Shown: positions 1 to 64,000 of the stretch, piece after piece | Layout of the letters: each line of letters starts with the position of its first letter | Numbering within the stretch: position 1 is the first letter of the stretch | Assembly (NCBI RefSeq): GCF_016811915.1 | Contig: NZ_CP069127.1 | Location: forward strand, 2,076,001 to 2,140,000 | From: Brevibacillus choshinensis | GTDB lineage: Bacteria; Bacillota; Bacilli; Brevibacillales; Brevibacillaceae | Length of the DNA: 64,000 bases | Direction of reading: 5' to 3' | Notes under the pieces: model-generated | What the model was told of the DNA's origin: nothing | The model's database searches: none | The model's input: only the letters and a program-made list of their open reading frames with translations | Made by a program: the position numbers and the translations under genes

Positions 1-1
1 T

Positions 2-1129
2 TTGTTTGTCATAACCGGGGTGCTCTCGCTAGGCGGCAACCGAATGATGATCGCGTCCTCCGCTGTTCAACAAGCAGCGACACATGTATCCAGTCTCGCT
101 ATTCTGGGATGGATGGGCCAGGAAATTCCGGTACTGGGTGAAACGGTGCAGACCACCTCTGACCGTCGGACGAATAGCGTCACAGGTTTTCTGTTCCAGC
201 TTGCGACGAGCATCCAACCGGGCGATTTGCGGAGCCTGCTGGGAAGAGAGCTGCCGGGCATGGTTACGACGGAAGATGCACGCTTCGTCGTAGCAGGCAA
301 AGGGGCGACGCTGGCAGACTTTTACGTAGAGTATCCTCCCCATCCGAAGCAGGTCATCGATGCTTCAGATGCCGTTCCGCTCCCGCAGCAAGAAGAGGCG
401 GCGGGGGACAAACCGGCAGCAGAAGAGGCGACCAAGCCGGTTGCCAAGCCGAATACGGGTGGCAAGAAGATCGTCTACGTCTACAACACACACAACCGGG
501 AGTCTTGGTACAGCGAGACCAAGCCCGTAGGCACCTCCGTGGATCATCCGACGAGAAACATCTCCCTGGTAGGAAAACGCCTTTCGGAAGCACTGAACGA
601 ACGAGGAATCGGCTCGGATGTGAGCAAGGATGATATTTACCAGGAGCTATTGAATCAGAAAAAGGACTACGCGCTGTCATACGCCCAGTCTCTGCAGGTC
701 GTGAAAGCGGCAGCAGAAAACAATCGCGAACTTCACTACTTCTTCGATCTGCATCGAGACACTGCCCCGCGGGATCGAACAACAGTCACGATAAAAGGAA
801 AAAGCTATGCACGAGTCATGTTCGTCATCGGGAAGCGCAACAAGAGCTTTGAGAAAAACGAAGCGTTTGCGACAGAGCTGCACCAGCTGATGGAAGAAAT
901 GTATCCAGAGCTTTCCCGGGGTGTGATGGAAAAAGGTGCAAAAACTGATCACGGCGAGTATAACCAGTCCATTTCACCGGGAAGCCTGTTAATGGAGATC
1001 GGTGGTACGGAAAATACCTTGCAGGAAAGCTACAATACGGCGGAAGCTTTAGCGGACGTATTTGCAGCTTACTACCTGAAGGCGGAAAAAGTCGGAAAAC
1101 CGGTAGCGGACGAACCGGCGAAGAGGTGA
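2..1129 (+). CDS. spoIIP: Stage II sporulation protein P (5' end outside window)
   Basis: Sporulation peptidoglycan hydrolase (amidase/endopeptidase) that works with SpoIID and SpoIIM to thin septal peptidoglycan and drive engulfment. The visible 375 residues contain the family motifs: YVYNTHNRESW near residue 160, FDLHRDT near 250 with likely metal-binding His, and a C-terminal LLMEIGG segment. The hydrophobic stretch at the very start (FVITGVLSL) is part of the N-terminal membrane anchor, so the TTG at base 2 is probably internal and the true start lies upstream of the window. A Pro/Ala/Lys-rich linker near residues 125-155 separates the anchor region from the catalytic domain. The stop overlaps the Shine-Dalgarno region of the next gene, suggesting coupled translation as in the B. 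subtilis spoIIP-yqxA pair. Confidence 0.95.
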   Translation: MFVITGVLSLGGNRMMIASSAVQQAATHVSSLAILGWMGQEIPVLGETVQTTSDRRTNSVTGFLFQLATSIQPGDLRSLLGRELPGMVTTEDARFVVAGKGATLADFYVEYPPHPKQVIDASDAVPLPQQEEAAGDKPAAEEATKPVAKPNTGGKKIVYVYNTHNRESWYSETKPVGTSVDHPTRNISLVGKRLSEALNERGIGSDVSKDDIYQELLNQKKDYALSYAQSLQVVKAAAENNRELHYFFDLHRDTAPRDRTTVTIKGKSYARVMFVIGKRNKSFEKNEAFATELHQLMEEMYPELSRGVMEKGAKTDHGEYNQSISPGSLLMEIGGTENTLQESYNTAEALADVFAAYYLKAEKVGKPVADEPAKR

Positions 1130-1134
1130 CGAGC

Positions 1135-1443
1135 ATGAACGTGACGACAAAACTGACGGGGCTTTTGGTGATCCTGCTGGTCGGGGTTGTGATCGGCTTG
1201 CAGACGGCTGAGAGGGGCATTTCAAAGGTAAGCGGGCTGCCGGATGTGCAGACACAGACCTTCTACATCAAACAGATGGATCAGGGAAAAATGGAAATCG
1301 CAGTGATGGGCAAACAAGTACAGACAGCCAATCCAGAGAAAATGGTCAATTACATGAGCAACATGGGGCTGACCATGGGTTCGACAATTAAAAGCGGTGC
1401 CAAAACTTTTGTCGATTGGGTAGGAAGCTTCTTTGAACCGTAG
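1135..1443 (+). CDS. yqxA: YqxA-like small membrane protein (DUF3679)
   Basis: About 102 residues with one N-terminal transmembrane segment (LTGLLVILLVGVVIGL) followed by a short soluble tail. Size and position directly after spoIIP match the YqxA/DUF3679 family of spore formers, whose function is unknown. A GTG at 1126 is also in frame. The ATG at 1135 is preferred because AGAGGTGA sits five bases upstream of it and overlaps the spoIIP stop. A strong terminator follows, so the spoIIP-yqxA unit ends here instead of continuing into lepA. Confidence 0.8.
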   Translation: MNVTTKLTGLLVILLVGVVIGLQTAERGISKVSGLPDVQTQTFYIKQMDQGKMEIAVMGKQVQTANPEKMVNYMSNMGLTMGSTIKSGAKTFVDWVGSFFEP

Positions 1444-1490
1444 AAATTGTTTATGGACAAAAAAATAATAGGAAGAAAGAACGAATGACG

Positions 1491-1517
1491 AAAGACCCGG
1501 GGCTGCGGGTCTTTTTT
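1491..1517 (+). terminator. Intrinsic terminator after yqxA
   Basis: Inverted repeat AAAGACCCG / CGGGTCTTT with a short GGGCTG loop, followed by a run of six T. It closes the spoIIP-yqxA transcript. The remaining bases up to 1756 hold only the opp promoter; no other gene is visible in that gap. Confidence 0.85.
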
Positions 1518-1674
1518 GCTGATGAGGATGATTCTGGAACATTTTACAGAAGTGGGGTATCGCAAGCTGCGCCTGAGCCCAACCGACTCGGAAAAGGATT
1601 TTGATCATACTTTCACAAAATAAAAACAAGATTGCATATAGTCAGTAAAGATATAATTGTTCGAATTTATTGTG

Positions 1675-1703
1675 TTGCCAAAAAATTGTACTAATGGCAT
1701 AAT
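1675..1703 (+). promoter_or_regulatory. Probable SigA promoter of the opp operon
   Basis: TTGCCA (1675-1680), a 17-bp spacer, and CATAAT (1698-1703), about 50 bases upstream of the GTG start of the first transporter gene. It lies in an AT-rich stretch that contrasts with the surrounding coding DNA. Confidence 0.6.
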
Positions 1704-1756
1704 ATCTATTGATAGAACTATTTCTATTGAATATATCGGTAAGAGAGGTGCGCCAC

Positions 1757-2725
1757 GTGTCACAACCTGTCCTTCAAATCGAAAATTTGCAGACGCACTT
1801 TTTTACGGACCGCGGCCAAATCCCAGCAGTTGATGGAGTTACCATTACAGTAAACAAAGGGGAAGTAGTCGGCATCGTTGGCGAATCCGGTTGTGGAAAG
1901 AGCGTAACCTCGCTTTCCGTCATGAAGCTGGTTCCCAATCCTCCCGGAAAGATTGTAGGTGGGGCGATTCGCTTCAAGGGAGAAGACCTGGTTAGCGCAG
2001 ACGAGAAGCGAATGCGGGAAATTCGCGGCAACGAAATCGCGATGATCTTCCAGGAGCCGATGACCTCGCTCAATCCCGTTTTTACAATTGGCGACCAGAT
2101 CGGGGAAGCAGTCCGTTTACATACCAAGGCCAGCAAAAAGGAATCCAGGGAACGTGCAGTGGAAATGCTGAAAAAAGTCGGAATTCCTCGAGCGGAAGCA
2201 ATCGTGGACGAATATCCCCACCAGCTGTCAGGCGGTATGCGTCAGCGTGTGATGATCGCGATGGCGATGGCGTGCGATCCGGAGCTTTTGATTGCGGACG
2301 AACCTACGACGGCGCTGGATGTGACCATTCAGGCGCAGATTTTGGACTTGATGAGACAGTGCAACCGGGAGTCAGACACGGCCATCCTGCTCATCACGCA
2401 CGATCTCGGAGTGGTAGCGGAAATGTGCCATCGGGTCGTAGTCATGTATGCGGGAAACGTCATTGAAGAAGGTGATGTGCGGACCATTTTGAAAAATCCG
2501 CAGCATCCGTACACCGTAGGCTTGCTCCAGTCGCTTCCCAAGCTGGAAGGATCGCAGGAGCGGTTGTATTCGATTCCCGGAAACGTACCGATTCCAGGCT
2601 CACTCACAGTCGGATGCCGCTTTGCTCCGCGATGTGACAAGGTGACGGATCGTTGCCGACAAGAAATGCCTGAGCTGAAGGTTGTGGGAGAGAACCATCG
2701 TTCCCGCTGCTGGATCGCTGAATAA
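1757..2725 (+). CDS. oppD: Peptide ABC transporter ATP-binding protein (OppD/DppD type)
   Basis: First ATPase of an oligopeptide/dipeptide importer, about 322 residues. Walker A GESGCGKS is at residues 42-49, followed by a Q-loop (FQEPMTSLNP), the signature LSGGMRQR, Walker B LLIADEP, and the H-loop ITHDLG. The C-terminal oligo_HPY extension has a four-Cys pattern (CRFAPRC ... DRC ... SRC), a feature that can hold an iron-sulfur cluster in some OppD proteins. The GTG at 1757 has AGAGAGGTG upstream and gives the usual MSQPVLQIENL start; an upstream TTG at 1709 has no good ribosome site. The gene is followed by oppF after 12-18 bases. The transported peptide class cannot be read from the sequence. 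Confidence 0.92.
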   Translation: MSQPVLQIENLQTHFFTDRGQIPAVDGVTITVNKGEVVGIVGESGCGKSVTSLSVMKLVPNPPGKIVGGAIRFKGEDLVSADEKRMREIRGNEIAMIFQEPMTSLNPVFTIGDQIGEAVRLHTKASKKESRERAVEMLKKVGIPRAEAIVDEYPHQLSGGMRQRVMIAMAMACDPELLIADEPTTALDVTIQAQILDLMRQCNRESDTAILLITHDLGVVAEMCHRVVVMYAGNVIEEGDVRTILKNPQHPYTVGLLQSLPKLEGSQERLYSIPGNVPIPGSLTVGCRFAPRCDKVTDRCRQEMPELKVVGENHRSRCWIAE

Positions 2726-2743
2726 TCCGAGAGGAGCATGCAG

Positions 2744-3715
2744 GTGACTGAAGAATTACTCGTCGTTAAAAACTTGAAAAAATACTATCCGATCACAGGC
2801 GGTGTCCTCGGCGGGGAAGTAGGAGTCGTAAAAGCGGTAGACGATGTTTCGTTCTCTGTAAAACGGGGAGAAACGCTGGGGCTGGTTGGGGAGAGCGGCT
2901 GTGGGAAGTCGACGACTGGGCGCTCCTTGCTGCGCTTGATCGAACCGACATCGGGAGAAATTCACTTTGATGGAGTGAATGTATCGTCGCTATCCAGAGA
3001 TGAGATGCGGAAAATGCGCCGCGACATGCAAATCGTGTTTCAGGATCCATTTGCCTCTCTGAATCCTCGTCACAATATTGAGAAGATTCTGGAGGAGCCT
3101 CTGATTGTTCACGGAATCGGCAGCTCGGCAGAACGGAAAAAAAGAGTGCTAGAAATGCTAGAGGTCGTAGGCTTGAGCAGCTATCATGCCAGGCGTTATC
3201 CGCATCAGTTCAGTGGAGGCCAGCGCCAGCGGATCGGGATTGCCCGTGCTCTGATGCTGAATCCCAAGCTGATTGTCGCCGATGAGCCGGTATCCGCATT
3301 GGACGTATCGATTCAGTCTCAGGTCCTGAACCTGATGCAGGATTTGCAGAGGGAGATGGGTTTGACTTACTTGTTCATCGCGCACGATCTGAGCGTGGTG
3401 AGACACATCAGCGACAGGGTTGGCGTCATGTACTTGGGAAGGATTGTGGAATTGACGACGAGCGGCCAGCTCTACAGCAATCCGCTTCATCCCTATACCA
3501 AAGCCTTGTTGTCGGCGGTTCCAACTCCGGATCCGGACGCTGCGCGCGAGCGGGTCATCCTCCAGGGGGATGTGCCGAGCCCAGCCAACCCGCCAAGCGG
3601 TTGCACATTCCATACGCGTTGCCCCCATGTGACAGATGAATGCCGTACAAAACGACCTGACTTCCGAGATGCTGGGAACGGGCACTTTGTCGCCTGCCAT
3701 CTATACAAGTCGTAG
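2744..3715 (+). CDS. oppF: Peptide ABC transporter ATP-binding protein (OppF/DppF type)
   Basis: Second ATPase of the importer, about 323 residues, with Walker [10 protein letters not shown] near residue 50, [11 protein letters not shown]-loop, signature FSGGQRQR, Walker B LIVADEP and H-loop IAHDLS. The C-terminal oligo_HPY region ends with a Cys pair pattern (CTFHTRC). An ATG at 2738 is in frame but lies only one base from the AGGAG; the GTG at 2744 has the right seven-base spacing, so it is the likelier start. It pairs with the upstream OppD to form the heterodimeric motor. Confidence 0.92.
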
Positions 3716-3827
3716 TCTGCTTTCAGCTAGACGAGAGTCTCATCAAAGGGGGGATGCGAGGCAGGAATGACACTAATGGCCTTCTACCACGTATGAAAAC
3801 TGAAATTTTAGAAGAGGGGGATTATTC

Positions 3828-5495
3828 ATGAAGAAGAGAGTACTCTCTGCTGCCATGACGAGCTTGCTTGCACTAGCTATGCTGCTCTCAGGTTGCGGCG
3901 GAACTCAAACCGCACAAAAGCCGGCGGAACAGCCAAAGACAGAAACACCGGCGCCAGCACCAGCTGCAGAACCCGCTAAGAGCGCTTCCAAACAGTTGAT
4001 CATCGGTCGCGGAGGCGATTCCGTTGGTTTGGACCCAATCCAACAAACGGATGGTGAATCTTTCAAAATAACAGAAAACGTATTTGACACATTGGTAGGC
4101 TACGCGGAAGAGAGCACAGAAGTGGTTCCTTCCCTCGCTGAAAAATGGGAGATTGCTCCAGACGGTTTGACGTATACGTTCCACCTGCGTTCCGGAGTGA
4201 AATTCCACGATGGCACTGATTTCAATGCAGAAGCAGTGAAATGGAACTTCGAGCGCTGGATGGACAAAAGCCATCCACAGCACAACAAAGAAGGCTTTGA
4301 GTATTACAACGACATGTTTGGCGGATACAAAGGTGACGAGACCCACGTAATCAAATCCGTGGAAGCGGTTGATCCACAAACGGTGAAATTTACGCTGAAC
4401 CGTCCGCTGGCTCCGTTCATTCAAAACCTGGGTATGTCTTGCTTTGCGATCGCTTCTCCTAAAGCGGTGCAAGAGATGGGTCCTGAGAAATTCAACGAAA
4501 ATCCTGTTGGTACCGGTCCATTCGTATTCAAAGAGTGGAAGCGCAACGACACGATCACGTTGGAAAAGAACCCGAACTACTGGAACGCAGGCTTCCCGAA
4601 ATTGGAAAAGCTCGTTTTCAAAGTCATTCCTGAGAACACAGCTCGTCTGACGGCACTGACCTCCGGCGAGATCGACATGATGGACGGTCTGAATCCGGAT
4701 GATGCACAAGCGGTGAAAGACAATCAAGATCTGCAATTGATCCTGCGTCCTTCCATGAACATCGGCTTTGTCGGCTTTAACGTAGAGAAAAAGCCACTCG
4801 ACAATCCGAAAGTTCGTGAAGCGATCTCCTATGCAATCAACAAGCCAGCTATCATTGAAGCATTCTTCGCAGGACTGGGCCAACCAGCAGTGAACCCAAT
4901 GCCGCCTTCTATCTGGGGTCACAATGGTAACATTAAAGACCGCGAGTTCAATCTCGACAAAGCAAAACAGTTGCTGACGGAAGCAGGCTTCCCGAACGGC
5001 TTCAAAATCAAGTTCTGGGCAATGCCAGTAGCTCGTCCATACATGCCAGATGGCGTGAAAATCGCTGAAGCAATCCAGCAAGATCTGAAAAAGATCGGCG
5101 TAGAAGCTGAAATCGTGACCATGGAATGGGCGACTTACCTGGAAAAAACAAAAGCAGGCGAACAAGAAATGTTCATGCTCGGTTGGACTGGCGACAATGG
5201 CGACCCAGACAACTTCCTCGCTACATTGCTGGACAAAAACAACATCGGCGGTAACAACCGTACGCGTTGGGCAAACGAAGATGCTCACAAATTGCTGATG
5301 CAAGCACAATCTGCGACCACGAAGGAAGAGCGTGAAAAACTGTACATGCAAGTACAAGAAATCATCTTTAAGGATGTGCCAATGGTTCCACTGGCTCACT
5401 CCACTCCTGCACTGGCTGCAAAAGCAAACATCATCAACTACAAGCCGCATCCAAAAGGCTCCGAGAGCTTGGAGAAGGTTGAGTTCAAAGAGTAG
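3828..5495 (+). CDS. Peptide-binding lipoprotein (SBP family 5, OppA/DppE type)
   Basis: Extracytoplasmic receptor of the importer, 555 residues. A lipoprotein signal peptide ends in LLSGC with the lipidated Cys at residue 23, followed by a Pro/Ala/Glu-rich tether to about residue 55. The mature part shows family-5 hallmarks such as LAEKWEIAPDGLTYTFHLR and VKFHDGTDFNAEAVKWNF. Placement between the ATPases and permeases is characteristic of opp/dpp operons, and the leader carries GAGGGGG nine bases before the ATG. Codon use is strongly biased (NNC/NNG), consistent with high expression. Homologues also bind nickel, glutathione or other small ligands, so peptide specificity is inferred. Confidence 0.9.
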   Translation: MKKRVLSAAMTSLLALAMLLSGCGGTQTAQKPAEQPKTETPAPAPAAEPAKSASKQLIIGRGGDSVGLDPIQQTDGESFKITENVFDTLVGYAEESTEVVPSLAEKWEIAPDGLTYTFHLRSGVKFHDGTDFNAEAVKWNFERWMDKSHPQHNKEGFEYYNDMFGGYKGDETHVIKSVEAVDPQTVKFTLNRPLAPFIQNLGMSCFAIASPKAVQEMGPEKFNENPVGTGPFVFKEWKRNDTITLEKNPNYWNAGFPKLEKLVFKVIPENTARLTALTSGEIDMMDGLNPDDAQAVKDNQDLQLILRPSMNIGFVGFNVEKKPLDNPKVREAISYAINKPAIIEAFFAGLGQPAVNPMPPSIWGHNGNIKDREFNLDKAKQLLTEAGFPNGFKIKFWAMPVARPYMPDGVKIAEAIQQDLKKIGVEAEIVTMEWATYLEKTKAGEQEMFMLGWTGDNGDPDNFLATLLDKNNIGGNNRTRWANEDAHKLLMQAQSATTKEEREKLYMQVQEIIFKDVPMVPLAHSTPALAAKANIINYKPHPKGSESLEKVEFKE

Positions 5496-5520
5496 GTTTG
5501 ATCAGATCGCGCAAATAGCA

Positions 5521-5559
5521 GAAAGGGTAAGAGGAGCGTATCCCTCTTCTTGCCCTTTC
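5521..5559 (+). terminator. Intercistronic hairpin between binding protein and permease
   Basis: GAAAGGG ... CCCTTTC with an inner AGAGG / CCTCT arm forms a strong imperfect hairpin, followed by an AT-rich but not poly-T sequence. In transporter operons such hairpins often act as partial terminators or 3' stabilisers, giving more receptor than permease. That role is inferred here. Confidence 0.55.
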
Positions 5560-5615
5560 CTTATATTTATTCCGCACTCATTGTTTGAAGTTTTCTATTT
5601 AAGGAAAGCGAGGAG

Positions 5616-6626
5616 ATGGCATTGCTATCCTACAGCATCCGAAGAATTCTCATGCTCATCCCCGTTCTCTTGGGCATGTCGATTGTCGTTTTTTCTATCA
5701 TTCGTGCCATCCCAGGCGATCCGGCTCTCACCATTTTGGGAGAGAAAGCAAGTCCAAAAGCGATTGAAGATTTACGAGAAGTACTTGGTCTGAACAATCC
5801 TTGGTACATTCAATACTTCGACTATTTGAAGCAGATTTTGACGGGGGATTTGGGTGTTTCCCTTCACTCCGGCGCAAGCATTACACAAGAAATTGGCCCT
5901 TACCTGGCAGCGACGACAGAACTGACGATCGTGAGTATGCTTTTTGCTGTAATCATTGGTGTGAATGCAGGAATTCTCTCTGCTTGGAAACAAAACTCCT
6001 GGTTTGACTACTGTGCGATGTTGATCGCCTTGATTGGCGTCTCCATGCCAATCTTCTGGTTGGGTTTGATGGAGCAATGGCTCTTTGCGCAAGAGCTGAA
6101 GTGGCTGCCATCTGTTGGTCGTGACAATTCGCGTAATCCCGTGGAGGCCATTACGCAGTTCTATATACTGGATACGCTTCTCGCTGGACAGTGGGATCAG
6201 CTGTGGGAGGTCATCAAGCATCTGATTTTGCCTGGTATCGCTCTGGGTACGATTCCGATGGCGATTATCGCACGTATTACACGCTCCAGTATGCTGGAGG
6301 TCATGCGTGCTGACTACGTAAGAACGGCTAGAGCAAAAGGGTTGGCTCAATTCTGGGTAGTTTACAAGCATGCCTTGAAAAATGCAATGATTCCGGTGCT
6401 GACGGTGATCGGCTTACAAACGGGCTTGCTCCTCGGAGGAGCGGTGCTTACTGAAACCATCTTTGGATGGCCGGGAGTGGGACGATACATTTTTACTGCG
6501 ATCGGCAACCGTGACTATCCGGTTATCCAGTCAGGAATTTTGGTGATTGCGACGATTTTCGTTTTAATTAACCTGCTGGTGGATCTCCTGTATGCCTATA
6601 TTGATCCGCGAATCAAATATCGCTAG
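5616..6626 (+). CDS. oppB: Peptide ABC transporter permease (OppB/DppB type)
   Basis: Inner-membrane permease of 336 residues with six predicted transmembrane segments and the BPD_transp_1 EAA loop near residues 225-250 (DYVRTARAKGL). The N-terminal LLSYSIRRILMLIPVLLGMS and the motif RAIPGDPA are typical of OppB/DppB. AGGAG lies immediately before the ATG (zero spacing), so translation may instead begin at the TTG two codons later (5622), or use the AAGGAA further upstream. It pairs with the next gene to form the channel. Confidence 0.92.
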   Translation: MALLSYSIRRILMLIPVLLGMSIVVFSIIRAIPGDPALTILGEKASPKAIEDLREVLGLNNPWYIQYFDYLKQILTGDLGVSLHSGASITQEIGPYLAATTELTIVSMLFAVIIGVNAGILSAWKQNSWFDYCAMLIALIGVSMPIFWLGLMEQWLFAQELKWLPSVGRDNSRNPVEAITQFYILDTLLAGQWDQLWEVIKHLILPGIALGTIPMAIIARITRSSMLEVMRADYVRTARAKGLAQFWVVYKHALKNAMIPVLTVIGLQTGLLLGGAVLTETIFGWPGVGRYIFTAIGNRDYPVIQSGILVIATIFVLINLLVDLLYAYIDPRIKYR

Positions 6627-6640
6627 GGGGGATAGGAGAT

Positions 6641-7534
6641 ATGGCAAATGCACAAGTAGAGACAGTACCACTGCAAGTAAAAGACGAGCAAATCATCTCA
6701 CCTTGGCGAGAAGCCTGGAAATCTTTGCGCAAGAATAAGCTCGCGATGGTCGGACTGGGGATCATTGTCTTCTTCGTAGTCGTCGCCCTGTTCGCCCCGA
6801 TGATCGCACCATATCCTTATGATGAAGGCGAGCTGGTGATGAAGAACAAACCGCCTTCAGGAGAACATTGGTTTGGCACCGACTACAACGGGCGTGATGT
6901 GTTTAGCCGTGTGGTTTACGGGGCGCGCATTTCCCTGTGGGTAGGGACCTTTTCCGTGATCGGTTCAGTCATCGCGGGGACCATCCTGGGGCTGCTTGCC
7001 GGATATTATGGGAAATGGGTAGACACGATTATTTCCCGCATCTTTGACATCATGCTGGCATTTCCGAGCATTCTTTTGGCGATCGCGATCGTGGCGATTC
7101 TCGGGCCCTCTCTGCAAAATGCGCTGCTGGCGATTGCGATCATCAACATCCCGACTTTTGGACGTCTGGTTCGTTCGCGCGTGCTCAGTCTGAAAGAAGA
7201 AGAATTTGTCATGGCGGCACGGGCCATCGGGATGAAGGATTCCCGCATTCTGATGCAGCACATTCTGCCAAATAGCCTCGCTCCGATCATCGTTACCGGT
7301 ACGATGGGAATTGCGACTGCGATCATCGAAGCGGCTGCTCTCGGCTTTCTAGGTCTGGGCGCACAGCCACCTGAGCCTGAGTGGGGGAAAATGCTGTCCG
7401 ATTCCCGCCAGTACATCCAAAAAGCGCCATGGACCGTTATTTTCCCTGGCTTGTCCATCATGCTGACTGTTCTCGGCTTCAACTTGATCGGGGATGGCTT
7501 GCGAGATGCACTCGACCCGAGGATGAAAAACTAA
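6641..7534 (+). CDS. oppC: Peptide ABC transporter permease (OppC/DppC type)
   Basis: Second permease, 297 residues. The N-terminus is the OppC_N segment (SPWREAWKSLRKNKLAMVG) followed by six membrane spans. The HWFGTDYNGRDVFSRVVYG motif after the first span and the EAA loop (EEEFVMAARAIGM) are diagnostic of OppC/DppC. It starts 14 bases after oppB with a GGAG site and ends the operon at a bidirectional terminator shared with the convergent hydrolase gene. Confidence 0.92.
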   Translation: MANAQVETVPLQVKDEQIISPWREAWKSLRKNKLAMVGLGIIVFFVVVALFAPMIAPYPYDEGELVMKNKPPSGEHWFGTDYNGRDVFSRVVYGARISLWVGTFSVIGSVIAGTILGLLAGYYGKWVDTIISRIFDIMLAFPSILLAIAIVAILGPSLQNALLAIAIINIPTFGRLVRSRVLSLKEEEFVMAARAIGMKDSRILMQHILPNSLAPIIVTGTMGIATAIIEAAALGFLGLGAQPPEPEWGKMLSDSRQYIQKAPWTVIFPGLSIMLTVLGFNLIGDGLRDALDPRMKN

Positions 7535-7552
7535 AACGAAACAAAGCAGCTT

Positions 7553-7580
7553 CGGGAGGGATCATGACCCTCCCGTTTTT
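7553..7580. terminator. Bidirectional terminator between oppC and hydrolase gene
   Basis: CGGGAGGG / CCCTCCCG around a seven-base loop, with T-run on the + strand and A-run (T-run on the complement) at the other side. It overlaps the last codons of the minus-strand hydrolase gene. Confidence 0.8.
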
Positions 7581-8344
7581 GCGTAGGTGAACTCACGGCA
7601 CAGCCGATTTAGATCAGCGGCAGCCTTGGTCACGACTTGATGGGCAACACCTGGAATCATGGCCACTTGAGCCTGCGGCAATCCTTTGCTGAGCAGCTGG
7701 CCGTAAGCGTGCATGTGTTTGTCTAGCTCCCCATAAACGAGGAGTGTAGGCACATGGACCTCTGGCAATCTTTCGGTGCAGTTGTAAGCGTGACCTGCCG
7801 TGTAGAGCTGTTTTAAGGTAGCGGCGTCCGTCAGGGAGGCATGCGTGATCCATTCCTCTCGGAGGTCAGGGTCATCGATATGAGACGAAGCGATGCTTCT
7901 GGCGAGGAGGGGAACGCCATGCATGCTCGCCATGGTTTGCGCCATGTAGAAGCGGCCGTGCAAATAAAAATCGTTCACCTCTGAATAGGCGCCCACCAAA
8001 ATCAATCCTTGCACTTCGGCCGGAAAACAGAGCGCATAAGCGAGTGCGATAGAGGCACCCTGCGAATAGCCGAGGATAAAAGGGCGCTCAAGACCCAGCT
8101 CATTCATGAGGGCGTGCAAGGTCTGTGCGAGATCCTCGATCGAATAAGGTGTAGGGCGCGGGCTGCTCTGACCATGACCTGGCAAATCGGGTATCACTAA
8201 GGTGTACGAATCGGCGAGTGGCCGTTGGAAGCAGAAGTTGATCGACCCGATGCATGGCGCATGCAGACAGAGGAGCGGGGGACCTTCGCCCAAGATCAGG
8301 GCAGTCATCTGATCTCCATTTGGTAGTGTGATCGCTTGATTCAT
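7562..8344 (-). CDS. Alpha/beta hydrolase
   Basis: A 260-residue soluble alpha/beta-hydrolase-fold protein. The nucleophile elbow GYSQG places Ser94, with Asp208 (YGELDKH) and His235 (GVAHQ) completing a catalytic triad; the DLPGHGQS segment near residue 53 is typical of the fold. Where many relatives carry an HG oxyanion motif this one has LHAP. AAGGAG lies nine bases before the ATG. Substrate is unknown; esterase, peptidase and lactonase activities all occur in this fold. It is divergent from the M24 peptidase gene and convergent with the peptide importer, which hints at but does not prove a role in peptide or ester use. Confidence 0.8.
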   Translation of the reverse strand: MNQAITLPNGDQMTALILGEGPPLLCLHAPCIGSINFCFQRPLADSYTLVIPDLPGHGQSSPRPTPYSIEDLAQTLHALMNELGLERPFILGYSQGASIALAYALCFPAEVQGLILVGAYSEVNDFYLHGRFYMAQTMASMHGVPLLARSIASSHIDDPDLREEWITHASLTDAATLKQLYTAGHAYNCTERLPEVHVPTLLVYGELDKHMHAYGQLLSKGLPQAQVAMIPGVAHQVVTKAAADLNRLCREFTYAKTGGS

Positions 8345-8361
8345 GAACCTATTCTCCTTGT

Positions 8362-8376
8362 AAATAATAATTACGA
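8362..8376. promoter_or_regulatory. Weak Zur-like site in the hydrolase/peptidase intergenic region
   Basis: AAATAATAATTACGA matches 11 of the 14 defined positions of the Bacillus Zur 7-1-7 motif (TCGTAATNATTACGA), with a perfect right half (ATTACGA). It lies 18-32 bases upstream of the hydrolase start. The left half is degenerate and the region is AT-rich, so this may be chance; it is listed because a far better site occurs 1.7 kb away. Confidence 0.25.
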
Positions 8377-8468
8377 TCTCAGCGGAATTTTTCCAAAATA
8401 AGCTGTTTTTTTAAAGCCGAAAGTGGTATTCTCGCATTAGAATATATGGAGAAGGCTAGGTGACGAGA

Positions 8469-9563
8469 ATGTTCCAAGAACGCATTTCGAAGCTGCATGA
8501 TTTCCTTATCAAGCAAGGGCTTGACGCTGTGTTGATCACCTCTCCCAAGCATGTGTATTACCTGACCGGTTTCTTTACAGATCCTCATGAACGTTTTCTG
8601 GGCCTGATCATCCCGGCAACGGGAGAACCATCCCTGATCGTTCCTGCTCTCGACAGGGAAGCAGCAGCCGCGGCTTCTTCCGTCCAAAATATTTTCACCC
8701 ACACGGATACACAAAATCCTTATGAAGTGTTAAAGCAAACGCTTCCAGGAAATTTGAAGTCATTAGGTATTGAAAAAAGCCATATGACCGTAGAACGCTA
8801 CGAAGCAATGGGTGAGGTCGTAGGGGCTTCCCGTTACGTAGATGTAGAAGAGCCGTTGCGCGAAATGCGATTGATCAAATCGGCTGACGAAGTAACGCGC
8901 ATGAAGCATGCCATTCAATTGGTAGAGGATTCTTTGAGCGAAACGCTGAAAAAAGTGAAGCCAGGCGTAACAGAGATGGAGCTCGTAGCGGAATTGGAGT
9001 TCCAAATGAAGCGACTGGGTGCAGAGGGTCCCTCCTTTACGTCCATGGTTTTGGCAGGCGAAAAATCCGCTTTGCCGCACGGAAAACCAGGTACGCGAGA
9101 AGTGCGAGAAGGCGAAGTTCTGTTGTTTGACATCGGAGTAGAGGCTAACGGTTATGTATCCGATATTACACGTACGTTTGCAATCGGCGAGATCAGTGAG
9201 CAGCTCCGCGAAATCTATGAAACGGTGCTGGCGGCCAACGAAGCGGCCATCGCTGAAGTTCGTCCGGGCGTGACGTTCGCTCATCTCGATCAAACTGCGC
9301 GAGACGTGATCTCCGCAAAAGGATATGGCGAGTACTTCATGCACCGCCTGGGCCATGGCCTGGGAATGGATGTCCATGAGTATCCTTCCGTCCACGGGCA
9401 AAACCAGGAGAAGCTGCGCGCAGGCATGGTATTTACCATCGAGCCGGGCATTTATGTGCCGGGAGTAGGCGGAGTACGCATTGAAGACAACGTGCTCGTG
9501 ACTGAATCCGGGATAGAAGTCCTGACGCAATTCCCGAAAAAACTGACAGTGATCGGTTCATAG
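8469..9563 (+). CDS. M24 family Xaa-Pro peptidase
   Basis: Cytosolic aminopeptidase-P/prolidase-like metallopeptidase of about 364 residues. The N-terminal creatinase-like domain (to about residue 130) precedes the pita-bread catalytic domain. All five metal ligands are visible: FDIGVEANGYVSDITRTF (two Asp), HRLGHGLGMDVHEYP (His), FTIEPGIY (Glu) and GVRIEDNV (Glu). An in-frame GTG at 8460 exists, but the AGGTGA five bases before the ATG at 8469 favours the latter. Its place beside the peptide importer suggests that it processes imported proline-containing peptides (inference). The cobalamin riboswitch leader begins just after its stop. Confidence 0.92.
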   Translation: MFQERISKLHDFLIKQGLDAVLITSPKHVYYLTGFFTDPHERFLGLIIPATGEPSLIVPALDREAAAAASSVQNIFTHTDTQNPYEVLKQTLPGNLKSLGIEKSHMTVERYEAMGEVVGASRYVDVEEPLREMRLIKSADEVTRMKHAIQLVEDSLSETLKKVKPGVTEMELVAELEFQMKRLGAEGPSFTSMVLAGEKSALPHGKPGTREVREGEVLLFDIGVEANGYVSDITRTFAIGEISEQLREIYETVLAANEAAIAEVRPGVTFAHLDQTARDVISAKGYGEYFMHRLGHGLGMDVHEYPSVHGQNQEKLRAGMVFTIEPGIYVPGVGGVRIEDNVLVTESGIEVLTQFPKKLTVIGS

Positions 9564-9580
9564 ACGAGTACTTAAAAGTG

Positions 9581-9775
9581 AATAGGTGTTTGATGGTGCT
9601 GGCTGAACGGAAGTGTGTTCAACCAGCTTAAAAGGGAAGTCCGGTGAAAATCCGGCGCGGTCCCGCCACTGTAACGAGGAGTTCTTTGCGAGAAACCACT
9701 GTTCCGCTGCTGGAATGGGAAGGGAGCAAAGAATGATGAATCGGAGCCAGGAGACCTGCCATGAAACCATGTACA
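9581..9775 (+). ncRNA. Cobalamin (AdoCbl) riboswitch aptamer
   Basis: The conserved core is plain: an AAAAGGGAA block, CCGGTGAAAATCCGG hairpin (P4-P5), GCGGTCCCGCCACTGTAA (P6/L5 region), and the B12 box AGCCAGGAGACCTGCC at 9745-9760. ATGGT near 9592 can pair with ACCAT near 9766 to close the outer helix. The aptamer precedes a terminator at 9879-9912 and then a BtuFCD-type importer, consistent with repression when cobalamin is plentiful. No clear promoter for the leader was found in the end of the peptidase gene. Confidence 0.95.
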
Positions 9776-9877
9776 ATCGACTCACGCGGATGGGGACGAT
9801 GTGGAACGTACAGTAGTAGGAATGGAAAAGGCGGACTACCGTCTATTTTATTTGCTTTGCTCTGTCCACATTTGTAA
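9761..9877 (+). CDS. Possible 38-residue leader ORF in the riboswitch expression platform
   Basis: An ATG immediately after the B12 box opens a 38-codon frame whose TAA ends one base before the terminator stem. The AGGAG inside the B12 box lies seven bases upstream of this ATG, a correct Shine-Dalgarno spacing. The product (starting MKPCTIDSRGWGRCG and ending LLCPHL) has three Cys and a hydrophobic C-terminal part and resembles nothing I recognise. It may be fortuitous, or translation could be linked to B12-box occupancy and to folding of the downstream terminator. Confidence 0.3.
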   Translation: MKPCTIDSRGWGRCGTYSSRNGKGGLPSILFALLCPHL

Positions 9878-9878
9878 G

Positions 9879-9912
9879 GCATCTCCCGATTGCGCATGGG
9901 AGGTGCTTTTTT
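9879..9912 (+). terminator. Riboswitch expression-platform terminator
   Basis: GCATCTCCC (9879-9887) pairs with GGGAGGTGC (9898-9906, one G-T wobble), followed by six T. The 5' arm is also complementary to the B12 box: GGAGA-TGCC (9750-9760, with CC bulged) can pair with GGCATCTCC (9878-9886). Aptamer/terminator and antiterminator are therefore mutually exclusive. Confidence 0.85.
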
Positions 9913-10017
9913 GTTTGTACCAGGCTAAGCGCAACATACCGAGACTTGTGCCATTTGGGTGAAAACACCTATGTAGCCAAGTTTCTCAAGCGGGAAAGGG
10001 GGGAGTCTAAAAAGATT

Positions 10018-10046
10018 TTGCCAACAGAGGAAAGAGAAGATATAGT
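10018..10046 (+). promoter_or_regulatory. Second promoter of the BtuFCD-type operon
   Basis: TTGCCA (10018-10023), an exact 17-bp spacer and TATAGT (10041-10046). It is downstream of the riboswitch terminator, so transcripts from here escape cobalamin control. The expected start near 10053 is followed at once by the Zur-type operator. Confidence 0.7.
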
Positions 10047-10057
10047 AAAATGGAGAT

Positions 10058-10078
10058 AAAACGTAATCATTACGATTT
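10058..10078. promoter_or_regulatory. Zur-type operator
   Basis: A 21-bp near-perfect palindrome, AAAACGTAAT-C-ATTACGATTT, with one mismatch between arms. The core matches 13 of 14 defined positions of the B. subtilis Zur box TCGTAATNATTACGA. The CG dinucleotides distinguish it from Fur (TGATAAT) and PerR (TTATAAT) boxes. It sits at about +6 to +26 of the adjacent promoter, a position suited to repression. Confidence 0.75.
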
Positions 10079-10123
10079 AAGTGATTGATTCCATGAAACC
10101 GACAAAAAAGGAGAGAGAAAACG

Positions 10124-11185
10124 ATGATAAAACCAAGAAAGGGTAAGAATCGTTGGGAAAAAAACGGGTGGGCAGCTATTCTGTGTGGGCTCGTTCTTCT
10201 CGTGAGTGCATGCGGTTCTCCGGCATCCTCCGGGCAAGGCTCGCCTAAAACGCAAGGACAAGCGGCAGCATCCTCTACGGATGGAGCTTCACAGCAAGCA
10301 GGGGCTGAATTGGTCAAACCTGTGACCCTTCAAAACAATGGCAGGGAAATGAGCTATCCAATAGCGCCGGAAAGAGCCGTCACATTGAATCAGCATGTAA
10401 CGGAAGTCATGCTGGCGCTTGGGTTGGGAGACAAAATGGTCGGAACCGCCTACCTCGATGATGAGATTCTTCCGGAATTCAAAGAGGCTTATGACCAAAT
10501 ACAGGTACTGTCCGATAAATACCCGAGCAAGGAAGTGTTGATGGCAGCCGAGCCAGATTTCGTATACGCAGGCTGGAAAAGCGGTTTTGGCGACAAGGGA
10601 GTAGGCACGATGGAGGAATTGGAGAAGGCGGGGATCAAATCCTACTTGCATGAATCGTCCAACAAGCCAGGGCCGACCGTAGACGATGTCTTTGCAGATA
10701 TTCACAATATCGGACGTATTTTTCGTGTGGAGAATCGGGCTAACGAGCTGATTGGCGAGATGAAAGCAGAAATGGAACAAACCACGAGCAAACTGGGGAC
10801 CGTGGAAAAGCCATTGAAGATATTTGTCTATGACAGCGGAGAAGAACAGCCATTCACTGCAGCGAATAATTACATGACTGCTTTGATTCGCATGGCTGGA
10901 GGCAAGAACATTTTTGATGATATCCAAAAGGGCTGGGCTGATGTGAGCTGGGAAGAAGTGGTGAATCGCAATCCTGACGTCATCATCATTGTGGACTACG
11001 GGGATAAAAGCGTGGAACAAAAGCGTGAGCTGCTTTTAAACAAACGAGAGCTTGCGGATGTATCCGCGATTCAACACAAAAGGCTGATGGTCCTTCCAAT
11101 GTCAGCGGCTTCGGAAGGTGTTCGTGCACCGATGGCACTACATATCCTAGCAGAAGGTCTGTATCCGGAGAAATTCAAGAAATGA
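10124..11185 (+). CDS. FecB/BtuF-type substrate-binding lipoprotein
   Basis: Extracytoplasmic receptor of about 353 residues for a FecCD-family importer. The signal peptide ends LLVSAC with the lipidated Cys at residue 30, followed by a Ser/Gly/Gln-rich linker to about residue 65. The periplasmic-binding-protein fold (Peripla_BP_2) begins at PIAPERAVTLNQHVTEVM. The cobalamin riboswitch upstream points to a corrinoid ligand; the Zur-type operator points to a zinc connection. A metallophore or haem-like ligand is the main alternative. AGGAGAG lies about ten bases before the ATG. The gene is followed by the permease and ATPase genes. Confidence 0.85.
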   Translation: MIKPRKGKNRWEKNGWAAILCGLVLLVSACGSPASSGQGSPKTQGQAAASSTDGASQQAGAELVKPVTLQNNGREMSYPIAPERAVTLNQHVTEVMLALGLGDKMVGTAYLDDEILPEFKEAYDQIQVLSDKYPSKEVLMAAEPDFVYAGWKSGFGDKGVGTMEELEKAGIKSYLHESSNKPGPTVDDVFADIHNIGRIFRVENRANELIGEMKAEMEQTTSKLGTVEKPLKIFVYDSGEEQPFTAANNYMTALIRMAGGKNIFDDIQKGWADVSWEEVVNRNPDVIIIVDYGDKSVEQKRELLLNKRELADVSAIQHKRLMVLPMSAASEGVRAPMALHILAEGLYPEKFKK

Positions 11186-11251
11186 GAGCGGTCAAAGCCC
11201 AAAAAGCAGTGGCAGTAGCTACCGAATGGGCAGGCCGAGGGGGGATGAGAT

Positions 11252-12307
11252 TTGAATAAGACGAGCTTATCTGTGCTACTTCTCGGATTGATCCTAGCGC
11301 TCCTTGCTTCCATCACGCTAGCCATCACACTAGGCTCTGTGGATGTTCTTCCGGGTACCGTCTGGGGAATCGCGCTGTCTCAGGTTCCGATTGCAGGGGA
11401 ATGGGTACACGTGGATTGGACCCGTGCTGAGCAAACCATCATCTGGGATATTCGCACTCCCCGCGTCCTGCTGGCTGCCATCGTAGGCGCAGGGCTGTCA
11501 GTGGTAGGAGTCGCGATCCAATCATTAGTCCGCAATTCGCTGGCAGATCCGTACATTTTAGGCGTTTCCTCCGGAGCTTCCGTTGGGGCCACTCTGGTCA
11601 TTCTCTTCGGGGCCTTTAGCATGTACGGTCAGTACGCATTGTCTATGGGAGCTTTTCTCGGTTCGCTGTTCTCAATCCTGATGATCTTTTCGCTTTCTCG
11701 GATGGGTTGTCAAAATTCGACGGTCCGGTTGCTCATGGCAGGGATCGCTGTCTCCGCTATTCTTTCGGCAATCACGAGCCTGATCATTTTTTCGGCTCCG
11801 AACGAGCACGGGATACGCTCTGTTCTGTTCTGGATGAGCGGAAGCCTGGCAGGAGCAAAGTGGGAATATTTGACCATTCCTTCCCTGATCGTCCTCCTGT
11901 GTCTCGTGGTTTTACTCGCGCATTACCGCTCGCTCAATGCCATGCTGATGGGCGAGGAGTCGGCGAGCACACTCGGGGTGAACACTGTGCGATTTCGCAA
12001 GCTACTCCTCGTCATCTCGGCCCTTTTGACAGGCTTCATCGTAGCCATCAGCGGCGCCATCGGATTTGTAGGTCTGATGATGCCCCATATCGTCCGTGTC
12101 ATGGTCGGCTCTGACCACCGCAGGGTATTGCCGGTAAGTGCCTTGCTCGGCGCCAACTTCCTGATATGGGCAGATGCATTCGCGAGGCTCTCATTCGCAC
12201 CGGAAGAATTGCCCATCGGCATCATTACGGCTTTGTGCGGCGGGCCGTTCTTCATCTGGCTGATGCTGCGCAGCTCCTACTACTCGTTTGGAGGTGGCGG
12301 GCGATGA
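11252..12307 (+). CDS. FecCD/BtuC-type permease
   Basis: Membrane permease of 351 residues with about ten hydrophobic segments. Family landmarks are WDIRTPRVLLAAIVGAGLSV near residue 65, RNSLADPYILGVSSGASVGA near 92 and GFVGLMMPHIVRVMVGSDHR near 275. It starts at TTG (11252) after a GAGGGGGG purine tract, and its stop overlaps the ATG of the ATPase (ATGA), so the two are translationally coupled. The permease determines neither cobalamin nor siderophore specificity by eye. Confidence 0.9.
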   Translation: MNKTSLSVLLLGLILALLASITLAITLGSVDVLPGTVWGIALSQVPIAGEWVHVDWTRAEQTIIWDIRTPRVLLAAIVGAGLSVVGVAIQSLVRNSLADPYILGVSSGASVGATLVILFGAFSMYGQYALSMGAFLGSLFSILMIFSLSRMGCQNSTVRLLMAGIAVSAILSAITSLIIFSAPNEHGIRSVLFWMSGSLAGAKWEYLTIPSLIVLLCLVVLLAHYRSLNAMLMGEESASTLGVNTVRFRKLLLVISALLTGFIVAISGAIGFVGLMMPHIVRVMVGSDHRRVLPVSALLGANFLIWADAFARLSFAPEELPIGIITALCGGPFFIWLMLRSSYYSFGGGGR

Positions 12308-13080
12308 AGCTAGCGGCAAAGGATATCAGCATCTCCCTGGGGAACGAACAGATTATTCACGACATTTGCCTGGAAGTTAAGGCAGGCGAGTTCGTGGGGC
12401 TGATCGGACCGAATGGGAGCGGCAAATCGACGCTGCTCAAAAGCATCTATCGGGTCTTAAAGCCTGTTGCAGGGCGGATTTTTCTGGACGGAGATGACTT
12501 GTATCAGCTGGCACCACGGGAGAGTGCACGGCGCATGGCAGTGGTCCGGCAAGAATCTTCCGTGGAGTTCGACTTTACTGTTCTGGAAATGGTATTGATG
12601 GGCCGTTCTCCGCACAAAGGGATGTTTCAGATGGATACGCCCGAGGACATGCATATCGGGAAAGAGGCTTTGGCTCGAGTAGGGATGACGGATTACAGCG
12701 AACGCAGCTTTTTTTCATTGTCTGGGGGAGAAAAAAAGCGAGTGCTGATTGCCCGGGCATTAGCGCAGCAAGCTGAATTATTGGTGCTGGATGAACCGAC
12801 CAACCATCTGGATGTTCGCTACCAGCTGCAGGTCATGGATCTTGTCAAGCAGCTGGGGATTCCCGTCTTGTCTGCCCTCCATGACTTGAATCTGGCGGCG
12901 ATGTACTGCGATCGGCTGTATGTGCTGAAAGCAGGCCGAATCGTCGCATCTGGATGTCCGGATGAGATTTTGACCGCTGACTTGATTCGGGAGGTCTATG
13001 AGGTCGAGACGGACGTTTCCATTCATCCCGTCACAGGCAAGAAGCACATCTACTTTTTCTCCTCATTTGGCGTGACGTGA
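12304..13080 (+). CDS. FecE/BtuD-type ABC transporter ATPase
   Basis: ATP-binding subunit of 258 residues with Walker A GPNGSGKST at 35-43, Q-loop (VRQESS), signature LSGGEKKR, Walker B LLVLDEP, and a D-loop/H-loop (TNHLD, ALHDLN) typical of the cobalamin/iron-siderophore class. The ATG overlaps the permease stop; an upstream in-frame extension runs antithetically over permease coding DNA and is not used. This closes the three-gene importer operon. No clear terminator was found after it. Confidence 0.9.
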   Translation: MKLAAKDISISLGNEQIIHDICLEVKAGEFVGLIGPNGSGKSTLLKSIYRVLKPVAGRIFLDGDDLYQLAPRESARRMAVVRQESSVEFDFTVLEMVLMGRSPHKGMFQMDTPEDMHIGKEALARVGMTDYSERSFFSLSGGEKKRVLIARALAQQAELLVLDEPTNHLDVRYQLQVMDLVKQLGIPVLSALHDLNLAAMYCDRLYVLKAGRIVASGCPDEILTADLIREVYEVETDVSIHPVTGKKHIYFFSSFGVT

Positions 13081-13199
13081 TTGTGCCTGAAGCCCAATCG
13101 TGATCGCTGGCAGCACGGCGGGTATCCATTCGTGCGTCGGCGGATTCTACGGCAGGCGAGACTCGCTGGACCGTATTTGCAAAAAAATAACGCTAAACG

Positions 13200-13227
13200 T
13201 GTAACAAAAGTTCTGTAGCTGCATCTA
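13200..13227 (+). promoter_or_regulatory. Candidate ECF-type promoter before the sigma gene
   Basis: TGTAAC (13200-13205), a 16-bp spacer and CATCTA. The -35 resembles ECF promoters (TGWAAC), so autoregulation is plausible; the -10 is only a partial match to CGTC/CGTA types. Confidence 0.4.
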
Positions 13228-13263
13228 ACCAGTAAACCATTTCAAGCAGGGGAGGCCGCGCAC

Positions 13264-13812
13264 GTGGAAAAATTGCAGCCCACAGATGATGCCGCATTTG
13301 AGCAAATCATGCGGGAATACGGGACGCGCGTGCTTCGGCTAGTGACGTTTCTGGTAAAGGATCAGAGTGTCGCGGAGGATCTCGCGCAGGATGTGTTTGT
13401 GAAAGTGTACCGCCACCTGCCGCGATTTCGCGGGCAGAGCAGCATTCACACGTGGATTTACCGGATCGCCGTCAATGAGTGCAAAGGATACTTGCGGTCA
13501 TGGGCCTTTCGAAAAATATTGCCGCGCTCCTGGATCAAGGCGGATTTCGATGTATCCACCGAGAGAGTCGTGATGGAACAGTCGGAGCGGGATGAACTGG
13601 TGGAGCAGGTGCTGACTCTTCCCTCTCTGTATCGTCAGGTGATCGTCCTCCATTATTATGCGGACTTGTCCATAGCAGAGGTAGCAAACGTCCTGTCTGT
13701 GTCAGAGGGGACTGTACGCACGCGATTGCACCGGGCCAGGCAGCAGCTGAAAAAGCAGATGGGAGAGGGGAGGGAGTGGGAATGGACGAGAACGAGTGGA
13801 TCGAACAATTAA
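13264..13812 (+). CDS. ECF-family RNA polymerase sigma factor
   Basis: A 182-residue sigma factor with only regions 2 and 4. Region 2 shows SVAEDLAQDVFVKVYRHLPRF and STWIYR-like SSIHTWIYRIAVNECKGYL; region 4 shows LPSLYRQVIVLHYYADLSIAEVANVL and the helix-turn-helix VSEGTVRTRLHRARQQLKK. It starts at GTG with GGGGAGG eight bases upstream. Region 2-4 linker is short. It overlaps the next gene, a membrane anti-sigma candidate, as is usual for ECF pairs. It is clearly not SigW itself; regulon unknown. Confidence 0.9.
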   Translation: MEKLQPTDDAAFEQIMREYGTRVLRLVTFLVKDQSVAEDLAQDVFVKVYRHLPRFRGQSSIHTWIYRIAVNECKGYLRSWAFRKILPRSWIKADFDVSTERVVMEQSERDELVEQVLTLPSLYRQVIVLHYYADLSIAEVANVLSVSEGTVRTRLHRARQQLKKQMGEGREWEWTRTSGSNN

Positions 13813-14138
13813 AGGAGCGGGCGGACAGAAAGGTGTTTCATGATGTCCAATTTACCAGTGACATGGAAGAGCGTGTTCGGCAGAAAATTCGCCGGCGCTC
13901 GGGCATGTCCTTTCGCTGGCGTCGCTTTGCTTTCCCTGCCCTTGTTCTGTTTTTGCTGATTCTAGTGTGGCAAATCTGGCCCGCTCACAGCTTGCCCAGC
14001 GAGCATGCAGCACCGCCGTCCCAGCCGCCAAAGCCAGCGCCGGAACTCTTGCCTGGGGGTTCTCTGGAGGTGCCGCTCTTATGGAAGCCGTCCCCCGCAC
14101 AGAAACGACATGGAACCGACAGCCTTTTTCGTATGTAG
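13782..14138 (+). CDS. Anti-sigma factor, N-terminal part (frame interrupted)
   Basis: About 118 residues. An N-terminal acidic/basic cytosolic part (DENEWIEQLKERADRK) is followed by one transmembrane segment (FAFPALVLFLLILVWQIW) near residues 47-65 and a Pro-rich extracytoplasmic linker. The frame then runs out at 14138 in sequence that looks non-native after WKPSPA. It overlaps the sigma gene by about 30 bases; GGGAGG lies eight bases before the ATG. The natural continuation of the protein is in the -1 frame from about 14092 (see next entry), where a run of five C (14092-14096) occurs. A one-base deletion, sequence error or programmed -1 shift would all explain it. Confidence 0.65.
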   Translation: MDENEWIEQLKERADRKVFHDVQFTSDMEERVRQKIRRRSGMSFRWRRFAFPALVLFLLILVWQIWPAHSLPSEHAAPPSQPPKPAPELLPGGSLEVPLLWKPSPAQKRHGTDSLFRM

Positions 14139-14782
14139 GAGAGAAGCCGGTGAGGATTATCACGGATGAGACGAGCTTTTACGAGGGTCAGCAGCAGCGT
14201 GTGTTTTGGCTGATCGACGGGAGTGACGCAAACAAGGTAGAGCTGGTCGCCTACAGTAGTAAAGGGGTGCGGCTGGAGTTGGGTACGTATCAGGTCAGTG
14301 GACAGCTCTTTGATGCCCAGCACCATTTTCCCTCGGGAATCACCTTGCCGGATCCGGGTCTCTGGAAGCTGCAGGTGCTCGCGGACGGAAAGCATTTGGG
14401 TCAGGTCTTTGTAGAGGTGAAGGCAGGTATTGCCCCTTCCAATCGAGAACTGGTAGAGCCGATCATTCGCGATTACCTGAATACGGAAGGTGCGAAGTTG
14501 GGCTGGCTTGGAGAAGACCGGGAAGTGACGATTGAACTGCTGGGGGTAGAAGTGCCTGATGCGGCAAAGCGGAAGGTGTATGCCTGGGTGAAAATCTTGA
14601 GCAAGGACCCGTTGCATTCGTCAGGAATCAGTGCGCCTATGGCGTTTGAGGTCGGATACAACGGAAACGAGTACAAAGTAACAAATCTCCAGATGCCCGA
14701 GGACGGGAATCTTTATCAAAGCAGCTTGCAAAAGATATTTCCGCAGAAGATCCTGGAGCGAATCCAATCCAGGCAGCAATAG
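14081..14782 (+). pseudogene. Anti-sigma factor, C-terminal extracytoplasmic part in the -1 frame
   Basis: This frame encodes about 230 residues that look like a genuine secreted domain: RQPFSYVGEKPVRIITDE, then FWLIDGSDANKVELVAYS, then LPDPGLWKLQVLADGKHLG, an immunoglobulin-like pattern resembling DUF4871-type domains. It has no signal peptide or membrane segment of its own, so it fits as the outer domain of the preceding anti-sigma protein. An ATG at 14081 does have GGAGGTG eight bases upstream, so independent translation cannot be excluded, although the product would then stay in the cytosol. I read it as one gene split by a frameshift. Confidence 0.55.
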
Positions 14783-14796
14783 ACGACGTGCATAAA

Positions 14797-14825
14797 AAAA
14801 CGGACCTCTCCGAAAGGTCCGTTTT
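14797..14825. terminator. Bidirectional terminator between anti-sigma and GNAT genes
   Basis: AAAACGGACCT / AGGTCCGTTTT around a short CTCCGAA loop, with A-run upstream and T-run downstream, serving two convergent genes. Confidence 0.85.
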
Positions 14826-14829
14826 GCTA

Positions 14830-15693
14830 TTAGCCGAATATTTGTGCCCCAATCCCGTAATACTGCCCGGAACGCGGCGGCAGAGTGCTGTAGCGAGTGA
14901 TCATGACGGGTGGTTCGCTTACTTTTTCAAAGCCGTTCGCTGCGAGATAGGAGAGAAAAGCATTCTGTCCATCGGGTACGTCAATGCGGACTTGCCGGTC
15001 ATGTCCATCCGACAGCCTGCGAAGAAGGTGGATGGCCATCGGAGTGTTTCTTGCGACGATGGGGCCGATAACGAGATTGACGGGTCCCTGGACGGCAAAG
15101 CCGTATCCTGCAATGCGGCCCTCGGTGTCGTTGACGACCAGACATGTTTTTGCCTGCTTCATCCGTGTACGCAAAAAGGAAGAGCGTTGGCTGCCCACTG
15201 CTAGCCCATCCAGTTCGATGACGGCTCTCAAATCATCTTCCCTCATTATTTCTGTAGGAAATGATTCGCCTGCCTGCTCGTGATCCACCGGCGCAATCCG
15301 TTTACAAATGAATTTGTGAATGGTATCGGCGGTTGTGAAGCCGAGGCTTTCATACAAGGGCTTCCCTTCCCTGGTGGCGATCAGCATGATGGCAGAGTCG
15401 GACGGGACGCTTTCCATACAGGCTTTCATCAGGGAACGCCCCAGCCCCATGCCCCTGCAGGAAGAATGGACAATGACCATGCCGATGGTAGTGAGCTTGT
15501 GATCGTATGGGATGACAGCCGCGCAGGAGACGAGCCTTTCATCCGAATTCTTATGACCATAAATCGTCCCGATCGCGAGGATGGTCCGAATTTCATCTTC
15601 GTTATAATCCCAGCCAACGGTGGTGGATAAGTGAATGAGACCGGGGATGTCTTGCTCAGTCAACTCGTGCAGATTTGGGACTGTGTTTTGCAA
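14830..15693 (-). CDS. Two-domain GNAT N-acetyltransferase (YitH-like)
   Basis: About 287 residues. The N-terminal GNAT domain shows the acetyl-CoA loop pattern SSCRGMGLGRSLM (R-G-x-G-L-G) near residue 85 and LYESLGF. The C-terminal half (about residues 160-287) matches the second acetyltransferase-like domain of YitH proteins (RIAGYGF, IGPIVARN, LSYLAANGFEKV). The start is a TTG at 15693 with AAGGAGG eight bases upstream; the frame stays open far upstream, but that extension is not protein-like. Acceptor substrate unknown. Confidence 0.8.
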   Translation of the reverse strand: MQNTVPNLHELTEQDIPGLIHLSTTVGWDYNEDEIRTILAIGTIYGHKNSDERLVSCAAVIPYDHKLTTIGMVIVHSSCRGMGLGRSLMKACMESVPSDSAIMLIATREGKPLYESLGFTTADTIHKFICKRIAPVDHEQAGESFPTEIMREDDLRAVIELDGLAVGSQRSSFLRTRMKQAKTCLVVNDTEGRIAGYGFAVQGPVNLVIGPIVARNTPMAIHLLRRLSDGHDRQVRIDVPDGQNAFLSYLAANGFEKVSEPPVMITRYSTLPPRSGQYYGIGAQIFG

Positions 15694-16015
15694 AAGGGAA
15701 GCCTCCTTCTTAATATCTTTTATGAGAGATGGTGTCTGGTGGATCACTTGTGCTTGTCTGGTTTCATAGGGTGAAACCCGTCGTCGTAAGCTTGGAAAAG
15801 GTAGGTCGCCCCCTCTGTTTCCTATCATCGAGGGACATGATCTGTTTTTACTGTACCACAGGAAATTACTGGAGGAATGACAAAAAGCGGCGAATGCCTG
15901 ATTCTCTTTGGTTGCATGGGATATCATGCGTTTGATATAATTACCGTTAGTGTATTTTTTGCGACCGCAATCCGGAACGTTTGAATGGATTCGCGTGGGA
16001 GGGAACGAACAACAC
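15694..16015. other. Divergent intergenic region before lepA
   Basis: About 320 bases without a gene. It contains the lepA promoter (15912-15941) and the GNAT ribosome site. GGGTTTCAC/GTGAAACCC-like repeats near 15765-15778 form a small hairpin. Nothing else recognisable. Confidence 0.6.
15912..15941 (+). promoter_or_regulatory. SigA promoter of lepA
   Basis: TTGCAT (15912-15917), 18-bp spacer, and TATAAT (15936-15941), about 75 bases upstream of the lepA start. Confidence 0.65.
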
Positions 16016-17833
16016 ATGGATCGCCGTGAAAGACAAAAAAGGATTCGAAATTTTTCCATCATCGCCCACATTGACCACGGAAAGTCTACGCTGGCTGACC
16101 GCATTTTGGAATTGACCGGTGCGCTCACAGCGCGTGAGATGGAAGCCCAGTTTCTGGATACGATGGAGCTGGAAAAAGAGCGCGGAATTACGATTAAGCT
16201 GAATGCCGTGCGTTTGAACTATAAAGCGGAAGACGGGGAGGAGTACATTCTCCACTTGATAGATACCCCCGGACACGTCGACTTTACGTATGAGGTTTCC
16301 CGCAGCTTGGCTGCTTGTGAAGGGGCCATTCTGGTCGTCGACGCAGCGCAAGGGATCGAAGCACAGACGCTGGCTAACGTCTATTTGGCATTGGATAGCA
16401 ACCTGGAAATCATCCCGGTCATCAACAAGATCGATTTGCCAAGTGCTGAGCCTGAGCGCGTCAAGCAAGAAGTCGAGGATGTCATTGGTCTGGACGCCAG
16501 TGATGCCGTTCTTACTTCTGCGAAAGCGGGCATCGGGATCAAGGAAGTGCTCGAAGCCGTGGTGCAAAAAGTTCCTGCTCCTGAGGGAGATCCGGACGCA
16601 CCTTTGCAAGCCCTGATTTTCGACTCCTACTTTGATGCTTACCGTGGCGTTATTGCCTCCATCCGTGTGCTCAACGGTACGCTGAGAAAAGGCATGAAAA
16701 TCAAGATGATGGCAACTGGCAAGTCCTTCGAAGTAACCGAAATCGGTACGTCGACGCCACGTCAGACGCAGGTAGATGAACTGACGGTTGGGGATGTAGG
16801 CTATGTGGCTGCTTCCATTAAAACCGTGGGAGACACGCGCGTGGGGGATACCATCACGGATGCGAGCCGCCCAGCATCGGAGCCTTTGCCTGGTTACCGT
16901 AAGATCAACCCAATGGTATTCTGTGGTCTGTACCCGATTGAGACAAACGAGTACAACGACCTTCGCGAAGCACTGGAAAAATTGCAGCTGAACGATGCGT
17001 CCCTGCAGTTTGAGCCAGAGACGTCTCAAGCGCTTGGCTTTGGTTTCCGTTGCGGATTCCTCGGACTTCTGCACATGGAGATCATCCAGGAGCGCATTGA
17101 GCGCGAATTCAATATCAATCTGATCACGACCGCACCGAGCGTTATTTACCGCATTACCAAAACAAACGGTGAAGTTTTCGAGATTGACAATCCATCGAAA
17201 ATGCCGGAAGCGCAAAAGATTGAGACCATCGAGGAGCCTTATGTTCTCTCCACCGTCATGGTGCCGAAAGAATATGTAGGTGACGTGATGCAGCTTTGCC
17301 AAGGCAAGCGCGGCGATTTCCTAGACATGCAGTACATGGGGGAAAATCGTGTGCAGCTCAAATACGATATGCCTTTGTCTGAGATCGTATACGACTTTTT
17401 CGATTTGCTGAAGTCGGGTACTCGCGGCTACGCTTCCTTTGACTACGAGCTGGCAGGCTACAAGCCATCCAAGCTGGTGAAAATGGATATTCTGCTCAAC
17501 AGCGAAATGGTGGATGCCCTGTCGTTCATCGTGCACAAGGATACGGCGTACGCGCGCGGAAAAGTCATCTGCGAAAAGCTGAAGGAACTGATTCCTCGCC
17601 AGCAATTCGAGGTGCCGATCCAGGCGACGATTGGTCAAAAGGTAGTAGCGCGGGAAACCATCAGCGCTCTGCGCAAAAACGTACTTGCCAAGTGCTACGG
17701 CGGGGACATCTCGCGGAAACGCAAACTCCTCGAGAAGCAAAAAGAAGGAAAGAAGCGCATGAAATCTGTCGGTTCCGTCGAGGTGCCGCAAGAGGCCTTC
17801 ATGGCCGTACTGCGCATGGATGATAAAAAGTAG
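16016..17833 (+). CDS. lepA: Elongation factor 4 (LepA)
   Basis: Ribosome-associated translational GTPase of 605 residues that acts on stalled or mistranslocated ribosomes. The G domain shows AHIDHGKST at residues 17-25, DTPGHVDF and NKIDLP; domains II, III and V follow, and the LepA-specific C-terminus ends with the lysine-rich [17 protein letters not shown] tail. The ATG at 16016 gives the usual [14 protein letters not shown] start, although the GGGAGGG is somewhat distant (12 bases). hemW follows, as in B. subtilis. Confidence 0.97.
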
Positions 17834-17834
17834 G

Positions 17835-17857
17835 CCTGACCAGTGTGTCAGGTCTTT
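17835..17857 (+). terminator. Weak hairpin after lepA
   Basis: CCTGAC / GTCAGG with a short loop followed by TCTTTT. It may reduce read-through into hemW. Confidence 0.45.
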
Positions 17858-17893
17858 TCCATTCTATTTTCAGGATAAAGGAGGGGAAGAGAC

Positions 17894-19036
17894 ATGATGC
17901 CACAATCCGTGTACATCCACATTCCCTTTTGCACGAATAAATGCTTTTACTGCGACTTCAACTCGTTCGTCACGAACAACCCACAGCTAGTATGGGACTA
18001 TCTCGAAGCGTTGAAAAAGGAGATGGAGCGCACGTTTGCGAGCCAACCGCCGGAGCGTGTGAAAACCATCTTTGTTGGCGGAGGAACTCCGACCTTTCTC
18101 GACCATGCTCAGATGCGGATGTTTTTGACGAGTGTACAAGAGCACCTGGGCAAGTACATGACACCCGACATCGAGTTTACAATGGAAGCCAATCCGGGTA
18201 CTACTGATGTAGAGAAGCTTCGCATCATGAAAGAGCTCGGAGTGAACCGTCTGAGCTTTGGCGTGCAATCCTTTGATAATGCGCTCCTGAAGCGCCTGGG
18301 GCGAATCCATGACACGGAGGACGTGTACCGCAGCGTAGAGAATGCGCGCAAAGTCGGATTTGAAAACCTCACCATCGATTTGATGTTCGGCCTCCCTGAT
18401 CAGACCATGGACATTTTCCGAGAGACTCTCAAAAAAGCGTTTGAACTGGGGACAACCCACTTCTCGGCATACAGCCTGAAAGTAGAAGAGAACACCCTGT
18501 TCCATACGTTGTACCAAAAAGACCAGCTGCCATTGCCATCCGAAGAAACGGAGCTTGCGATGTACATGCTCTTGATCGAGGAGATGGAGAAACACGGCTG
18601 CCATCAGTACGAAATCAGCAATTTTGCGAAAAATGGCTTTGAAAGCAAACATAATAAAACCTATTGGCTCAATGACGAATACTATGGATTGGGTGCGGGT
18701 GCCCATGGCTATGTCGGGGGAGAGCGGCATGTGAACGCGGGACCGCTTGCTGTTTATATGCAGATGAGCAAGGAGGGGCAGCCGCGAGTGGAGCAATTCC
18801 CGGTGCCGCGCGAAGATGCGATGGAGGAGCAGATGATCCTCGGGTTGCGCCTCAGGGAAGGAGTGAATATGGCTCGGTTCGCTCAGCGATTTGGGGAATC
18901 TGTTCATGAAGTGTTTGGAAGCATAATAAGAGAAGAGCTGGCCAAAGGGATGCTGGAAGAGCACGATGGGCACTTGCGTTTGACTGAAAAGGGGCTGCCC
19001 CTCGGTAACGAGGTCTTTGCCCGCTTTTTGCGCTAA
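17894..19036 (+). CDS. hemW: Radical SAM family haem chaperone HemW
   Basis: A 380-residue radical SAM protein. The cluster motif PFCTNKCFYCDF has the HemW spacing CxxxCxxC (Cys13, 17, 20). Other family marks are VGGGTPTFL, GVQSFDNALLKRLGRIHD and the C-terminal HemN_C-type winged-helix part. It was formerly called HemN-like, but lacks the longer N-terminus of true coproporphyrinogen dehydrogenases; HemW inserts or chaperones haem. AGGAGGGG lies seven bases before the first ATG; a second ATG follows immediately. It sits between lepA and hrcA as in Bacillus. Confidence 0.93.
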   Translation: MMPQSVYIHIPFCTNKCFYCDFNSFVTNNPQLVWDYLEALKKEMERTFASQPPERVKTIFVGGGTPTFLDHAQMRMFLTSVQEHLGKYMTPDIEFTMEANPGTTDVEKLRIMKELGVNRLSFGVQSFDNALLKRLGRIHDTEDVYRSVENARKVGFENLTIDLMFGLPDQTMDIFRETLKKAFELGTTHFSAYSLKVEENTLFHTLYQKDQLPLPSEETELAMYMLLIEEMEKHGCHQYEISNFAKNGFESKHNKTYWLNDEYYGLGAGAHGYVGGERHVNAGPLAVYMQMSKEGQPRVEQFPVPREDAMEEQMILGLRLREGVNMARFAQRFGESVHEVFGSIIREELAKGMLEEHDGHLRLTEKGLPLGNEVFARFLR

Positions 19037-19092
19037 TCCTACGTGAACTAGCGAAATATGTGTCATTTTGCCAGCTGAGCGCAGGAACTCCG

Positions 19093-19121
19093 TTGACAAA
19101 TCCTTCTACTATTGATACCTT
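19093..19121 (+). promoter_or_regulatory. SigA promoter of the hrcA operon
   Basis: TTGACA (19093-19098), 17-bp spacer, TACCTT (19116-19121). The predicted start near 19128 lies just before the CIRCE element. Confidence 0.75.
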
Positions 19122-19132
19122 AGTAAATAGAA

Positions 19133-19159
19133 TTAGCACTCGATCGAGATGAGTGCTAA
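19133..19159. promoter_or_regulatory. CIRCE operator (HrcA binding site)
   Basis: A perfect TTAGCACTC-N9-GAGTGCTAA inverted repeat located in the 5' untranslated region of hrcA. HrcA bound here represses the operon until heat shock titrates GroEL. Confidence 0.98.
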
Positions 19160-19182
19160 CAACAGGGAGGCGAGCGACTACG

Positions 19183-20211
19183 ATGTTATCTGACCGTCAA
19201 CAATTGATCTTGAATGCGATTGTCGATAATTACATTCATTCTGCCGAACCTGTTGGCTCCCGTACGATCTCCAAACGGGATGACATCGGTTTCTCATCGG
19301 CGACGATTCGCAACGAGATGTCCGACTTGGAGGAGCTTGGGTATCTCGAACAGCCTCACACTTCGGCGGGACGCGTTCCTTCTACGAAAGGGTACCGCTT
19401 TTATGTCGACAACCTGATTCAGCCTCACCTTTTGGATGACGGTGAATTGGGTAAACTGAAACAGTTGTTTGCCGAGCGTATTCTGCACGCTGAACAGGTG
19501 GTAGAGTACACCGCCCAGATTCTCTCCCAGTTGACGAACTATACAGCAGTGGTCCTGGGGCCAGAGATTTTTGAGCATCGGTTAAAACATATACAAATCG
19601 TTCCTCTGGGTGACAAGCAGGCCGTGGCCATCGTGGTCACCCATACCGGCCGCGTGGAAAACAAGCTGATTGATTTGCCTGAGGGCATAGGTGCATCCGA
19701 GATCGAGCGTCTCGTGAACCTGCTCAACCACAAGCTTTCCGACGTGCCGCTGTGGCAGCTGCGCCAGCGCTTGTATCAAGAGATTTCGGGTGAGATGCGC
19801 CGCCATGCGGAGCAATACGAGGAAATTCTCAATCTCCTTGATCAATCCCTGGTCCAGCAAGAAGAGGATCGAGTGTACTTACGCGGTGCGACCAAGATTC
19901 TGAATCAGCCGGAATTCCGTGATGTAGACAAGGTCAAGGATATTTTGGAGCTCCTGGAGCGAAATGACCAGCTCATACATTTGTTCGGAACACCGGTGGA
20001 TGGACTCACCGTGCGTATCGGTCAGGAGAACCAGCTAGACGCGATTAAGCAATGCAGTATCATAACTACCTCATACTCTCTGGGCGGCAAGCCTGTAGGG
20101 ATGGTAGGGATACTTGGCCCGACCCGGATGGAATACGGCAGAGTCATTACTGTACTGAACTATTTGGCAGAAGGCTTATCGCGCATGCTGACTTCGCAGT
20201 TTGAGAAATAA
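19183..20211 (+). CDS. hrcA: Heat-inducible transcription repressor HrcA
   Basis: CIRCE-binding repressor of 342 residues. The N-terminal winged helix is recognisable (FSSATIRNEMSDLEELGYLEQ ... HTSAGRVPSTKGYRFYVD), followed by the GAF-like and dimerisation parts ending in VGILGPTRMEYGRVI and the C-terminal LSRMLTSQF. The ATG at 19183 is used: GGGAGG lies 11 bases upstream and the frame before it crosses the CIRCE element. It is the first gene of hrcA-grpE-dnaK. Confidence 0.97.
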   Translation: MLSDRQQLILNAIVDNYIHSAEPVGSRTISKRDDIGFSSATIRNEMSDLEELGYLEQPHTSAGRVPSTKGYRFYVDNLIQPHLLDDGELGKLKQLFAERILHAEQVVEYTAQILSQLTNYTAVVLGPEIFEHRLKHIQIVPLGDKQAVAIVVTHTGRVENKLIDLPEGIGASEIERLVNLLNHKLSDVPLWQLRQRLYQEISGEMRRHAEQYEEILNLLDQSLVQQEEDRVYLRGATKILNQPEFRDVDKVKDILELLERNDQLIHLFGTPVDGLTVRIGQENQLDAIKQCSIITTSYSLGGKPVGMVGILGPTRMEYGRVITVLNYLAEGLSRMLTSQFEK

Positions 20212-20252
20212 ATGGATGGAAGGGCTCTGAGAAGCCGCAGGAGGTATCGACG

Positions 20253-20792
20253 TTGAGCGAAGAAAAATTGACGCAAGACCCGACTGCTGAAGAAGAACAA
20301 ACAGAAACAGCTGATCAGCAGGAATCGGCAGATGTGAACTGGGAGCAAGAGGCAGCGCATTGGAAGGCGCAGGCCGAAGAGCATCAGAACCGGATGCTTC
20401 GTACCATGGCAGACATGGAAAACCTGAGAAGACGCGTGCGCAAAGAGCAGGAAGATTTGGCCAAGTACGCTTCCCAAAAAGTCGTGGAAGAACTCTTGCC
20501 GATCCTGGACAACTTCGAGCGCGCTCTCGCGGCTGACAAGGAATCCATGACAGTGGAATCTTTGTTGACCGGAGTGGACATGGTCTATCGCCAAATGGTG
20601 CAAGTCTTTGATAAAGAAGGTTTGGTAGCCATTGCGGCAAAAGGCCAACCTTTTGATCCCCATGTACACCAAGCCGTGATGCAGACGCAAGATCCGGCAT
20701 TTGAATCCGGCGTCGTAGTAGAAGAGCTGCAAAAGGGCTACATGTTCAAAGATCGCGTCGTTCGTCCGGCGATGGTCAAAGTAAACGAGTAA
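20253..20792 (+). CDS. grpE: Nucleotide exchange factor GrpE
   Basis: A 179-residue DnaK nucleotide exchange factor. A Glu/Gln-rich disordered N-terminus (to about residue 35) precedes a long coiled coil (HWKAQAEEHQNRMLRTMADMEN ... in part) and the C-terminal beta-domain with FDPHVHQAV and VLQKGYMFKDRVVRPAMVKV-like sequence. It starts at TTG with AGGAGG eight bases upstream. Position between hrcA and dnaK is canonical. Confidence 0.96.
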   Translation: MSEEKLTQDPTAEEEQTETADQQESADVNWEQEAAHWKAQAEEHQNRMLRTMADMENLRRRVRKEQEDLAKYASQKVVEELLPILDNFERALAADKESMTVESLLTGVDMVYRQMVQVFDKEGLVAIAAKGQPFDPHVHQAVMQTQDPAFESGVVVEELQKGYMFKDRVVRPAMVKVNE

Positions 20793-20821
20793 GATCCACA
20801 TTTCTATTAAATAGACAGTGA

Positions 20822-22675
<1,854 letters not shown>

Positions 22676-22690
22676 TCACGTTGGCCCAAG

Positions 22691-22727
22691 AAAGTCAAAG
22701 TCACGGAATGCTGACTTTGACTTTTTT
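22691..22727 (+). terminator. Intrinsic terminator after dnaK
   Basis: AAAGTCAAAGTCA / TGACTTTGACTTT stem (13 bp) with an eight-base loop and seven T. It separates hrcA-grpE-dnaK from dnaJ. Confidence 0.9.
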
Positions 22728-22782
22728 TCAAGTCTGTCACATGCTATGATAACAGTTGACTGTCATGGGAGTGATTTAGGAG

Positions 22783-23910
22783 ATGAAACGCGACTACTAT
22801 GAGGTGCTGGGGGTCGGCAAGGGCGCGGACGCTGATGAAATCAAAAAAGCGTACCGCAAGCTGGCGCGTCAGTACCATCCGGATGTAAATAAAGCCGCAG
22901 ATGCGGAAGAGAAGTTCAAGGAAGTGAAGGAAGCGTACGATGTCCTGTCTGAGCCGCAAAAACGAGCTCAGTACGACCGTTTCGGACATCAGGATCCTAA
23001 CCAAGGCTTTGGCGGCGGTGGTTTTGACGCCTCTGGAATGGGCGGCTTCGGCGATATTTTTGATATGTTTTTCGGCGGTGGCGGGCGACGTGCGAATCCG
23101 AACGCGCCGCGCAAAGGCTCTGACCTGCAGTTTGGTCTCAGCATTGAATTTACAGAAACAGTCTTCGGGAAAGAGACCGATGTGGAAATTCCCAAGGAAG
23201 CGGAGTGCGACACTTGCCATGGCTCCGGGGCAAAACCGGGTACGGGTGTCGAGACTTGTAAAACTTGCAGCGGCACAGGACAGCAGGAAGTGGCTGCAAA
23301 CACGCCATTTGGCCGCATCGTCAACCGACGCGTTTGTACGACTTGCGAAGGAAAAGGGAAAGTCTTCAAAGAAAAATGCTCGTCCTGCCGCGGTAGCGGT
23401 CGCGTCAAAGTGCGCCGCAAGATTCATCTCAACATTCCAGCGGGAGTGGATGACGGTGCGCAGCTGCGCGTGACAGGTGAAGGGGAACCGGGTGTAAACG
23501 GCGGGCCTCCCGGCGATTTGTACGTCGTATTGCGCGTCAAAAGTCACGAGTTTTTCGAACGCGAAGGAAATGATATCTACTGTGAAGTTCCTCTCACCTA
23601 TGCCCAAGCCGCGCTTGGTGACGAGATCGAAGTGCCGACAGTGGACGGTCGTGTGAAGCTGAAGATCCCATCCGGAACGCAGACTGAGACGTTCTTCAGG
23701 CTTCGGGGGAAAGGTGTCCCGCACCTGCGAGGCAATGGACGCGGCGATCAGCACGTGAAAGTGCGCGTGATTACTCCGACCAAGCTGAGCGATAAGCAAA
23801 AAGAGCTTTTGCGAGAGCTGGCCGAACTGTCGGGTGAAAAGCCGGGACAGCATGGCGGCGAAGATGAAGGCTTTTTTGAAAAAATGAAACGGGCATTCCG
23901 CGGCGAATAA
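22783..23910 (+). CDS. dnaJ: Chaperone protein DnaJ
   Basis: Hsp40 co-chaperone of 375 residues. The J domain has HPD at residues 32-34, followed by a Gly/Phe-rich stretch ([17 protein letters not shown]), then four zinc-binding repeats [24 protein letters not shown] and CSSCRGSG, and the C-terminal substrate-binding domain ([18 protein letters not shown]). AGGAG is seven bases upstream of the ATG. It has its own upstream region after the dnaK terminator, so it may be transcribed partly independently of CIRCE control. Confidence 0.98.
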
Positions 23911-23990
23911 CTGCCGCGGCTTGTCCGCTTTTTACGAAGGTTACTTACAGCCTTGTTTACTAGGGAGCATACGTGGGGAGTGGTAGATTC

Positions 23991-24932
23991 ATGAAATGGT
24001 CAGAAATCAGTATCCATACGACAGCGGAAGCTACGGAGGCGGTTTCCAGCATTCTGTATGAAATGGGCGCAAACGGTGTCGTCATCGAGGACCCAGAGGT
24101 GCTATATCGCGAGTGGGATACACCGTTTGGTGAGATCTACCAGCTTTCACCGGATGATTTTCCGGCCGAGGGCGTATTCGTCAAAGCATACTTGCCGGTT
24201 GACAGCAGTGAGCTGTTTGATGTGGTGGAAGAATTGAAGGAACAGCTGGCTCAGTTGACGGAGTACGGTTTGGACATTGGTAAAGCGAACATCGCCGTAA
24301 ATGATGTTCATGAAGACGAATGGGCCCACGCCTGGAAAAAGTACTACAAGCCCGTACACGTGACCGATCGAATGACGATCAAGCCTGTATGGGAAGAGTA
24401 CGAGCCTAGACGCGCGGATGAAATCATCATCGAGATGGACCCTGGCATGGCATTTGGCACTGGGACTCATCCGACCACCATTTTGTGCCTGCGTGCAGTG
24501 GAGAAGTACGTGGACCAAGGAGATCGTCTGTATGACGTAGGGACAGGCACTGCGATTTTGAGCATTGCGGCTGCCAAGCTGGGTGCAGAGCATGTGCTTG
24601 CCATGGATTTGGACGAGGTAGCCGTTCGTTCAGCGCAAGCCAATACAGAGCTGAATGGCGTTGACGAAAAAATCACGGTTCGCCAAAACAACCTGCTGGA
24701 TGGCGTGGAAGAGCCGGTTGACGTAGTCGTCGCCAACATTTTGGCAGAGGTAATCGTGCGTTTCACGGATGATGTGTACCGTGTACTGAGGCCCGAGGGC
24801 GTATTCATCGCATCGGGTATTATCCAGGCGCGCGAGGCCGATGTGAAGAAGGCGCTGGCCGACTCTGGACTGGTCGTAGTGGAAACGATTATGATTGACG
24901 ATTGGGTAGCAATTGTATCAAAAAAAAGATAG
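23991..24932 (+). CDS. prmA: Ribosomal protein L11 methyltransferase
   Basis: SAM-dependent methyltransferase of 313 residues that modifies ribosomal protein L11. The N-terminal L11-recognition domain is followed by the catalytic domain: AFGTGTHPTT, YDVGTGTAILSIAAAKLGA (SAM loop), NILAEV (NPPY-like position). An in-frame GTG at 23973 exists; the ATG at 23991 gives the usual MKWSEISIHT start. Gene order dnaJ-prmA-rsmE-mtaB matches Bacillus. Confidence 0.96.
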   Translation: MKWSEISIHTTAEATEAVSSILYEMGANGVVIEDPEVLYREWDTPFGEIYQLSPDDFPAEGVFVKAYLPVDSSELFDVVEELKEQLAQLTEYGLDIGKANIAVNDVHEDEWAHAWKKYYKPVHVTDRMTIKPVWEEYEPRRADEIIIEMDPGMAFGTGTHPTTILCLRAVEKYVDQGDRLYDVGTGTAILSIAAAKLGAEHVLAMDLDEVAVRSAQANTELNGVDEKITVRQNNLLDGVEEPVDVVVANILAEVIVRFTDDVYRVLRPEGVFIASGIIQAREADVKKALADSGLVVVETIMIDDWVAIVSKKR

Positions 24933-24950
24933 AATAGTGAGGTTGGCGAG

Positions 24951-25691
24951 ATGCAACGATATTTTGTCGAGCCAGATCACTTTACTGACCATGAGGTAAC
25001 GATTGTCGGAGACGACGTCCACCATATCGTAAACGTGATGCGGGCAAGAGAAGGCGAAGAAATCTTCGTTTCTGACGGAGCAGGCAGGTCGGCAGTGGCC
25101 AAGCTTGTCTCGCTGTCTGCAAAAGAAGTGAGAGCGAGCGTTCTGGAGCTTTTATGTGAGCAGCGGGAATTGCCGATTCGCGTAACGATCGGTCAAGGGC
25201 TCCCAAAAGGCGAGAAGATGGAGTGGATCTTGCAAAAGGGGACGGAACTCGGGGCGTACTCTTTTTTCCCGTTTTCCTCTGAACGCACCATCGTCAAGCT
25301 CGATGCCAAAAAAGAGGCGAAAAAGCTGGAGCGCTGGCGCAAGATTGTCAAGGAAGCTGCAGAGCAGTCTCATCGTGATGTGCTCCCGCAGCTGCTCGCA
25401 CCCGTTTCATTCCGAGAGGCGTTGGAAGCAGGAAAGCAGTACACGCACTGTGCGATCGCCTATGAAAAAGAGGGCGGCACAACCATGCATCAGACATTGA
25501 CGGAAATGAATCCGGATGATTCTCTGCTCGTTTTGATTGGACCTGAAGGGGGCTTTTCCCCGGATGAGGTCGCCCTGGCGGAGGAGAAAGGATTTTTACC
25601 CGTATCACTTGGGCCGCGTATCCTGCGTACAGAAACGGCTAGTCAATACGTGCTGGCCTGCGCTTCCTATCAGTTTGAACGGCTACGCTAA
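24951..25691 (+). CDS. rsmE: 16S rRNA (uracil(1498)-N(3))-methyltransferase
   Basis: SPOUT-fold methyltransferase of 246 residues acting on the 30S subunit. An N-terminal PUA-like domain (VHHIVNVMRAREGEEIFVSD) precedes the knotted domain with GPEGGFSPDEV and LGPRILRTETAS, which form the SAM pocket. It starts 18 bases after prmA. Confidence 0.96.
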   Translation: MQRYFVEPDHFTDHEVTIVGDDVHHIVNVMRAREGEEIFVSDGAGRSAVAKLVSLSAKEVRASVLELLCEQRELPIRVTIGQGLPKGEKMEWILQKGTELGAYSFFPFSSERTIVKLDAKKEAKKLERWRKIVKEAAEQSHRDVLPQLLAPVSFREALEAGKQYTHCAIAYEKEGGTTMHQTLTEMNPDDSLLVLIGPEGGFSPDEVALAEEKGFLPVSLGPRILRTETASQYVLACASYQFERLR

Positions 25692-25720
25692 GCTTTAGAA
25701 GGAAGAAAGGAGGAATCGCA

Positions 25721-27079
25721 ATGTCTACCGTTGCTTTTCATACATTGGGTTGTAAAGTAAACAGCTATGAAACAGAGGCGATCTGGCAGCTGTTTAAAAA
25801 CGAAGGCTACGAACGCGTCGATTTTGAACAGGACGACGCCGACGTTTATGTCATTAACACATGTACCGTTACCAATACAGGTGATAAAAAGAGCCGTCAG
25901 GTGATTCGCCGGGCGATTCGCCGCAATCCCGAAGCGATTGTTGCGGTAACCGGCTGCTATGCGCAAACCTCCCCGAGTGAAATCGCCCAAATTCCTGGGG
26001 TTGACATCGTCGTAGGGACACAAGGGCGCGAAAATCTGATCGAATACGTGAACCAGATCAAGGTGGAGCGTCAACCGATCAATGCCGTAGGAAACATCAT
26101 GAAAGCCCGCGAGTTTGAGGAGCTGGATGTTCCGAACTTCACCGACCGTACACGTGCATCTCTGAAAATTCAAGAGGGCTGCAACAACTTCTGTACGTTT
26201 TGCATTATTCCGTGGGCTCGCGGGCTGATGCGCTCACGCAAGCCGGAGAGCGTGGTTGAGCAGGCGAAAAAGCTCGTGGAAGCAGGCTATCTGGAGATTG
26301 TTTTGACAGGGATTCACACTGGAGGCTACGGGGAGGACCTGGAAGATTACAACCTCGCCAAGCTCTTGGTGGATCTGCACCAGGTAGAAGGTTTGAAGCG
26401 CATCCGGATCAGCTCGATCGAAGCGAGTCAGATTACGGACGAAGTGATCGAAGTCATCAACAATTCGGACCGTGTCGTTCGTCATCTGCACGTCCCTCTG
26501 CAAGCGGGCGATGATGAAGTGCTGAAACGCATGCGCCGCAAATATACAACGGCTGAATTCTACGAAAAGATGGTGAAAGTGCGCGAAGCCCTTCCAGGCG
26601 CAGCGATCACGACAGATGTCATCGTCGGCTTCCCAGGAGAAACCGAAGAGCAGTTTATGAACGGCTACGAGTTCATCAAAAAGATCGGCTTTGCTGAGCT
26701 GCATGTATTCCCATATTCCATGCGTACCGGTACACCGGCAGCTCGCATGACAGATCAGATTCCGGAAGAGGAGAAGCATGAGCGCGTCACCAAGCTGCTC
26801 GAGCTCAATCAACAGCTGACCCTCGAATACTCTTCGAAGTTCGTGGGGGACGTCCTGGAAGTCATTCCTGAGCGCCCTTACAAGGAAGCTCCTGAGAGTG
26901 GTCTTTTGATGGGTTACTCCGACAACTACCTCAACGTCGTTTTCCCAGGCGACGAGAGCATGATCGGGAAAATTTGCAAAGTTCGCTTGGACGAACCAGG
27001 CTCTGAATATTGCAAAGGGACATTTGTACGCGTGCTAGAAAACGATCAGCTCCCTCTCTTGAAGGAGCGTGCCATATGA
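25721..27079 (+). CDS. mtaB: tRNA t6A37 methylthiotransferase MtaB
   Basis: Radical SAM enzyme of 452 residues that converts t6A37 to ms2t6A37 in tRNA. The N-terminal UPF0004 domain provides three cluster Cys (TLGCKVNSYE, NTCTVTN, VTGCYAQ), the radical SAM motif is CNNFCTFCIIPWARG, and a TRAM domain ends the protein. AGGAGG lies seven to eight bases before the ATG. Its stop overlaps the next start by ATGA. Confidence 0.96.
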   Translation: MSTVAFHTLGCKVNSYETEAIWQLFKNEGYERVDFEQDDADVYVINTCTVTNTGDKKSRQVIRRAIRRNPEAIVAVTGCYAQTSPSEIAQIPGVDIVVGTQGRENLIEYVNQIKVERQPINAVGNIMKAREFEELDVPNFTDRTRASLKIQEGCNNFCTFCIIPWARGLMRSRKPESVVEQAKKLVEAGYLEIVLTGIHTGGYGEDLEDYNLAKLLVDLHQVEGLKRIRISSIEASQITDEVIEVINNSDRVVRHLHVPLQAGDDEVLKRMRRKYTTAEFYEKMVKVREALPGAAITTDVIVGFPGETEEQFMNGYEFIKKIGFAELHVFPYSMRTGTPAARMTDQIPEEEKHERVTKLLELNQQLTLEYSSKFVGDVLEVIPERPYKEAPESGLLMGYSDNYLNVVFPGDESMIGKICKVRLDEPGSEYCKGTFVRVLENDQLPLLKERAI

Positions 27080-27504
27080 AGGAGATATCGGCAGGAGGCG
27101 TCGTTTACCGCGAGCAAGACGGGGAATACATGCTTCTCTTGATCGAAGACCGCTATGGCAAGGTAACGCTGGCAAAAGGGAAGCAAGAAATCGGCGAGAC
27201 CATTGAAGAAACAGCCCTGCGAGAAGTGCTGGAGGAAACAGGCGTCGCAGGACGCTTGGGTGGCAAGCTGGACATGATCACCTATGTTTATCACCACCCA
27301 GTGACAGGAGAAGCCGTCGACAAAGAAGTCCACTACTATCTGGTTGAGGCGTACAACACCGAGATCACGGTGCAGCTGGAAGAAATCAATGACGTTCACT
27401 GGCATCCGGCAAAGGAAGCGTGGGAGCTCCAGCAGGCTCGCGGCTATCGGAATAATGACAAGGTTTTCCTCCTGGCTTTCCAACAATTAGGGATAGAGGT
27501 GTAG
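27076..27504 (+). CDS. Nudix hydrolase
   Basis: A 142-residue Nudix-fold hydrolase. The Nudix box GKQEIGETIEETALREVLEETG fits Gx5Ex7REUxEExGU across residues 37-57 or so (quoted in part: REVLEETG). The product is small and has no extra domain, as in MutT/Ap4A-type enzymes; substrate cannot be assigned. The ATG overlaps the mtaB stop, and GAAGGAG lies upstream, indicating coupling. Confidence 0.88.
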   Translation: MKEISAGGVVYREQDGEYMLLLIEDRYGKVTLAKGKQEIGETIEETALREVLEETGVAGRLGGKLDMITYVYHHPVTGEAVDKEVHYYLVEAYNTEITVQLEEINDVHWHPAKEAWELQQARGYRNNDKVFLLAFQQLGIEV

Positions 27505-27512
27505 TGTAACCC

Positions 27513-28178
27513 GTGAATATCAACAAATATATCGACCATACCTTACTGAAACCGGAAACGACAGCAGCGATGATCGACAAGCTGTGTGCAGAAGCAAAGG
27601 AGCATGATTTTGCTTCCGTTTGCGTCAATCCTTACTGGGTAAAGCGCTCTGCGTCTTTGCTGGCAGGGACGGATGTGAAAGTCTGCACCGTAATCGGCTT
27701 CCCGCTCGGAGCGAACACTCCAGAGGTAAAAGCTGCAGAAACACGCGATGCGATCGCAAACGGTGCGACTGAAGTAGATATGGTCCTGAATGTGGGAGCA
27801 CTGAAATCCGGCGATCTGGAAGCAGTCAAGCAGGATGTGGCGGCAGTGAAGCAGGCAGCGGGTGATGTTCTGGTCAAGGTCATCCTGGAAACAGGCTTGT
27901 TGACTGATGAAGAGAAAGAAACAGCTTGCAAGCTCTGCGTCGAGGCAGGAGCGGACTACGTGAAAACCTCCACGGGCTTCGGACCAGGAGGAGCGACGGT
28001 TGAAGACATCGCTTTGATGCGCAAAGCGGTCGGACCTGACATCGGTGTAAAAGCCTCCGGCGGCGTTCGCGATGGTGAAGCTGCGCAAGCGATGATCGAA
28101 GCCGGCGCTACCCGTATTGGAACCAGCTCGGGCATCTCGATTGTGACAGGCGCTAAAGCGACAGGCAACGGATACTAG
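27513..28178 (+). CDS. deoC: Deoxyribose-phosphate aldolase
   Basis: Class I aldolase of 221 residues that cleaves 2-deoxyribose 5-phosphate to glyceraldehyde 3-phosphate and acetaldehyde in deoxynucleoside catabolism. IDHTLLKP begins the barrel; the Schiff-base Lys lies in VKVILETG, and the second active-site Lys in [10 protein letters not shown], with VKASGGVRD near the phosphate site. GTG start nine bases after the Nudix gene; a weak GAGGTG lies upstream. It ends at a strong terminator. Confidence 0.95.
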
Positions 28179-28188
28179 GAGCAAAGAA

Positions 28189-28219
28189 AAGCCTGGCCAT
28201 GAAGAGGCCGGGCTTTTTT
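28189..28219 (+). terminator. Intrinsic terminator after deoC
   Basis: AAGCCTGGCC / GGCCGGGCTT with a seven-base loop and six T, closing the prmA-to-deoC unit. Confidence 0.9.
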
Positions 28220-28297
28220 CACATACAGAAGATGTGCAATCCTAAAATGAAATAGACAAAGAAGAATGGGATAGTCGGGGGAGAGGGGGTAGCAGGT

Positions 28298-28693
28298 ATG
28301 AAGATCGTCCAGGGTATTTTGATCTTGCTCGCCTTTTACGGGGTTGGAACACTGGCGAGCAAGTGGCTGCACATACCGATGCCAGGAAACTTGCTGGGCA
28401 TGCTTCTGCTCACACTGTGCTTATGCATGGGCTGGATTCGCATGGACTGGGTGGAGCAGGCGAGCGCTTTTCTGATCCGTCACATGATGCTGTTTTTTGT
28501 ACCCATCATTGTGGGGGTAGCCTCGTATATGAATTGGATTGCGAAAGACCCGTGGTCCATACTCGCAGCCCTGGTGGTAGGCCCGCTCGTCGTCATGCTG
28601 GTTAGCGGCCGGGTCGTCCAGTGGTATTTGAATCGCAGCAAGCAAAAGGCAGATCCTTCCGTGAGCCGGGAAGGGAGGGCGCTCGATGCTTAG
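28298..28693 (+). CDS. CidA/LrgA family holin-like protein
   Basis: A 131-residue membrane protein with four predicted spans and the family motif PMPGNLLGMLLL near residue 28. LrgA/CidA proteins form small membrane assemblies that influence murein hydrolase activity, cell lysis and, in some bacteria, pyruvate uptake. It overlaps the LrgB-type gene by eight bases, the usual two-gene operon. No LytSR or LysR-type regulator gene is adjacent, so control is not visible. Confidence 0.88.
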   Translation: MKIVQGILILLAFYGVGTLASKWLHIPMPGNLLGMLLLTLCLCMGWIRMDWVEQASAFLIRHMMLFFVPIIVGVASYMNWIAKDPWSILAALVVGPLVVMLVSGRVVQWYLNRSKQKADPSVSREGRALDA

Positions 28694-29351
28694 TCAGCTG
28701 TTTGCGATTCTTGTGACGATTGCCGGATACAAAGGCGCAACCTCGATTAACTCCCGCTTTCCCAGGCTGCAGCCTTTGATCGTGGCCACCCTGCTCGTCT
28801 GGCTCATTTGGTGGCTCGTCAGCGGCGACTGGGATTCGTTTGCGGCTGGAGGGCAGTGGATTTCCTTCTGGCTCGGTCCTGCCACTGTCGCCCTTGCTGT
28901 CCCTTTGGCAAAGCAAATCAGAGAGTTTGCTCACATATGGAAAGGTGTCCTGCTTGGAGTGGCAGTCGGATGTGCGGTTGCGATCGTGACGGTCTACGTC
29001 ATCCATTGGTGCCTGGGCACGGATGAGCTGCTGCTCAAAAGCATGCTGAGCAAATCCGTAACCACCCCCATCGCTTTGGAGCTCTCCCGCTCTGTAGGTG
29101 GCGTTCCTGCATTGACCGCGTTCTTTACGGCATTGACTGGGATGATTGGCGTCCTCATCACGCGACCCGTATTGAAATGGGGCAGAATACAGGACGATTG
29201 GGCGATCGGCATTGCGGTAGGTACCAGCGCACATGCCATCGGTACTGCCAGCTTGAATCGGATCTCACCGGTACAGACGGCGGCTTCCAGCGTGGCGATG
29301 ATCGTAGCGGGAGTCATCACCTCGATCTATCTGATCCCTTTCTCATTTTAA
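28686..29351 (+). CDS. LrgB/CidB family membrane protein
   Basis: A 221-residue membrane protein with about six or seven spans. The motif LSKSVTTPIALELSRSVGG and the GTSAHAIGTA segment are diagnostic of LrgB/CidB. It is the partner of the preceding LrgA-type gene and overlaps it. The pair's role in autolysis control or metabolite export is inferred from the family. Confidence 0.88.
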   Translation: MLSQLFAILVTIAGYKGATSINSRFPRLQPLIVATLLVWLIWWLVSGDWDSFAAGGQWISFWLGPATVALAVPLAKQIREFAHIWKGVLLGVAVGCAVAIVTVYVIHWCLGTDELLLKSMLSKSVTTPIALELSRSVGGVPALTAFFTALTGMIGVLITRPVLKWGRIQDDWAIGIAVGTSAHAIGTASLNRISPVQTAASSVAMIVAGVITSIYLIPFSF

Positions 29352-29359
29352 GTACCCGA

Positions 29360-30310
29360 TCACACGCGCTTGGACGGGTTTCGCTTGTCCGGAATCAGCC
29401 ATTGAATGAAGCGTGCGATGTGACTGGTGAACGGCAGAGCGACCAGCGAGCAGACCAGATTGAAAATGGTTTGGGAATGGGCGATCTGCATCGAAGGATT
29501 CTCCGTTAAAAAAGCACTGACCAGGGCAAGCTGTGGAAGAAAAGGCAAAAAGGCGAGAGCACCGGCAACGTTAAACAACGTATGGCACCACGCGACCTGT
29601 TTGGAGGCGGTATTGGTGCCGATGCTGGCAATCACTGCGGTAAAGCAAGTGCCGATATTGGCCCCGAGAACAATGGCGAGTGCTGTCTCCATCGACAGGA
29701 CGTTGTGGGCAAGAAGTCCCATGGTAATGACGGTAGTGGCGGATCCGCTGTGAATCAATCCGGTGAAAATGATCCCGGTCAGAAGTCCCACCCCGATCGA
29801 ATGCCGACTTTCGAGAAAAAGGGAGCGGAATGTTTCGGATTGCTCGAGGGGAGCCGCCATCAGCTTCAAGGTGTCGATTCCGAGGAAGATGAGTCCGAAG
29901 CCTGCGACCACGAGGCCTGTGCATCGAACAGCTCGGCGCGGCATGAGCCAGAGTGCTACCCCGATGAGCAGCATGGGAATGGCGAACGATTCCAGCTTGA
30001 GTGCGATGAGCTCCGTCGTGACGGTCGTACCCAGATTGGTGCCGAGAATGATGCCGACAGTCTGCGAAAACTGGATGATGCCCGCATTGGTCAGTCCGAT
30101 GGTGAGCACGGTAACGGCACTGGAGCTCTGGAGGACAAAGGTCGATAACAGTCCTATCCAAAAGCTGTGGATCGGTGTACGGGTAAACTTTCCCATCCAC
30201 TGCTCCATTTTTTTGCCGGCCAAATTTTGAAAGCCGGTTCGCATGGCATACATACCGAACAGAAAAAAACTGAGCCCAAACGTGAACGGGGCGAGGATGG
30301 ACACGATCAC
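29360..30310 (-). CDS. Na/Pi cotransporter family protein (YqeW-like)
   Basis: About 316 residues with eight or so membrane segments in two inverted repeats. Each repeat carries the family signature: LQSSSAVTVLTIGLTNAG and GLIHSGSATTVITMGLLA, with LGTNLGTTVTTE and LGANIGTCFTA. The C-terminal PhoU-like domain found in longer relatives is absent. The GTG at 30310 is preferred because AAGGAGG lies ten bases upstream; longer in-frame starts lack a site. B. subtilis has a similar gene, yqeW, between mtaB and rpsU, so its location is broadly conserved. It is convergent with the LrgB gene. Confidence 0.85.
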   Translation of the reverse strand: MIVSILAPFTFGLSFFLFGMYAMRTGFQNLAGKKMEQWMGKFTRTPIHSFWIGLLSTFVLQSSSAVTVLTIGLTNAGIIQFSQTVGIILGTNLGTTVTTELIALKLESFAIPMLLIGVALWLMPRRAVRCTGLVVAGFGLIFLGIDTLKLMAAPLEQSETFRSLFLESRHSIGVGLLTGIIFTGLIHSGSATTVITMGLLAHNVLSMETALAIVLGANIGTCFTAVIASIGTNTASKQVAWCHTLFNVAGALAFLPFLPQLALVSAFLTENPSMQIAHSQTIFNLVCSLVALPFTSHIARFIQWLIPDKRNPSKRV

Positions 30311-30428
30311 AAAGCAAAATCCTCCTTCCCTAGACATACATGCGAAATCCCTTAACACGGAAATTTCTGCAAGATACTTATACGCTATGCCTGTACCGAG
30401 ACGAGCATGACAAGGAGGCCCTATAACT

Positions 30429-31724
30429 GTGGCGAGAGTATTATTGAATCAGCATCGAAAAAAACGGCTGGAATCCGGTCATCCGTGGATTTTTCAGTCG
30501 GAAGTACTGGAGATTCAGGGTGAAGTAGTACCCGGAGAAATCGTGGAAGTCACCAACCACAAAGGACATTTCCTCGCGAAAGGCTACATCAATCCTGCCT
30601 CTCAGATGATTGTCCGCATTTTGAGCTTCGATCCGAATGAAGCGATCGACTATGACTTTTTCCTGCGCAAAATCCGGGAGGCGGCTGAATTTCGCACCCG
30701 CTTTGTGGACAACCCGCTTGCGTGCAGGGTCGTCTACGGAGAAGCGGACTTTTTGCCTGGATTGATCGTCGACCGTTATAACGATGTGCTGGTCGTGCAG
30801 GTGCTCTCCCTTGGCATCGAGCAACGCATCGACTGGATTCGTGATGCGCTGGTGGAAGTCTTTTCGCCTGCGGGCATTTATCTGCGCAACGACGTGCCGG
30901 TGAGAAAGTTGGAAGGGCTGGAGCAAGGCCAGGGTGTGCTGTACGGAGAATGCCCGCGAGAGATCCTGATCGAAGAAAACGGTCTCAAGTACTACGTGGA
31001 CATCGTCGAAGGACAAAAGACCGGGTTTTTCTACGATCAGCGTGAAAACCGCGCTTCAATCGCTCCGTTGATGAAAGGCTGGGGAGAGAAACACGGTATT
31101 TCTCTGAAACCAGTCGATGTGGATGGGGAGCAGATGGTGGTCCCGGTCGACAAGCGGGGGAAAGTCATCAAGAATCCGTTCTGGGACGGCGCCGAGGTAT
31201 TGGAATGCTTTACCCATACAGGCTCGTTCACACTAAATGCTTGCAAGCATGGTGCAAAAAAGGTGACCGCCTTGGATATTTCCGAGCATGCCATTGAAAC
31301 GGCAAAGCGAAACATCACCTTGAACGGGTTTTTGCACCGCGTCGATTTTGTGGTGGCCAATGCGTTTGATTACTTACGCGAAAATGTAGAAGCAGGCCGA
31401 AGCTGGGATGTCGTCATTCTCGATCCTCCCGCATTTGCGAAGTCGCGCGGAGCTGTAAAGGGTGCAATCCGCGGGTACAAGGACATCAACTTGCACGGTT
31501 TGAAGCTGGTTCGCCCGGGTGGCTTCCTGGTGACGGCCTCCTGCTCGTACCATATGTCACCGGAGCTGTTCCTCGACACGATCCAAGAGGCAGCTGTGGA
31601 TGCGAAAAAGATCCTGCGCCTGATCGAATGGCGGGGAGCCGGCAAAGACCATCCGCAAATCACGGGAGCAGACGAAGCCCATTACTTGAAATTTGCCATC
31701 TTCGAAGTGCGTGACCGCAAATAA
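30429..31724 (+). CDS. Class I SAM-dependent rRNA methyltransferase (RlmI/RlmK-like, PUA domain)
   Basis: A 431-residue methyltransferase. An N-terminal PUA-type domain (HPWIFQSEV ... ILSF) precedes the catalytic domain with FYDQRENR, FTHTGSFTLNACKHGAKKV (SAM loop), DPPAFAKS and ASCSYHMSPE. These match the 23S rRNA m5C methyltransferase RlmI family. About 35 residues between FYDQRENR and the SAM loop (around GISLKPVDVDGEQMVV) are extra compared with the usual ~395-residue enzymes. GTG start with AAGGAGG ten bases upstream. The exact modified base is unassigned. Confidence 0.88.
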   Translation: MARVLLNQHRKKRLESGHPWIFQSEVLEIQGEVVPGEIVEVTNHKGHFLAKGYINPASQMIVRILSFDPNEAIDYDFFLRKIREAAEFRTRFVDNPLACRVVYGEADFLPGLIVDRYNDVLVVQVLSLGIEQRIDWIRDALVEVFSPAGIYLRNDVPVRKLEGLEQGQGVLYGECPREILIEENGLKYYVDIVEGQKTGFFYDQRENRASIAPLMKGWGEKHGISLKPVDVDGEQMVVPVDKRGKVIKNPFWDGAEVLECFTHTGSFTLNACKHGAKKVTALDISEHAIETAKRNITLNGFLHRVDFVVANAFDYLRENVEAGRSWDVVILDPPAFAKSRGAVKGAIRGYKDINLHGLKLVRPGGFLVTASCSYHMSPELFLDTIQEAAVDAKKILRLIEWRGAGKDHPQITGADEAHYLKFAIFEVRDRK

Positions 31725-31752
31725 CAGTATCAGATAGCCAAAAGAACAGGGA

Positions 31753-31787
31753 AGAACCCCCGTCACAGCATGCGGGGGTTCTTTTTC
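31753..31787. terminator. Bidirectional terminator
   Basis: AGAACCCCCG / CGGGGGTTCT with a ten-base loop and T-run; it serves the methyltransferase gene and the convergent hypothetical gene. Confidence 0.88.
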
Positions 31788-31797
31788 GTTGATCCGC

Positions 31798-32289
31798 TCA
31801 GGCGAACTGTTTGTCGCTTCTGACGCGCCGCACCAGCTCCAAAGACTGCTTGAGCCCGAGCTCCTTGCCCAGCAAGACTTGTCCTTCTGCGGGGGTAGAA
31901 GCTCGCGCCTGCGTCATCATTTCAAGCTCGTGGGAGAGCAAATGCTCGATCAAATAGAGCTGCACCTGTCCGATTTCGCGTTCGCTCTTCCTGTCACGCT
32001 CGCTGAACTTCAGTCGTGCCTGACTTTCTTCCACGTACTTGTCGATGTCGTTCTCTAAAAAGTGGGAGGCATTGCAGATGATCGTGCGGTAGTCTTCTGT
32101 CTGAGAGGGAATCGAACGAATGGTGTGACCGAGGTGGGAGAGAAGAAATCTGTTCAAAACGACATCGTTTCGGGTGTAATCGTTGTGCAAGAGGGAGTAC
32201 TCCCCTAAAAACGATCCGCTGTCTTTGTCAAAGCTGTGCAGCAACGTATAAGAAGAGCAGTACGTACAATAGACGAGATAGTCTCTCAT
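31798..32289 (-). CDS. Hypothetical protein with N-terminal CxxC motif
   Basis: About 163 residues, not recognised. The N-terminus has YCTYCSSYTLLHSFD, a CxxC pair that could bind a metal or form part of a zinc ribbon. The middle is predicted mostly helical and charged (EESQARLKFSERDRKSEREIGQ), and there is no signal peptide or membrane span. The ATG at 32289 is chosen because GGAGGGG lies upstream; a GTG two codons earlier is too close to that site. It is divergent from D-Ala-D-Ala ligase. Codon use looks normal for the window, so it is probably a real gene. Confidence 0.65.
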   Translation of the reverse strand: MRDYLVYCTYCSSYTLLHSFDKDSGSFLGEYSLLHNDYTRNDVVLNRFLLSHLGHTIRSIPSQTEDYRTIICNASHFLENDIDKYVEESQARLKFSERDRKSEREIGQVQLYLIEHLLSHELEMMTQARASTPAEGQVLLGKELGLKQSLELVRRVRSDKQFA

Positions 32290-32511
32290 GGACACCCCTC
32301 CAAGAAAATAGCTCCATGACAGGAAGTTTATTTGCTATGATATGACGGACGATGTCCATGGGTGAATCCCTTGAAATTAGCCAATGGTTTGTGTATGCTG
32401 GGTGATGGGCTCGGCCCGGTAAAAGAGCAGATGCTGGGCTTTTGCATAGCATAGGAGAGAAAGATACTGGGTAGGCTCTCTGCAGCAGCAGAGGGGAAAG
32501 GAGTAAGGAAG

Positions 32512-33639
32512 ATGGGAAACGAGAAGATTCGTCTGGGTATTATTTACGGTGGGAAATCCTCGGAGCATGAGGTTTCTTTGCGCACGGCCTTGTCCATTCT
32601 GAAGGCGGTGGACGCAAATAGATACGAAGTGACCCCGATCTACGTACAGCTCGACGGCTCTTGGGTGAAAGGGGACGCGATCGCTGGACAATTGCCGGAA
32701 CGAATCGACGCCTTACGCCTGACAGCAGGGCATCCGGACGAAAGCAGCAACGAAGTGGCAGGACAGCAACTGGTTCCTACCTCCAAGCCAGCTTCCCTAT
32801 TTTCTATCGGTCAGCAAGTGGATGTGATCTTTCCGGTCGTTCACGGACCGAACGGAGAAGACGGTACCATCCAAGGCATGCTGGAATTGGCGAATTTGCC
32901 GTATGTCGGAGCAGGTGTCATGGCTTCCGCTGTCGGTATGGACAAATGGATGATGAAAACAGTTTTTGCCCAAACAGGATTGCCACAAGTAAAATACGTG
33001 GGTCTGCTGCGCTCCCAATGGGAAAGCAATCGGGAAGCCAGCATGGATAGAATCGAGGAAGAGCTCGGTTACCCTTGCTTTGTGAAGCCTGCCAATATGG
33101 GTTCCAGCGTAGGGGTAAATAAAGCGAAAAACCGAGAAGAATTGGCGTCGGCACTGGATGTTGCCGCAAAATTTGACCGTCGACTCATCGTCGAAGAATT
33201 TGTGAGTGCGCGCGAGTTGGAAATCGGTGTGCTTGGAAATGAAGAGCTGATCACGTCGGTGGTCGGGGAAATCATTGCCGCCAAAGAGTTCTACGATTAC
33301 GAAGCCAAGTACAAAGGAGCGGGCACGGAGCTGGCGATTCCTGCCATGGTGCCTGACCATGTCTCCCAGCAGATTGCCGATATCGCTAAGAAGGCTTTTC
33401 AGGCGCTGGACGGTTCTGGTCTGTCCCGCGTCGATTTCTTCTGGGATGAAGAGAACGACAAGCTGTACATCAACGAAGTCAATACGATGCCGGGCTTTAC
33501 TCCGTTCAGCATGTATCCCATGCTGTTTCAGGCGGCTGGGATCAGCTACAGTGAGCTCATCGACAGACTCGTACAATTGGGCATCGAGCGGCATGCCGAC
33601 AAACAGCGCAATATTGTGGATGCCGAAGAGCTGGAATAA
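32512..33639 (+). CDS. ddl: D-alanine--D-alanine ligase
   Basis: ATP-grasp ligase of 375 residues that makes the D-Ala-D-Ala dipeptide for peptidoglycan. Landmarks: YGGKSSEHEVSLRTA at the N-terminus, FPVVHGPNGEDGTIQGMLEL, KPANMGSSVGVNKAKN (ATP site), and EVNTMPGFTPFSMYP at the C-terminus. The length and an extended loop between VTPIYV and FPVVHG fit the DdlA-like branch. AAAGGAG lies nine bases before the ATG. murF is 2 kb downstream on the other strand, so both consecutive steps of the pathway are encoded nearby. Confidence 0.95.
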   Translation: MGNEKIRLGIIYGGKSSEHEVSLRTALSILKAVDANRYEVTPIYVQLDGSWVKGDAIAGQLPERIDALRLTAGHPDESSNEVAGQQLVPTSKPASLFSIGQQVDVIFPVVHGPNGEDGTIQGMLELANLPYVGAGVMASAVGMDKWMMKTVFAQTGLPQVKYVGLLRSQWESNREASMDRIEEELGYPCFVKPANMGSSVGVNKAKNREELASALDVAAKFDRRLIVEEFVSARELEIGVLGNEELITSVVGEIIAAKEFYDYEAKYKGAGTELAIPAMVPDHVSQQIADIAKKAFQALDGSGLSRVDFFWDEENDKLYINEVNTMPGFTPFSMYPMLFQAAGISYSELIDRLVQLGIERHADKQRNIVDAEELE

Positions 33640-33675
33640 AGCTCATCGCTCAGTGAAACCAAATGACAATGGACC

Positions 33676-33707
33676 AAAGGATGCCGAAGACTGGCATCCT
33701 TTTTTTC
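33676..33707 (+). terminator. Intrinsic terminator after ddl
   Basis: AAAGGATGCC / GGCATCCTTT with seven-base loop, then T-run. Confidence 0.88.
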
Positions 33708-33834
33708 TTATCAAAATGACTGGAACGGGCCACGACCGAGATTTTCTTCTTGTTTGGACACCGAGCCTGTAACAAGACCGTTCTCTTTTCCGTCTTACAT
33801 AAGATCCATTTTTTACAAACAGGAGCGTGCCTAC

Positions 33835-34962
33835 ATGAAACGATTGCTGCTATCTTCCATCCTTGCGTTCGTCTTTCTCGGGATAGCTGACTCCTCGGCC
33901 GCGCAGTCCGGGCAGGTATCTGAGCAGCCCTCTGTCATCTATCAGATTTCGGCGGATGGAACAGCCAAGAAAGCTGTGGCGCAAATGCCGTACATGCACA
34001 GAGGCGCCATCTCACCTTCGGGGCGTTATGTGTATACGGAACGCATCGGTTATGGAAAGAATGACCCCACCGTGCCGTATGTGTACAATCTGCAGACCAA
34101 GAAGCTCACGCAGCTGAGCGGGTTTGCCAAATGGTCTTCCAGCCAAGACATTCTTTACGTTCTGGAAAAAGGGGGAGTCGTCCGTATCAATCCCGCAGAT
34201 GGAAAGAAGACGGTGCTGGTAGAGGCAGTCCCGCAGTATCCTGTACTTGAATTCGCCGTTTCCCCCGACGAGCAGTACATGGCGTTTTTCCGCAGGGATG
34301 AAAAAAGCGCGGACAAAAGCCAGGCGACCCATCTGTACCTGCAGCACTTGCCCTCGGGCAAGATGAAGATCAACGACCGCATTGCATGGGAGAAGCCCGC
34401 CTATAGAGGACCCGATGCATTTTACTGGCTCCCTACCTCGAAAAAGGTCTTTTATCGGACCCAGGATGCGTACAAGGAGCTGGATCTTCCGACTGGTTTG
34501 AAGTACACGCACAAGCTGAATGCCTTTCCTTCGTATTCCACGGATATGAAATACAAATATGTCCGAGCGGGAAACGAGGAGTATCTGCTGGATTTGCAGA
34601 CGGGGAAAAAGGTGACGCTGCAAAAACAGGCGCAGGTGATCATGGAGAACTATCTGGATAGGATCGTATGGTCACCGACAGGACACCAGTTTGTTTCAGA
34701 GCAAGTGTTAGCCGCATCAGGCAATGCGCACGACGTATACATGATGATCCGACTTAACAAAGATGAAAGGCGCCATATTTTCCCATTCGGTGATGTTGGG
34801 GAAAGCAAGTATAGTCCCTACATGAGCTTCCGAGAGAATCTCCGCCTCATCGGCTGGTCAAAAGACGGAAAATCGTTTTATGCAGCTGATTGGTCCTCCA
34901 TCCACTACTCGGTTTTTTCTCCAGAAAAGCTAGACGAGTATCTGAGAGTTATGGAAAAATAA
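33835..34962 (+). CDS. Secreted protein with TolB-like beta-propeller character
   Basis: About 375 residues with a signal peptide (KRLLLSSILAFVFLGIADSSAAQ) and no membrane anchor. The mature part has repeated segments of the propeller type, such as GAISPSGRYVYTER, LEFAVSPDEQYMAFFR and RIVWSPTGHQFVSEQ, spaced about 60-150 residues apart. These resemble TolB/PD40 or WD40-like blades. The function is unknown. AGGAG lies eleven bases before the ATG at 33835; an earlier in-frame start would run through the previous intergenic region and destroy the signal peptide. Confidence 0.7.
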   Translation: MKRLLLSSILAFVFLGIADSSAAQSGQVSEQPSVIYQISADGTAKKAVAQMPYMHRGAISPSGRYVYTERIGYGKNDPTVPYVYNLQTKKLTQLSGFAKWSSSQDILYVLEKGGVVRINPADGKKTVLVEAVPQYPVLEFAVSPDEQYMAFFRRDEKSADKSQATHLYLQHLPSGKMKINDRIAWEKPAYRGPDAFYWLPTSKKVFYRTQDAYKELDLPTGLKYTHKLNAFPSYSTDMKYKYVRAGNEEYLLDLQTGKKVTLQKQAQVIMENYLDRIVWSPTGHQFVSEQVLAASGNAHDVYMMIRLNKDERRHIFPFGDVGESKYSPYMSFRENLRLIGWSKDGKSFYAADWSSIHYSVFSPEKLDEYLRVMEK

Positions 34963-34990
34963 GGACAATCTGATTCAGGGAGGGAAACGC

Positions 34991-35557
34991 ATGAAAACCC
35001 ACATCTACATGGTACGCCACGCGGAATCTCCATTCACCTTGAACGAAGAAGAGACGAGGGAGCTTTCGGAAAAAGGATGGAGGGACGCGAAACGGATCGC
35101 AACCCTGTTAGAGGCTGAGCAGATAGATGTCTTTGTATCCAGCTCTTACAGGAGGGCGATTCAGACCGTTGAAATAGCCGCTCGGAAGCTGGAGAAGGAC
35201 ATTGCCATTGAACCGCGTTTTCGAGAGCGCGATCTCGCTTCGCATGACCACCCCTTCGAAAATTTTGAACAGGCGGTTGAGAAGGCCTTTGCCGACCCGG
35301 CCTATTCCTATCCCGGTGGCGAGTCCAATCGGGATGCTTGCATCCGGGGAGTTGCCGCGGTAAAGGACGTTTTGGCTGCCTACCCCGGGAAGAAGGTAGC
35401 GATCGGGACCCATGGAAATATCTTGACCATCATCATGAATCATTTCGATGACCGCTATGATTTTGAATTCTGGAAAAAAACGACCAAGCCTGACCTCTAC
35501 AAGCTTACTTTCGAAGGAGATTCGCTCATGGAAGTGAACCGCCTATGGGAGGAATAA
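34991..35557 (+). CDS. Histidine phosphatase family protein
   Basis: A 188-residue protein of the phosphoglycerate-mutase-like (branch 1) superfamily. The catalytic RHAE motif is MVRHAES at residues 7-13, the supporting VSSSYRRAIQT lies near residue 48, and the second catalytic His is in IGTHGNIL near 142. The phosphoryl-acceptor chemistry is clear but the substrate is not; relatives dephosphorylate sugars, nucleotides or proteins. GGGAGGGAAACGC precedes the ATG. It is convergent with murF at a shared terminator. Confidence 0.85.
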   Translation: MKTHIYMVRHAESPFTLNEEETRELSEKGWRDAKRIATLLEAEQIDVFVSSSYRRAIQTVEIAARKLEKDIAIEPRFRERDLASHDHPFENFEQAVEKAFADPAYSYPGGESNRDACIRGVAAVKDVLAAYPGKKVAIGTHGNILTIIMNHFDDRYDFEFWKKTTKPDLYKLTFEGDSLMEVNRLWEE

Positions 35558-35604
35558 AAAGACGCCACTTCCCCGCATGATCGCAGGAGTGGCGTCTTCT
35601 TTTC
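35557..35604. terminator. Bidirectional terminator between phosphatase gene and murF
   Basis: AAAAGACGCCACTTCC / GGAGTGGCGTCTTCTTTT, a long stem with A- and T-runs on either side. Confidence 0.88.
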
Positions 35605-35622
35605 GACTTGATGGGAGATTCG

Positions 35623-37005
35623 TTACGGCTGTCGCTCCAAATCCGTGATCACGGTCCAAAGCTCCATGCCTCGCGATGCTTTGAACAAAAAGGCGTGATT
35701 CGCGTCGCGCAGGGGCAGGAGTGCGGCAACCGCCTCTTCCTTGGTGGCAACGTGCAGCTTGTTGCCCGTGTATGCGTCGCTGATATGACGGGAGCTCTCA
35801 CCGACTGTCACGAGCATGGAAAAACGGTCGCGCAGGGCATCGGCGTATGCCCCTACCTGAGCGTGCATCTGGTCGCTGTCTGGTCCCAGTTCAAACATAT
35901 CAGCTAGCACCAGCACCTTTTGACGCGCAGGGAACAGGTCCGCAAATGTGCCGATCGCGGCTTCCATGGAAGTCGGGCTCGCGTTATAAGCATCACTGAT
36001 GTAAAGAGCGCCGTGAGTGGAGTTCACCTGTTCAAAGCGCATCGCTGAGAGCTTGACGGTCGCGAGCGCATCTGCGATCTGAGTATCAGACATGCCGTGC
36101 CGCTTTGCGATGGCTATCGCCGGCAGGGCATTGAGGACGCTGTGCACTCCGTACAATGGCAGGAAAGCGGCAAAGCGTTCCCCGGTAGCAAAGCATACGG
36201 TAAAATGCATGCCGTCTTCATCCGAGCGGATTTCCTCTGCCCAAATATCAGCAGGACCCTCCACCGAATAATAGGCTACCTTGCCCGGATAGAGATGGGC
36301 GATCATGCGCAAGTACTCTGAGTCTCCGTTCAAGAGCACGAGTCCATCGGGGGAGGTATGCGGAAGCAGCTCCGCTTTTGCGAGTGCAATTTTTTCCCTG
36401 GAACCGAAGTACTCCATGTGAGAATCCCCTATGTAGGTGATGACGCTGATCTCGGGCTTCGCGAGGGAAGCGATCAAATCAATTTCCCCGGCGTGGTTCA
36501 TTCCCAGCTCCAGTACGGCAGCTTTGTGCTGCTCCTCGATTTGCAGGAGAGAATAGGGCACACCCAAGTGATTATTCAAGTTTTTGTACGTTTTATATAC
36601 GGGAAAATGGCTCTCCAGTACGTGTGCAATGATATCCTTTACGGTCGTTTTGCCGATGCTTCCTGTGACAGCGATGTGCGGAATGGATTGCTCCCTCCGA
36701 TAGCCGGCGGCCAGCTTTTGAAAGGCCCGTACGGTGTCATTGACCAGAATCAGCCCGAATCCTTGTGGCAAGCCCTGCGGAACTTTATGTTCATCTGAAA
36801 TAACCGCTGCAACGGCGCCTTGCTCTGCCGCTTGGAGGAGAAAATCATGGCCGTCCCGGGCTACGCCGGTCAATGCGATAAACAGCGATCCTTCTGCCAA
36901 CTGGCGAGTGTCGAAGTGAACGGCTGTAATCTGCAATCCGGGATCCCCTGCGCGCATCAGCCCTTCCGCTTTTATGGCCGCATGTTCCAATGCGATTGGT
37001 TTCAT
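35623..37005 (-). CDS. murF: UDP-N-acetylmuramoyl-tripeptide--D-alanyl-D-alanine ligase
   Basis: Mur ligase of about 460 residues that adds D-Ala-D-Ala to the UDP-MurNAc tripeptide. The P-loop is VTGSIGKTTVKDII near residue 108, followed by NNHLGVP, LELGMNHAGEI and the C-terminal ISDAYNASPTSMEAAI. The ATG at 37005 has AAGGAG nine bases upstream; a GTG two codons earlier lies too close to that site. It stands alone here rather than in a dcw cluster, next to ddl, which makes its substrate. Confidence 0.95.
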   Translation of the reverse strand: MKPIALEHAAIKAEGLMRAGDPGLQITAVHFDTRQLAEGSLFIALTGVARDGHDFLLQAAEQGAVAAVISDEHKVPQGLPQGFGLILVNDTVRAFQKLAAGYRREQSIPHIAVTGSIGKTTVKDIIAHVLESHFPVYKTYKNLNNHLGVPYSLLQIEEQHKAAVLELGMNHAGEIDLIASLAKPEISVITYIGDSHMEYFGSREKIALAKAELLPHTSPDGLVLLNGDSEYLRMIAHLYPGKVAYYSVEGPADIWAEEIRSDEDGMHFTVCFATGERFAAFLPLYGVHSVLNALPAIAIAKRHGMSDTQIADALATVKLSAMRFEQVNSTHGALYISDAYNASPTSMEAAIGTFADLFPARQKVLVLADMFELGPDSDQMHAQVGAYADALRDRFSMLVTVGESSRHISDAYTGNKLHVATKEEAVAALLPLRDANHAFLFKASRGMELWTVITDLERQP

Positions 37006-37113
37006 GTCCACGAGCTCCTTTGTATTGAAATGAGTCCAAACCTCGAAGTCATGCTATCACGCGCACCATGCCGCCGCAAGGGTAAATTGCTGCCCGTAGA
37101 GATTGCTTTTCGT

Positions 37114-37142
37114 TTGGACTCTCCGCTATCATGGTACTATCT
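37114..37142 (+). promoter_or_regulatory. Candidate promoter of the HIT gene
   Basis: TTGGAC (37114-37119), 17-bp spacer, CTATCT (37137-37142). An alternative -10 CATAAT lies at 37149-37154. The palindrome TAGTTGACTA follows at about 37159-37168 (see findings). Confidence 0.35.
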
Positions 37143-37199
37143 TCTCATACATAATAAGCTAGTTGACTATCACTTCTATGAACGGAAAGGTGATTTGGG

Positions 37200-37529
37200 A
37201 TGGAAAAAAGCATTTTTACGAGAATCATGGACGGGGAGATCCCTGCGCGTGTAGAATACGAAGACGAACAGGTCATCGTGATTCACGACATCGCTCCGAA
37301 AGCACCCGTACACCTGTTGATTATTCCTCGCAAGCCGATCGCTACGCTGATGGATGTGCAGGCCGAGGACCTGCCTCTGATCGGCCATATACACGTGGTT
37401 GCTCAAAAGCTAGCGAATCAGCTGGGAGTGAAAGGCTTTCGCCTGATCAACAACTGCGGAAAGGAAGGCGGACAAGAGGTCTTCCACATTCATTATCATT
37501 TCCTCGCAGGCTTTCAGGAAGAAAAATGA
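37200..37529 (+). CDS. HIT family protein
   Basis: A 109-residue histidine-triad protein, probably a nucleoside phosphoramidase or dinucleotide hydrolase. The triad HIHYHFL is at residues 97-103 and the helix motif FRLINNCGKEGGQEVFH precedes it. The N-terminal CxxC zinc site of many HIT proteins (CIFCKI) is replaced by SIFTRI, so no structural zinc is expected. AAAGGTGA lies about eight bases before the ATG. It precedes rpsU. Confidence 0.92.
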   Translation: MEKSIFTRIMDGEIPARVEYEDEQVIVIHDIAPKAPVHLLIIPRKPIATLMDVQAEDLPLIGHIHVVAQKLANQLGVKGFRLINNCGKEGGQEVFHIHYHFLAGFQEEK

Positions 37530-37537
37530 ACTAAAGG

Positions 37538-37567
37538 TTGACCTTCAATAGTCAACTATCCTATAAT
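37538..37567 (+). promoter_or_regulatory. SigA promoter of rpsU
   Basis: TTGACC (37538-37543), 18-bp spacer, TATAAT (37562-37567). The spacer contains a palindrome TAGTCAACTA (37549-37558), inverted relative to a copy upstream of the HIT gene. Confidence 0.8.
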
Positions 37568-37636
37568 GAAGTGTGACAGTCTGTTCGTACGTTCGATTCA
37601 GGCGTCCCACGGTTTTAGCGGAGGGAGGGAAGACAA

Positions 37637-37810
37637 ATGGCAGAAATTCGAGTCAAGAAAAACGAGTCTTTGGATAGCGCACTTCGCCGCTTCAAGCGTG
37701 AGAGCGCAAAATCCGGGGTGATGGCGGAACTGCGTAAACGTCGCCACTTTGAGAAGCCAAGCATTAAGCGCAAGAAGAAATCCGAAGCAGCACGCAAACG
37801 TAAGTTTTAA
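37637..37810 (+). CDS. rpsU: 30S ribosomal protein S21
   Basis: A 57-residue basic protein, [20 protein letters not shown] at the start and a Lys/Arg-rich tail ending KRKF. Size and sequence are those of bS21, which sits near the anti-Shine-Dalgarno on the 30S subunit. GGAGGGAGG lies ten bases before the ATG. It is followed by yqeY, as in Bacillus. Confidence 0.97.
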
Positions 37811-37827
37811 TTGACGGAGGGCCCATC

Positions 37828-38274
37828 ATGAGTGTAATGGAGCGACTCGATCAAGATATGAAGCAAGCAATGAAGGACAGAGCTGCTCTGAAACTCTCTG
37901 TTATTCGCATGGTGAAAGCCGCGTTAAAGAACGAAGAGATTAACAAAGGCAGGCCTTTGTCTGACGACGAAGTGCTGACCATCTTGACTCGTGAGTTAAA
38001 ACAACGCCGTGAATCCCTCCACGAATTTGAAAAGGCAGGCCGCGTGGACCTTGCCTCGAAAGCGCGCGAAGAGATTGACGTGCTCGCCGCTTACTTACCC
38101 GCTCAGCTAAGCGAACAAGAAGTTCGTGATATCGTTCGGGAAGCGATAGCAGCCACAAATGCCTCCTCGAAAAAAGAGATGGGCAAAGTAATGGGTGCAA
38201 TCATGCCGAAAGTGAAAGGCAGAGCAGACGGAAACCTCGTGCAGAAGATTGTATCTGAGGAACTACCAACGTAG
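37828..38274 (+). CDS. yqeY: GatB/YqeY domain-containing protein
   Basis: A 148-residue helical protein resembling the C-terminal tRNA-binding part of GatB ([53 protein letters not shown]). It is thought to bind tRNA but its cell role is not established. GGAGGG lies six to seven bases upstream of the ATG. Co-transcribed with rpsU; a terminator follows. Confidence 0.93.
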
Positions 38275-38304
38275 ACGAGTAACACCTCATATAGATACGA
38301 ACAG

Positions 38305-38337
38305 AAAAACCCAGCCGATTCGTTGGCTGGGTTTTTT
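38305..38337 (+). terminator. Intrinsic terminator after yqeY
   Basis: AAACCCAGCC / GGCTGGGTTT stem with eight-base loop and T-run. Confidence 0.9.
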
Positions 38338-38355
38338 CTTGTTTTCGAAAAAAAT

Positions 38356-38383
38356 TGAAACGATTCCCAATGTGCTTCGTATA
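38356..38383 (+). promoter_or_regulatory. SigW-type promoter of nfeD-floA
   Basis: TGAAAC (38356-38361), exactly 16 bp, then CGTATA (38378-38383), an ideal match to the B. subtilis SigW consensus TGAAAC-N16-CGTA. The orthologous yqeZ-floA-yqfB operon is a known SigW target. Confidence 0.85.
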
Positions 38384-38432
38384 CCATACTAGCCATTCGT
38401 GGAAGCTGTTAGGTAGAGAGGGGGGATAGGCG

Positions 38433-39767
38433 ATGAATACAGCACGGCCATCGATACGGCGCTTTCGGATCATGCTCTATTTTTTCAGTTTGCTTGCAGG
38501 GCTTGCGATGTTCGTTTCAGGACAGCTGGCATCCGCAGCAACCTACCAAAAAGCATTCTGGATCCCGGTTGACAATACGATCGAGCGAGGACTGGAGAGC
38601 TTTTTGAAACGGGCTTTTGAGGAAGCAGAGCAGCAGCAGGCTGACCTTGTCATTCTGGATATCGACACTCCAGGGGGAGAAGTGAATGCCGCTGGAGAGA
38701 TTGGACAGCTCATCCGTCAAGCTCCGATGCATGTCGTCGCTTATATAGACAATCAGGCGTTTTCGGCAGGGACTTACATCGCGCTGAACGCGAATGAAAT
38801 CGTGATGACTCCGGGCAGCAGCATGGGTGCAGCGACACCCATCGATATGGCAGGCAACGCCGCTGACGTAAAAATCATCTCTGCGTGGTCAAAGCAGATG
38901 CAGAGCGCGGCAAAGCTGAATCATCGCAACGAGGACGTAGCGAGGGCTATGGTGGAGATCGATACCGAGTTTCCCGGGCTGAAGCCAAAGGGTACGGTGC
39001 TTTCTCTGGATGCCCAGACTGCAAAAAACGTCGGCTATGCGGATCGAGTGGTTGCGAATAAGCAGGAACTGCTCAGTCAGTTGGGTGTAGGAGCAGATGC
39101 GATTCAGAGCATCGACCCGACAGCGGGAGAGAGGGTGGCAAGATGGGTGACCAGCCCTGTCGTGATGAGCGTCTTGCTCGTGATCGGCTTGGTTGGAATC
39201 GTCGTCGAGCTGTTCGCACCTGGTTTTGGCGTCGCGGGTACGATTTCATTGGTATCTTTTGGACTGTACTTCTTCGGGCACTTTGTCGCCGGATTTGCCA
39301 ACTGGTTGCATATCGCTCTGTTTGTCATTGGGATTTTCTTGATGATCATGGAGATATTTCTACCGGGCGGGATTGTCGGGGCACTCGGGTTCATCAGCAT
39401 CGTCACTGGACTGGTCATGGCTGCTTACGATACGCAGCAAGGGCTTGCTTCTCTGGGGATTGCCGTACTGATTACGGTGATCGTCACGGTTCTACTAGTG
39501 AAACGATTTGGGGTGAAAGGGTTGTTTAACAAGTTTATTTTAGGAGACACCCAACGAAACGAAGAAGGCTATGTCGCTCCGAGGGACCAGCGCGAACTTT
39601 TGCAAAAAGAAGGAATCGCCCTCACACCGCTGCGCCCATCTGGTATGGTAAAGGTAGATGGAAAGCGTGTGGACGCCGTCAGCATAGGTGGCTTCATTTC
39701 AGCGGGGACGCCTGTTGTGGTGATCCAAGTGGAAGGCACGCGCGTCGTCGTACAGGAACAAGAATAA
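38433..39767 (+). CDS. NfeD family membrane-bound serine protease (YqeZ-like)
   Basis: A 444-residue membrane protein. After a signal/anchor segment, residues about 40-220 form a ClpP-class protease domain ([43 protein letters not shown]; Ser in FSAGT and a Lys in SAAKLNH are catalytic candidates). Four or five membrane spans follow (about 240-370), then a C-terminal NfeD OB-fold domain. Such proteins work with flotillins in membrane stress defence. GAGGGGGGA precedes the ATG. Confidence 0.9.
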
Positions 39768-39783
39768 AAGGAGTGATCGTTAC

Positions 39784-40788
39784 ATGTTAGAAGGCGGATT
39801 GATACCTCTCATTTTCATGGTGGCAGTAGCCATCGTTGTCCTTTCGATTTTCTTCTCGTTTGTACCCGTCATGCTGTGGATTTCCGCACTCGCGTCGGGT
39901 GTGCATATCGGGATCATCACCTTGGTGGCCATGAGACTGCGCCGCGTCATTCCTTCCCGCATCGTGAATCCGTTGATCAAGGCGCGTAAAGCGGGTCTGG
40001 AACTGGATACGAATCAGCTGGAGAGCCATTACCTGGCAGGCGGTAACGTAGACCGGGTGGTAGATGCTCTGGTAGCTGCCCAGCGTGCCGATATTCCACT
40101 CGGATTTGAGCGTGCGGCTGCCATCGACTTGGCAGGCCGCGATGTGCTGGAAGCGGTGCAAATGAGTGTAAATCCAAAAGTAATTGAAACGCCAATCGTT
40201 GCGGCGATGGCCAAAGACGGGATTGAATTGCGTACCAAGGCAAAAGTCACCGTACGTGCCAACATTGACCGTTTGGTCGGGGGTGCGGGCGAAGAAACCG
40301 TCATCGCGCGTGTCGGCGAAGGGATCGTCTCTACAATCGGTTCATCCAACAGCCACAAAGACGTGCTCGAGAACCCGGATCTGATTTCCAAAACCGTTTT
40401 GAATAAAGGGCTGGATGCCGGTACAGCCTTTGAAATCCTGTCGATTGACATCGCGGATGTCGATGTCGGCAAAAACATCGGTGCACAGCTGCAGACTGAC
40501 CAGGCGGAAGCGGACAAACGGATTGCCCAAGCAAAAGCGGAAGAACGCCGTGCGATGGCCGTCGCTCAAGAGCAAGAGATGAAAGCCCGCGTACAAGAGA
40601 TGAAAGCCAAAGTCGTGGAAGCGGAAGCTCAAGTACCGCTTGCACTCGCAGAAGCATTGACCAGCGGCAAAATGGGCGTGATGGACTACTACAACATGCA
40701 AAACATTGCGGCTGACACCCAGATGCGTCAATCCTTCGGAAATCCGGGCGACAAGAATAAGAACACGCCGCCAAGCGGACAGGAATAA
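39784..40788 (+). CDS. floA: Flotillin-like protein FloA
   Basis: A 334-residue SPFH-domain scaffold of functional membrane microdomains. An N-terminal membrane hairpin ([21 protein letters not shown] and a second hydrophobic stretch) precedes the SPFH core and an Ala/Glu/Lys-rich coiled coil (about residues 235-290, [20 protein letters not shown]). It follows nfeD by 16 bases under the same SigW-type promoter. Confidence 0.95.
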
Positions 40789-40799
40789 GGGCGATTGCC

Positions 40800-41273
40800 A
40801 TGGATGATCTCCTTGATCTTTTCTTTGACCTCTTGGGCTGGGTATTTCCGCTGCTGGCCAAATTCTGGTTTCTCATCCTGGCGTTCATCGGGTACAAGTT
40901 TTTTGGAAAAGGCGGCAGGAAGATGGCGCAAGGCAAGCCGCGCCGTATGTTGACGCCCGTGGAAAGCGGGGGCTTTCCGCGCCAGACTCCGCAAGAAGAG
41001 CGCAAGGTGGTACGTGCCTCTTCCAAATACGAGCCGGTTGAATCCGAGTCGATGGAGGGTGTGGGCGTTGAGCAGGAATGGGCATTTGAAGAGCCTGATC
41101 ATCGCTCCATCCCAGTCAGGGAACAAAAGCCAACACTGACTCCGGTTCCAGAGCGAGCCGAAGCGCCTGTACCTGACCTCGATCCGCGTGAAGGGATGAA
41201 GTGGGCCATTATCTTCGGGGAACCGCGTGCCAAGGTCCCGCATGGCTCCCCTGCAGCAAGAAGAAATGCATAA
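40800..41273 (+). CDS. Uncharacterised single-span protein in the yqfB position
   Basis: A 157-residue protein with one N-terminal transmembrane segment (LLGWVFPLLAKFWFLILAFI) followed by a basic then acidic, Pro-rich, probably disordered tail (VPERAEAPVPDLDPREG). No domain recognised. It follows floA by 11 bases and ends at a terminator, so it is the third gene of the SigW-type operon, equivalent in position to B. subtilis yqfB though I cannot confirm homology. Confidence 0.7.
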   Translation: MDDLLDLFFDLLGWVFPLLAKFWFLILAFIGYKFFGKGGRKMAQGKPRRMLTPVESGGFPRQTPQEERKVVRASSKYEPVESESMEGVGVEQEWAFEEPDHRSIPVREQKPTLTPVPERAEAPVPDLDPREGMKWAIIFGEPRAKVPHGSPAARRNA

Positions 41274-41282
41274 CACAAGGCG

Positions 41283-41317
41283 AGACAGGTGCTCCTCCTA
41301 GGGGGCCCTGTCTTTTT
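41283..41317 (+). terminator. Intrinsic terminator after the nfeD-floA operon
   Basis: AGACAGG / CCTGTCT stem with a GC-rich loop containing a CTCCTCCTAGGGGG inner hairpin, then T-run. Confidence 0.8.
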
Positions 41318-41434
41318 TCAGATCCAAGCAATTTGAGCTTGTCGAAATTACGCGAACATCTTGTCTTGTGTCCATTCTCGCGGTTGACTATTCTGATTGT
41401 ATAGAAATTTCTTCCAATCGTTGGATAAGGGGTA

Positions 41435-41641
41435 GTGGACAAGCAAATGAATCAACAAGCGTATGAAAAAATGGGAAGTTTCCGTCAAAAAGTCATTCGG
41501 CTTGTTTACGTGGAGAAGAAATCGATCTACGAAACGGCCATCGCATGCGGATGCTCTGCAGAAAAAGTGAAGCGTGTCATGAAAAAGTGGAAAGCACTGT
41601 CACGCCACGAAGTCGTAACCCTACCTCCTACAGAAGAATAG
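41435..41641 (+). CDS. Small HTH-like basic protein
   Basis: A 68-residue protein (or 64 from an ATG at 41447). The middle, VEKKSIYETAIACGCSAEKV followed by KRVMKKWKALSRHE, fits a helix-turn-helix of the sigma-region-4 type, but it is too short to assign. The first codon is GTG with AAGGGG upstream. It stands alone between two terminators and is probably a small DNA-binding protein; function unknown. Confidence 0.6.
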   Translation: MDKQMNQQAYEKMGSFRQKVIRLVYVEKKSIYETAIACGCSAEKVKRVMKKWKALSRHEVVTLPPTEE

Positions 41642-41652
41642 TAGCCGACAAG

Positions 41653-41694
41653 GCCTTTGCCCACCTTCCAATGTGAAGCGGCAGGGGCTTTTTT
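41653..41694 (+). terminator. Intrinsic terminator after small HTH gene
   Basis: GCCTTTGCC / GGCAGGGGC (two G-T pairs) followed by six T. Confidence 0.75.
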
Positions 41695-41787
41695 CTTTTC
41701 ATGAATGCCTGTTGCGTCCACCGCATACGCATAGGTAAGAACGGTTTTGCACGGCCATTAGACCCATAAATTGGCTCACTAGTGGAA

Positions 41788-41815
41788 GCATATTCTGCGC
41801 AGTAGCGCTAGTACG
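41788..41815 (+). promoter_or_regulatory. Possible SigE promoter of yqfC-yqfD
   Basis: GCATATT (41788-41794) matches the SigE -35 core; the -10 region about 13-14 bases on (CTAGTAC) is a poor match to CATACAAT. Position upstream of two sporulation genes makes it worth noting. Confidence 0.3.
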
Positions 41816-41830
41816 AAGGGGGGCTAATCC

Positions 41831-42127
41831 ATGAAGCGTTGGAGCCGCCGTCTGCGCCAATTGGCGGGAGGGGTTTTGGAGCTGCCGCAAGATGTCGTCC
41901 TGGAAGTCCCGCGCATTACGATGATCGGCCATTTGCAAATGTACATAGAAAATCACCGCGGAGTTCTGCATTTCAGTGAAAAAGAGCTCCGTTTGCTGTT
42001 GACGAATGGACAGATGATCGTATCCGGCGAGCAGCTTGTCATCCGAGCGATCTTGCCAGAGGAGGTTTTGCTGGAAGGCAGAATCGGCGGCGTGAAATTT
42101 CTGGAAACCGGGCCGCAGAGCTCGTAA
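41831..42127 (+). CDS. yqfC: Sporulation protein YqfC
   Basis: A 98-residue protein of the YabP/YqfC family, which in B. subtilis is made in the mother cell under SigE. The pattern LPQDVVLEVPRITMIGHLQM and LLLTNGQMIVSGEQLVI is characteristic. GAAGGGGGGC precedes the ATG. It is followed after 23 bases by yqfD. Confidence 0.92.
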   Translation: MKRWSRRLRQLAGGVLELPQDVVLEVPRITMIGHLQMYIENHRGVLHFSEKELRLLLTNGQMIVSGEQLVIRAILPEEVLLEGRIGGVKFLETGPQSS

Positions 42128-42150
42128 TAGGATGGAGGGCGGGAAGACAC

Positions 42151-43365
42151 ATGCGAAACGGACTGAAAGAGTGGGTTGACGGACATGTCACCATCACCGT
42201 GCGGGGGAAGCGGTTCGAGCGCTTTTTGAATATGGCCATTCGGGATGGCATCCGAATCTGGAACATTCGCCGCGTAGGAGAAGAGTTGACCCGTTGCGAT
42301 ATTTTGATTCGCGATTATTTTCGCTTGCGCCCGTTGCTTCGGGAGACAGGCTGTCGCAGCCATGTGGAGGGCCGGGGAGGATTGCCTTTTTGGCTCATTC
42401 GGTTACGGAGGCGAGCAGGCCTTGTGATTGGAGCTTCTCTTTTTTTTCTCGGATTGTACATGCTGTCGTCCTTTGTATGGACTGTTGAGGTGAGCGGCAC
42501 CAGGCACATGGATCCGCAAAAGGTCATGAAAGCGGCTGAGCAGATTGGGATTAAAGAAGGGGTATGGAAGGTCAAACTAAAAGAGCCACTGGCCCTGCAA
42601 AAAGAGCTGATGAGCCTGTTGCCAGAGGCGACATGGGTCGGGGTGGATATACAGGGAACGAAAGTGAAATTACAGGTCGTGGAGAAAGACGCTCCGGTAA
42701 AGCCTCTTCCTACGAGTCCGCGGCATTTGGTAGCCAAGAAGCGGGCCGTGATTTCCAAGGTGCTGCCCCAGGTCGGTAAGAGTCAGGTAACTGTGAATCA
42801 GATGGTTGAAAAAGGTCAGGTTCTGATCTCAGGCATTATCGGAAACGAGACGCGGCAGCAGGCTGTTTCAGCGCGTGGTACCGTGCGTGGCGAGGTTTGG
42901 TACGTAACCGAGACATCCCTCCCGCTCAATCAGACCTTGTATCGCTTGACAGGGGAAATTCAGGATCAGCAGTACTTGCTGGTCGGTCCTTATGCCGTCC
43001 AGGTATGGCCGCTGAACAAGCTTGCATTTGCCCATTCGGAAAACACCGAGTCACGCTTTTTGCCTTCGTACGCTGGGTATACCTCGCCGATCGGCTGGAA
43101 GACCGTTCACACCAAAGAAACGGAGCCTGTAACGCACCAAATGAGTGTGGAGGAGGCTACTGAAATCGCCAAGCGTTTTGCCAGAGAGGATATTCTTCGC
43201 AAAGCAGGGAAAGATGCGGAGATAAAGGATGAAAAAGTTTTGCACGTATCAACAGAGAATGGTAAAGTTTACTTGAGCATTCATTTTTCCGTCATTGAAG
43301 ACATTGCAGTTGAACAGCCGATCGTGGGAGTGCCACAGCCACCGGCTGAGACTGGCAAGCCATGA
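42151..43365 (+). CDS. yqfD: Sporulation protein YqfD
   Basis: A 404-residue membrane protein of the YqfD family, required for efficient sporulation. It has a soluble N-terminus with RKRFERFLNMAIRDGIRIWN-like sequence, one transmembrane segment near residue 90 (AGLVIGASLFFLGLYMLSSF) and a long extracytoplasmic part beginning WTVEVSGTRHMDP, a POTRA-like start. Its pairing with yqfC is conserved in spore formers; molecular function is not established. Confidence 0.92.
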   Translation: MRNGLKEWVDGHVTITVRGKRFERFLNMAIRDGIRIWNIRRVGEELTRCDILIRDYFRLRPLLRETGCRSHVEGRGGLPFWLIRLRRRAGLVIGASLFFLGLYMLSSFVWTVEVSGTRHMDPQKVMKAAEQIGIKEGVWKVKLKEPLALQKELMSLLPEATWVGVDIQGTKVKLQVVEKDAPVKPLPTSPRHLVAKKRAVISKVLPQVGKSQVTVNQMVEKGQVLISGIIGNETRQQAVSARGTVRGEVWYVTETSLPLNQTLYRLTGEIQDQQYLLVGPYAVQVWPLNKLAFAHSENTESRFLPSYAGYTSPIGWKTVHTKETEPVTHQMSVEEATEIAKRFAREDILRKAGKDAEIKDEKVLHVSTENGKVYLSIHFSVIEDIAVEQPIVGVPQPPAETGKP

Positions 43366-43403
43366 CGGTTTGCTGATTACCGTTGCAAGGAGATGGAAGC
43401 CTG

Positions 43404-44378
43404 TTGCACCTACACGATGAGGTAAGAATCCCATTTGCAGACGCATCTGAGGCCTTGCTGTTGTTCGGACCACACGACGCGTACTTAACATTGATCGAAG
43501 AAAAAAGCTCTGCCAAAATCATGACGCGAGAAGGAGAGCTCGTGATTAGCGGCGATCAGTCAGAAGTGGATAAGCTTGCTGAGCTGATCGGCATTTTGCT
43601 GCAACTGATCCGCAGAGGGATTACGCTGTCAGAGCGTGACATCTCGTATGCGATGATGCTCAGCAATCAGGGAGAAGCAGCCCAGCTGCTGGATGTGTAC
43701 GACGAGGAAGTGGCCCGCACCCAACGCGGGAAACCCATTCGCGCCAAGACACTCGGGCAGCGCCACTATTTATCAGCGATCAAAAAGAAAGACATCGTAT
43801 TTGGAATCGGACCGGCTGGAACAGGGAAGACATATCTGGCTGTTGTCACAGCGGTGAATGCGTTGAAAAACGGTCGTGTAAAGCGCATCGTCCTGACCAG
43901 ACCAGCTGTAGAAGCAGGAGAAAGTCTCGGATTTTTGCCTGGGGATTTGCAGGAGAAGGTCGACCCGTACTTGCGCCCTCTCTACGATGCCCTGTATGAC
44001 ATGCTGGGCAACGAACAGGTGGCCAAAATGATGGAGCGTGGACTGATCGAGGTAGCTCCGCTAGCCTATATGCGCGGACGTACATTAGAGGACTCGTTTG
44101 TCATTTTGGATGAAGCACAAAACACCACTCCCGAGCAAATGAAAATGTTTTTGACTCGTCTCGGCTTTGGCTCGAAAATGGTAATTACCGGAGACGTTAC
44201 TCAAGTGGATTTGCCAAAAGGGAAGAAATCGGGTTTGCGGGAAGCGGAGCGTATCCTGAACCCTATTTCAGATGTGACCTTTATCCACTTCCAAGAAGGA
44301 GACGTCGTCCGTCACAGCCTGGTGCAAAAGATCATCCAGGCGTACGCCAAAGAGGAAGCCCTGCACGAATACCGATAA
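43404..44378 (+). CDS. phoH: PhoH family ATPase
   Basis: About 324 residues. N-terminal KH-like part (LLLFGPHDAYLTLIEE) followed by the PhoH ATPase domain: Walker A GIGPAGTGKTYLAV, TRPAVEAGESLGFLPGDLQEK, Walker B FVILDEAQNTTPEQMKMFL and GDVTQVDLP. The start is probably the TTG at 43404 with AAGGAG eleven bases upstream; a TTG at 43383 is also in frame. Function is linked to RNA or ribosome metabolism because of constant neighbourhood with ybeY and era. pgpH is not found after it. Confidence 0.93.
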   Translation: MHLHDEVRIPFADASEALLLFGPHDAYLTLIEEKSSAKIMTREGELVISGDQSEVDKLAELIGILLQLIRRGITLSERDISYAMMLSNQGEAAQLLDVYDEEVARTQRGKPIRAKTLGQRHYLSAIKKKDIVFGIGPAGTGKTYLAVVTAVNALKNGRVKRIVLTRPAVEAGESLGFLPGDLQEKVDPYLRPLYDALYDMLGNEQVAKMMERGLIEVAPLAYMRGRTLEDSFVILDEAQNTTPEQMKMFLTRLGFGSKMVITGDVTQVDLPKGKKSGLREAERILNPISDVTFIHFQEGDVVRHSLVQKIIQAYAKEEALHEYR

Positions 44379-44407
44379 ATCGTCTTGACTAAAGGAGATC
44401 ACCATTT

Positions 44408-44887
44408 GTGTTGTCTGTAGAAATTCTTCATGAAGATATGGAACCGATCAGCGAGCATCTGCAAGACCTGATTACGCGCTGCCTCGAAGCTGCAGCAGTG
44501 CGGGAAGAGGTGGATGGGGAAGTCGTGGTAACGATTGTCAGCAATGAACGGATCCACGAGCTGAACCGTGATTACCGGGACGTAGATCGTCCGACCGATG
44601 TACTGTCCTTCGCCATGAACGAGCCGGGTGAAGGCGAAATGGAAATCTTCCTCGATGAAGATGACCTGGAGGAATTCCCGAATATGCTGGGTGACATCAT
44701 CATCTCCCTCCCCAAAGCGAAGGAGCAGGCGGAAGACTATGGGCATTCGCTGGATCGCGAGCTTGGTTTTCTCGCCGTGCATGGCTTCCTGCATTTGCTG
44801 GGCTATGACCATGGCACGGAGGAAGAGGAAAAGGAAATGTTTTCCCGTCAAGAAGCAGTCCTGGAGCAAATCGGCTTGACGAGGTAG
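44408..44887 (+). CDS. ybeY: Endoribonuclease YbeY
   Basis: A 159-residue metal-dependent RNase involved in 16S rRNA maturation and ribosome quality control. The zinc motif [11 protein letters not shown] is near residue 118-128 and [12 protein letters not shown] precedes it. GTG start with AAAGGAG nine bases upstream. It follows phoH directly by 29 bases; B. subtilis has pgpH between them. Confidence 0.96.
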
Positions 44888-44890
44888 GAG

Positions 44891-45280
44891 ATGGCATTGA
44901 AAGAGTGGGACCGCTTTGTTCGCAGCTTATCCTACGCGATTCAAGGAATTGTCTATACGGTGAAGACACAGCGAAACATGCAAATCCACGTCGCCGCTGC
45001 TTTGATCGTACTGGCGGCGGCTTGGTGGCTGCAGATTCCACGCAGCGATGTTTTGCTGGTCTTTTTTTCTATTGCGCTGGTAATTGCCTTGGAGCTGGTA
45101 AACACGGCGGTAGAAGCGGCGGTTGACCTCGCTTCGCCGGATTGGCACAGCAAAGCCAAAATAGCCAAGGATGCCAGCGCAGGGGCTGTTCTGATAGCGG
45201 CTCTCGTGTCTGTGGTGATCGGAGTCATGATTTTCGGTCCACCGCTGTATCAAAAAATGTCAGAGTGGTTTCTTTCTTGA
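44891..45280 (+). CDS. dgkA: Diacylglycerol/undecaprenol kinase
   Basis: A 129-residue integral membrane kinase with three spans. The motif QRNMQIHVAAALIV and the catalytic LELVNTAVEAAVDL are characteristic; Gram-positive members mainly phosphorylate undecaprenol. AGGAG abuts the ATG at zero spacing, exactly as at oppB, with a TTG two codons later, so GAGGT upstream or the TTG may be used. Between ybeY and cdd as in Bacillus. Confidence 0.94.
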   Translation: MALKEWDRFVRSLSYAIQGIVYTVKTQRNMQIHVAAALIVLAAAWWLQIPRSDVLLVFFSIALVIALELVNTAVEAAVDLASPDWHSKAKIAKDASAGAVLIAALVSVVIGVMIFGPPLYQKMSEWFLS

Positions 45281-45305
45281 AAATATGGCATGATCTATCT
45301 ACTAG

Positions 45306-45344
45306 GACCAGATGCTTTCTTTTGGAAGAGAAAGAAGTCTGGTC
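45306..45344 (+). other. Hairpin between dgkA and cdd
   Basis: GACCAGA / TCTGGTC enclosing CTTTCT / AGAAAG, a long bulged stem in the 136-base gap. It lacks a following T-run, so it may be an RNA processing or attenuation structure and not a normal terminator. Confidence 0.45.
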
Positions 45345-45404
45345 TCTTGGTGTCTCTGCCTTTGGGATCACGTTGGGCAGCACTTTTAGAGAATACCGAT
45401 ATGA

Positions 45405-46725
<1,321 letters not shown>

Positions 46726-46828
46726 GACGAGCTTTATACGTGTTAATTTTTCCAAGGGATAGAAAAACGGGCAAAGGTGATTCTAAGAAGGAAGTGGATA
46801 GACCCGATGTAGGAAAGGATGATGCTCC

Positions 46829-46984
46829 ATGCTTCGTGACTTTTCTTGGAGAGTTTTCGCTTCAACCGGTGACATCCATGCTTACCTTCTCTACCGGGAT
46901 CACCATCAAACGGATGGTGCGAACGAAGAGGCTTCCTTTGATCTTGCCCAGGAAGAGTTGGGTGACTCGCAGGCATGCTTGTAA
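46829..46984 (+). CDS. yqzL: YqzL-like small protein
   Basis: A 51-residue protein starting [20 protein letters not shown], which matches the short YqzL family (pattern RDFSW-VF--TGD--AYLLY) found between era and recO in Bacillales. The C-terminus is acidic. Its last ten bases overlap recO. AAAGGATG lies upstream of the ATG. Function unknown. Confidence 0.8.
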
Positions 46985-47748
46985 AGTGGGAAGGAATTGT
47001 CATCCGCAGCGTGGACTATGGTGAGTCCAGCAAGGTGGTGACATTGTTTACCCGGGAGAACGGTAAATTGGGCTTGATGGCGCGTGGGGCCAAAAAGACC
47101 AAGAGCCGACTGGCGGCCGTCTCCCAGTTGTTTTCACATGGGTACTATTTATGCAAAGCAGGACCCGGTACCGGTATGCCTGATCTTTCCCAAGGAGATA
47201 TCATGGAATCGTTCCGGGATTTGCGGCAAAGCCTCCAAGCGACGGCTTATGCCGCGTACATAGCGGAGCTGTTGGATCGATTGACTCATGAGCGAGAGCC
47301 CAATCCGTATCTGTTTCAATTGCTGCTCCATACGTTTCGGCATTTGGACGAAGGACGCGATGCGGAGATTCTTTGCCGTATCTTTGAGACCAAGATGCTG
47401 ATCGTGGCAGGGATCTCGCCCCAATTATCCGCGTGCGCAAACTGTGGTGCAGAGAGGGAGCCTTATGCGATCAGCGTATCGCAAGGCGGACTCTTGTGCC
47501 CTGTTTGTCTGCCCGCAGACCCTTTTGCGATTGCGGTGACTCCCTCGACCTGGAAGCTGCTGCGGCTTTTCCAGGTATTTGATTTGGAGCGTCTGGGGGA
47601 GATCGAAGTGAAGCAAGCGACGCGCAGTCAGTTGAAGCACGTGCTGCGCAGCTTCATGGATGAGCATCTCGATCTTCGGCTGAAAAGTCGAGCGTTTCTG
47701 GAACAAATGGAGCGCATGGAAAGAATGTCACAGCCGGACAGTGAGTAA
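46975..47748 (+). CDS. recO: DNA repair protein RecO
   Basis: Recombination mediator of 257 residues that loads RecA with RecR and anneals strands. N-terminal OB fold ([20 protein letters not shown]), helical middle, and a C-terminal zinc site CANC ... CPVC. The ATG lies inside the end of yqzL in another frame, with GGAAGAG upstream, suggesting coupled translation. Confidence 0.96.
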
Positions 47749-47777
47749 TTGACATCCGTTTTTGTTTTCGTTATGAT
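47749..47777 (+). promoter_or_regulatory. SigA promoter of glyQS
   Basis: TTGACA (47749-47754), 17-bp spacer, TATGAT (47772-47777), starting at the recO stop codon. Transcription would begin near 47784. Confidence 0.8.
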
Positions 47778-47783
47778 AAGAAC

Positions 47784-48021
47784 CAAACTTGATACCGTAT
47801 GTTGCCATGAAGGAAAAGAGTAGTCGGCCGCTGGCTGTCATAGCGAATCGGGGAGAGTGAGAGCCCGGTCACCAAGCTGATGAAGGGCGTTCTGGAGCAA
47901 TGAATAATCCAAGGTGGGCGAAGCTTTTTTTCGCCAAGTAGGGTGGAACCGCGAGAATCCTCTCGTCCCTACACTGTCGTATGCAGACAGTGTAGGCGGC
48001 GGGAGGTTTTATTTTTTTTAG
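47784..48021 (+). ncRNA. Glycyl T-box leader
   Basis: The invariant T-box AAGTAGGGTGGAACCGCG is at 47936-47953. It is followed by the terminator CCTACACTGTC / GACAGTGTAGG with flanking CCTC / GAGG and a T-rich tail to about 48021. Stem I lies upstream (about 47810-47900), and a GGC within GAAGGGCG (47886-47888) is the best candidate glycine specifier codon. Uncharged tRNA-Gly would stabilise the antiterminator and allow glyQS transcription. Confidence 0.93.
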
Positions 48022-48033
48022 GAGGAAACGAGC

Positions 48034-48966
48034 ATGAAAATGACTTTTCAAGACATCATTTTGACGCTGCAAAACTTTTGGGCGAAACAAAATTGCCTGA
48101 TTGTCCAGCCGTATGACGTGGAAAAAGGGGCTGGGACACTCAACCCGATGACCTTCCTTCGCTCCATTGGCCCTGAACCGTGGAACGTCGCTTACGTAGA
48201 GCCTTCCCGTCGACCTGCTGACGGACGTTACGGTGAAAACCCAAACCGTCTCTACCAGCACCACCAATTCCAGGTGATCATGAAGCCGTCGCCAGACAAT
48301 ATCCAGGAGCTGTATCTGGAGAGCTTGCGCCAGCTGGGAATCGAGCCGCTGGAGCACGACATTCGCTTTGTGGAAGACAACTGGGAGCATCCAGGACTTG
48401 GTGCATGGGGACTCGGCTGGGAAGTATGGCTGGACGGAATGGAGATTACCCAGTTCACGTACTTCCAGCAGGTGGGCGGCCTCGAATGCAAGCCTGTTGC
48501 GGTGGAATTGACCTACGGACTGGAGCGCCTCGCTTCCTACATTCAAGAAAAAGAAAATGTGTTCGACCTGGAGTGGGTGAACGGCTATACCTATGGCGAC
48601 GTGTTCCTCCAGCCTGAGTACGAGCATTCCAAATACACCTTCGAGCTGTCTGACGTGGACATGCTGTTCAACCTGTACAACACCTACGAAGCAGAAGCCA
48701 AGCGACTGATGAAAGAGTGTCTGGTGTACCCTGCATACGATTACGTGCTGAAGTGCTCCCATACGTTTAACCTGCTGGATGCGAGAGGTGTGATCAGCGT
48801 AACTGAGCGTGCTGGCTACATCGCACGTGTACGGAACCTGTCCCGTGAAGTGGCGCAAACCTATTACGCAGAGCGTGAACGCCTGGGCTTCCCGCTTTTG
48901 CAAAAAAGCGACGCAGCCTCGCAATCTGGCGCGCCAGCCCTGAAAGGAGAGGATTCGAATGAGTAA
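48034..48966 (+). CDS. glyQ: Glycyl-tRNA synthetase alpha subunit
   Basis: Catalytic subunit of the bacterial alpha2beta2 glycyl-tRNA synthetase, 310 residues. Class II motifs appear in [33 protein letters not shown] (partial), [14 protein letters not shown] and [15 protein letters not shown]. The C-terminus is slightly longer than usual (extra tail [19 protein letters not shown]). AGGAGG lies about nine bases before the ATG. It overlaps glyS by eight bases. Confidence 0.97.
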
Positions 48967-51028
48967 GCGCGATCTGCTTTTGGAAATCGGACTTGAAGAA
49001 ATGCCTGCCCGCTTCGTCGCAGGGGCGGCGGCACAACTGAAGGAAAAAGTCGAAAAATGGCTGGCGGCTGAACGGATCCCGTTTGAACAAATCACTTCCA
49101 TGGAATCCCCGCGCCGTTTTGCCGTATTGGTCAACGGACTTGCCGAAAAGCAGCCAGACCGCAATGACGAAGCCAAAGGACCTGCACGCAAGATTGCGCA
49201 GGATGAGGCTGGCAACTGGTCGAAGGCAGCGCTCGGATTTGCCCGCAGCAACGGTGTAGAGCCGGATCAGCTGTACTTTAAAGACGTGAACGGCGTGGAA
49301 TATGTGCATGCCCGCAAATCAGAGGCTGGAAAAGAGACCAAAACTCTCCTCCCTCAGCTAGCGGATACGATCGCAGGCATGAACTTTCCGAAAAATATGC
49401 GCTGGGGTGCCAATGATCTCAAATACGTCCGTCCGATTCGCTGGATGGTCGCACTGTTCGGGGAGGAGCTGATTGACCTCGAAATCGCAGGTGTAAAAAG
49501 CGGCCGCATCACGCGCGGTCATCGCTTCCTCGGTGCAGAGGTGGAAATCAACCATCCTGCTGAATACGCAAGCAAGCTGGCCGAGCAGTACGTAATGGTC
49601 AATCCGGATGAACGCCGTGCGGCCATCGTGGAGCAAATTCGCCGAATGGAACAGGAAAATGGCTGGAACATTCCGATGGACGAAGGCCTTCTTGACGAGG
49701 TCGTGCATCTGGTAGAATATCCGACAGCCCTGTACGGAACGTTTGAAGAGGAGTTTCTGACGATTCCGCGCGAGGTTCTGGTAACCTCCATGCGTGAGCA
49801 TCAGCGTTACTTCCCGGTGGAAAACGCCCAAGGACAGCTGCTGAACCACTTCGTTACCGTGCGCAACGGGGACAGCCGCGCGCTGGAAAACGTAGCGAAA
49901 GGAAATGAAAAGGTACTCCGCGCCCGTCTTTCTGACGCCCGCTTCTTCTATGTAGAAGATCAGAAGCTGCCGATTGACAGCTGCCTCAAGCGTCTGGAGA
50001 CCATCGTTTTCCACGAGGAACTCGGAACGATCGGAGACAAGGTGCGCCGTGTGCGCAAAACGGCAGCGCAGATTGCTGAAAAGCTGGGTGTGAGCCAGGA
50101 AGAAGCGGGGCAGGTAGATCGGATCGCTGAAATTGCGAAATTCGATTTGGTGACCAACATGGTTGGGGAATTCCCAGAGCTGCAGGGTATCATGGGAGAA
50201 GACTACGCGCGCAAAGCAGGAGAGAACGAGATTGTAGCAAGCGGTGTGTTTGAACACTATCTGCCGCGCTTTGCAGGCGATCTGACGCCGAAGTCTGCGC
50301 AGGGAGCGATCGTGAGCCTGGCAGATAAGCTCGATACCATCGTAGGGATTTTCTCGATCGGCATCGTGCCGACCGGTTCTCAGGACCCATATGGATTGCG
50401 CCGCATGGCAGCAGGTATCGTAACGATTTTGCTGGAGAGAGGCTGGCAGCTGTCTTTGGAGCAGCTCTGGGATGCAACTCTTGCGACCTACACCGAACAA
50501 GGGGTAAACAAGAGAACGGTCGAAGAAGTGAAAAAAGATCTCGTCGATTTCTTTGCCCTTCGCTTGAAAAACGTTCTTCAGGAAAACGGCGTTCGCTACG
50601 ATGTCGTGGATGCCGTTCTGTCTGCTGATTTGTCTTTGGTGCCTGAAGTTTTGGCCAAGGCCAAAGCCTTGATGACAGCTGTCAGCGATGAGGAATTCAA
50701 GCTGATCGTGGAACAATTCAACCGCGTAAACAACCTGGCACAGAAGGCGGAAGCTGACCGTGTCGAGGAAGCGCTGTTCGTTGAAGACGTTGAACGCGCG
50801 CTGTACCGGGCCTACCTGTCCGTTCAGCAGGAAGTGGGAAGCCTGGCGGATCAGGAAAAAGCATTGGCTACGCTGGCTACCCTGCGTGAGCCGATCAAAG
50901 CGTTCTTCGACAGCGTCATGGTTATGGCAGAGGATCAGGCTGTTCGCGCCAACAGGCTCGGCCTTTTGCAGCGACTCTCTCGCCTCATTTTCGCCTACGC
51001 TGATTTTTCCAAGCTCGTTTTTGCATAA
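48959..51028 (+). CDS. glyS: Glycyl-tRNA synthetase beta subunit
   Basis: tRNA-recognition subunit of 689 residues. It starts [15 protein letters not shown], includes the HD-like domain ([19 protein letters not shown]) and ends with the anticodon-binding DALR-type region ([19 protein letters not shown]). Translationally coupled to glyQ, transcribed under the T-box, and closed by a terminator. Confidence 0.97.
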
Positions 51029-51050
51029 AAAGCCTTTCCGAATAATTGGC

Positions 51051-51086
51051 TGCCTCCGTCCTTCTGCGGGCGGAGGCACCTTTTTT
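51051..51086 (+). terminator. Intrinsic terminator after glyS
   Basis: TGCCTCCG / CGGAGGCA with a twelve-base loop, then CCTTTTTT. Confidence 0.88.
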
Positions 51087-51157
51087 CCATGCGAAAGAAG
51101 GAATATCCGGTCGAATAGAGTAATACTAGGAAGAGGTAACAGACAGAACCGGGGTGA

Positions 51158-51802
51158 TTGGTCATCGAGCTTACCAAACGACAAGAGCAGATCTTACAGA
51201 TCGTGAAGGATGAAGGTCCAATTACGGGAGAGCACATCGCGGATCGCTTGCATTTGACCCGCGCGACACTGCGCCCCGATCTTTCCATTCTCACGATGTC
51301 AGGTTATTTAGAAGCCAGGCCTCGGGTCGGGTATTTTTATGCTGGGAGACCCGCAAGTTCGGTCATAAGTGAACGGCTTCACAAGCTTCTCGTCAATGAC
51401 TACAAGGCGGTTCCTATCGTTGTTTCCGAATCAGCCTCTGCTTACGATGCCATCGTGACCCTGTTTTTGGAGGATGTAGGGACACTGTTCGTCGTGAATC
51501 AGAAAGGCTACTTGGCTGGAGTCATTTCTAGAAAAGACTTGCTGCGTGCCTCGCTCGGCAACAAGACGCTGGAGGATGTCCCTGTCAGCATCATCATGTC
51601 ACGAATGCCCAATATCATCACGTGCGCACCTGAGGAAACGCTGTACGCAGCAGCCAAAAAACTCATCGACTTCCAGATCGACTCCTTGCCGGTGGTTCGT
51701 CCGAGTGAGGAAGATCCCAAGCAGATGGAGCTGACTGGACGAGTCACCAAGACAACGATCGCCAAAGCATTTGTAGAACTGGGCAGCGAACCGAAAGTGT
51801 AG
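51158..51802 (+). CDS. ccpN: CcpN-like transcriptional repressor (HTH + two CBS domains)
   Basis: A 214-residue regulator. The N-terminal winged helix (RQEQILQIVKDEGPITGEHI, LTRATLRPDLSILTMSGYLEARPRVGYFY) matches B. subtilis CcpN, repressor of gluconeogenic genes, and two CBS domains follow (about residues 80-205) that sense adenine nucleotides. The start is probably the TTG at 51158, which gives the expected M-V-I-E-L-T; its ribosome site (GGGGTGA) is very close, so the exact start is uncertain. It precedes the ppsR gene as in Bacillus. Confidence 0.9.
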   Translation: MVIELTKRQEQILQIVKDEGPITGEHIADRLHLTRATLRPDLSILTMSGYLEARPRVGYFYAGRPASSVISERLHKLLVNDYKAVPIVVSESASAYDAIVTLFLEDVGTLFVVNQKGYLAGVISRKDLLRASLGNKTLEDVPVSIIMSRMPNIITCAPEETLYAAAKKLIDFQIDSLPVVRPSEEDPKQMELTGRVTKTTIAKAFVELGSEPKV

Positions 51803-51813
51803 GAGGAGAAGCG

Positions 51814-52650
51814 ATGCAAGGAAACAGGCAAGGACAGCTCATCTACGTGGTATCAGACTCCATCGGTGAAACAGCCGAGCTTGTTGTTCGCGCTGGAGCA
51901 AGTCAGTTTGACCGTTTTTTGATTGATGTTCAGAAGTACCCCTACATAGAAGACAAAGAATCCATTGACGAGATCATTGCTTCTGCGAAAGAATCCAAGG
52001 CAATGATCGTTTTTACGCTGGTCATCCCTGAGCTAAACGCCTACATCACCCAGCAAGCTGCGCTGCACGGGATTCCTGCCATCGACGTTATGGGGCCTCT
52101 CATGCAAACGCTGCAAAACATGCTGCAGGAGCCTCCTACCGGAAAGCCTGGGCTGGTCCGTCGCTTGGACGAAGAGTATTTCCGCAAGGTCGACGCGATT
52201 GAATTTGCAGTCAAATACGATGATGGGCGCGACCCGCGTGGATTGCTACGTGCCGACGTAGTTCTGATCGGAGTTTCCCGTACGTCCAAGACGCCTTTGT
52301 CGATGTATCTGGCGAACAAACGCTTGAAGGTAGCAAACGTGCCTCTGGTGCCGGAAGTGGAGCCGCCAGAAGAACTCTTCCAGGTGCCACCGGAGCGCTG
52401 TATTGGGCTTACGATCAATCCGGAGCAGCTGAACGGCATTCGCACGGAACGATTGAAAGCGCTTGGCTTGACAGCGCAGGCGAACTACGCCAATCTGGAC
52501 CGGATTGCGGATGAGCTGGCGTATTCCAACAAAATTATTGAGCGTTTGGGCTGCCCCGTAATCGACGTTTCGAAAAAGGCCGTCGAGGAAACTGCCAACA
52601 TTATTCTTGAGATGATTCGCAAAAACAACCTTCGCAGTGAAAAGAAATAG
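51814..52650 (+). CDS. ppsR: Pyruvate,phosphate dikinase regulatory protein (YqfL, DUF299)
   Basis: A 278-residue bifunctional kinase/phosphorylase of the DUF299 family that switches pyruvate-phosphate dikinase on and off. The P-loop GVSRTSKTPLSMYLA lies near residue 152, with VVSDSIGETAELVVRA at the N-terminus. AGGAGGAG is upstream of the ATG. The target dikinase gene is not in this window. The link with ccpN suggests joint control of gluconeogenesis. Confidence 0.92.
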   Translation: MQGNRQGQLIYVVSDSIGETAELVVRAGASQFDRFLIDVQKYPYIEDKESIDEIIASAKESKAMIVFTLVIPELNAYITQQAALHGIPAIDVMGPLMQTLQNMLQEPPTGKPGLVRRLDEEYFRKVDAIEFAVKYDDGRDPRGLLRADVVLIGVSRTSKTPLSMYLANKRLKVANVPLVPEVEPPEELFQVPPERCIGLTINPEQLNGIRTERLKALGLTAQANYANLDRIADELAYSNKIIERLGCPVIDVSKKAVEETANIILEMIRKNNLRSEKK

Positions 52651-52859
52651 GTCAAAAGAAGGAATTTGACGTTTTTTGTAGAAAACGAGTAGGGCGACAA
52701 TCACGATCTGAGCGCTGTAGAGCGTTTATTGCTTACGGAAATGTGGAAAAGTAGAAAAGAAGAAAAGATGAAAAGAAGTGCGATCCCAAGAAGGAAAATG
52801 ACGAATTTTGACGAACTAAATAATCTCGTCGTTCGATTCTCCTGAAAAGGTGGATAAAG

Positions 52860-54722
52860 ATGGCTGGTCCCACTTCTGATGAGTTTGTAAAACAAGTGCG
52901 TGCCGCTGTCGACATCGTAGACGTTGTAGGAGAGTATGTACAACTGAGAAAAAGCGGTCGTGCCTTTCTCGGTCTATGTCCATTTCACTCTGAGAAGAGC
53001 CCTTCCTTTAACGTGAACGCGGAGCGACAGTTTTTTCATTGCTTTGGATGTGGAGCAGGAGGGGATGTCTTTTCCTTCCTGATGAAACTGGAACAGTTGA
53101 CTTTTCCGGAAGCCCTCCACAAACTGGCAGAGCGTGCTGGAATTGCTGTGCCCGAACCACAGCACGAAGAAGTTTCTCCAGAAAAACGGGCGAGACAAGC
53201 CATGCAGGAAGCGCATCAGCTTGTTTCAAAGCTGTACCATTACGTACTGACTGAGACTCCGTATGGTGTAGAAGCGATGAAGTACCTCACCAAACGTGGA
53301 ATGTCCCAGCAGACGTTAACCGAGTATCAAATTGGGTTTGCCCCGGATTCGTGGGATTTCGTCACACAGTTTTTAAAGAAACGGAACTTTTCCCAGGATC
53401 TGATGGTGGAAGCAGGTTTACTTGCAAAAAGTGACGCCGGAAAAGTGTTCGACCGTTTTCGCGGTCGCGTCATGTTCCCCATCCACGATTCGCAGGGAAA
53501 TGTCATCGGATTCGGCGGTCGGTTATTGGACAACACCAAGCCCAAGTCGCAGCCCAAGTATTTGAATAGTCCTGAAAGCCTTCTGTTCAACAAAAGCGCC
53601 ACCCTTTTCAATCTTCATCGCGCCCGTCCTCACATTCGCAAGAGAAAGCAGGTGCTGTTGTTCGAGGGATATGTCGACGTGGTGTCGGCGTGGCAGGCAG
53701 GCTTCATGCAAGGTGTGGCTACTTTAGGAACGGCGCTGACCGAGCAGCAGGCTCGAATCCTTCGGCGGAATGTGGATTCAGTCGTTCTCTGTTACGACGG
53801 AGATGCAGCAGGTCAAGAAGCGACGAGCAAGGCGATTCACGTTTTGCAGCAGGCAGGATTGGTCGTGCGGGTAGCTCCATTGCCTCAAGGCACGGACCCT
53901 GACGATTACATTCGCCAGCATGGGGCCGAAGCGTTTTCCCAGCAGGTATTGTTGCAGGCAATGCCGGTTACGGCTTTCCGTTTGAAACATTTGCGGAGCC
54001 AGTACGTAATAAATGATGAGACAGATAAAACGCGCCTGATCGCAAAGGCGGTAGAAATCATCAACGAACTGGACAGCCCGGTGGAACGCGACTTGTATCA
54101 GCGGCAATTGGCAGAGGAGTATTCCCTGACCCTCGGCGATTTAAAATGGGAGTCAAAACGCGCTTACAAACAGCAAAAAAGTGAGCGCCAAAGGGATAAA
54201 GTATCGCCAGCATGGAATAATAGTATAAATAATGGCAAAGTTACGCTCGCGAAAACTCTGCCACCCGCTTACCACACGGCTGAGCGCATGCTGTTGTACT
54301 ACATGATGCGGAATGCAGATATTGCCCAAAGGGTGCAGCAGGAATGCAATGCTCACTTTCAGGTGGACATTCATGATGCGTTAGCCGCCTACCTGTACGC
54401 TTACTACGCAGAGGGAAATCCGGAAGACCCTGGAAAGTTTATACATTACGTGCAAGACGAATCGTTAAAGCAATTAGCCTCGGGATTGGCCATGATGGAA
54501 TGTAAGGAAGACGTATCTGATTTAGAGATCGGCGATTACATCAAACAAGTGAATAACTACCCGAAGCGTGCCGAGTTGGAACGATTGCGCGAAGAGCAGC
54601 GGAGCTTACACCTCCAAGCGGCCGCAGCGGACAGCGAGGATGCGCGCAAACAACTGGAAATTCAAGCAGCCATCACAGGGATGAAGATTCTTGAATTGGA
54701 AAATGCTTTAAAAGAAGGGTAG
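52860..54722 (+). CDS. dnaG: DNA primase
   Basis: Replication primase of 620 residues. The CHC2 zinc motif is CPFHSEKSPSFNV ... FHCFGCGAGGD near residues 40-65, the TOPRIM core has LFEGYVDVVSAWQAG and CYDGDAAGQEA, and the C-terminal helical part binds DnaB. AAAAGGTG lies about seven bases before the ATG. dnaG-sigA order is canonical. The 209-base gap before it has no other recognisable element. Confidence 0.97.
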   Translation: MAGPTSDEFVKQVRAAVDIVDVVGEYVQLRKSGRAFLGLCPFHSEKSPSFNVNAERQFFHCFGCGAGGDVFSFLMKLEQLTFPEALHKLAERAGIAVPEPQHEEVSPEKRARQAMQEAHQLVSKLYHYVLTETPYGVEAMKYLTKRGMSQQTLTEYQIGFAPDSWDFVTQFLKKRNFSQDLMVEAGLLAKSDAGKVFDRFRGRVMFPIHDSQGNVIGFGGRLLDNTKPKSQPKYLNSPESLLFNKSATLFNLHRARPHIRKRKQVLLFEGYVDVVSAWQAGFMQGVATLGTALTEQQARILRRNVDSVVLCYDGDAAGQEATSKAIHVLQQAGLVVRVAPLPQGTDPDDYIRQHGAEAFSQQVLLQAMPVTAFRLKHLRSQYVINDETDKTRLIAKAVEIINELDSPVERDLYQRQLAEEYSLTLGDLKWESKRAYKQQKSERQRDKVSPAWNNSINNGKVTLAKTLPPAYHTAERMLLYYMMRNADIAQRVQQECNAHFQVDIHDALAAYLYAYYAEGNPEDPGKFIHYVQDESLKQLASGLAMMECKEDVSDLEIGDYIKQVNNYPKRAELERLREEQRSLHLQAAAADSEDARKQLEIQAAITGMKILELENALKEG

Positions 54723-54756
54723 CATCAGATCATTCCCGGGGAAGGAGGGATAGTAG

Positions 54757-55887
54757 ATGAACAAACAAAACATCACTTCAGACATGGAAGCAATGTCCAT
54801 CGAACAAGTGAAGGAACAATTGGTCGAATTAGGCAAAAAACGCGGTGCGCTGTCGTACAAGGAAATCACCGATCGACTCTCAGGTTTTGAACAGGATTCC
54901 GATCAAATCGATGAGTTTTTTGAGTATCTGGGTGATCAAGGCATTGAGATAAACAACAACGAAAACGAGGACGACGACGAAGAAGTAGATCGAATGATCA
55001 TGAAGGACGAGGACAACGAAGAATTCGATTTTGACGATCTCTCTGTTCCACCCGGAATCAAGATCAATGACCCTGTAAGGATGTACCTGAAAGAAATCGG
55101 TCGTGTGCCTCTACTTTCCGCCGAAGAGGAGATTAAGCTGGCCCAGCGTATTGAGCAGGGCGACGAGGAAGCCAAACGCCGACTGGCAGAAGCCAACCTT
55201 CGTCTGGTGGTATCGATTGCGAAGCGTTATGTAGGGCGCGGCATGCTGTTCCTCGATTTGATCCAAGAAGGGAACATGGGTCTGATCAAAGCGGTTGAAA
55301 AGTTTGACTACCGCAAAGGCTACAAGTTCAGTACGTACGCCACGTGGTGGATTCGTCAAGCTATCACCCGCGCGATCGCAGACCAGGCACGTACGATTCG
55401 AATTCCTGTGCATATGGTGGAAACGATCAACAAGCTCATTCGGGTATCGCGTCAGCTCCTGCAAGAATTGGGACGTGAACCGATGCCAGAGGAAATCGCA
55501 GAAAAAATGGATCTCACGCCTGAGAAGGTTCGGGAAATCATGAAAATTGCTCAAGAGCCGGTATCATTGGAGACGCCGATCGGGGAAGAAGACGATTCGC
55601 ATCTGGGCGATTTTATCGAGGACCAAGACGCGTTGGAACCTTCCGATGCCGCAGCTTATGAATTGTTGAAAGAACAATTGGAAGACGTGCTGGATACGTT
55701 GACAGACCGAGAAGAGAACGTTCTTCGTCTACGCTTTGGTCTCGATGACGGTCGTACTCGTACTTTGGAAGAAGTGGGAAAAGTGTTTGGCGTAACGCGT
55801 GAGCGGATTCGTCAGATCGAGGCAAAAGCGCTTCGCAAACTTCGTCATCCAAGCAGAAGCAAGCGCTTAAAAGATTTCCTGGAATAA
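54757..55887 (+). CDS. sigA: RNA polymerase sigma factor SigA (RpoD)
   Basis: Primary sigma factor of 376 residues. A short region 1.1 and acidic stretch ([12 protein letters not shown]) precede regions 1.2-4.2: region 2 has [20 protein letters not shown], region 3 [13 protein letters not shown], and region 4 [20 protein letters not shown]. Length is typical of Bacillota. GGAAGGAGG is eleven bases before the ATG. Terminated shortly after. Confidence 0.98.
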
Positions 55888-55906
55888 CCGATATATGTAG
55901 TATGTG

Positions 55907-55937
55907 GCCTACGTACAGCCTACGTAGGCTTTTCTTT
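55907..55937 (+). terminator. Intrinsic terminator after sigA
   Basis: GCCTACGTA / TACGTAGGC with a five-base loop and TTTTCTTTTT. Confidence 0.85.
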
Positions 55938-55983
55938 TTCCACCAATCAAGACCGTTGCCGTCGAAAGTTAGGAGGGGCCGCG

Positions 55984-56877
55984 TTGGAAGACCAGCGCAA
56001 ACGAACCATTATCGCAGAGATCGAAAACTGGCGGAGAAATCACCTGCTGCCTGAACATTACTGCATTTTCCTATTAAATTTGTATACGGAGGGAGATCGC
56101 ACCGAAGCTCAGCCAGCTGCTGCTAAAGGGGAGCGGAGAAGATCGGACGCAAGCTCCGGGAAGGAAAGAGGAAGCGCAGTTCCCGTCTCCTATCCTTCTC
56201 CCGTGACAGGGAAAATGGTAATGGCTTGGCTCCTTGGTGCCCTTGTCATTGCTGGTTTGATCTTACTTGCTTTTCATTTTAACCGTTTTCAAACCCCAAT
56301 GCAAATTGCCATCTTTGCCTGTTTCGCACTGGTTTTCTATATTCTGGGACTGGTTTTCAGGGGTTCCGCTCCTCCCTTGACGCATCTCTTTTTAGGGCTT
56401 AGCTTCGTCATTTTGATTGCAGGGGGAGTCTATTGCATTACGAAGCTGGGCGGATCGCATCCCATGATTTTGTTCTACCTGGGCATCATCTGCGTGCTGC
56501 TATGTGCGAGTGCATTCGTATTCGGCTATAGCTATTTGCTCTATTCCGGGATGCTGGGGCTGGCCGTGCTTTACGGGGTAGCGACTATCGAGAGAGTGAG
56601 CAGTGATTACACATGGTGGCGATCGGAGCTGTACTGGGTGCCGCTTGCTTGCTTGTTGACCGGCTTGGGCTTTCTCATGAACAGTGGCAATCCGAAATGG
56701 GCTGGAGTGTTTGCATTTTGCGGCCTTGCTGCATTTTTTGGAGCGGAGATACAGTCTTTATACATCCCTTTGGCAAAGCGGGATTTGATCCAGCTATTGT
56801 TGTTCATCAAAGTATTTTTGGCCTCAGCATTCTTTTTCTTCACTCGCAGATACTGGTATTCATGGCTGCGGCTGTAG
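55984..56877 (+). CDS. Uncharacterised polytopic membrane protein (DUF2157-like)
   Basis: A 297-residue membrane protein. The N-terminal cytosolic part has IIAEIENWRRNHLLPEHYCIFLL, a pattern seen at the start of DUF2157-type proteins, then a Ser/Glu/Lys-rich linker and about eight membrane segments (residues 80-297). TTG start with AGGAGGGG eight to nine bases upstream. Function unknown; position after sigA differs from the cytochrome c550 gene seen there in B. subtilis. Confidence 0.75.
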   Translation: MEDQRKRTIIAEIENWRRNHLLPEHYCIFLLNLYTEGDRTEAQPAAAKGERRRSDASSGKERGSAVPVSYPSPVTGKMVMAWLLGALVIAGLILLAFHFNRFQTPMQIAIFACFALVFYILGLVFRGSAPPLTHLFLGLSFVILIAGGVYCITKLGGSHPMILFYLGIICVLLCASAFVFGYSYLLYSGMLGLAVLYGVATIERVSSDYTWWRSELYWVPLACLLTGLGFLMNSGNPKWAGVFAFCGLAAFFGAEIQSLYIPLAKRDLIQLLLFIKVFLASAFFFFTRRYWYSWLRL

Positions 56878-56960
56878 GCCCGCCTTTCTTTGGAAAAGCC
56901 GTTTCCATGATTGGGACAGTTTGCTACAATCGAAAAAGGTGAGAAATTGAGGTGAATGGG

Positions 56961-57125
56961 ATGGATAACAAGTGGAAGGTCCTGATTGGAATCCTGCTTG
57001 CGGCCATTTTTCTTGGAGGAGAAACAGCTGCACAGCTATTGGGAGTCAAAACCTATAGCATCGGGTACATACTTGGAGCACTCTCCTTTATCGGAGCAAT
57101 TTTGCTGGGAGCACGCCGCACATAG
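56961..57125 (+). CDS. Small two-span membrane protein
   Basis: A 54-residue protein, MDNKWKVLIGILLAAIFLGG at the start, with two hydrophobic stretches (residues 7-18 and 36-51) separated by TAAQLLGVKTYSIG and ending in ARRT. GAGGTGA lies five bases before the ATG. Its stop overlaps a terminator. No family recognised; short integral membrane proteins are often regulators or subunits of larger complexes. Confidence 0.6.
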   Translation: MDNKWKVLIGILLAAIFLGGETAAQLLGVKTYSIGYILGALSFIGAILLGARRT

Positions 57126-57136
57126 GCGTGTTTTTT
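57112..57136 (+). terminator. Intrinsic terminator after small membrane gene
   Basis: CACGCC / GGCGTG with a seven-base loop and six T; the stem overlaps the stop codon. Confidence 0.8.
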
Positions 57137-57293
57137 CATTCATCAAACACATGCTTTTGCAAGTTTCCGAATATTCATCACACAGAGCGGCAACTATGGT
57201 GTATAATGGGAGGAGAATTCTGAACAAACGCTCAGTCGAATTGTCAGACGTGCTTCCACTCCTACACTAAAGCGCTTTCAAGGGGGATCTGCA

Positions 57294-58433
57294 ATGAATT
57301 TTGATTTGAACCAGGAACAGCTCATGCTGAAAAAAATGATTCGGGAATTTGCCGATGAAGTCGTGGCGCCAGGGGCAGATGAGCGTGACAAGACCAAGCA
57401 ATTTCCGGTAGATGTGTTTAAGCAAATGGCTGAATTGAATTTGATGGGTCTGCCTTTTTCCGAGGAGTACGGTGGAGCTGGCGCAGACACCACGAGCTTT
57501 GCGATCGTCACGGAAGAGCTGAGTCGCGCATGCGGCTCGACGGGGATCACGTACTCTGCGCACATTTCTTTGGGCGGAGCGCCGCTCTCCCTGTTCGGAA
57601 CGGAGGAGCAGAAGCGCACGTATTTGTCCAAGGTCTGCTCGGGTGAGAGCTTTGGCGCCTTCGGTTTGACCGAACCAAATGCGGGTTCAGATGCAGGCGG
57701 CACTAGAACCACCGCTTTGCTCGACGGGAACGAATGGGTTCTGAATGGATCGAAATGCTTCATTACCAATGCTTCGTACGCATCCTTTCTCGCTTTGACA
57801 GCAGTAACGGATAAGGAAAAGGGAGCGCGCGGAATCACGGCGTTTATCGTGCCGACGGACGCACCTGGCTTTACCGTTTTGGCGAATTACGAGAAGCTGG
57901 GCCTGCACAGCTCCAATACAACAGAGCTGGTGCTTGAGGACGTCAGAATCCCGGAAGAAAACGTGCTCGGCAAAACGGGTGAAGGCTTCAAGCAATTCTT
58001 GATCACACTTGACGGCGGCCGTATCGGCATTGGCGCAATGGCAGTGGGGATTGCTCAAGCCGCTTACGACAAAGCTTTGCAATACGCGAAGCAACGGACG
58101 GCATTCGGGAATTCCCTCAGCCAATTTCAGGCGATCCAGCACAAGCTGGCGGATATGGCGATGCAGATCGAGCTGGCACGGAATATGGTGTACAAGGCAG
58201 CCTGGCTCAAAGACAACGGCCGCAAGTTTACGAAGGAAGCAGCAATGGCGAAGCTGTACGCTTCAGAGGTCGCGATGTCGGCTACTCATCAGGCGATCCA
58301 GATTCACGGCGGGTACGGCTATATGCGCGAGTATCAGGTAGAGCGTTTTTTCCGCGATGCCCGCTTGCTGGAAATCGGAGAAGGCACATCAGAAATTTTG
58401 CGAAATGTCATCGCTCGCGAAATCGGCTGTTAA
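57294..58433 (+). CDS. Acyl-CoA dehydrogenase
   Basis: FAD-dependent enzyme of 379 residues catalysing alpha,beta-oxidation of acyl-CoA. FAD/substrate motifs FGLTEPNAGSDAGG and ITNAS are present, and the C-terminal signature QIHGGYGYMREYQVERFFRD precedes GEGTSEILR, whose Glu is at the usual catalytic-base position. Length fits short/branched-chain or butyryl-CoA type members. A TATAAT at 57202-57207 may be its -10. No other fatty-acid gene is adjacent, so the pathway is not shown here. Confidence 0.92.
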   Translation: MNFDLNQEQLMLKKMIREFADEVVAPGADERDKTKQFPVDVFKQMAELNLMGLPFSEEYGGAGADTTSFAIVTEELSRACGSTGITYSAHISLGGAPLSLFGTEEQKRTYLSKVCSGESFGAFGLTEPNAGSDAGGTRTTALLDGNEWVLNGSKCFITNASYASFLALTAVTDKEKGARGITAFIVPTDAPGFTVLANYEKLGLHSSNTTELVLEDVRIPEENVLGKTGEGFKQFLITLDGGRIGIGAMAVGIAQAAYDKALQYAKQRTAFGNSLSQFQAIQHKLADMAMQIELARNMVYKAAWLKDNGRKFTKEAAMAKLYASEVAMSATHQAIQIHGGYGYMREYQVERFFRDARLLEIGEGTSEILRNVIAREIGC

Positions 58434-58449
58434 ATCATTGTCAGAAAAG

Positions 58450-58479
58450 TCCCCGCTTTGCAAAAGCAGCGGGGATTTT
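58450..58479 (+). terminator. Intrinsic terminator after acyl-CoA dehydrogenase gene
   Basis: TCCCCGCT / AGCGGGGA stem with TTTT following. Confidence 0.8.
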
Positions 58480-58571
58480 GTCGTTCTTTGCCCGCGCTCT
58501 GTCAGGCATTTAGGATTGGGCAATCGCTCCCAAATAGGGTAGAATAGAGGGAACGGAAGGTGAAGAGACAC

Positions 58572-59306
58572 ATGACATTTGTTACAATTTCGAAGCGTCT
58601 GGAGACAATTGCCAGCTATTGCCCACAGGGAGCCCGCGTCGCCGACATCGGGTCGGATCATGCGTTATTGGCTTCTTATTTACTTTTAAAGGGGATTGCG
58701 TCGCACGTCATTGCAGGCGAGCTCAACGAAGGACCGTATCAAGCGGCTCTGAAGCAAATACATACCTTGCAAGCGCGAGATCGAGCTTCGGTACGAAAAG
58801 GAGACGGATTGGCCGTCCTGCAGCCTCGGGAAGTCGATGTGGTCTGCATCGCGGGGATGGGCGGACAACTGATTGCTTCTATTTTGGAAGCGGGAATCGA
58901 CAAACTGGACGGAGTAAAGCGCCTCGTCCTGCAGCCAAACGTAGGTGAAGAGGTGGTTCGGCGTTGGTTCATGGATCACGGCTGGGAGCTGATTGCGGAG
59001 ACCATTTTGGAAGAGGACGGGATTCTCTACGAAATACTGGTTGCTGAGCGAGGGAACCCTGTACGGCCATATGAAAACAAGGAGCGAACAAAGGAAGAGC
59101 TCCTCCGAATGGGTCCCTTCCTCTGGGAGCAGAAGCATCCTGCACTGATACTGAAATGGCTGAATGAACGGGAAAAGTGGGAAAAAGTGCTCGCGCAGCT
59201 GAGTCGCTCGGACAAGCCGGAAGCAGCGCAGCGAGTCCGAGAAATCAAAGCAGAAGTCGAATGGATAGATGAGGTGATTGCATGTTTGCGCACGGACAAA
59301 CCGTAA
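58572..59306 (+). CDS. trmK: tRNA (adenine(22)-N(1))-methyltransferase TrmK
   Basis: SAM-dependent methyltransferase of about 244 residues acting on A22 of tRNAs. The SAM loop [16 protein letters not shown] is near residue 24, with [14 protein letters not shown] and RLVLQPN following. An upstream GTG (58560) is in frame, but GGAAGGTGA lies eight bases before the ATG at 58572. It overlaps the Nif3 gene by about 25 bases, as yqfN-yqfO do in B. subtilis. Confidence 0.94.
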
Positions 59307-60397
59307 TTCAATATGTGGAACGGCTGGCTCCCAAGTCCCTCGCCATGGAGGGAGACAAAATCGGTCTTCATGTTGGGACTTTGCAAAAACAGGTTAAGAA
59401 AGTCATGATCGCACTCGATGTGTTGGAATCGGTGGTCGATGAAGCGATTGCTGAAGGAGTCGATCTGATTGTCGCGCACCATGCGGTCATTTACCGTCCG
59501 CTCAAGAACATTCGTACCGATCTGGCAGCCGGGCGGGTTTTTGAAAAGCTGATCAAGCATGACATCGCCGTATACACCGCACACACCAATCTCGATGTGG
59601 CAGTCGGGGGCATGAATGACTGGCTGGCGGAAGCAATCGGCTTGACCAAGGTCGATGTGCTGGATGTCCTGCAGCGGGATGCTTGGAAGAAGCTCGTCGT
59701 TTTCGTCCCAGTTAGCCACCGTGATGCCGTTTTCCAAGCGCTCTGTGAGGCTGGCGCTGGCTCGGTGGGGAACTACAGTCACTGCTCGTTCCAAACGGAA
59801 GGGACGGGGACGTTCTTGCCGGGTGACGGAACGAATCCGTTTATCGGGGCAGCGGGTAAGCTGGAGAAAGTGGAGGAAGTGAGACTGGAAATGGTTGTGC
59901 CAGCTTCCAGACAGTCTGCTGTCGTCAAGGCGATGCTGCAAGCCCATCCTTACGAAGAAGTGGCTTACGATCTCATTCCCCTCGAGCAATCCGGCCAGGC
60001 ATTCGGCATTGGACGTATCGGGCATTTGCCTGAGCCGATGACATTGCGGGAGCTCTCTGAGCTGGTAAAAGAGCGCTTTTCTCTGAAAGGATTGCGCGTC
60101 GTCGGAGACCTGGAAGCACAGGTGAAAAAGGTTGCGGTAGTAGGCGGAGATGGCAGCTCGTTTGTTTCCAAAGCCATTTTCAAAGGGGCTGACGCATATC
60201 TGACAGGGGATATCGGTTATCATACCGCTCACGATGCCCAGGCAGAAGGGCTCTCCATTATTGACGCCGGCCACAATATCGAAAAGATCATGAAACAGAA
60301 GATGGCAGAATATCTCATCGAACAACTGAAAGCAATCGGCTACCAGACAGACGTCATTGCATCTGCTGTGCACACCGATCCGTTCCAATTTGTGTAG
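59282..60397 (+). CDS. yqfO: Nif3-like dinuclear metal centre hexameric protein
   Basis: A 371-residue Nif3/DUF34 family protein. Metal-binding residues appear in [14 protein letters not shown] and [17 protein letters not shown], and in [23 protein letters not shown] at the C-terminus. The central part (about residues 135-235) is the inserted PII/CutA-like domain seen in Bacillus YqfO. It forms a toroid; activity is unsettled, with GTP cyclohydrolase I type 2-like annotation being unproven. Confidence 0.92.
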
Positions 60398-60428
60398 GTT
60401 TGTCAGTTGAAGTGTAGGAGGATTGCAT

Positions 60429-62429
60429 GTGCAAAAACTATTACGAACGATTTCGTGTACGCTGCTGGCAGCCACACTGATGACCCCCGGTTTTGCCTCC
60501 GCGGCTGGGGGCTTCATGCCTTATGGGGATATCAGCAAGCATTGGGCCAAAACATCGATTATTCGCGGTGTTCAGGCTGGGCTTTTCGCAGCAGGAAGCA
60601 AGGCGCCTCTATTCTATCCGAATCGCGATATGACGAGAGCTGAATTCGTAGCATTACTGGATCGCTTGTACAACGGCGGACAGTATCAGCTGTATCCGCT
60701 GACCTTTCTCTCGGAGCATGCCGAGTGGAATCGCGGCGAAGGCTTTGAGGAGCCTTATCTTCCTTACAAAGACGTGGATCGGCTGACGTGGATGTACGCG
60801 CCTACCTTGCGTGTTTCCTATATCATGGAGCGGTTGTATGGTCCGGATGCGATCCAGCAAGTGTTTCCTGGGGAGCAGATGAAGCCGAACCAGCCGATCA
60901 CCCATGAAGAAGCAGCCAAGCTCATGCAAATGTTCACGATGACGGGCGACAGCCAAAACGCGTGGGGAGAAGTGAGCGACTGGGGATGGATCGAGGGTGA
61001 GCGCACCGATTCTCTGAAACGGGGAGAAGCGGCCGTAGCAGCCGATCGTCTGATGACCTATCTGATGCAGGATACGATTCTGCCGCTGCTGGACTTTGAT
61101 GGTTCGAAGTTTCCGATGGTTCCAGAGATTCAGGAGCTTTTTCCGCTTTTTGTGACGTATACCGATTCCAAGACGGCAGATGAAGAAACCTACGTCAATG
61201 CCGTGGAAGCCATTCGAAATCATGAAGATACGGATGAGACGTACGCTGCGCTAAGCAAACTGGCTGGAGGTTCTTTTTCCAATCAGATTGGCGTCCATTT
61301 TTATTTGAGCTGGAATCCTACCACGCCGTTGACGGACAATCTGGATGAAGCTTTTCGTGCGATCGATGCCTACTTCCAGGATAAGATCATCTTGCCGGAT
61401 ACTTTGCGTCTGTTGAGTGCAAATGTGTATGACATTGCTCTGCAATTAGGTGCATCCGATACGAGAGAGTACGACAAGGTATTGACCCGCCTTGGCGACT
61501 ATGAGAAAAAGCTGAAGCAGGACACAAAAGAGTGGGAATCGCTGTCGATTTATTTGGGAGCGCTGGAGATCAAGGCTGGGCACACGGACAAGGCGCTGGA
61601 GCGATACGGCCAATTCGCATCCAAGCATCCGGAAGCATTGCTCAACTCCGCTTACTATTTGGTGCAGGAAGGACGTACGCAGGAAGCCGAGGCTCTCATT
61701 GCCGCGCAAAAGCCGAAAGCATCGGATGAGCGCATGGTTCAGCTCGTCAAGCTGCTCGGACATGAGATGACATCCATCAAGGATCAATCCTCCATCGCAA
61801 CGGATTTGGCGTATACCTTGAACCATCTGGATCGAGCCTCGTCCTATCAAGTGAAAGGAGAGGCGTTCCTGAGCGGCTTCTCGTTTACCTACACGCAGGA
61901 CGTGGATGGGCAAAGAAAGGCGAGCCGCACTTCTGGTTTTTATCAATCTCCGCAAAAGCTGGTTTCAGACAAGCTGGAGACATATACGGACGGACAGAAA
62001 AAAATTCAGTACACGTACGATACCAATAGACAAGCCTGGGACAAGCATCCTACCGATACGCTTGATTTTGTGCATGAATGGGTTGGTTCCCAGAGCATCC
62101 GGGATCGTCTCGCCAATCTCCACGCCCGCTACTACAAGCAATCATTTGGTCGCTACGACATTATTACGGAGTGGATTCCCGGATCTGCGCTTGAGGAAAA
62201 GGCGAAGAGCGTCACCCTTGGGCGCGGAAAGATTAAGAACGTTCCTCTCTATATGAATAAATACTACATTGACCGTACGAGCGACGAGCTGGTCATGCAT
62301 GTTTGGCGCTATGAGGAGATCTACGATAGTAAGGAGTATGTCGCATATTCCGGCACGGATCATTACAACCTGGCAGCAAAAGTGAAAGTGTTCATCCCAG
62401 ATGAAGTTCGGAAAGAGGTGACCCCATGA
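60429..62429 (+). CDS. Secreted SLH-domain protein
   Basis: A 666-residue exported protein. The signal peptide runs to about AASA near residue 26. Up to three S-layer-homology repeats follow: FMPYGDISKHWAKTSI with FYPNRDMTRAEFVALLDRL, then YKDVD with FPGEQMKPNQPITHEEAAKL, and a degenerate third to about residue 205. SLH domains bind pyruvylated wall polymers. The middle (about 310-455) is helical and TPR-like (LGALEIKAGHTDKALERYGQ), and the C-terminal part is beta-rich. The GTG at 60429 has TAGGAGG seven bases upstream. Its end overlaps the S41 protease start, so they probably act together at the cell surface. Confidence 0.85.
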   Translation: MQKLLRTISCTLLAATLMTPGFASAAGGFMPYGDISKHWAKTSIIRGVQAGLFAAGSKAPLFYPNRDMTRAEFVALLDRLYNGGQYQLYPLTFLSEHAEWNRGEGFEEPYLPYKDVDRLTWMYAPTLRVSYIMERLYGPDAIQQVFPGEQMKPNQPITHEEAAKLMQMFTMTGDSQNAWGEVSDWGWIEGERTDSLKRGEAAVAADRLMTYLMQDTILPLLDFDGSKFPMVPEIQELFPLFVTYTDSKTADEETYVNAVEAIRNHEDTDETYAALSKLAGGSFSNQIGVHFYLSWNPTTPLTDNLDEAFRAIDAYFQDKIILPDTLRLLSANVYDIALQLGASDTREYDKVLTRLGDYEKKLKQDTKEWESLSIYLGALEIKAGHTDKALERYGQFASKHPEALLNSAYYLVQEGRTQEAEALIAAQKPKASDERMVQLVKLLGHEMTSIKDQSSIATDLAYTLNHLDRASSYQVKGEAFLSGFSFTYTQDVDGQRKASRTSGFYQSPQKLVSDKLETYTDGQKKIQYTYDTNRQAWDKHPTDTLDFVHEWVGSQSIRDRLANLHARYYKQSFGRYDIITEWIPGSALEEKAKSVTLGRGKIKNVPLYMNKYYIDRTSDELVMHVWRYEEIYDSKEYVAYSGTDHYNLAAKVKVFIPDEVRKEVTP

Positions 62430-63922
62430 AACGGATGAGTCAATGGGCCTTAGCTGCTTTGCTACTCACGACAGCTATTCCCGTACAGGCAGCGGATCGA
62501 CCTTACTTGGAAACCGAAGAAGTTTTTTCGCACGTCATGGAGAGTCATTTGAGCAAGCCGGCAGCACAGCAGCTGGTAAAGGGAGCTCTGCAAGGCATCA
62601 GCGAGCAAGCCGGTAAAAAGCAGCATCTGAATCTGACCGTCTCTCCAGAAGATGACACGCTGGGTGAGCTCGAGGAGCGCATGGCAGAATGGCAGACAAA
62701 GGGAAAATGGGACGATTTGACCATCAATACATGGGCGATCGACGGGATGCTGTCGACGCTCAATGATCCGCACAGCGTGTTCTTTACGTCGGATGAGCTG
62801 CGACTGTTTCAATCGGATGTGGAGAACCAGTTTGTCGGCTTTGGCTTCCGCATGCGCATGCAAAACAACGAGCTGATCCTGAGGGAGATCGTACCTGGCT
62901 CCCCGGCTGCTGCTACCTCTCTCAAGCGAGGCGATCAGTTGCTGAAGATCGGTGACATTTCCTTGGTTGGCAAGAGCTTTGAGGAAGCCTACGCATATCT
63001 GAAAGGATCGGAGGGCACCGAGGCCGTTCTCACGGCATATCGACCGTCCGAGAAGCGCGAGTTTCAAGTGAAGCTGAAACGGGCCATGCTTCAGCTGCCG
63101 GAAGCGGAAGGGCAACTGTTTTCCAAAGATTCCATTGGTTATATAAGTCTCGAAACATTCGGATCTGATGGAGCTATCCAAATGAGGGACAAGCTAGCGG
63201 AATTCGCTCGTACCGGACAGCACTTGAAAGGCCTGGTACTCGATTTGCGGGACAATGGGGGAGGGTATCTCTCGACTGCTCGGGATATCGCCAGCTTGTT
63301 TATGGAGGAAGGCTTGCTCATGTACACGACCAATCGGAACGGAGTGGAAGTGGAGACATGGGTGAGAAACGGAAATGATATCGGTGTTCCTGTGCGGATT
63401 TTGGTTAATGGCGGTACGGCTTCTGCGTCCGAGCTTTTGTCTGGCGCACTGCGGGATCATGGCATCGCCAAATTGGTCGGCACCAAAACATACGGGAAAG
63501 GCAGTGCACAGCAAGTCATTCCCTTATCCGATGGGGATGCGCTGAAGCTGACGCTGAACGAGTACTTTACTCCCAAGCATACGGTTGTAAACCATGTGGG
63601 ATTGACTCCGGACATGGTGGTCGAGGATTACGCCGCACAGGTAGTAGAAGCCCTGCACTCGCTGGGCGTCAAGAATTGGGAGCTGAGCGATGAAAATGGC
63701 GATACGGAAATCAACGGAGTTCCGTTTCCGACAGTCGACCCGCTCTTCAAGCAAGGAACGGATGGCCTGCAGATAAAAGCAGCAGTTATGCAGCATCTGC
63801 TGGGAGATTCGTCTGTTGGGGAAAAAGACTACGTGGCAATTGCTCCGTACCTGAAGAGTCATCCTTCTTTGCAGCTTCAAAGTAAAAATGGTGTCCATAC
63901 CCTTACTTATCACCAGATATAA
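62426..63922 (+). CDS. S41 family C-terminal processing protease
   Basis: A 498-residue exported serine protease. Signal peptide to about QAA near residue 22, a helical N-terminal part, a PDZ domain (about 130-215; GSPAAATSLKRGDQLLKIGD), then the S41 domain with LVLDLRDNGGGYLS, the catalytic Ser in GGTASASELLSGALRDHG, and the Lys in GTKTYGKGSAQQVIPL. ATGA overlap with the SLH gene. No membrane anchor is obvious beyond the signal peptide, so anchoring through the partner is plausible. Confidence 0.92.
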   Translation: MKRMSQWALAALLLTTAIPVQAADRPYLETEEVFSHVMESHLSKPAAQQLVKGALQGISEQAGKKQHLNLTVSPEDDTLGELEERMAEWQTKGKWDDLTINTWAIDGMLSTLNDPHSVFFTSDELRLFQSDVENQFVGFGFRMRMQNNELILREIVPGSPAAATSLKRGDQLLKIGDISLVGKSFEEAYAYLKGSEGTEAVLTAYRPSEKREFQVKLKRAMLQLPEAEGQLFSKDSIGYISLETFGSDGAIQMRDKLAEFARTGQHLKGLVLDLRDNGGGYLSTARDIASLFMEEGLLMYTTNRNGVEVETWVRNGNDIGVPVRILVNGGTASASELLSGALRDHGIAKLVGTKTYGKGSAQQVIPLSDGDALKLTLNEYFTPKHTVVNHVGLTPDMVVEDYAAQVVEALHSLGVKNWELSDENGDTEINGVPFPTVDPLFKQGTDGLQIKAAVMQHLLGDSSVGEKDYVAIAPYLKSHPSLQLQSKNGVHTLTYHQI

Positions 63923-63935
63923 TTCGCTCTTCATG

Positions 63936-63967
63936 CCCATCTACTCTTGCAGAGGGGCTTTTTCTTT
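63936..63967 (+). terminator. Intrinsic terminator after the S41 gene
   Basis: GCCCATCT / AGAGGGGC (one mismatch) with T-run. Confidence 0.7.
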
Positions 63968-64000
63968 TTAGGCGAATAGCGGCTAGGTCTGAATCGAACA

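Follow-up and report, generated by a model that had tools for sequence, protein, structure and literature searches.

The locus described here raises the question of whether a protein predicted to bind the cell wall acts as the adaptor of the protease whose gene overlaps its own. It lies in a 64,000-nt stretch of the Brevibacillus choshinensis genome (the window), which encodes a 666-residue SLH protein (60429-62429) and an S41 protease (62426-63922), both probably exported. The original prediction, made from the DNA alone, had read the two as a surface complex in which the SLH protein tethers the protease or delivers substrates to it. The two adaptors of C-terminal processing proteases (CTPs) described in PMC11021448 and PMC5686067 are outer-membrane lipoproteins of Gram-negative bacteria. 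If the prediction were true, adaptor-controlled CTP proteolysis at the wall would have had a further origin, in bacteria that lack an outer membrane, and the pair would offer a simple two-gene system for how such proteases find their substrates. Brevibacillus is a protein-secretion host, so a surface protease unit in these bacteria would be of practical interest too.

Organization of the gene pair

The coordinates of both genes are exact as read, and the four bases that end the SLH gene also begin the protease gene:

60416-60422, forward strand: Shine-Dalgarno-like AGGAGGA of the SLH gene; a similar motif precedes the start in most related rows (by eye)
60429-62429, forward strand: SLH-TPR-LppX-like protein, probably exported, 666 residues, GTG start; matched over nearly its whole length in all 39 family genomes
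62412-62420, forward strand: Shine-Dalgarno-like AAAGAGGTG of the protease, within the SLH gene
62426-62429, forward strand: ATGA stop/start overlap; 32 of the 39 loci have it in the protease reading frame
62426-63922, forward strand: S41 C-terminal processing protease, 498 residues (Pfam, TIGR00225, structural model)
63935-63958, forward strand: possible intrinsic terminator, one stem mismatch followed by a T run (by eye; not among the terminator-scan sites)

Six bases separate AGGAGGA from the GTG at 60429; an alternative in-frame TTG at 60423 fits the motif less well (overlap with the motif). Purine-rich motifs resembling AAAGGGG or AAAGGAG stand at the protease start in most related loci, as judged by eye. 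Scans for promoters (two sites against 4.0 expected) and terminators (nine against 5.6 expected) were both uninformative.

Modules of the SLH protein

Structural modeling predicts three modules in the SLH protein, behind a putative signal peptide: first an SLH trimer, then a TPR-like solenoid, and last a domain of the LppX/LprG/LolA type:

60429-60503, forward strand: signal peptide, residues 1-25, ending ASA (by eye; pLDDT below 50 at residues 1-27)
60516-61079, forward strand: SLH trimer, residues 30-217 (Pfam SLH; motif counts; 3pyw, Z 14.9, rmsd 2.9, 154 aligned)
61155-61796, forward strand: TPR-like alpha solenoid, residues 243-456 (sub-threshold TPR matches; model; best TPR Z 12.8, rmsd 5.1, 197 aligned, a Z in the range that helical repeats may reach without kinship)
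61836-62393, forward strand: C-terminal LppX/LprG/LolA-type domain, residues 470-655 (2byo LppX, Z 13.3, rmsd 3.4, 167 aligned over 452-655)

The predicted SLH repeats were borne out. The window protein has one Pfam SLH match above the cut-off (35.7 against 20.8 bits, residues 31-73), all 28 orthologues in the alignment, out of 39 found, match the domain at E <= 0.1, and the model aligns with whole SLH trimers in structure comparison. The trimer carries TRAE in SLH1 and KRGE in SLH3, with a degenerate site in SLH2, where R occurs in 10 of the 28 aligned rows. This degenerate second site, together with accompanying domains that are not of the S-layer array type, sets the protein apart from the SLH-anchored wall proteins Sap and SpaA, which share its trimer fold (Z 13.7 to 14.9). 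By eye, no lipobox was found at the cleavage site, the protein bearing an SLH domain instead of a lipoprotein anchor. The genome also contains csaB (289.3 bits against a cut-off of 213.1), which encodes the wall-polymer pyruvyl transferase; since four of 14 control genomes pass the same cut-off, its presence is no strong sign of SLH anchoring.

A TPR-like middle had also been predicted, and this held in part: the model is an all-helical solenoid here, but the Pfam TPR matches of the window protein all fall under the cut-off. TPR_19 is matched by 16 of the 28 members at E <= 0.1.

The third module resembles LprF, LprG, a LolA-like protein and ependymin-type proteins (Z 10.9 to 11.6) in addition to LppX. 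When the whole model was submitted to Foldseek, LolA, LprG and RseB rows appeared at E 0.0018 to 0.057, and the only two rows at E <= 0.001 were both SLH domains. The fold of LppX, LprG, LolA and RseB is predicted to occur here in fusion with an SLH trimer and a solenoid, whereas at the sequence level the profile of the domain had no match among PDB sequences at E <= 5, and Pfam gave no match save a weak one to DUF6612 in one of 28 members (E 0.037). A search of the genome itself returned a single sub-threshold DUF6612 match, elsewhere, and we do not claim this assignment.

There is likewise no recognisable sequence kinship between the SLH protein and LbcA or NlpI. Against PDB sequences the single protein had no match at E <= 1, and a profile of the protein without its SLH part had 13 at E <= 1, with no LbcA or NlpI chain; these 13, mostly designed PPR/TPR proteins plus ORF 131, were short and repeat-like and were set aside. 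Neither LbcA nor NlpI was among the matches listed for the model by Foldseek and structure comparison, a result that leaves room for a shared fold.

The S41 protease

The following features were assigned to the protease:

62426-62491, forward strand: signal peptide, residues 1-22 (by eye; pLDDT below 50 at residues 1-23)
62492-62641, forward strand: N-terminal helical extension, residues 23-72, a candidate docking site (model helices 28-40 and 47-66)
62825-63097, forward strand: PDZ domain, residues 134-224 (Pfam PDZ_2, PDZ_6 and PDZ above cut-off)
63098-63625, forward strand: S41 core, residues 225-400 (Pfam Peptidase_S41)
63422-63424, forward strand: catalytic Ser333, invariant in all 27 orthologues of the alignment, which were drawn from the 39 found
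63497-63499, forward strand: catalytic Lys358, invariant in 27 of 27
63509-63511, forward strand: catalytic Gln362, invariant in 27 of 27
63677-63919, forward strand: C-terminal domain, residues 418-498 (model)

Its identity as a C-terminal processing protease is well supported, with Peptidase_S41 at 155.1 bits (cut-off 24), TIGR00225 at 250.6 bits (cut-off 218.6) and a PDZ domain matched by all 27 members at E <= 0.1. The three catalytic residues have the spacing of S300, K325 and Q329, which are named in the title of the H. pylori CtpA structure entry, and judged from the alignment the Ser-Lys-Gln active site is intact.

The model lies nearest to CtpA and CtpB structures, which include the CtpA of the CtpA-LbcA complex, the top match being H. 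pylori CtpA. Judging by range ends only, the aligned ranges begin at residues 71-78 with CtpA and CtpB and at 22-25 with Prc, and S41 proteins from outside the family match the protease profile from position 50 or later among the matches listed. As had been proposed, the protease appears to lack an anchor of its own, with no anchor domain among its Pfam matches at E <= 1. Residues 418-498 gave no plausible Pfam match across the 27 members. Cu_amine_oxidN1 seemed plausible for this domain by eye, and was rejected: hhalign gave a probability of 2.3 percent against eight domains from the same genome, the family was missing from those matched by the 27 members, and the 37 matches obtained at E <= 1 in the genome did not include P0002.

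Conservation of the pair

The two genes are same-strand neighbours in all 39 Brevibacillaceae genomes searched, which span seven genera; they were found apart in none. Separation in most relatives would have counted against the original prediction. The in-frame ATGA is absent, as read, in seven of these loci. Alignments comprised 28 orthologues of the SLH protein and 27 of the protease, near-identical rows having been removed. In every one of the 27 related loci read, trmK and nif3 lie upstream of the pair; the adjacency may therefore be one ancestral event, and carries less weight than first appears. What separates nif3 from the SLH gene differs between genera (a zinc-ribbon gene in 11 of the 14 intervals examined, a remnant in one and neither in two), and an acyl-CoA dehydrogenase (ACAD) gene sits directly 5' of trmK in 24 of the 27 loci and is displaced or not found in three. 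The pair stays intact where these upstream neighbours change. Genes for rRNA or tRNA occur within the locus in all five loci scanned.

Outside the family, the TPR/C-terminal part of the SLH protein was sought in two overlapping samples. In the class sample of 398 genomes it was matched in 41, namely 36 from the family and five with short, weak matches (20 to 28 bits); in the phylum sample, also 398 genomes, it matched its own genome and gave one weak match of 21 bits. Neither sample held a full-length relative of this part outside the family. The protease scored at best 377 bits outside the family, against 678 or more within it, among the matches listed. Both proteins form family-only clades in the samples searched. 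We also listed the neighbours of 20 of the best outside S41 genes with a crude ORF caller, which yields spurious ORFs as well in GC-rich loci, and scanned nine neighbours with Pfam; that the partner is absent near these 20 genes is judged from the class-sample search, which matched none of their genomes. The pair was not described in the titles and abstract openings of the open-licence literature searched, which is not proof of its absence from print.

Evolutionary rates lend modest support to a link between the two proteins. Over 21 of 25 loci (omitting L045 by filter, L046 and L047 for want of an ACAD match, and L055, whose S41 frame was not closed), SLH-S41 ranked first of 10 pairs, with a partial r of 0.785; for three further pairs, too, none of 2000 permutations reached the observed value, and for SLH-TrmK one did. 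With FtsE, FtsX, M23 and CtpB added as controls, SLH-S41 ranked third of 36 (partial r 0.538), beside SLH-FtsE (0.535), Nif3-ACAD (0.640) and CtpB-M23 (0.771).

Discussion

The genes, their overlap, their conservation, the intact active site and the predicted domain folds are established here. Working like NlpI-Prc and LbcA-CtpA, the SLH protein may well be a wall tether that also presents substrates to the protease or activates it, the likeliest of the readings considered and about as probable as not. In its favour we counted the family-wide adjacency and its persistence where neighbours change, the ATGA, the ribosome-site-like motif inside the SLH gene, the family-only clades, the rate covariation, the likeness of the protease model to CTPs of which one needs a TPR adaptor, and the SLH fold together with csaB, as well as the extra N-terminal helices of the protease clade, in the region where known adaptors dock, and the anchoring of the other S41 protease by its own PG_binding_1. 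Against it stand the trmK/nif3 synteny, rate pairs that are equally good, the seven of 39 loci without an in-frame ATGA, the sub-threshold TPR matches and the modest Z of the solenoid, the occurrence of CsaB in control genomes, the lack of a sequence match to LbcA or NlpI, and an H. pylori CtpA reported to be adaptor-independent. The surface-complex reading as originally framed stands as regards the conserved overlapping pair, the wall module on one partner with none found on the other, the repeat-helix middle and the CtpA/CtpB-like model; it was incomplete in leaving out the LppX/LolA-like third module.

It is possible, if rather doubtful, that the two proteins are operon mates without contact, both devoted to wall upkeep and co-translated for dosage, with the protease acting freely and the SLH protein doing its own job, such as retaining a lipid or polymer there. 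The synteny upstream of the pair would suit this, as would the top structural match, a CTP reported in PMC12749690 to need no adaptor. It accords less well with the in-frame ATGA that 32 of the 39 loci retain, the persistence of the pair beside differing upstream neighbours, and an SLH-S41 covariation above that of 33 of 35 other pairs. The conserved upstream order and the nearby rRNA or tRNA genes would also allow the adjacency to be a neutral relic of gene order, but we consider this very improbable given the retained overlap and the changes that the nif3-SLH interval and the ACAD gene have undergone around an undisturbed pair. The RseB chains among the Foldseek rows bring up another arrangement, in which the protease has the SLH protein as its substrate or regulated inhibitor, the LolA/RseB-like domain of the latter sensing a ligand and gating cleavage, or the protease trimming it; translational coupling would then match dose. 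This too seems improbable, as the RseB rows are weaker than LppX and orthologues of the SLH protein end in differing residues (VTP, VAP, VSR, VGR, AAR, ATR and others, by eye), unlike a single conserved PDZ-type tail.

In the tether-and-adaptor model, both genes would give rise to one surface proteolytic unit. The SLH protein, exported by a putative signal peptide, would bind pyruvylated secondary cell-wall polymer through its trimer, as the SLH fold and CsaB suggest. Its solenoid and LppX/LolA-like domain would hold the presumably exported and otherwise unanchored protease, its substrates, or both; such substrates might be enzymes of the wall, lipoproteins or further hydrophobic clients. The protease would thereby be kept acting at the wall, and might be activated there and supplied with substrates. 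Docking could take place on its N-terminal helical region, as in NlpI-Prc and LbcA-CtpA, and the C-terminal domain of the SLH protein might bind a hydrophobic ligand. More tentatively, we propose that this is a family-specific, wall-anchored adaptor of three modules that tethers, activates and feeds a CTP, and that it arose separately from NlpI-Prc and LbcA-CtpA, for neither of which a wall anchor and ligand-binding module has been described.

Of the known systems, LbcA-CtpA of Pseudomonas aeruginosa shares a CTP of CtpA/CtpB fold (8sxg, Z 30.7, rmsd 4.2, 343 aligned) and a partner with many TPR-like helices. LbcA, a lipoprotein of the outer membrane, consists of 11 TPRs preceded by an adaptor domain at the N-terminus (PMC11021448, PMC8764530), CtpA requires this TPR adaptor (PMC11021448), and both LbcA and NlpI dock on the N-terminal helices of their protease (PMC11021448, PMC5686067). 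The Brevibacillus partner, in contrast, bears SLH domains and an LppX-like domain, its solenoid is shorter, and its sequence gave no match to LbcA. NlpI-Prc of Escherichia coli offers the likeness of a TPR protein, itself anchored, through which a soluble PDZ protease reaches its substrate (PMC5686067); however, NlpI has four TPRs and is a lipoprotein, and the structure of Prc matches the window protease more distantly (Z about 22). H. pylori CtpA is reported as adaptor-independent in PMC12749690. Closer to home, CtpB of Bacillus subtilis and the CtpB-like protease of the same genome have the S41 core, PDZ domain and catalytic residues in common with the window protease. The CtpB-like protease shares 33% identity with it over 103-401, differs in having its own PG_binding_1, and adjoins an M23 gene and ftsEX-like genes.

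Conservation of the SLH–protease gene pair

The gene for the SLH protein (P0001) and that for the S41 C-terminal processing protease (P0002) lie in a single-contig genome of 6,166,741 bases (window 2076001-2140000), and the end of the first and the start of the second have an ATGA in common.

Features of the gene pair and predicted modules of the SLH protein
60429-62429, + strand: P0001 gene, GTG start six bases downstream of AGGAGGA; product of 666 residues
62426-63922, + strand: P0002 gene; product of 498 residues
P0001 residues 30-217: SLH trimer (model against 3pyw: Z 14.9, rmsd 2.9, 154 aligned)
P0001 residues about 243-456: TPR-like solenoid (model; best Z 12.8, rmsd 5.1, 197 aligned)
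P0001 residues 452-655: LppX-like module (model against 2byo: Z 13.3, rmsd 3.4, 167 aligned)

A ribosome-site-like sequence for the protease gene, AAAGAGGTG, sits inside the P0001 gene. In 32 of 39 family loci (one per genome) an ATGA recurs in the protease frame without an intervening stop, among them L043 and L046, where the automatic start choice had fallen on a later start. For six of the other seven the spacing reads as -14 to +55; in L055 the S41 frame could not be closed.

The co-occurrence expected by the original prediction holds in every family genome searched: all 39, from seven genera, carry a near full-length P0001 match, with the best P0002 match adjoining it on the same strand. 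Every named locus with a P0001 relative belongs to Brevibacillus, with B. centrosporus heading them at 84% (7 loci), and from this the family is taken to be Brevibacillaceae. Within the family identity falls to 34% for P0001 and 47% for P0002, and the arrangement is therefore old within it. Since trmK and nif3 lie upstream of the pair in all 27 related loci (two genomes represented twice), its adjacency may reflect one ancestral gene order. Beside this caution stands the support that neighbours have changed around the pair. An acyl-CoA dehydrogenase gene directly precedes trmK in 24 of these 27 loci; in L045 it lies at a distance of about 2.7 kb, and no match to it was found in L046 or L047. 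Likewise, in 11 of 14 nif3–SLH gaps examined there is a gene of about 165 codons (L045-L050, L052, L053, L055, L056 and L057, from sister genera); L051 retains a remnant by eye, and the Brevibacillus loci L040 and L043 have neither gene nor remnant. Of the two products tested, one passes the cut-off for the zinc ribbon PF02591 and the other matches it below that score. The remaining own-genus gaps that were read, of 31 to 131 bases, are too short for this gene. Separately, rRNA or tRNA genes occur near the pair in all five loci scanned (L003, L047, L048, L050 and L057).

In the class sample of 398 genomes, the 362 from outside the family gave no full-length match to a P0001 profile without SLH, and neither did any genome outside the family in an overlapping phylum sample of 398. 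The S41 profile scores 678 to 862 bits in 36 family genomes and at best 377 outside. Of 20 outside loci, among which five downstream neighbours in all were scanned, at least three (L088, L090 and L091) have an S41 gene whose immediate downstream neighbour encodes a subtilase bearing three SLH domains, a different, second kind of S41–SLH pairing in other Bacilli. PPC domains exceed the cut-off in L085, L088 and L091, the L085 subtilase being without SLH. In the two closest outside S41 loci, L072 and L073, inspection by eye places the S41 gene after that of a rhomboid-like membrane protein and shows neither same-strand neighbour to resemble an SLH protein.

A predicted three-module partner

In Pfam, P0001 has a single SLH match that passes the cut-off, and its TPR matches stay under theirs. 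The predicted model (pLDDT 87.8, 28 sequences) contains both the SLH and the TPR-like parts originally proposed, together with an LppX-like third module that the proposal had left out. This module also resembles LprF, LprG, a LolA-like protein and ependymin-type proteins (Z 10.9 to 11.6). Only two Foldseek rows for the model reach E <= 0.001, both SLH; RseB appears at E 0.0035 and weaker.

At E <= 0.1, SLH is recognised in each of the 28 aligned orthologues. The R and E of SLH1 and the R of SLH3 are kept in 28/28 rows, and the R of SLH2 in 10/28. The SLH ligand is made by CsaB in other bacteria; the genome has a CsaB match of 289 bits against a cut-off of 213, which four of 14 control genomes also pass.

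The protease

P0002 matches Peptidase_S41 and PDZ in Pfam, and TIGR00225 above cut-off; Ser333, Lys358 and Gln362 are invariant in 27/27 aligned orthologues. The structure nearest to its predicted model (pLDDT 86.7, 27 sequences) is H. pylori CtpA (Z 31.5, rmsd 3.8, 334 aligned), followed by P. aeruginosa CtpA from the LbcA complex (Z 30.7, rmsd 4.2, 343 aligned) and CtpB (Z 30.6, rmsd 5.6, 340 aligned). The CtpA and CtpB alignments start at residues 71-78. Residues 23-72 are modelled as extra helices; judged by range ends, Prc, D1 protease and more distant entries are the only structures whose alignments take them in.

The genome's only other S41 gene encodes a CtpB-like protease; its neighbours are an M23 gene and, identified by eye, ftsE-like and ftsX-like genes. 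This second protease carries PG_binding_1 and Pfam matches P0002 to no domain of that type, in keeping with the suggestion that P0002 lacks its own anchor. Genome-wide, the copper amine oxidase N-terminal domain has 37 matches at E <= 1, including some below cut-off and some that lie in one frame.

A proposed model for P0001 action

PMC5686067 describes TPR2 of the adaptor NlpI binding a region that includes the Prc N-terminal helix, and PMC11021448 an LbcA helix wedged between the N-terminal helices of the CtpA dimer, with LbcA activating the enzyme. By analogy, it is plausible that P0001 would dock at the P0002 N-terminal helices and hold the protease at the wall, its solenoid and LppX-like domain receiving clients; we infer contact, activation and ligand alike. 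P0001 may work like LbcA or NlpI; PDB sequence searches with the protein and with the profile without SLH found no match to either, and so it is not assigned to either family. Adaptor-independence has been reported for H. pylori CtpA (PMC12749690), so a CTP fold does not by itself call for an adaptor. The listings of open-licence papers searched showed none on the pair.

Rate covariation is consistent with an SLH–S41 link, while falling short of proof. Among five local genes in 21 loci, SLH–S41 ranks first of 10 pairs by partial correlation (0.785), with none of 2000 permutations as high; three other pairs also gave 0/2000, and SLH–TrmK 1/2000. Adding CtpB, M23, FtsX and FtsE leaves SLH–S41 third of 36 pairs (0.538), behind CtpB–M23 and Nif3–ACAD (0.640) and level with SLH–FtsE (0.535). 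The strongest covariation of the 36, between the CtpB-like protease and its neighbouring M23/PcsB-type hydrolase (L004:5929-8856; partial r 0.771), would fit that protease acting on the hydrolase.
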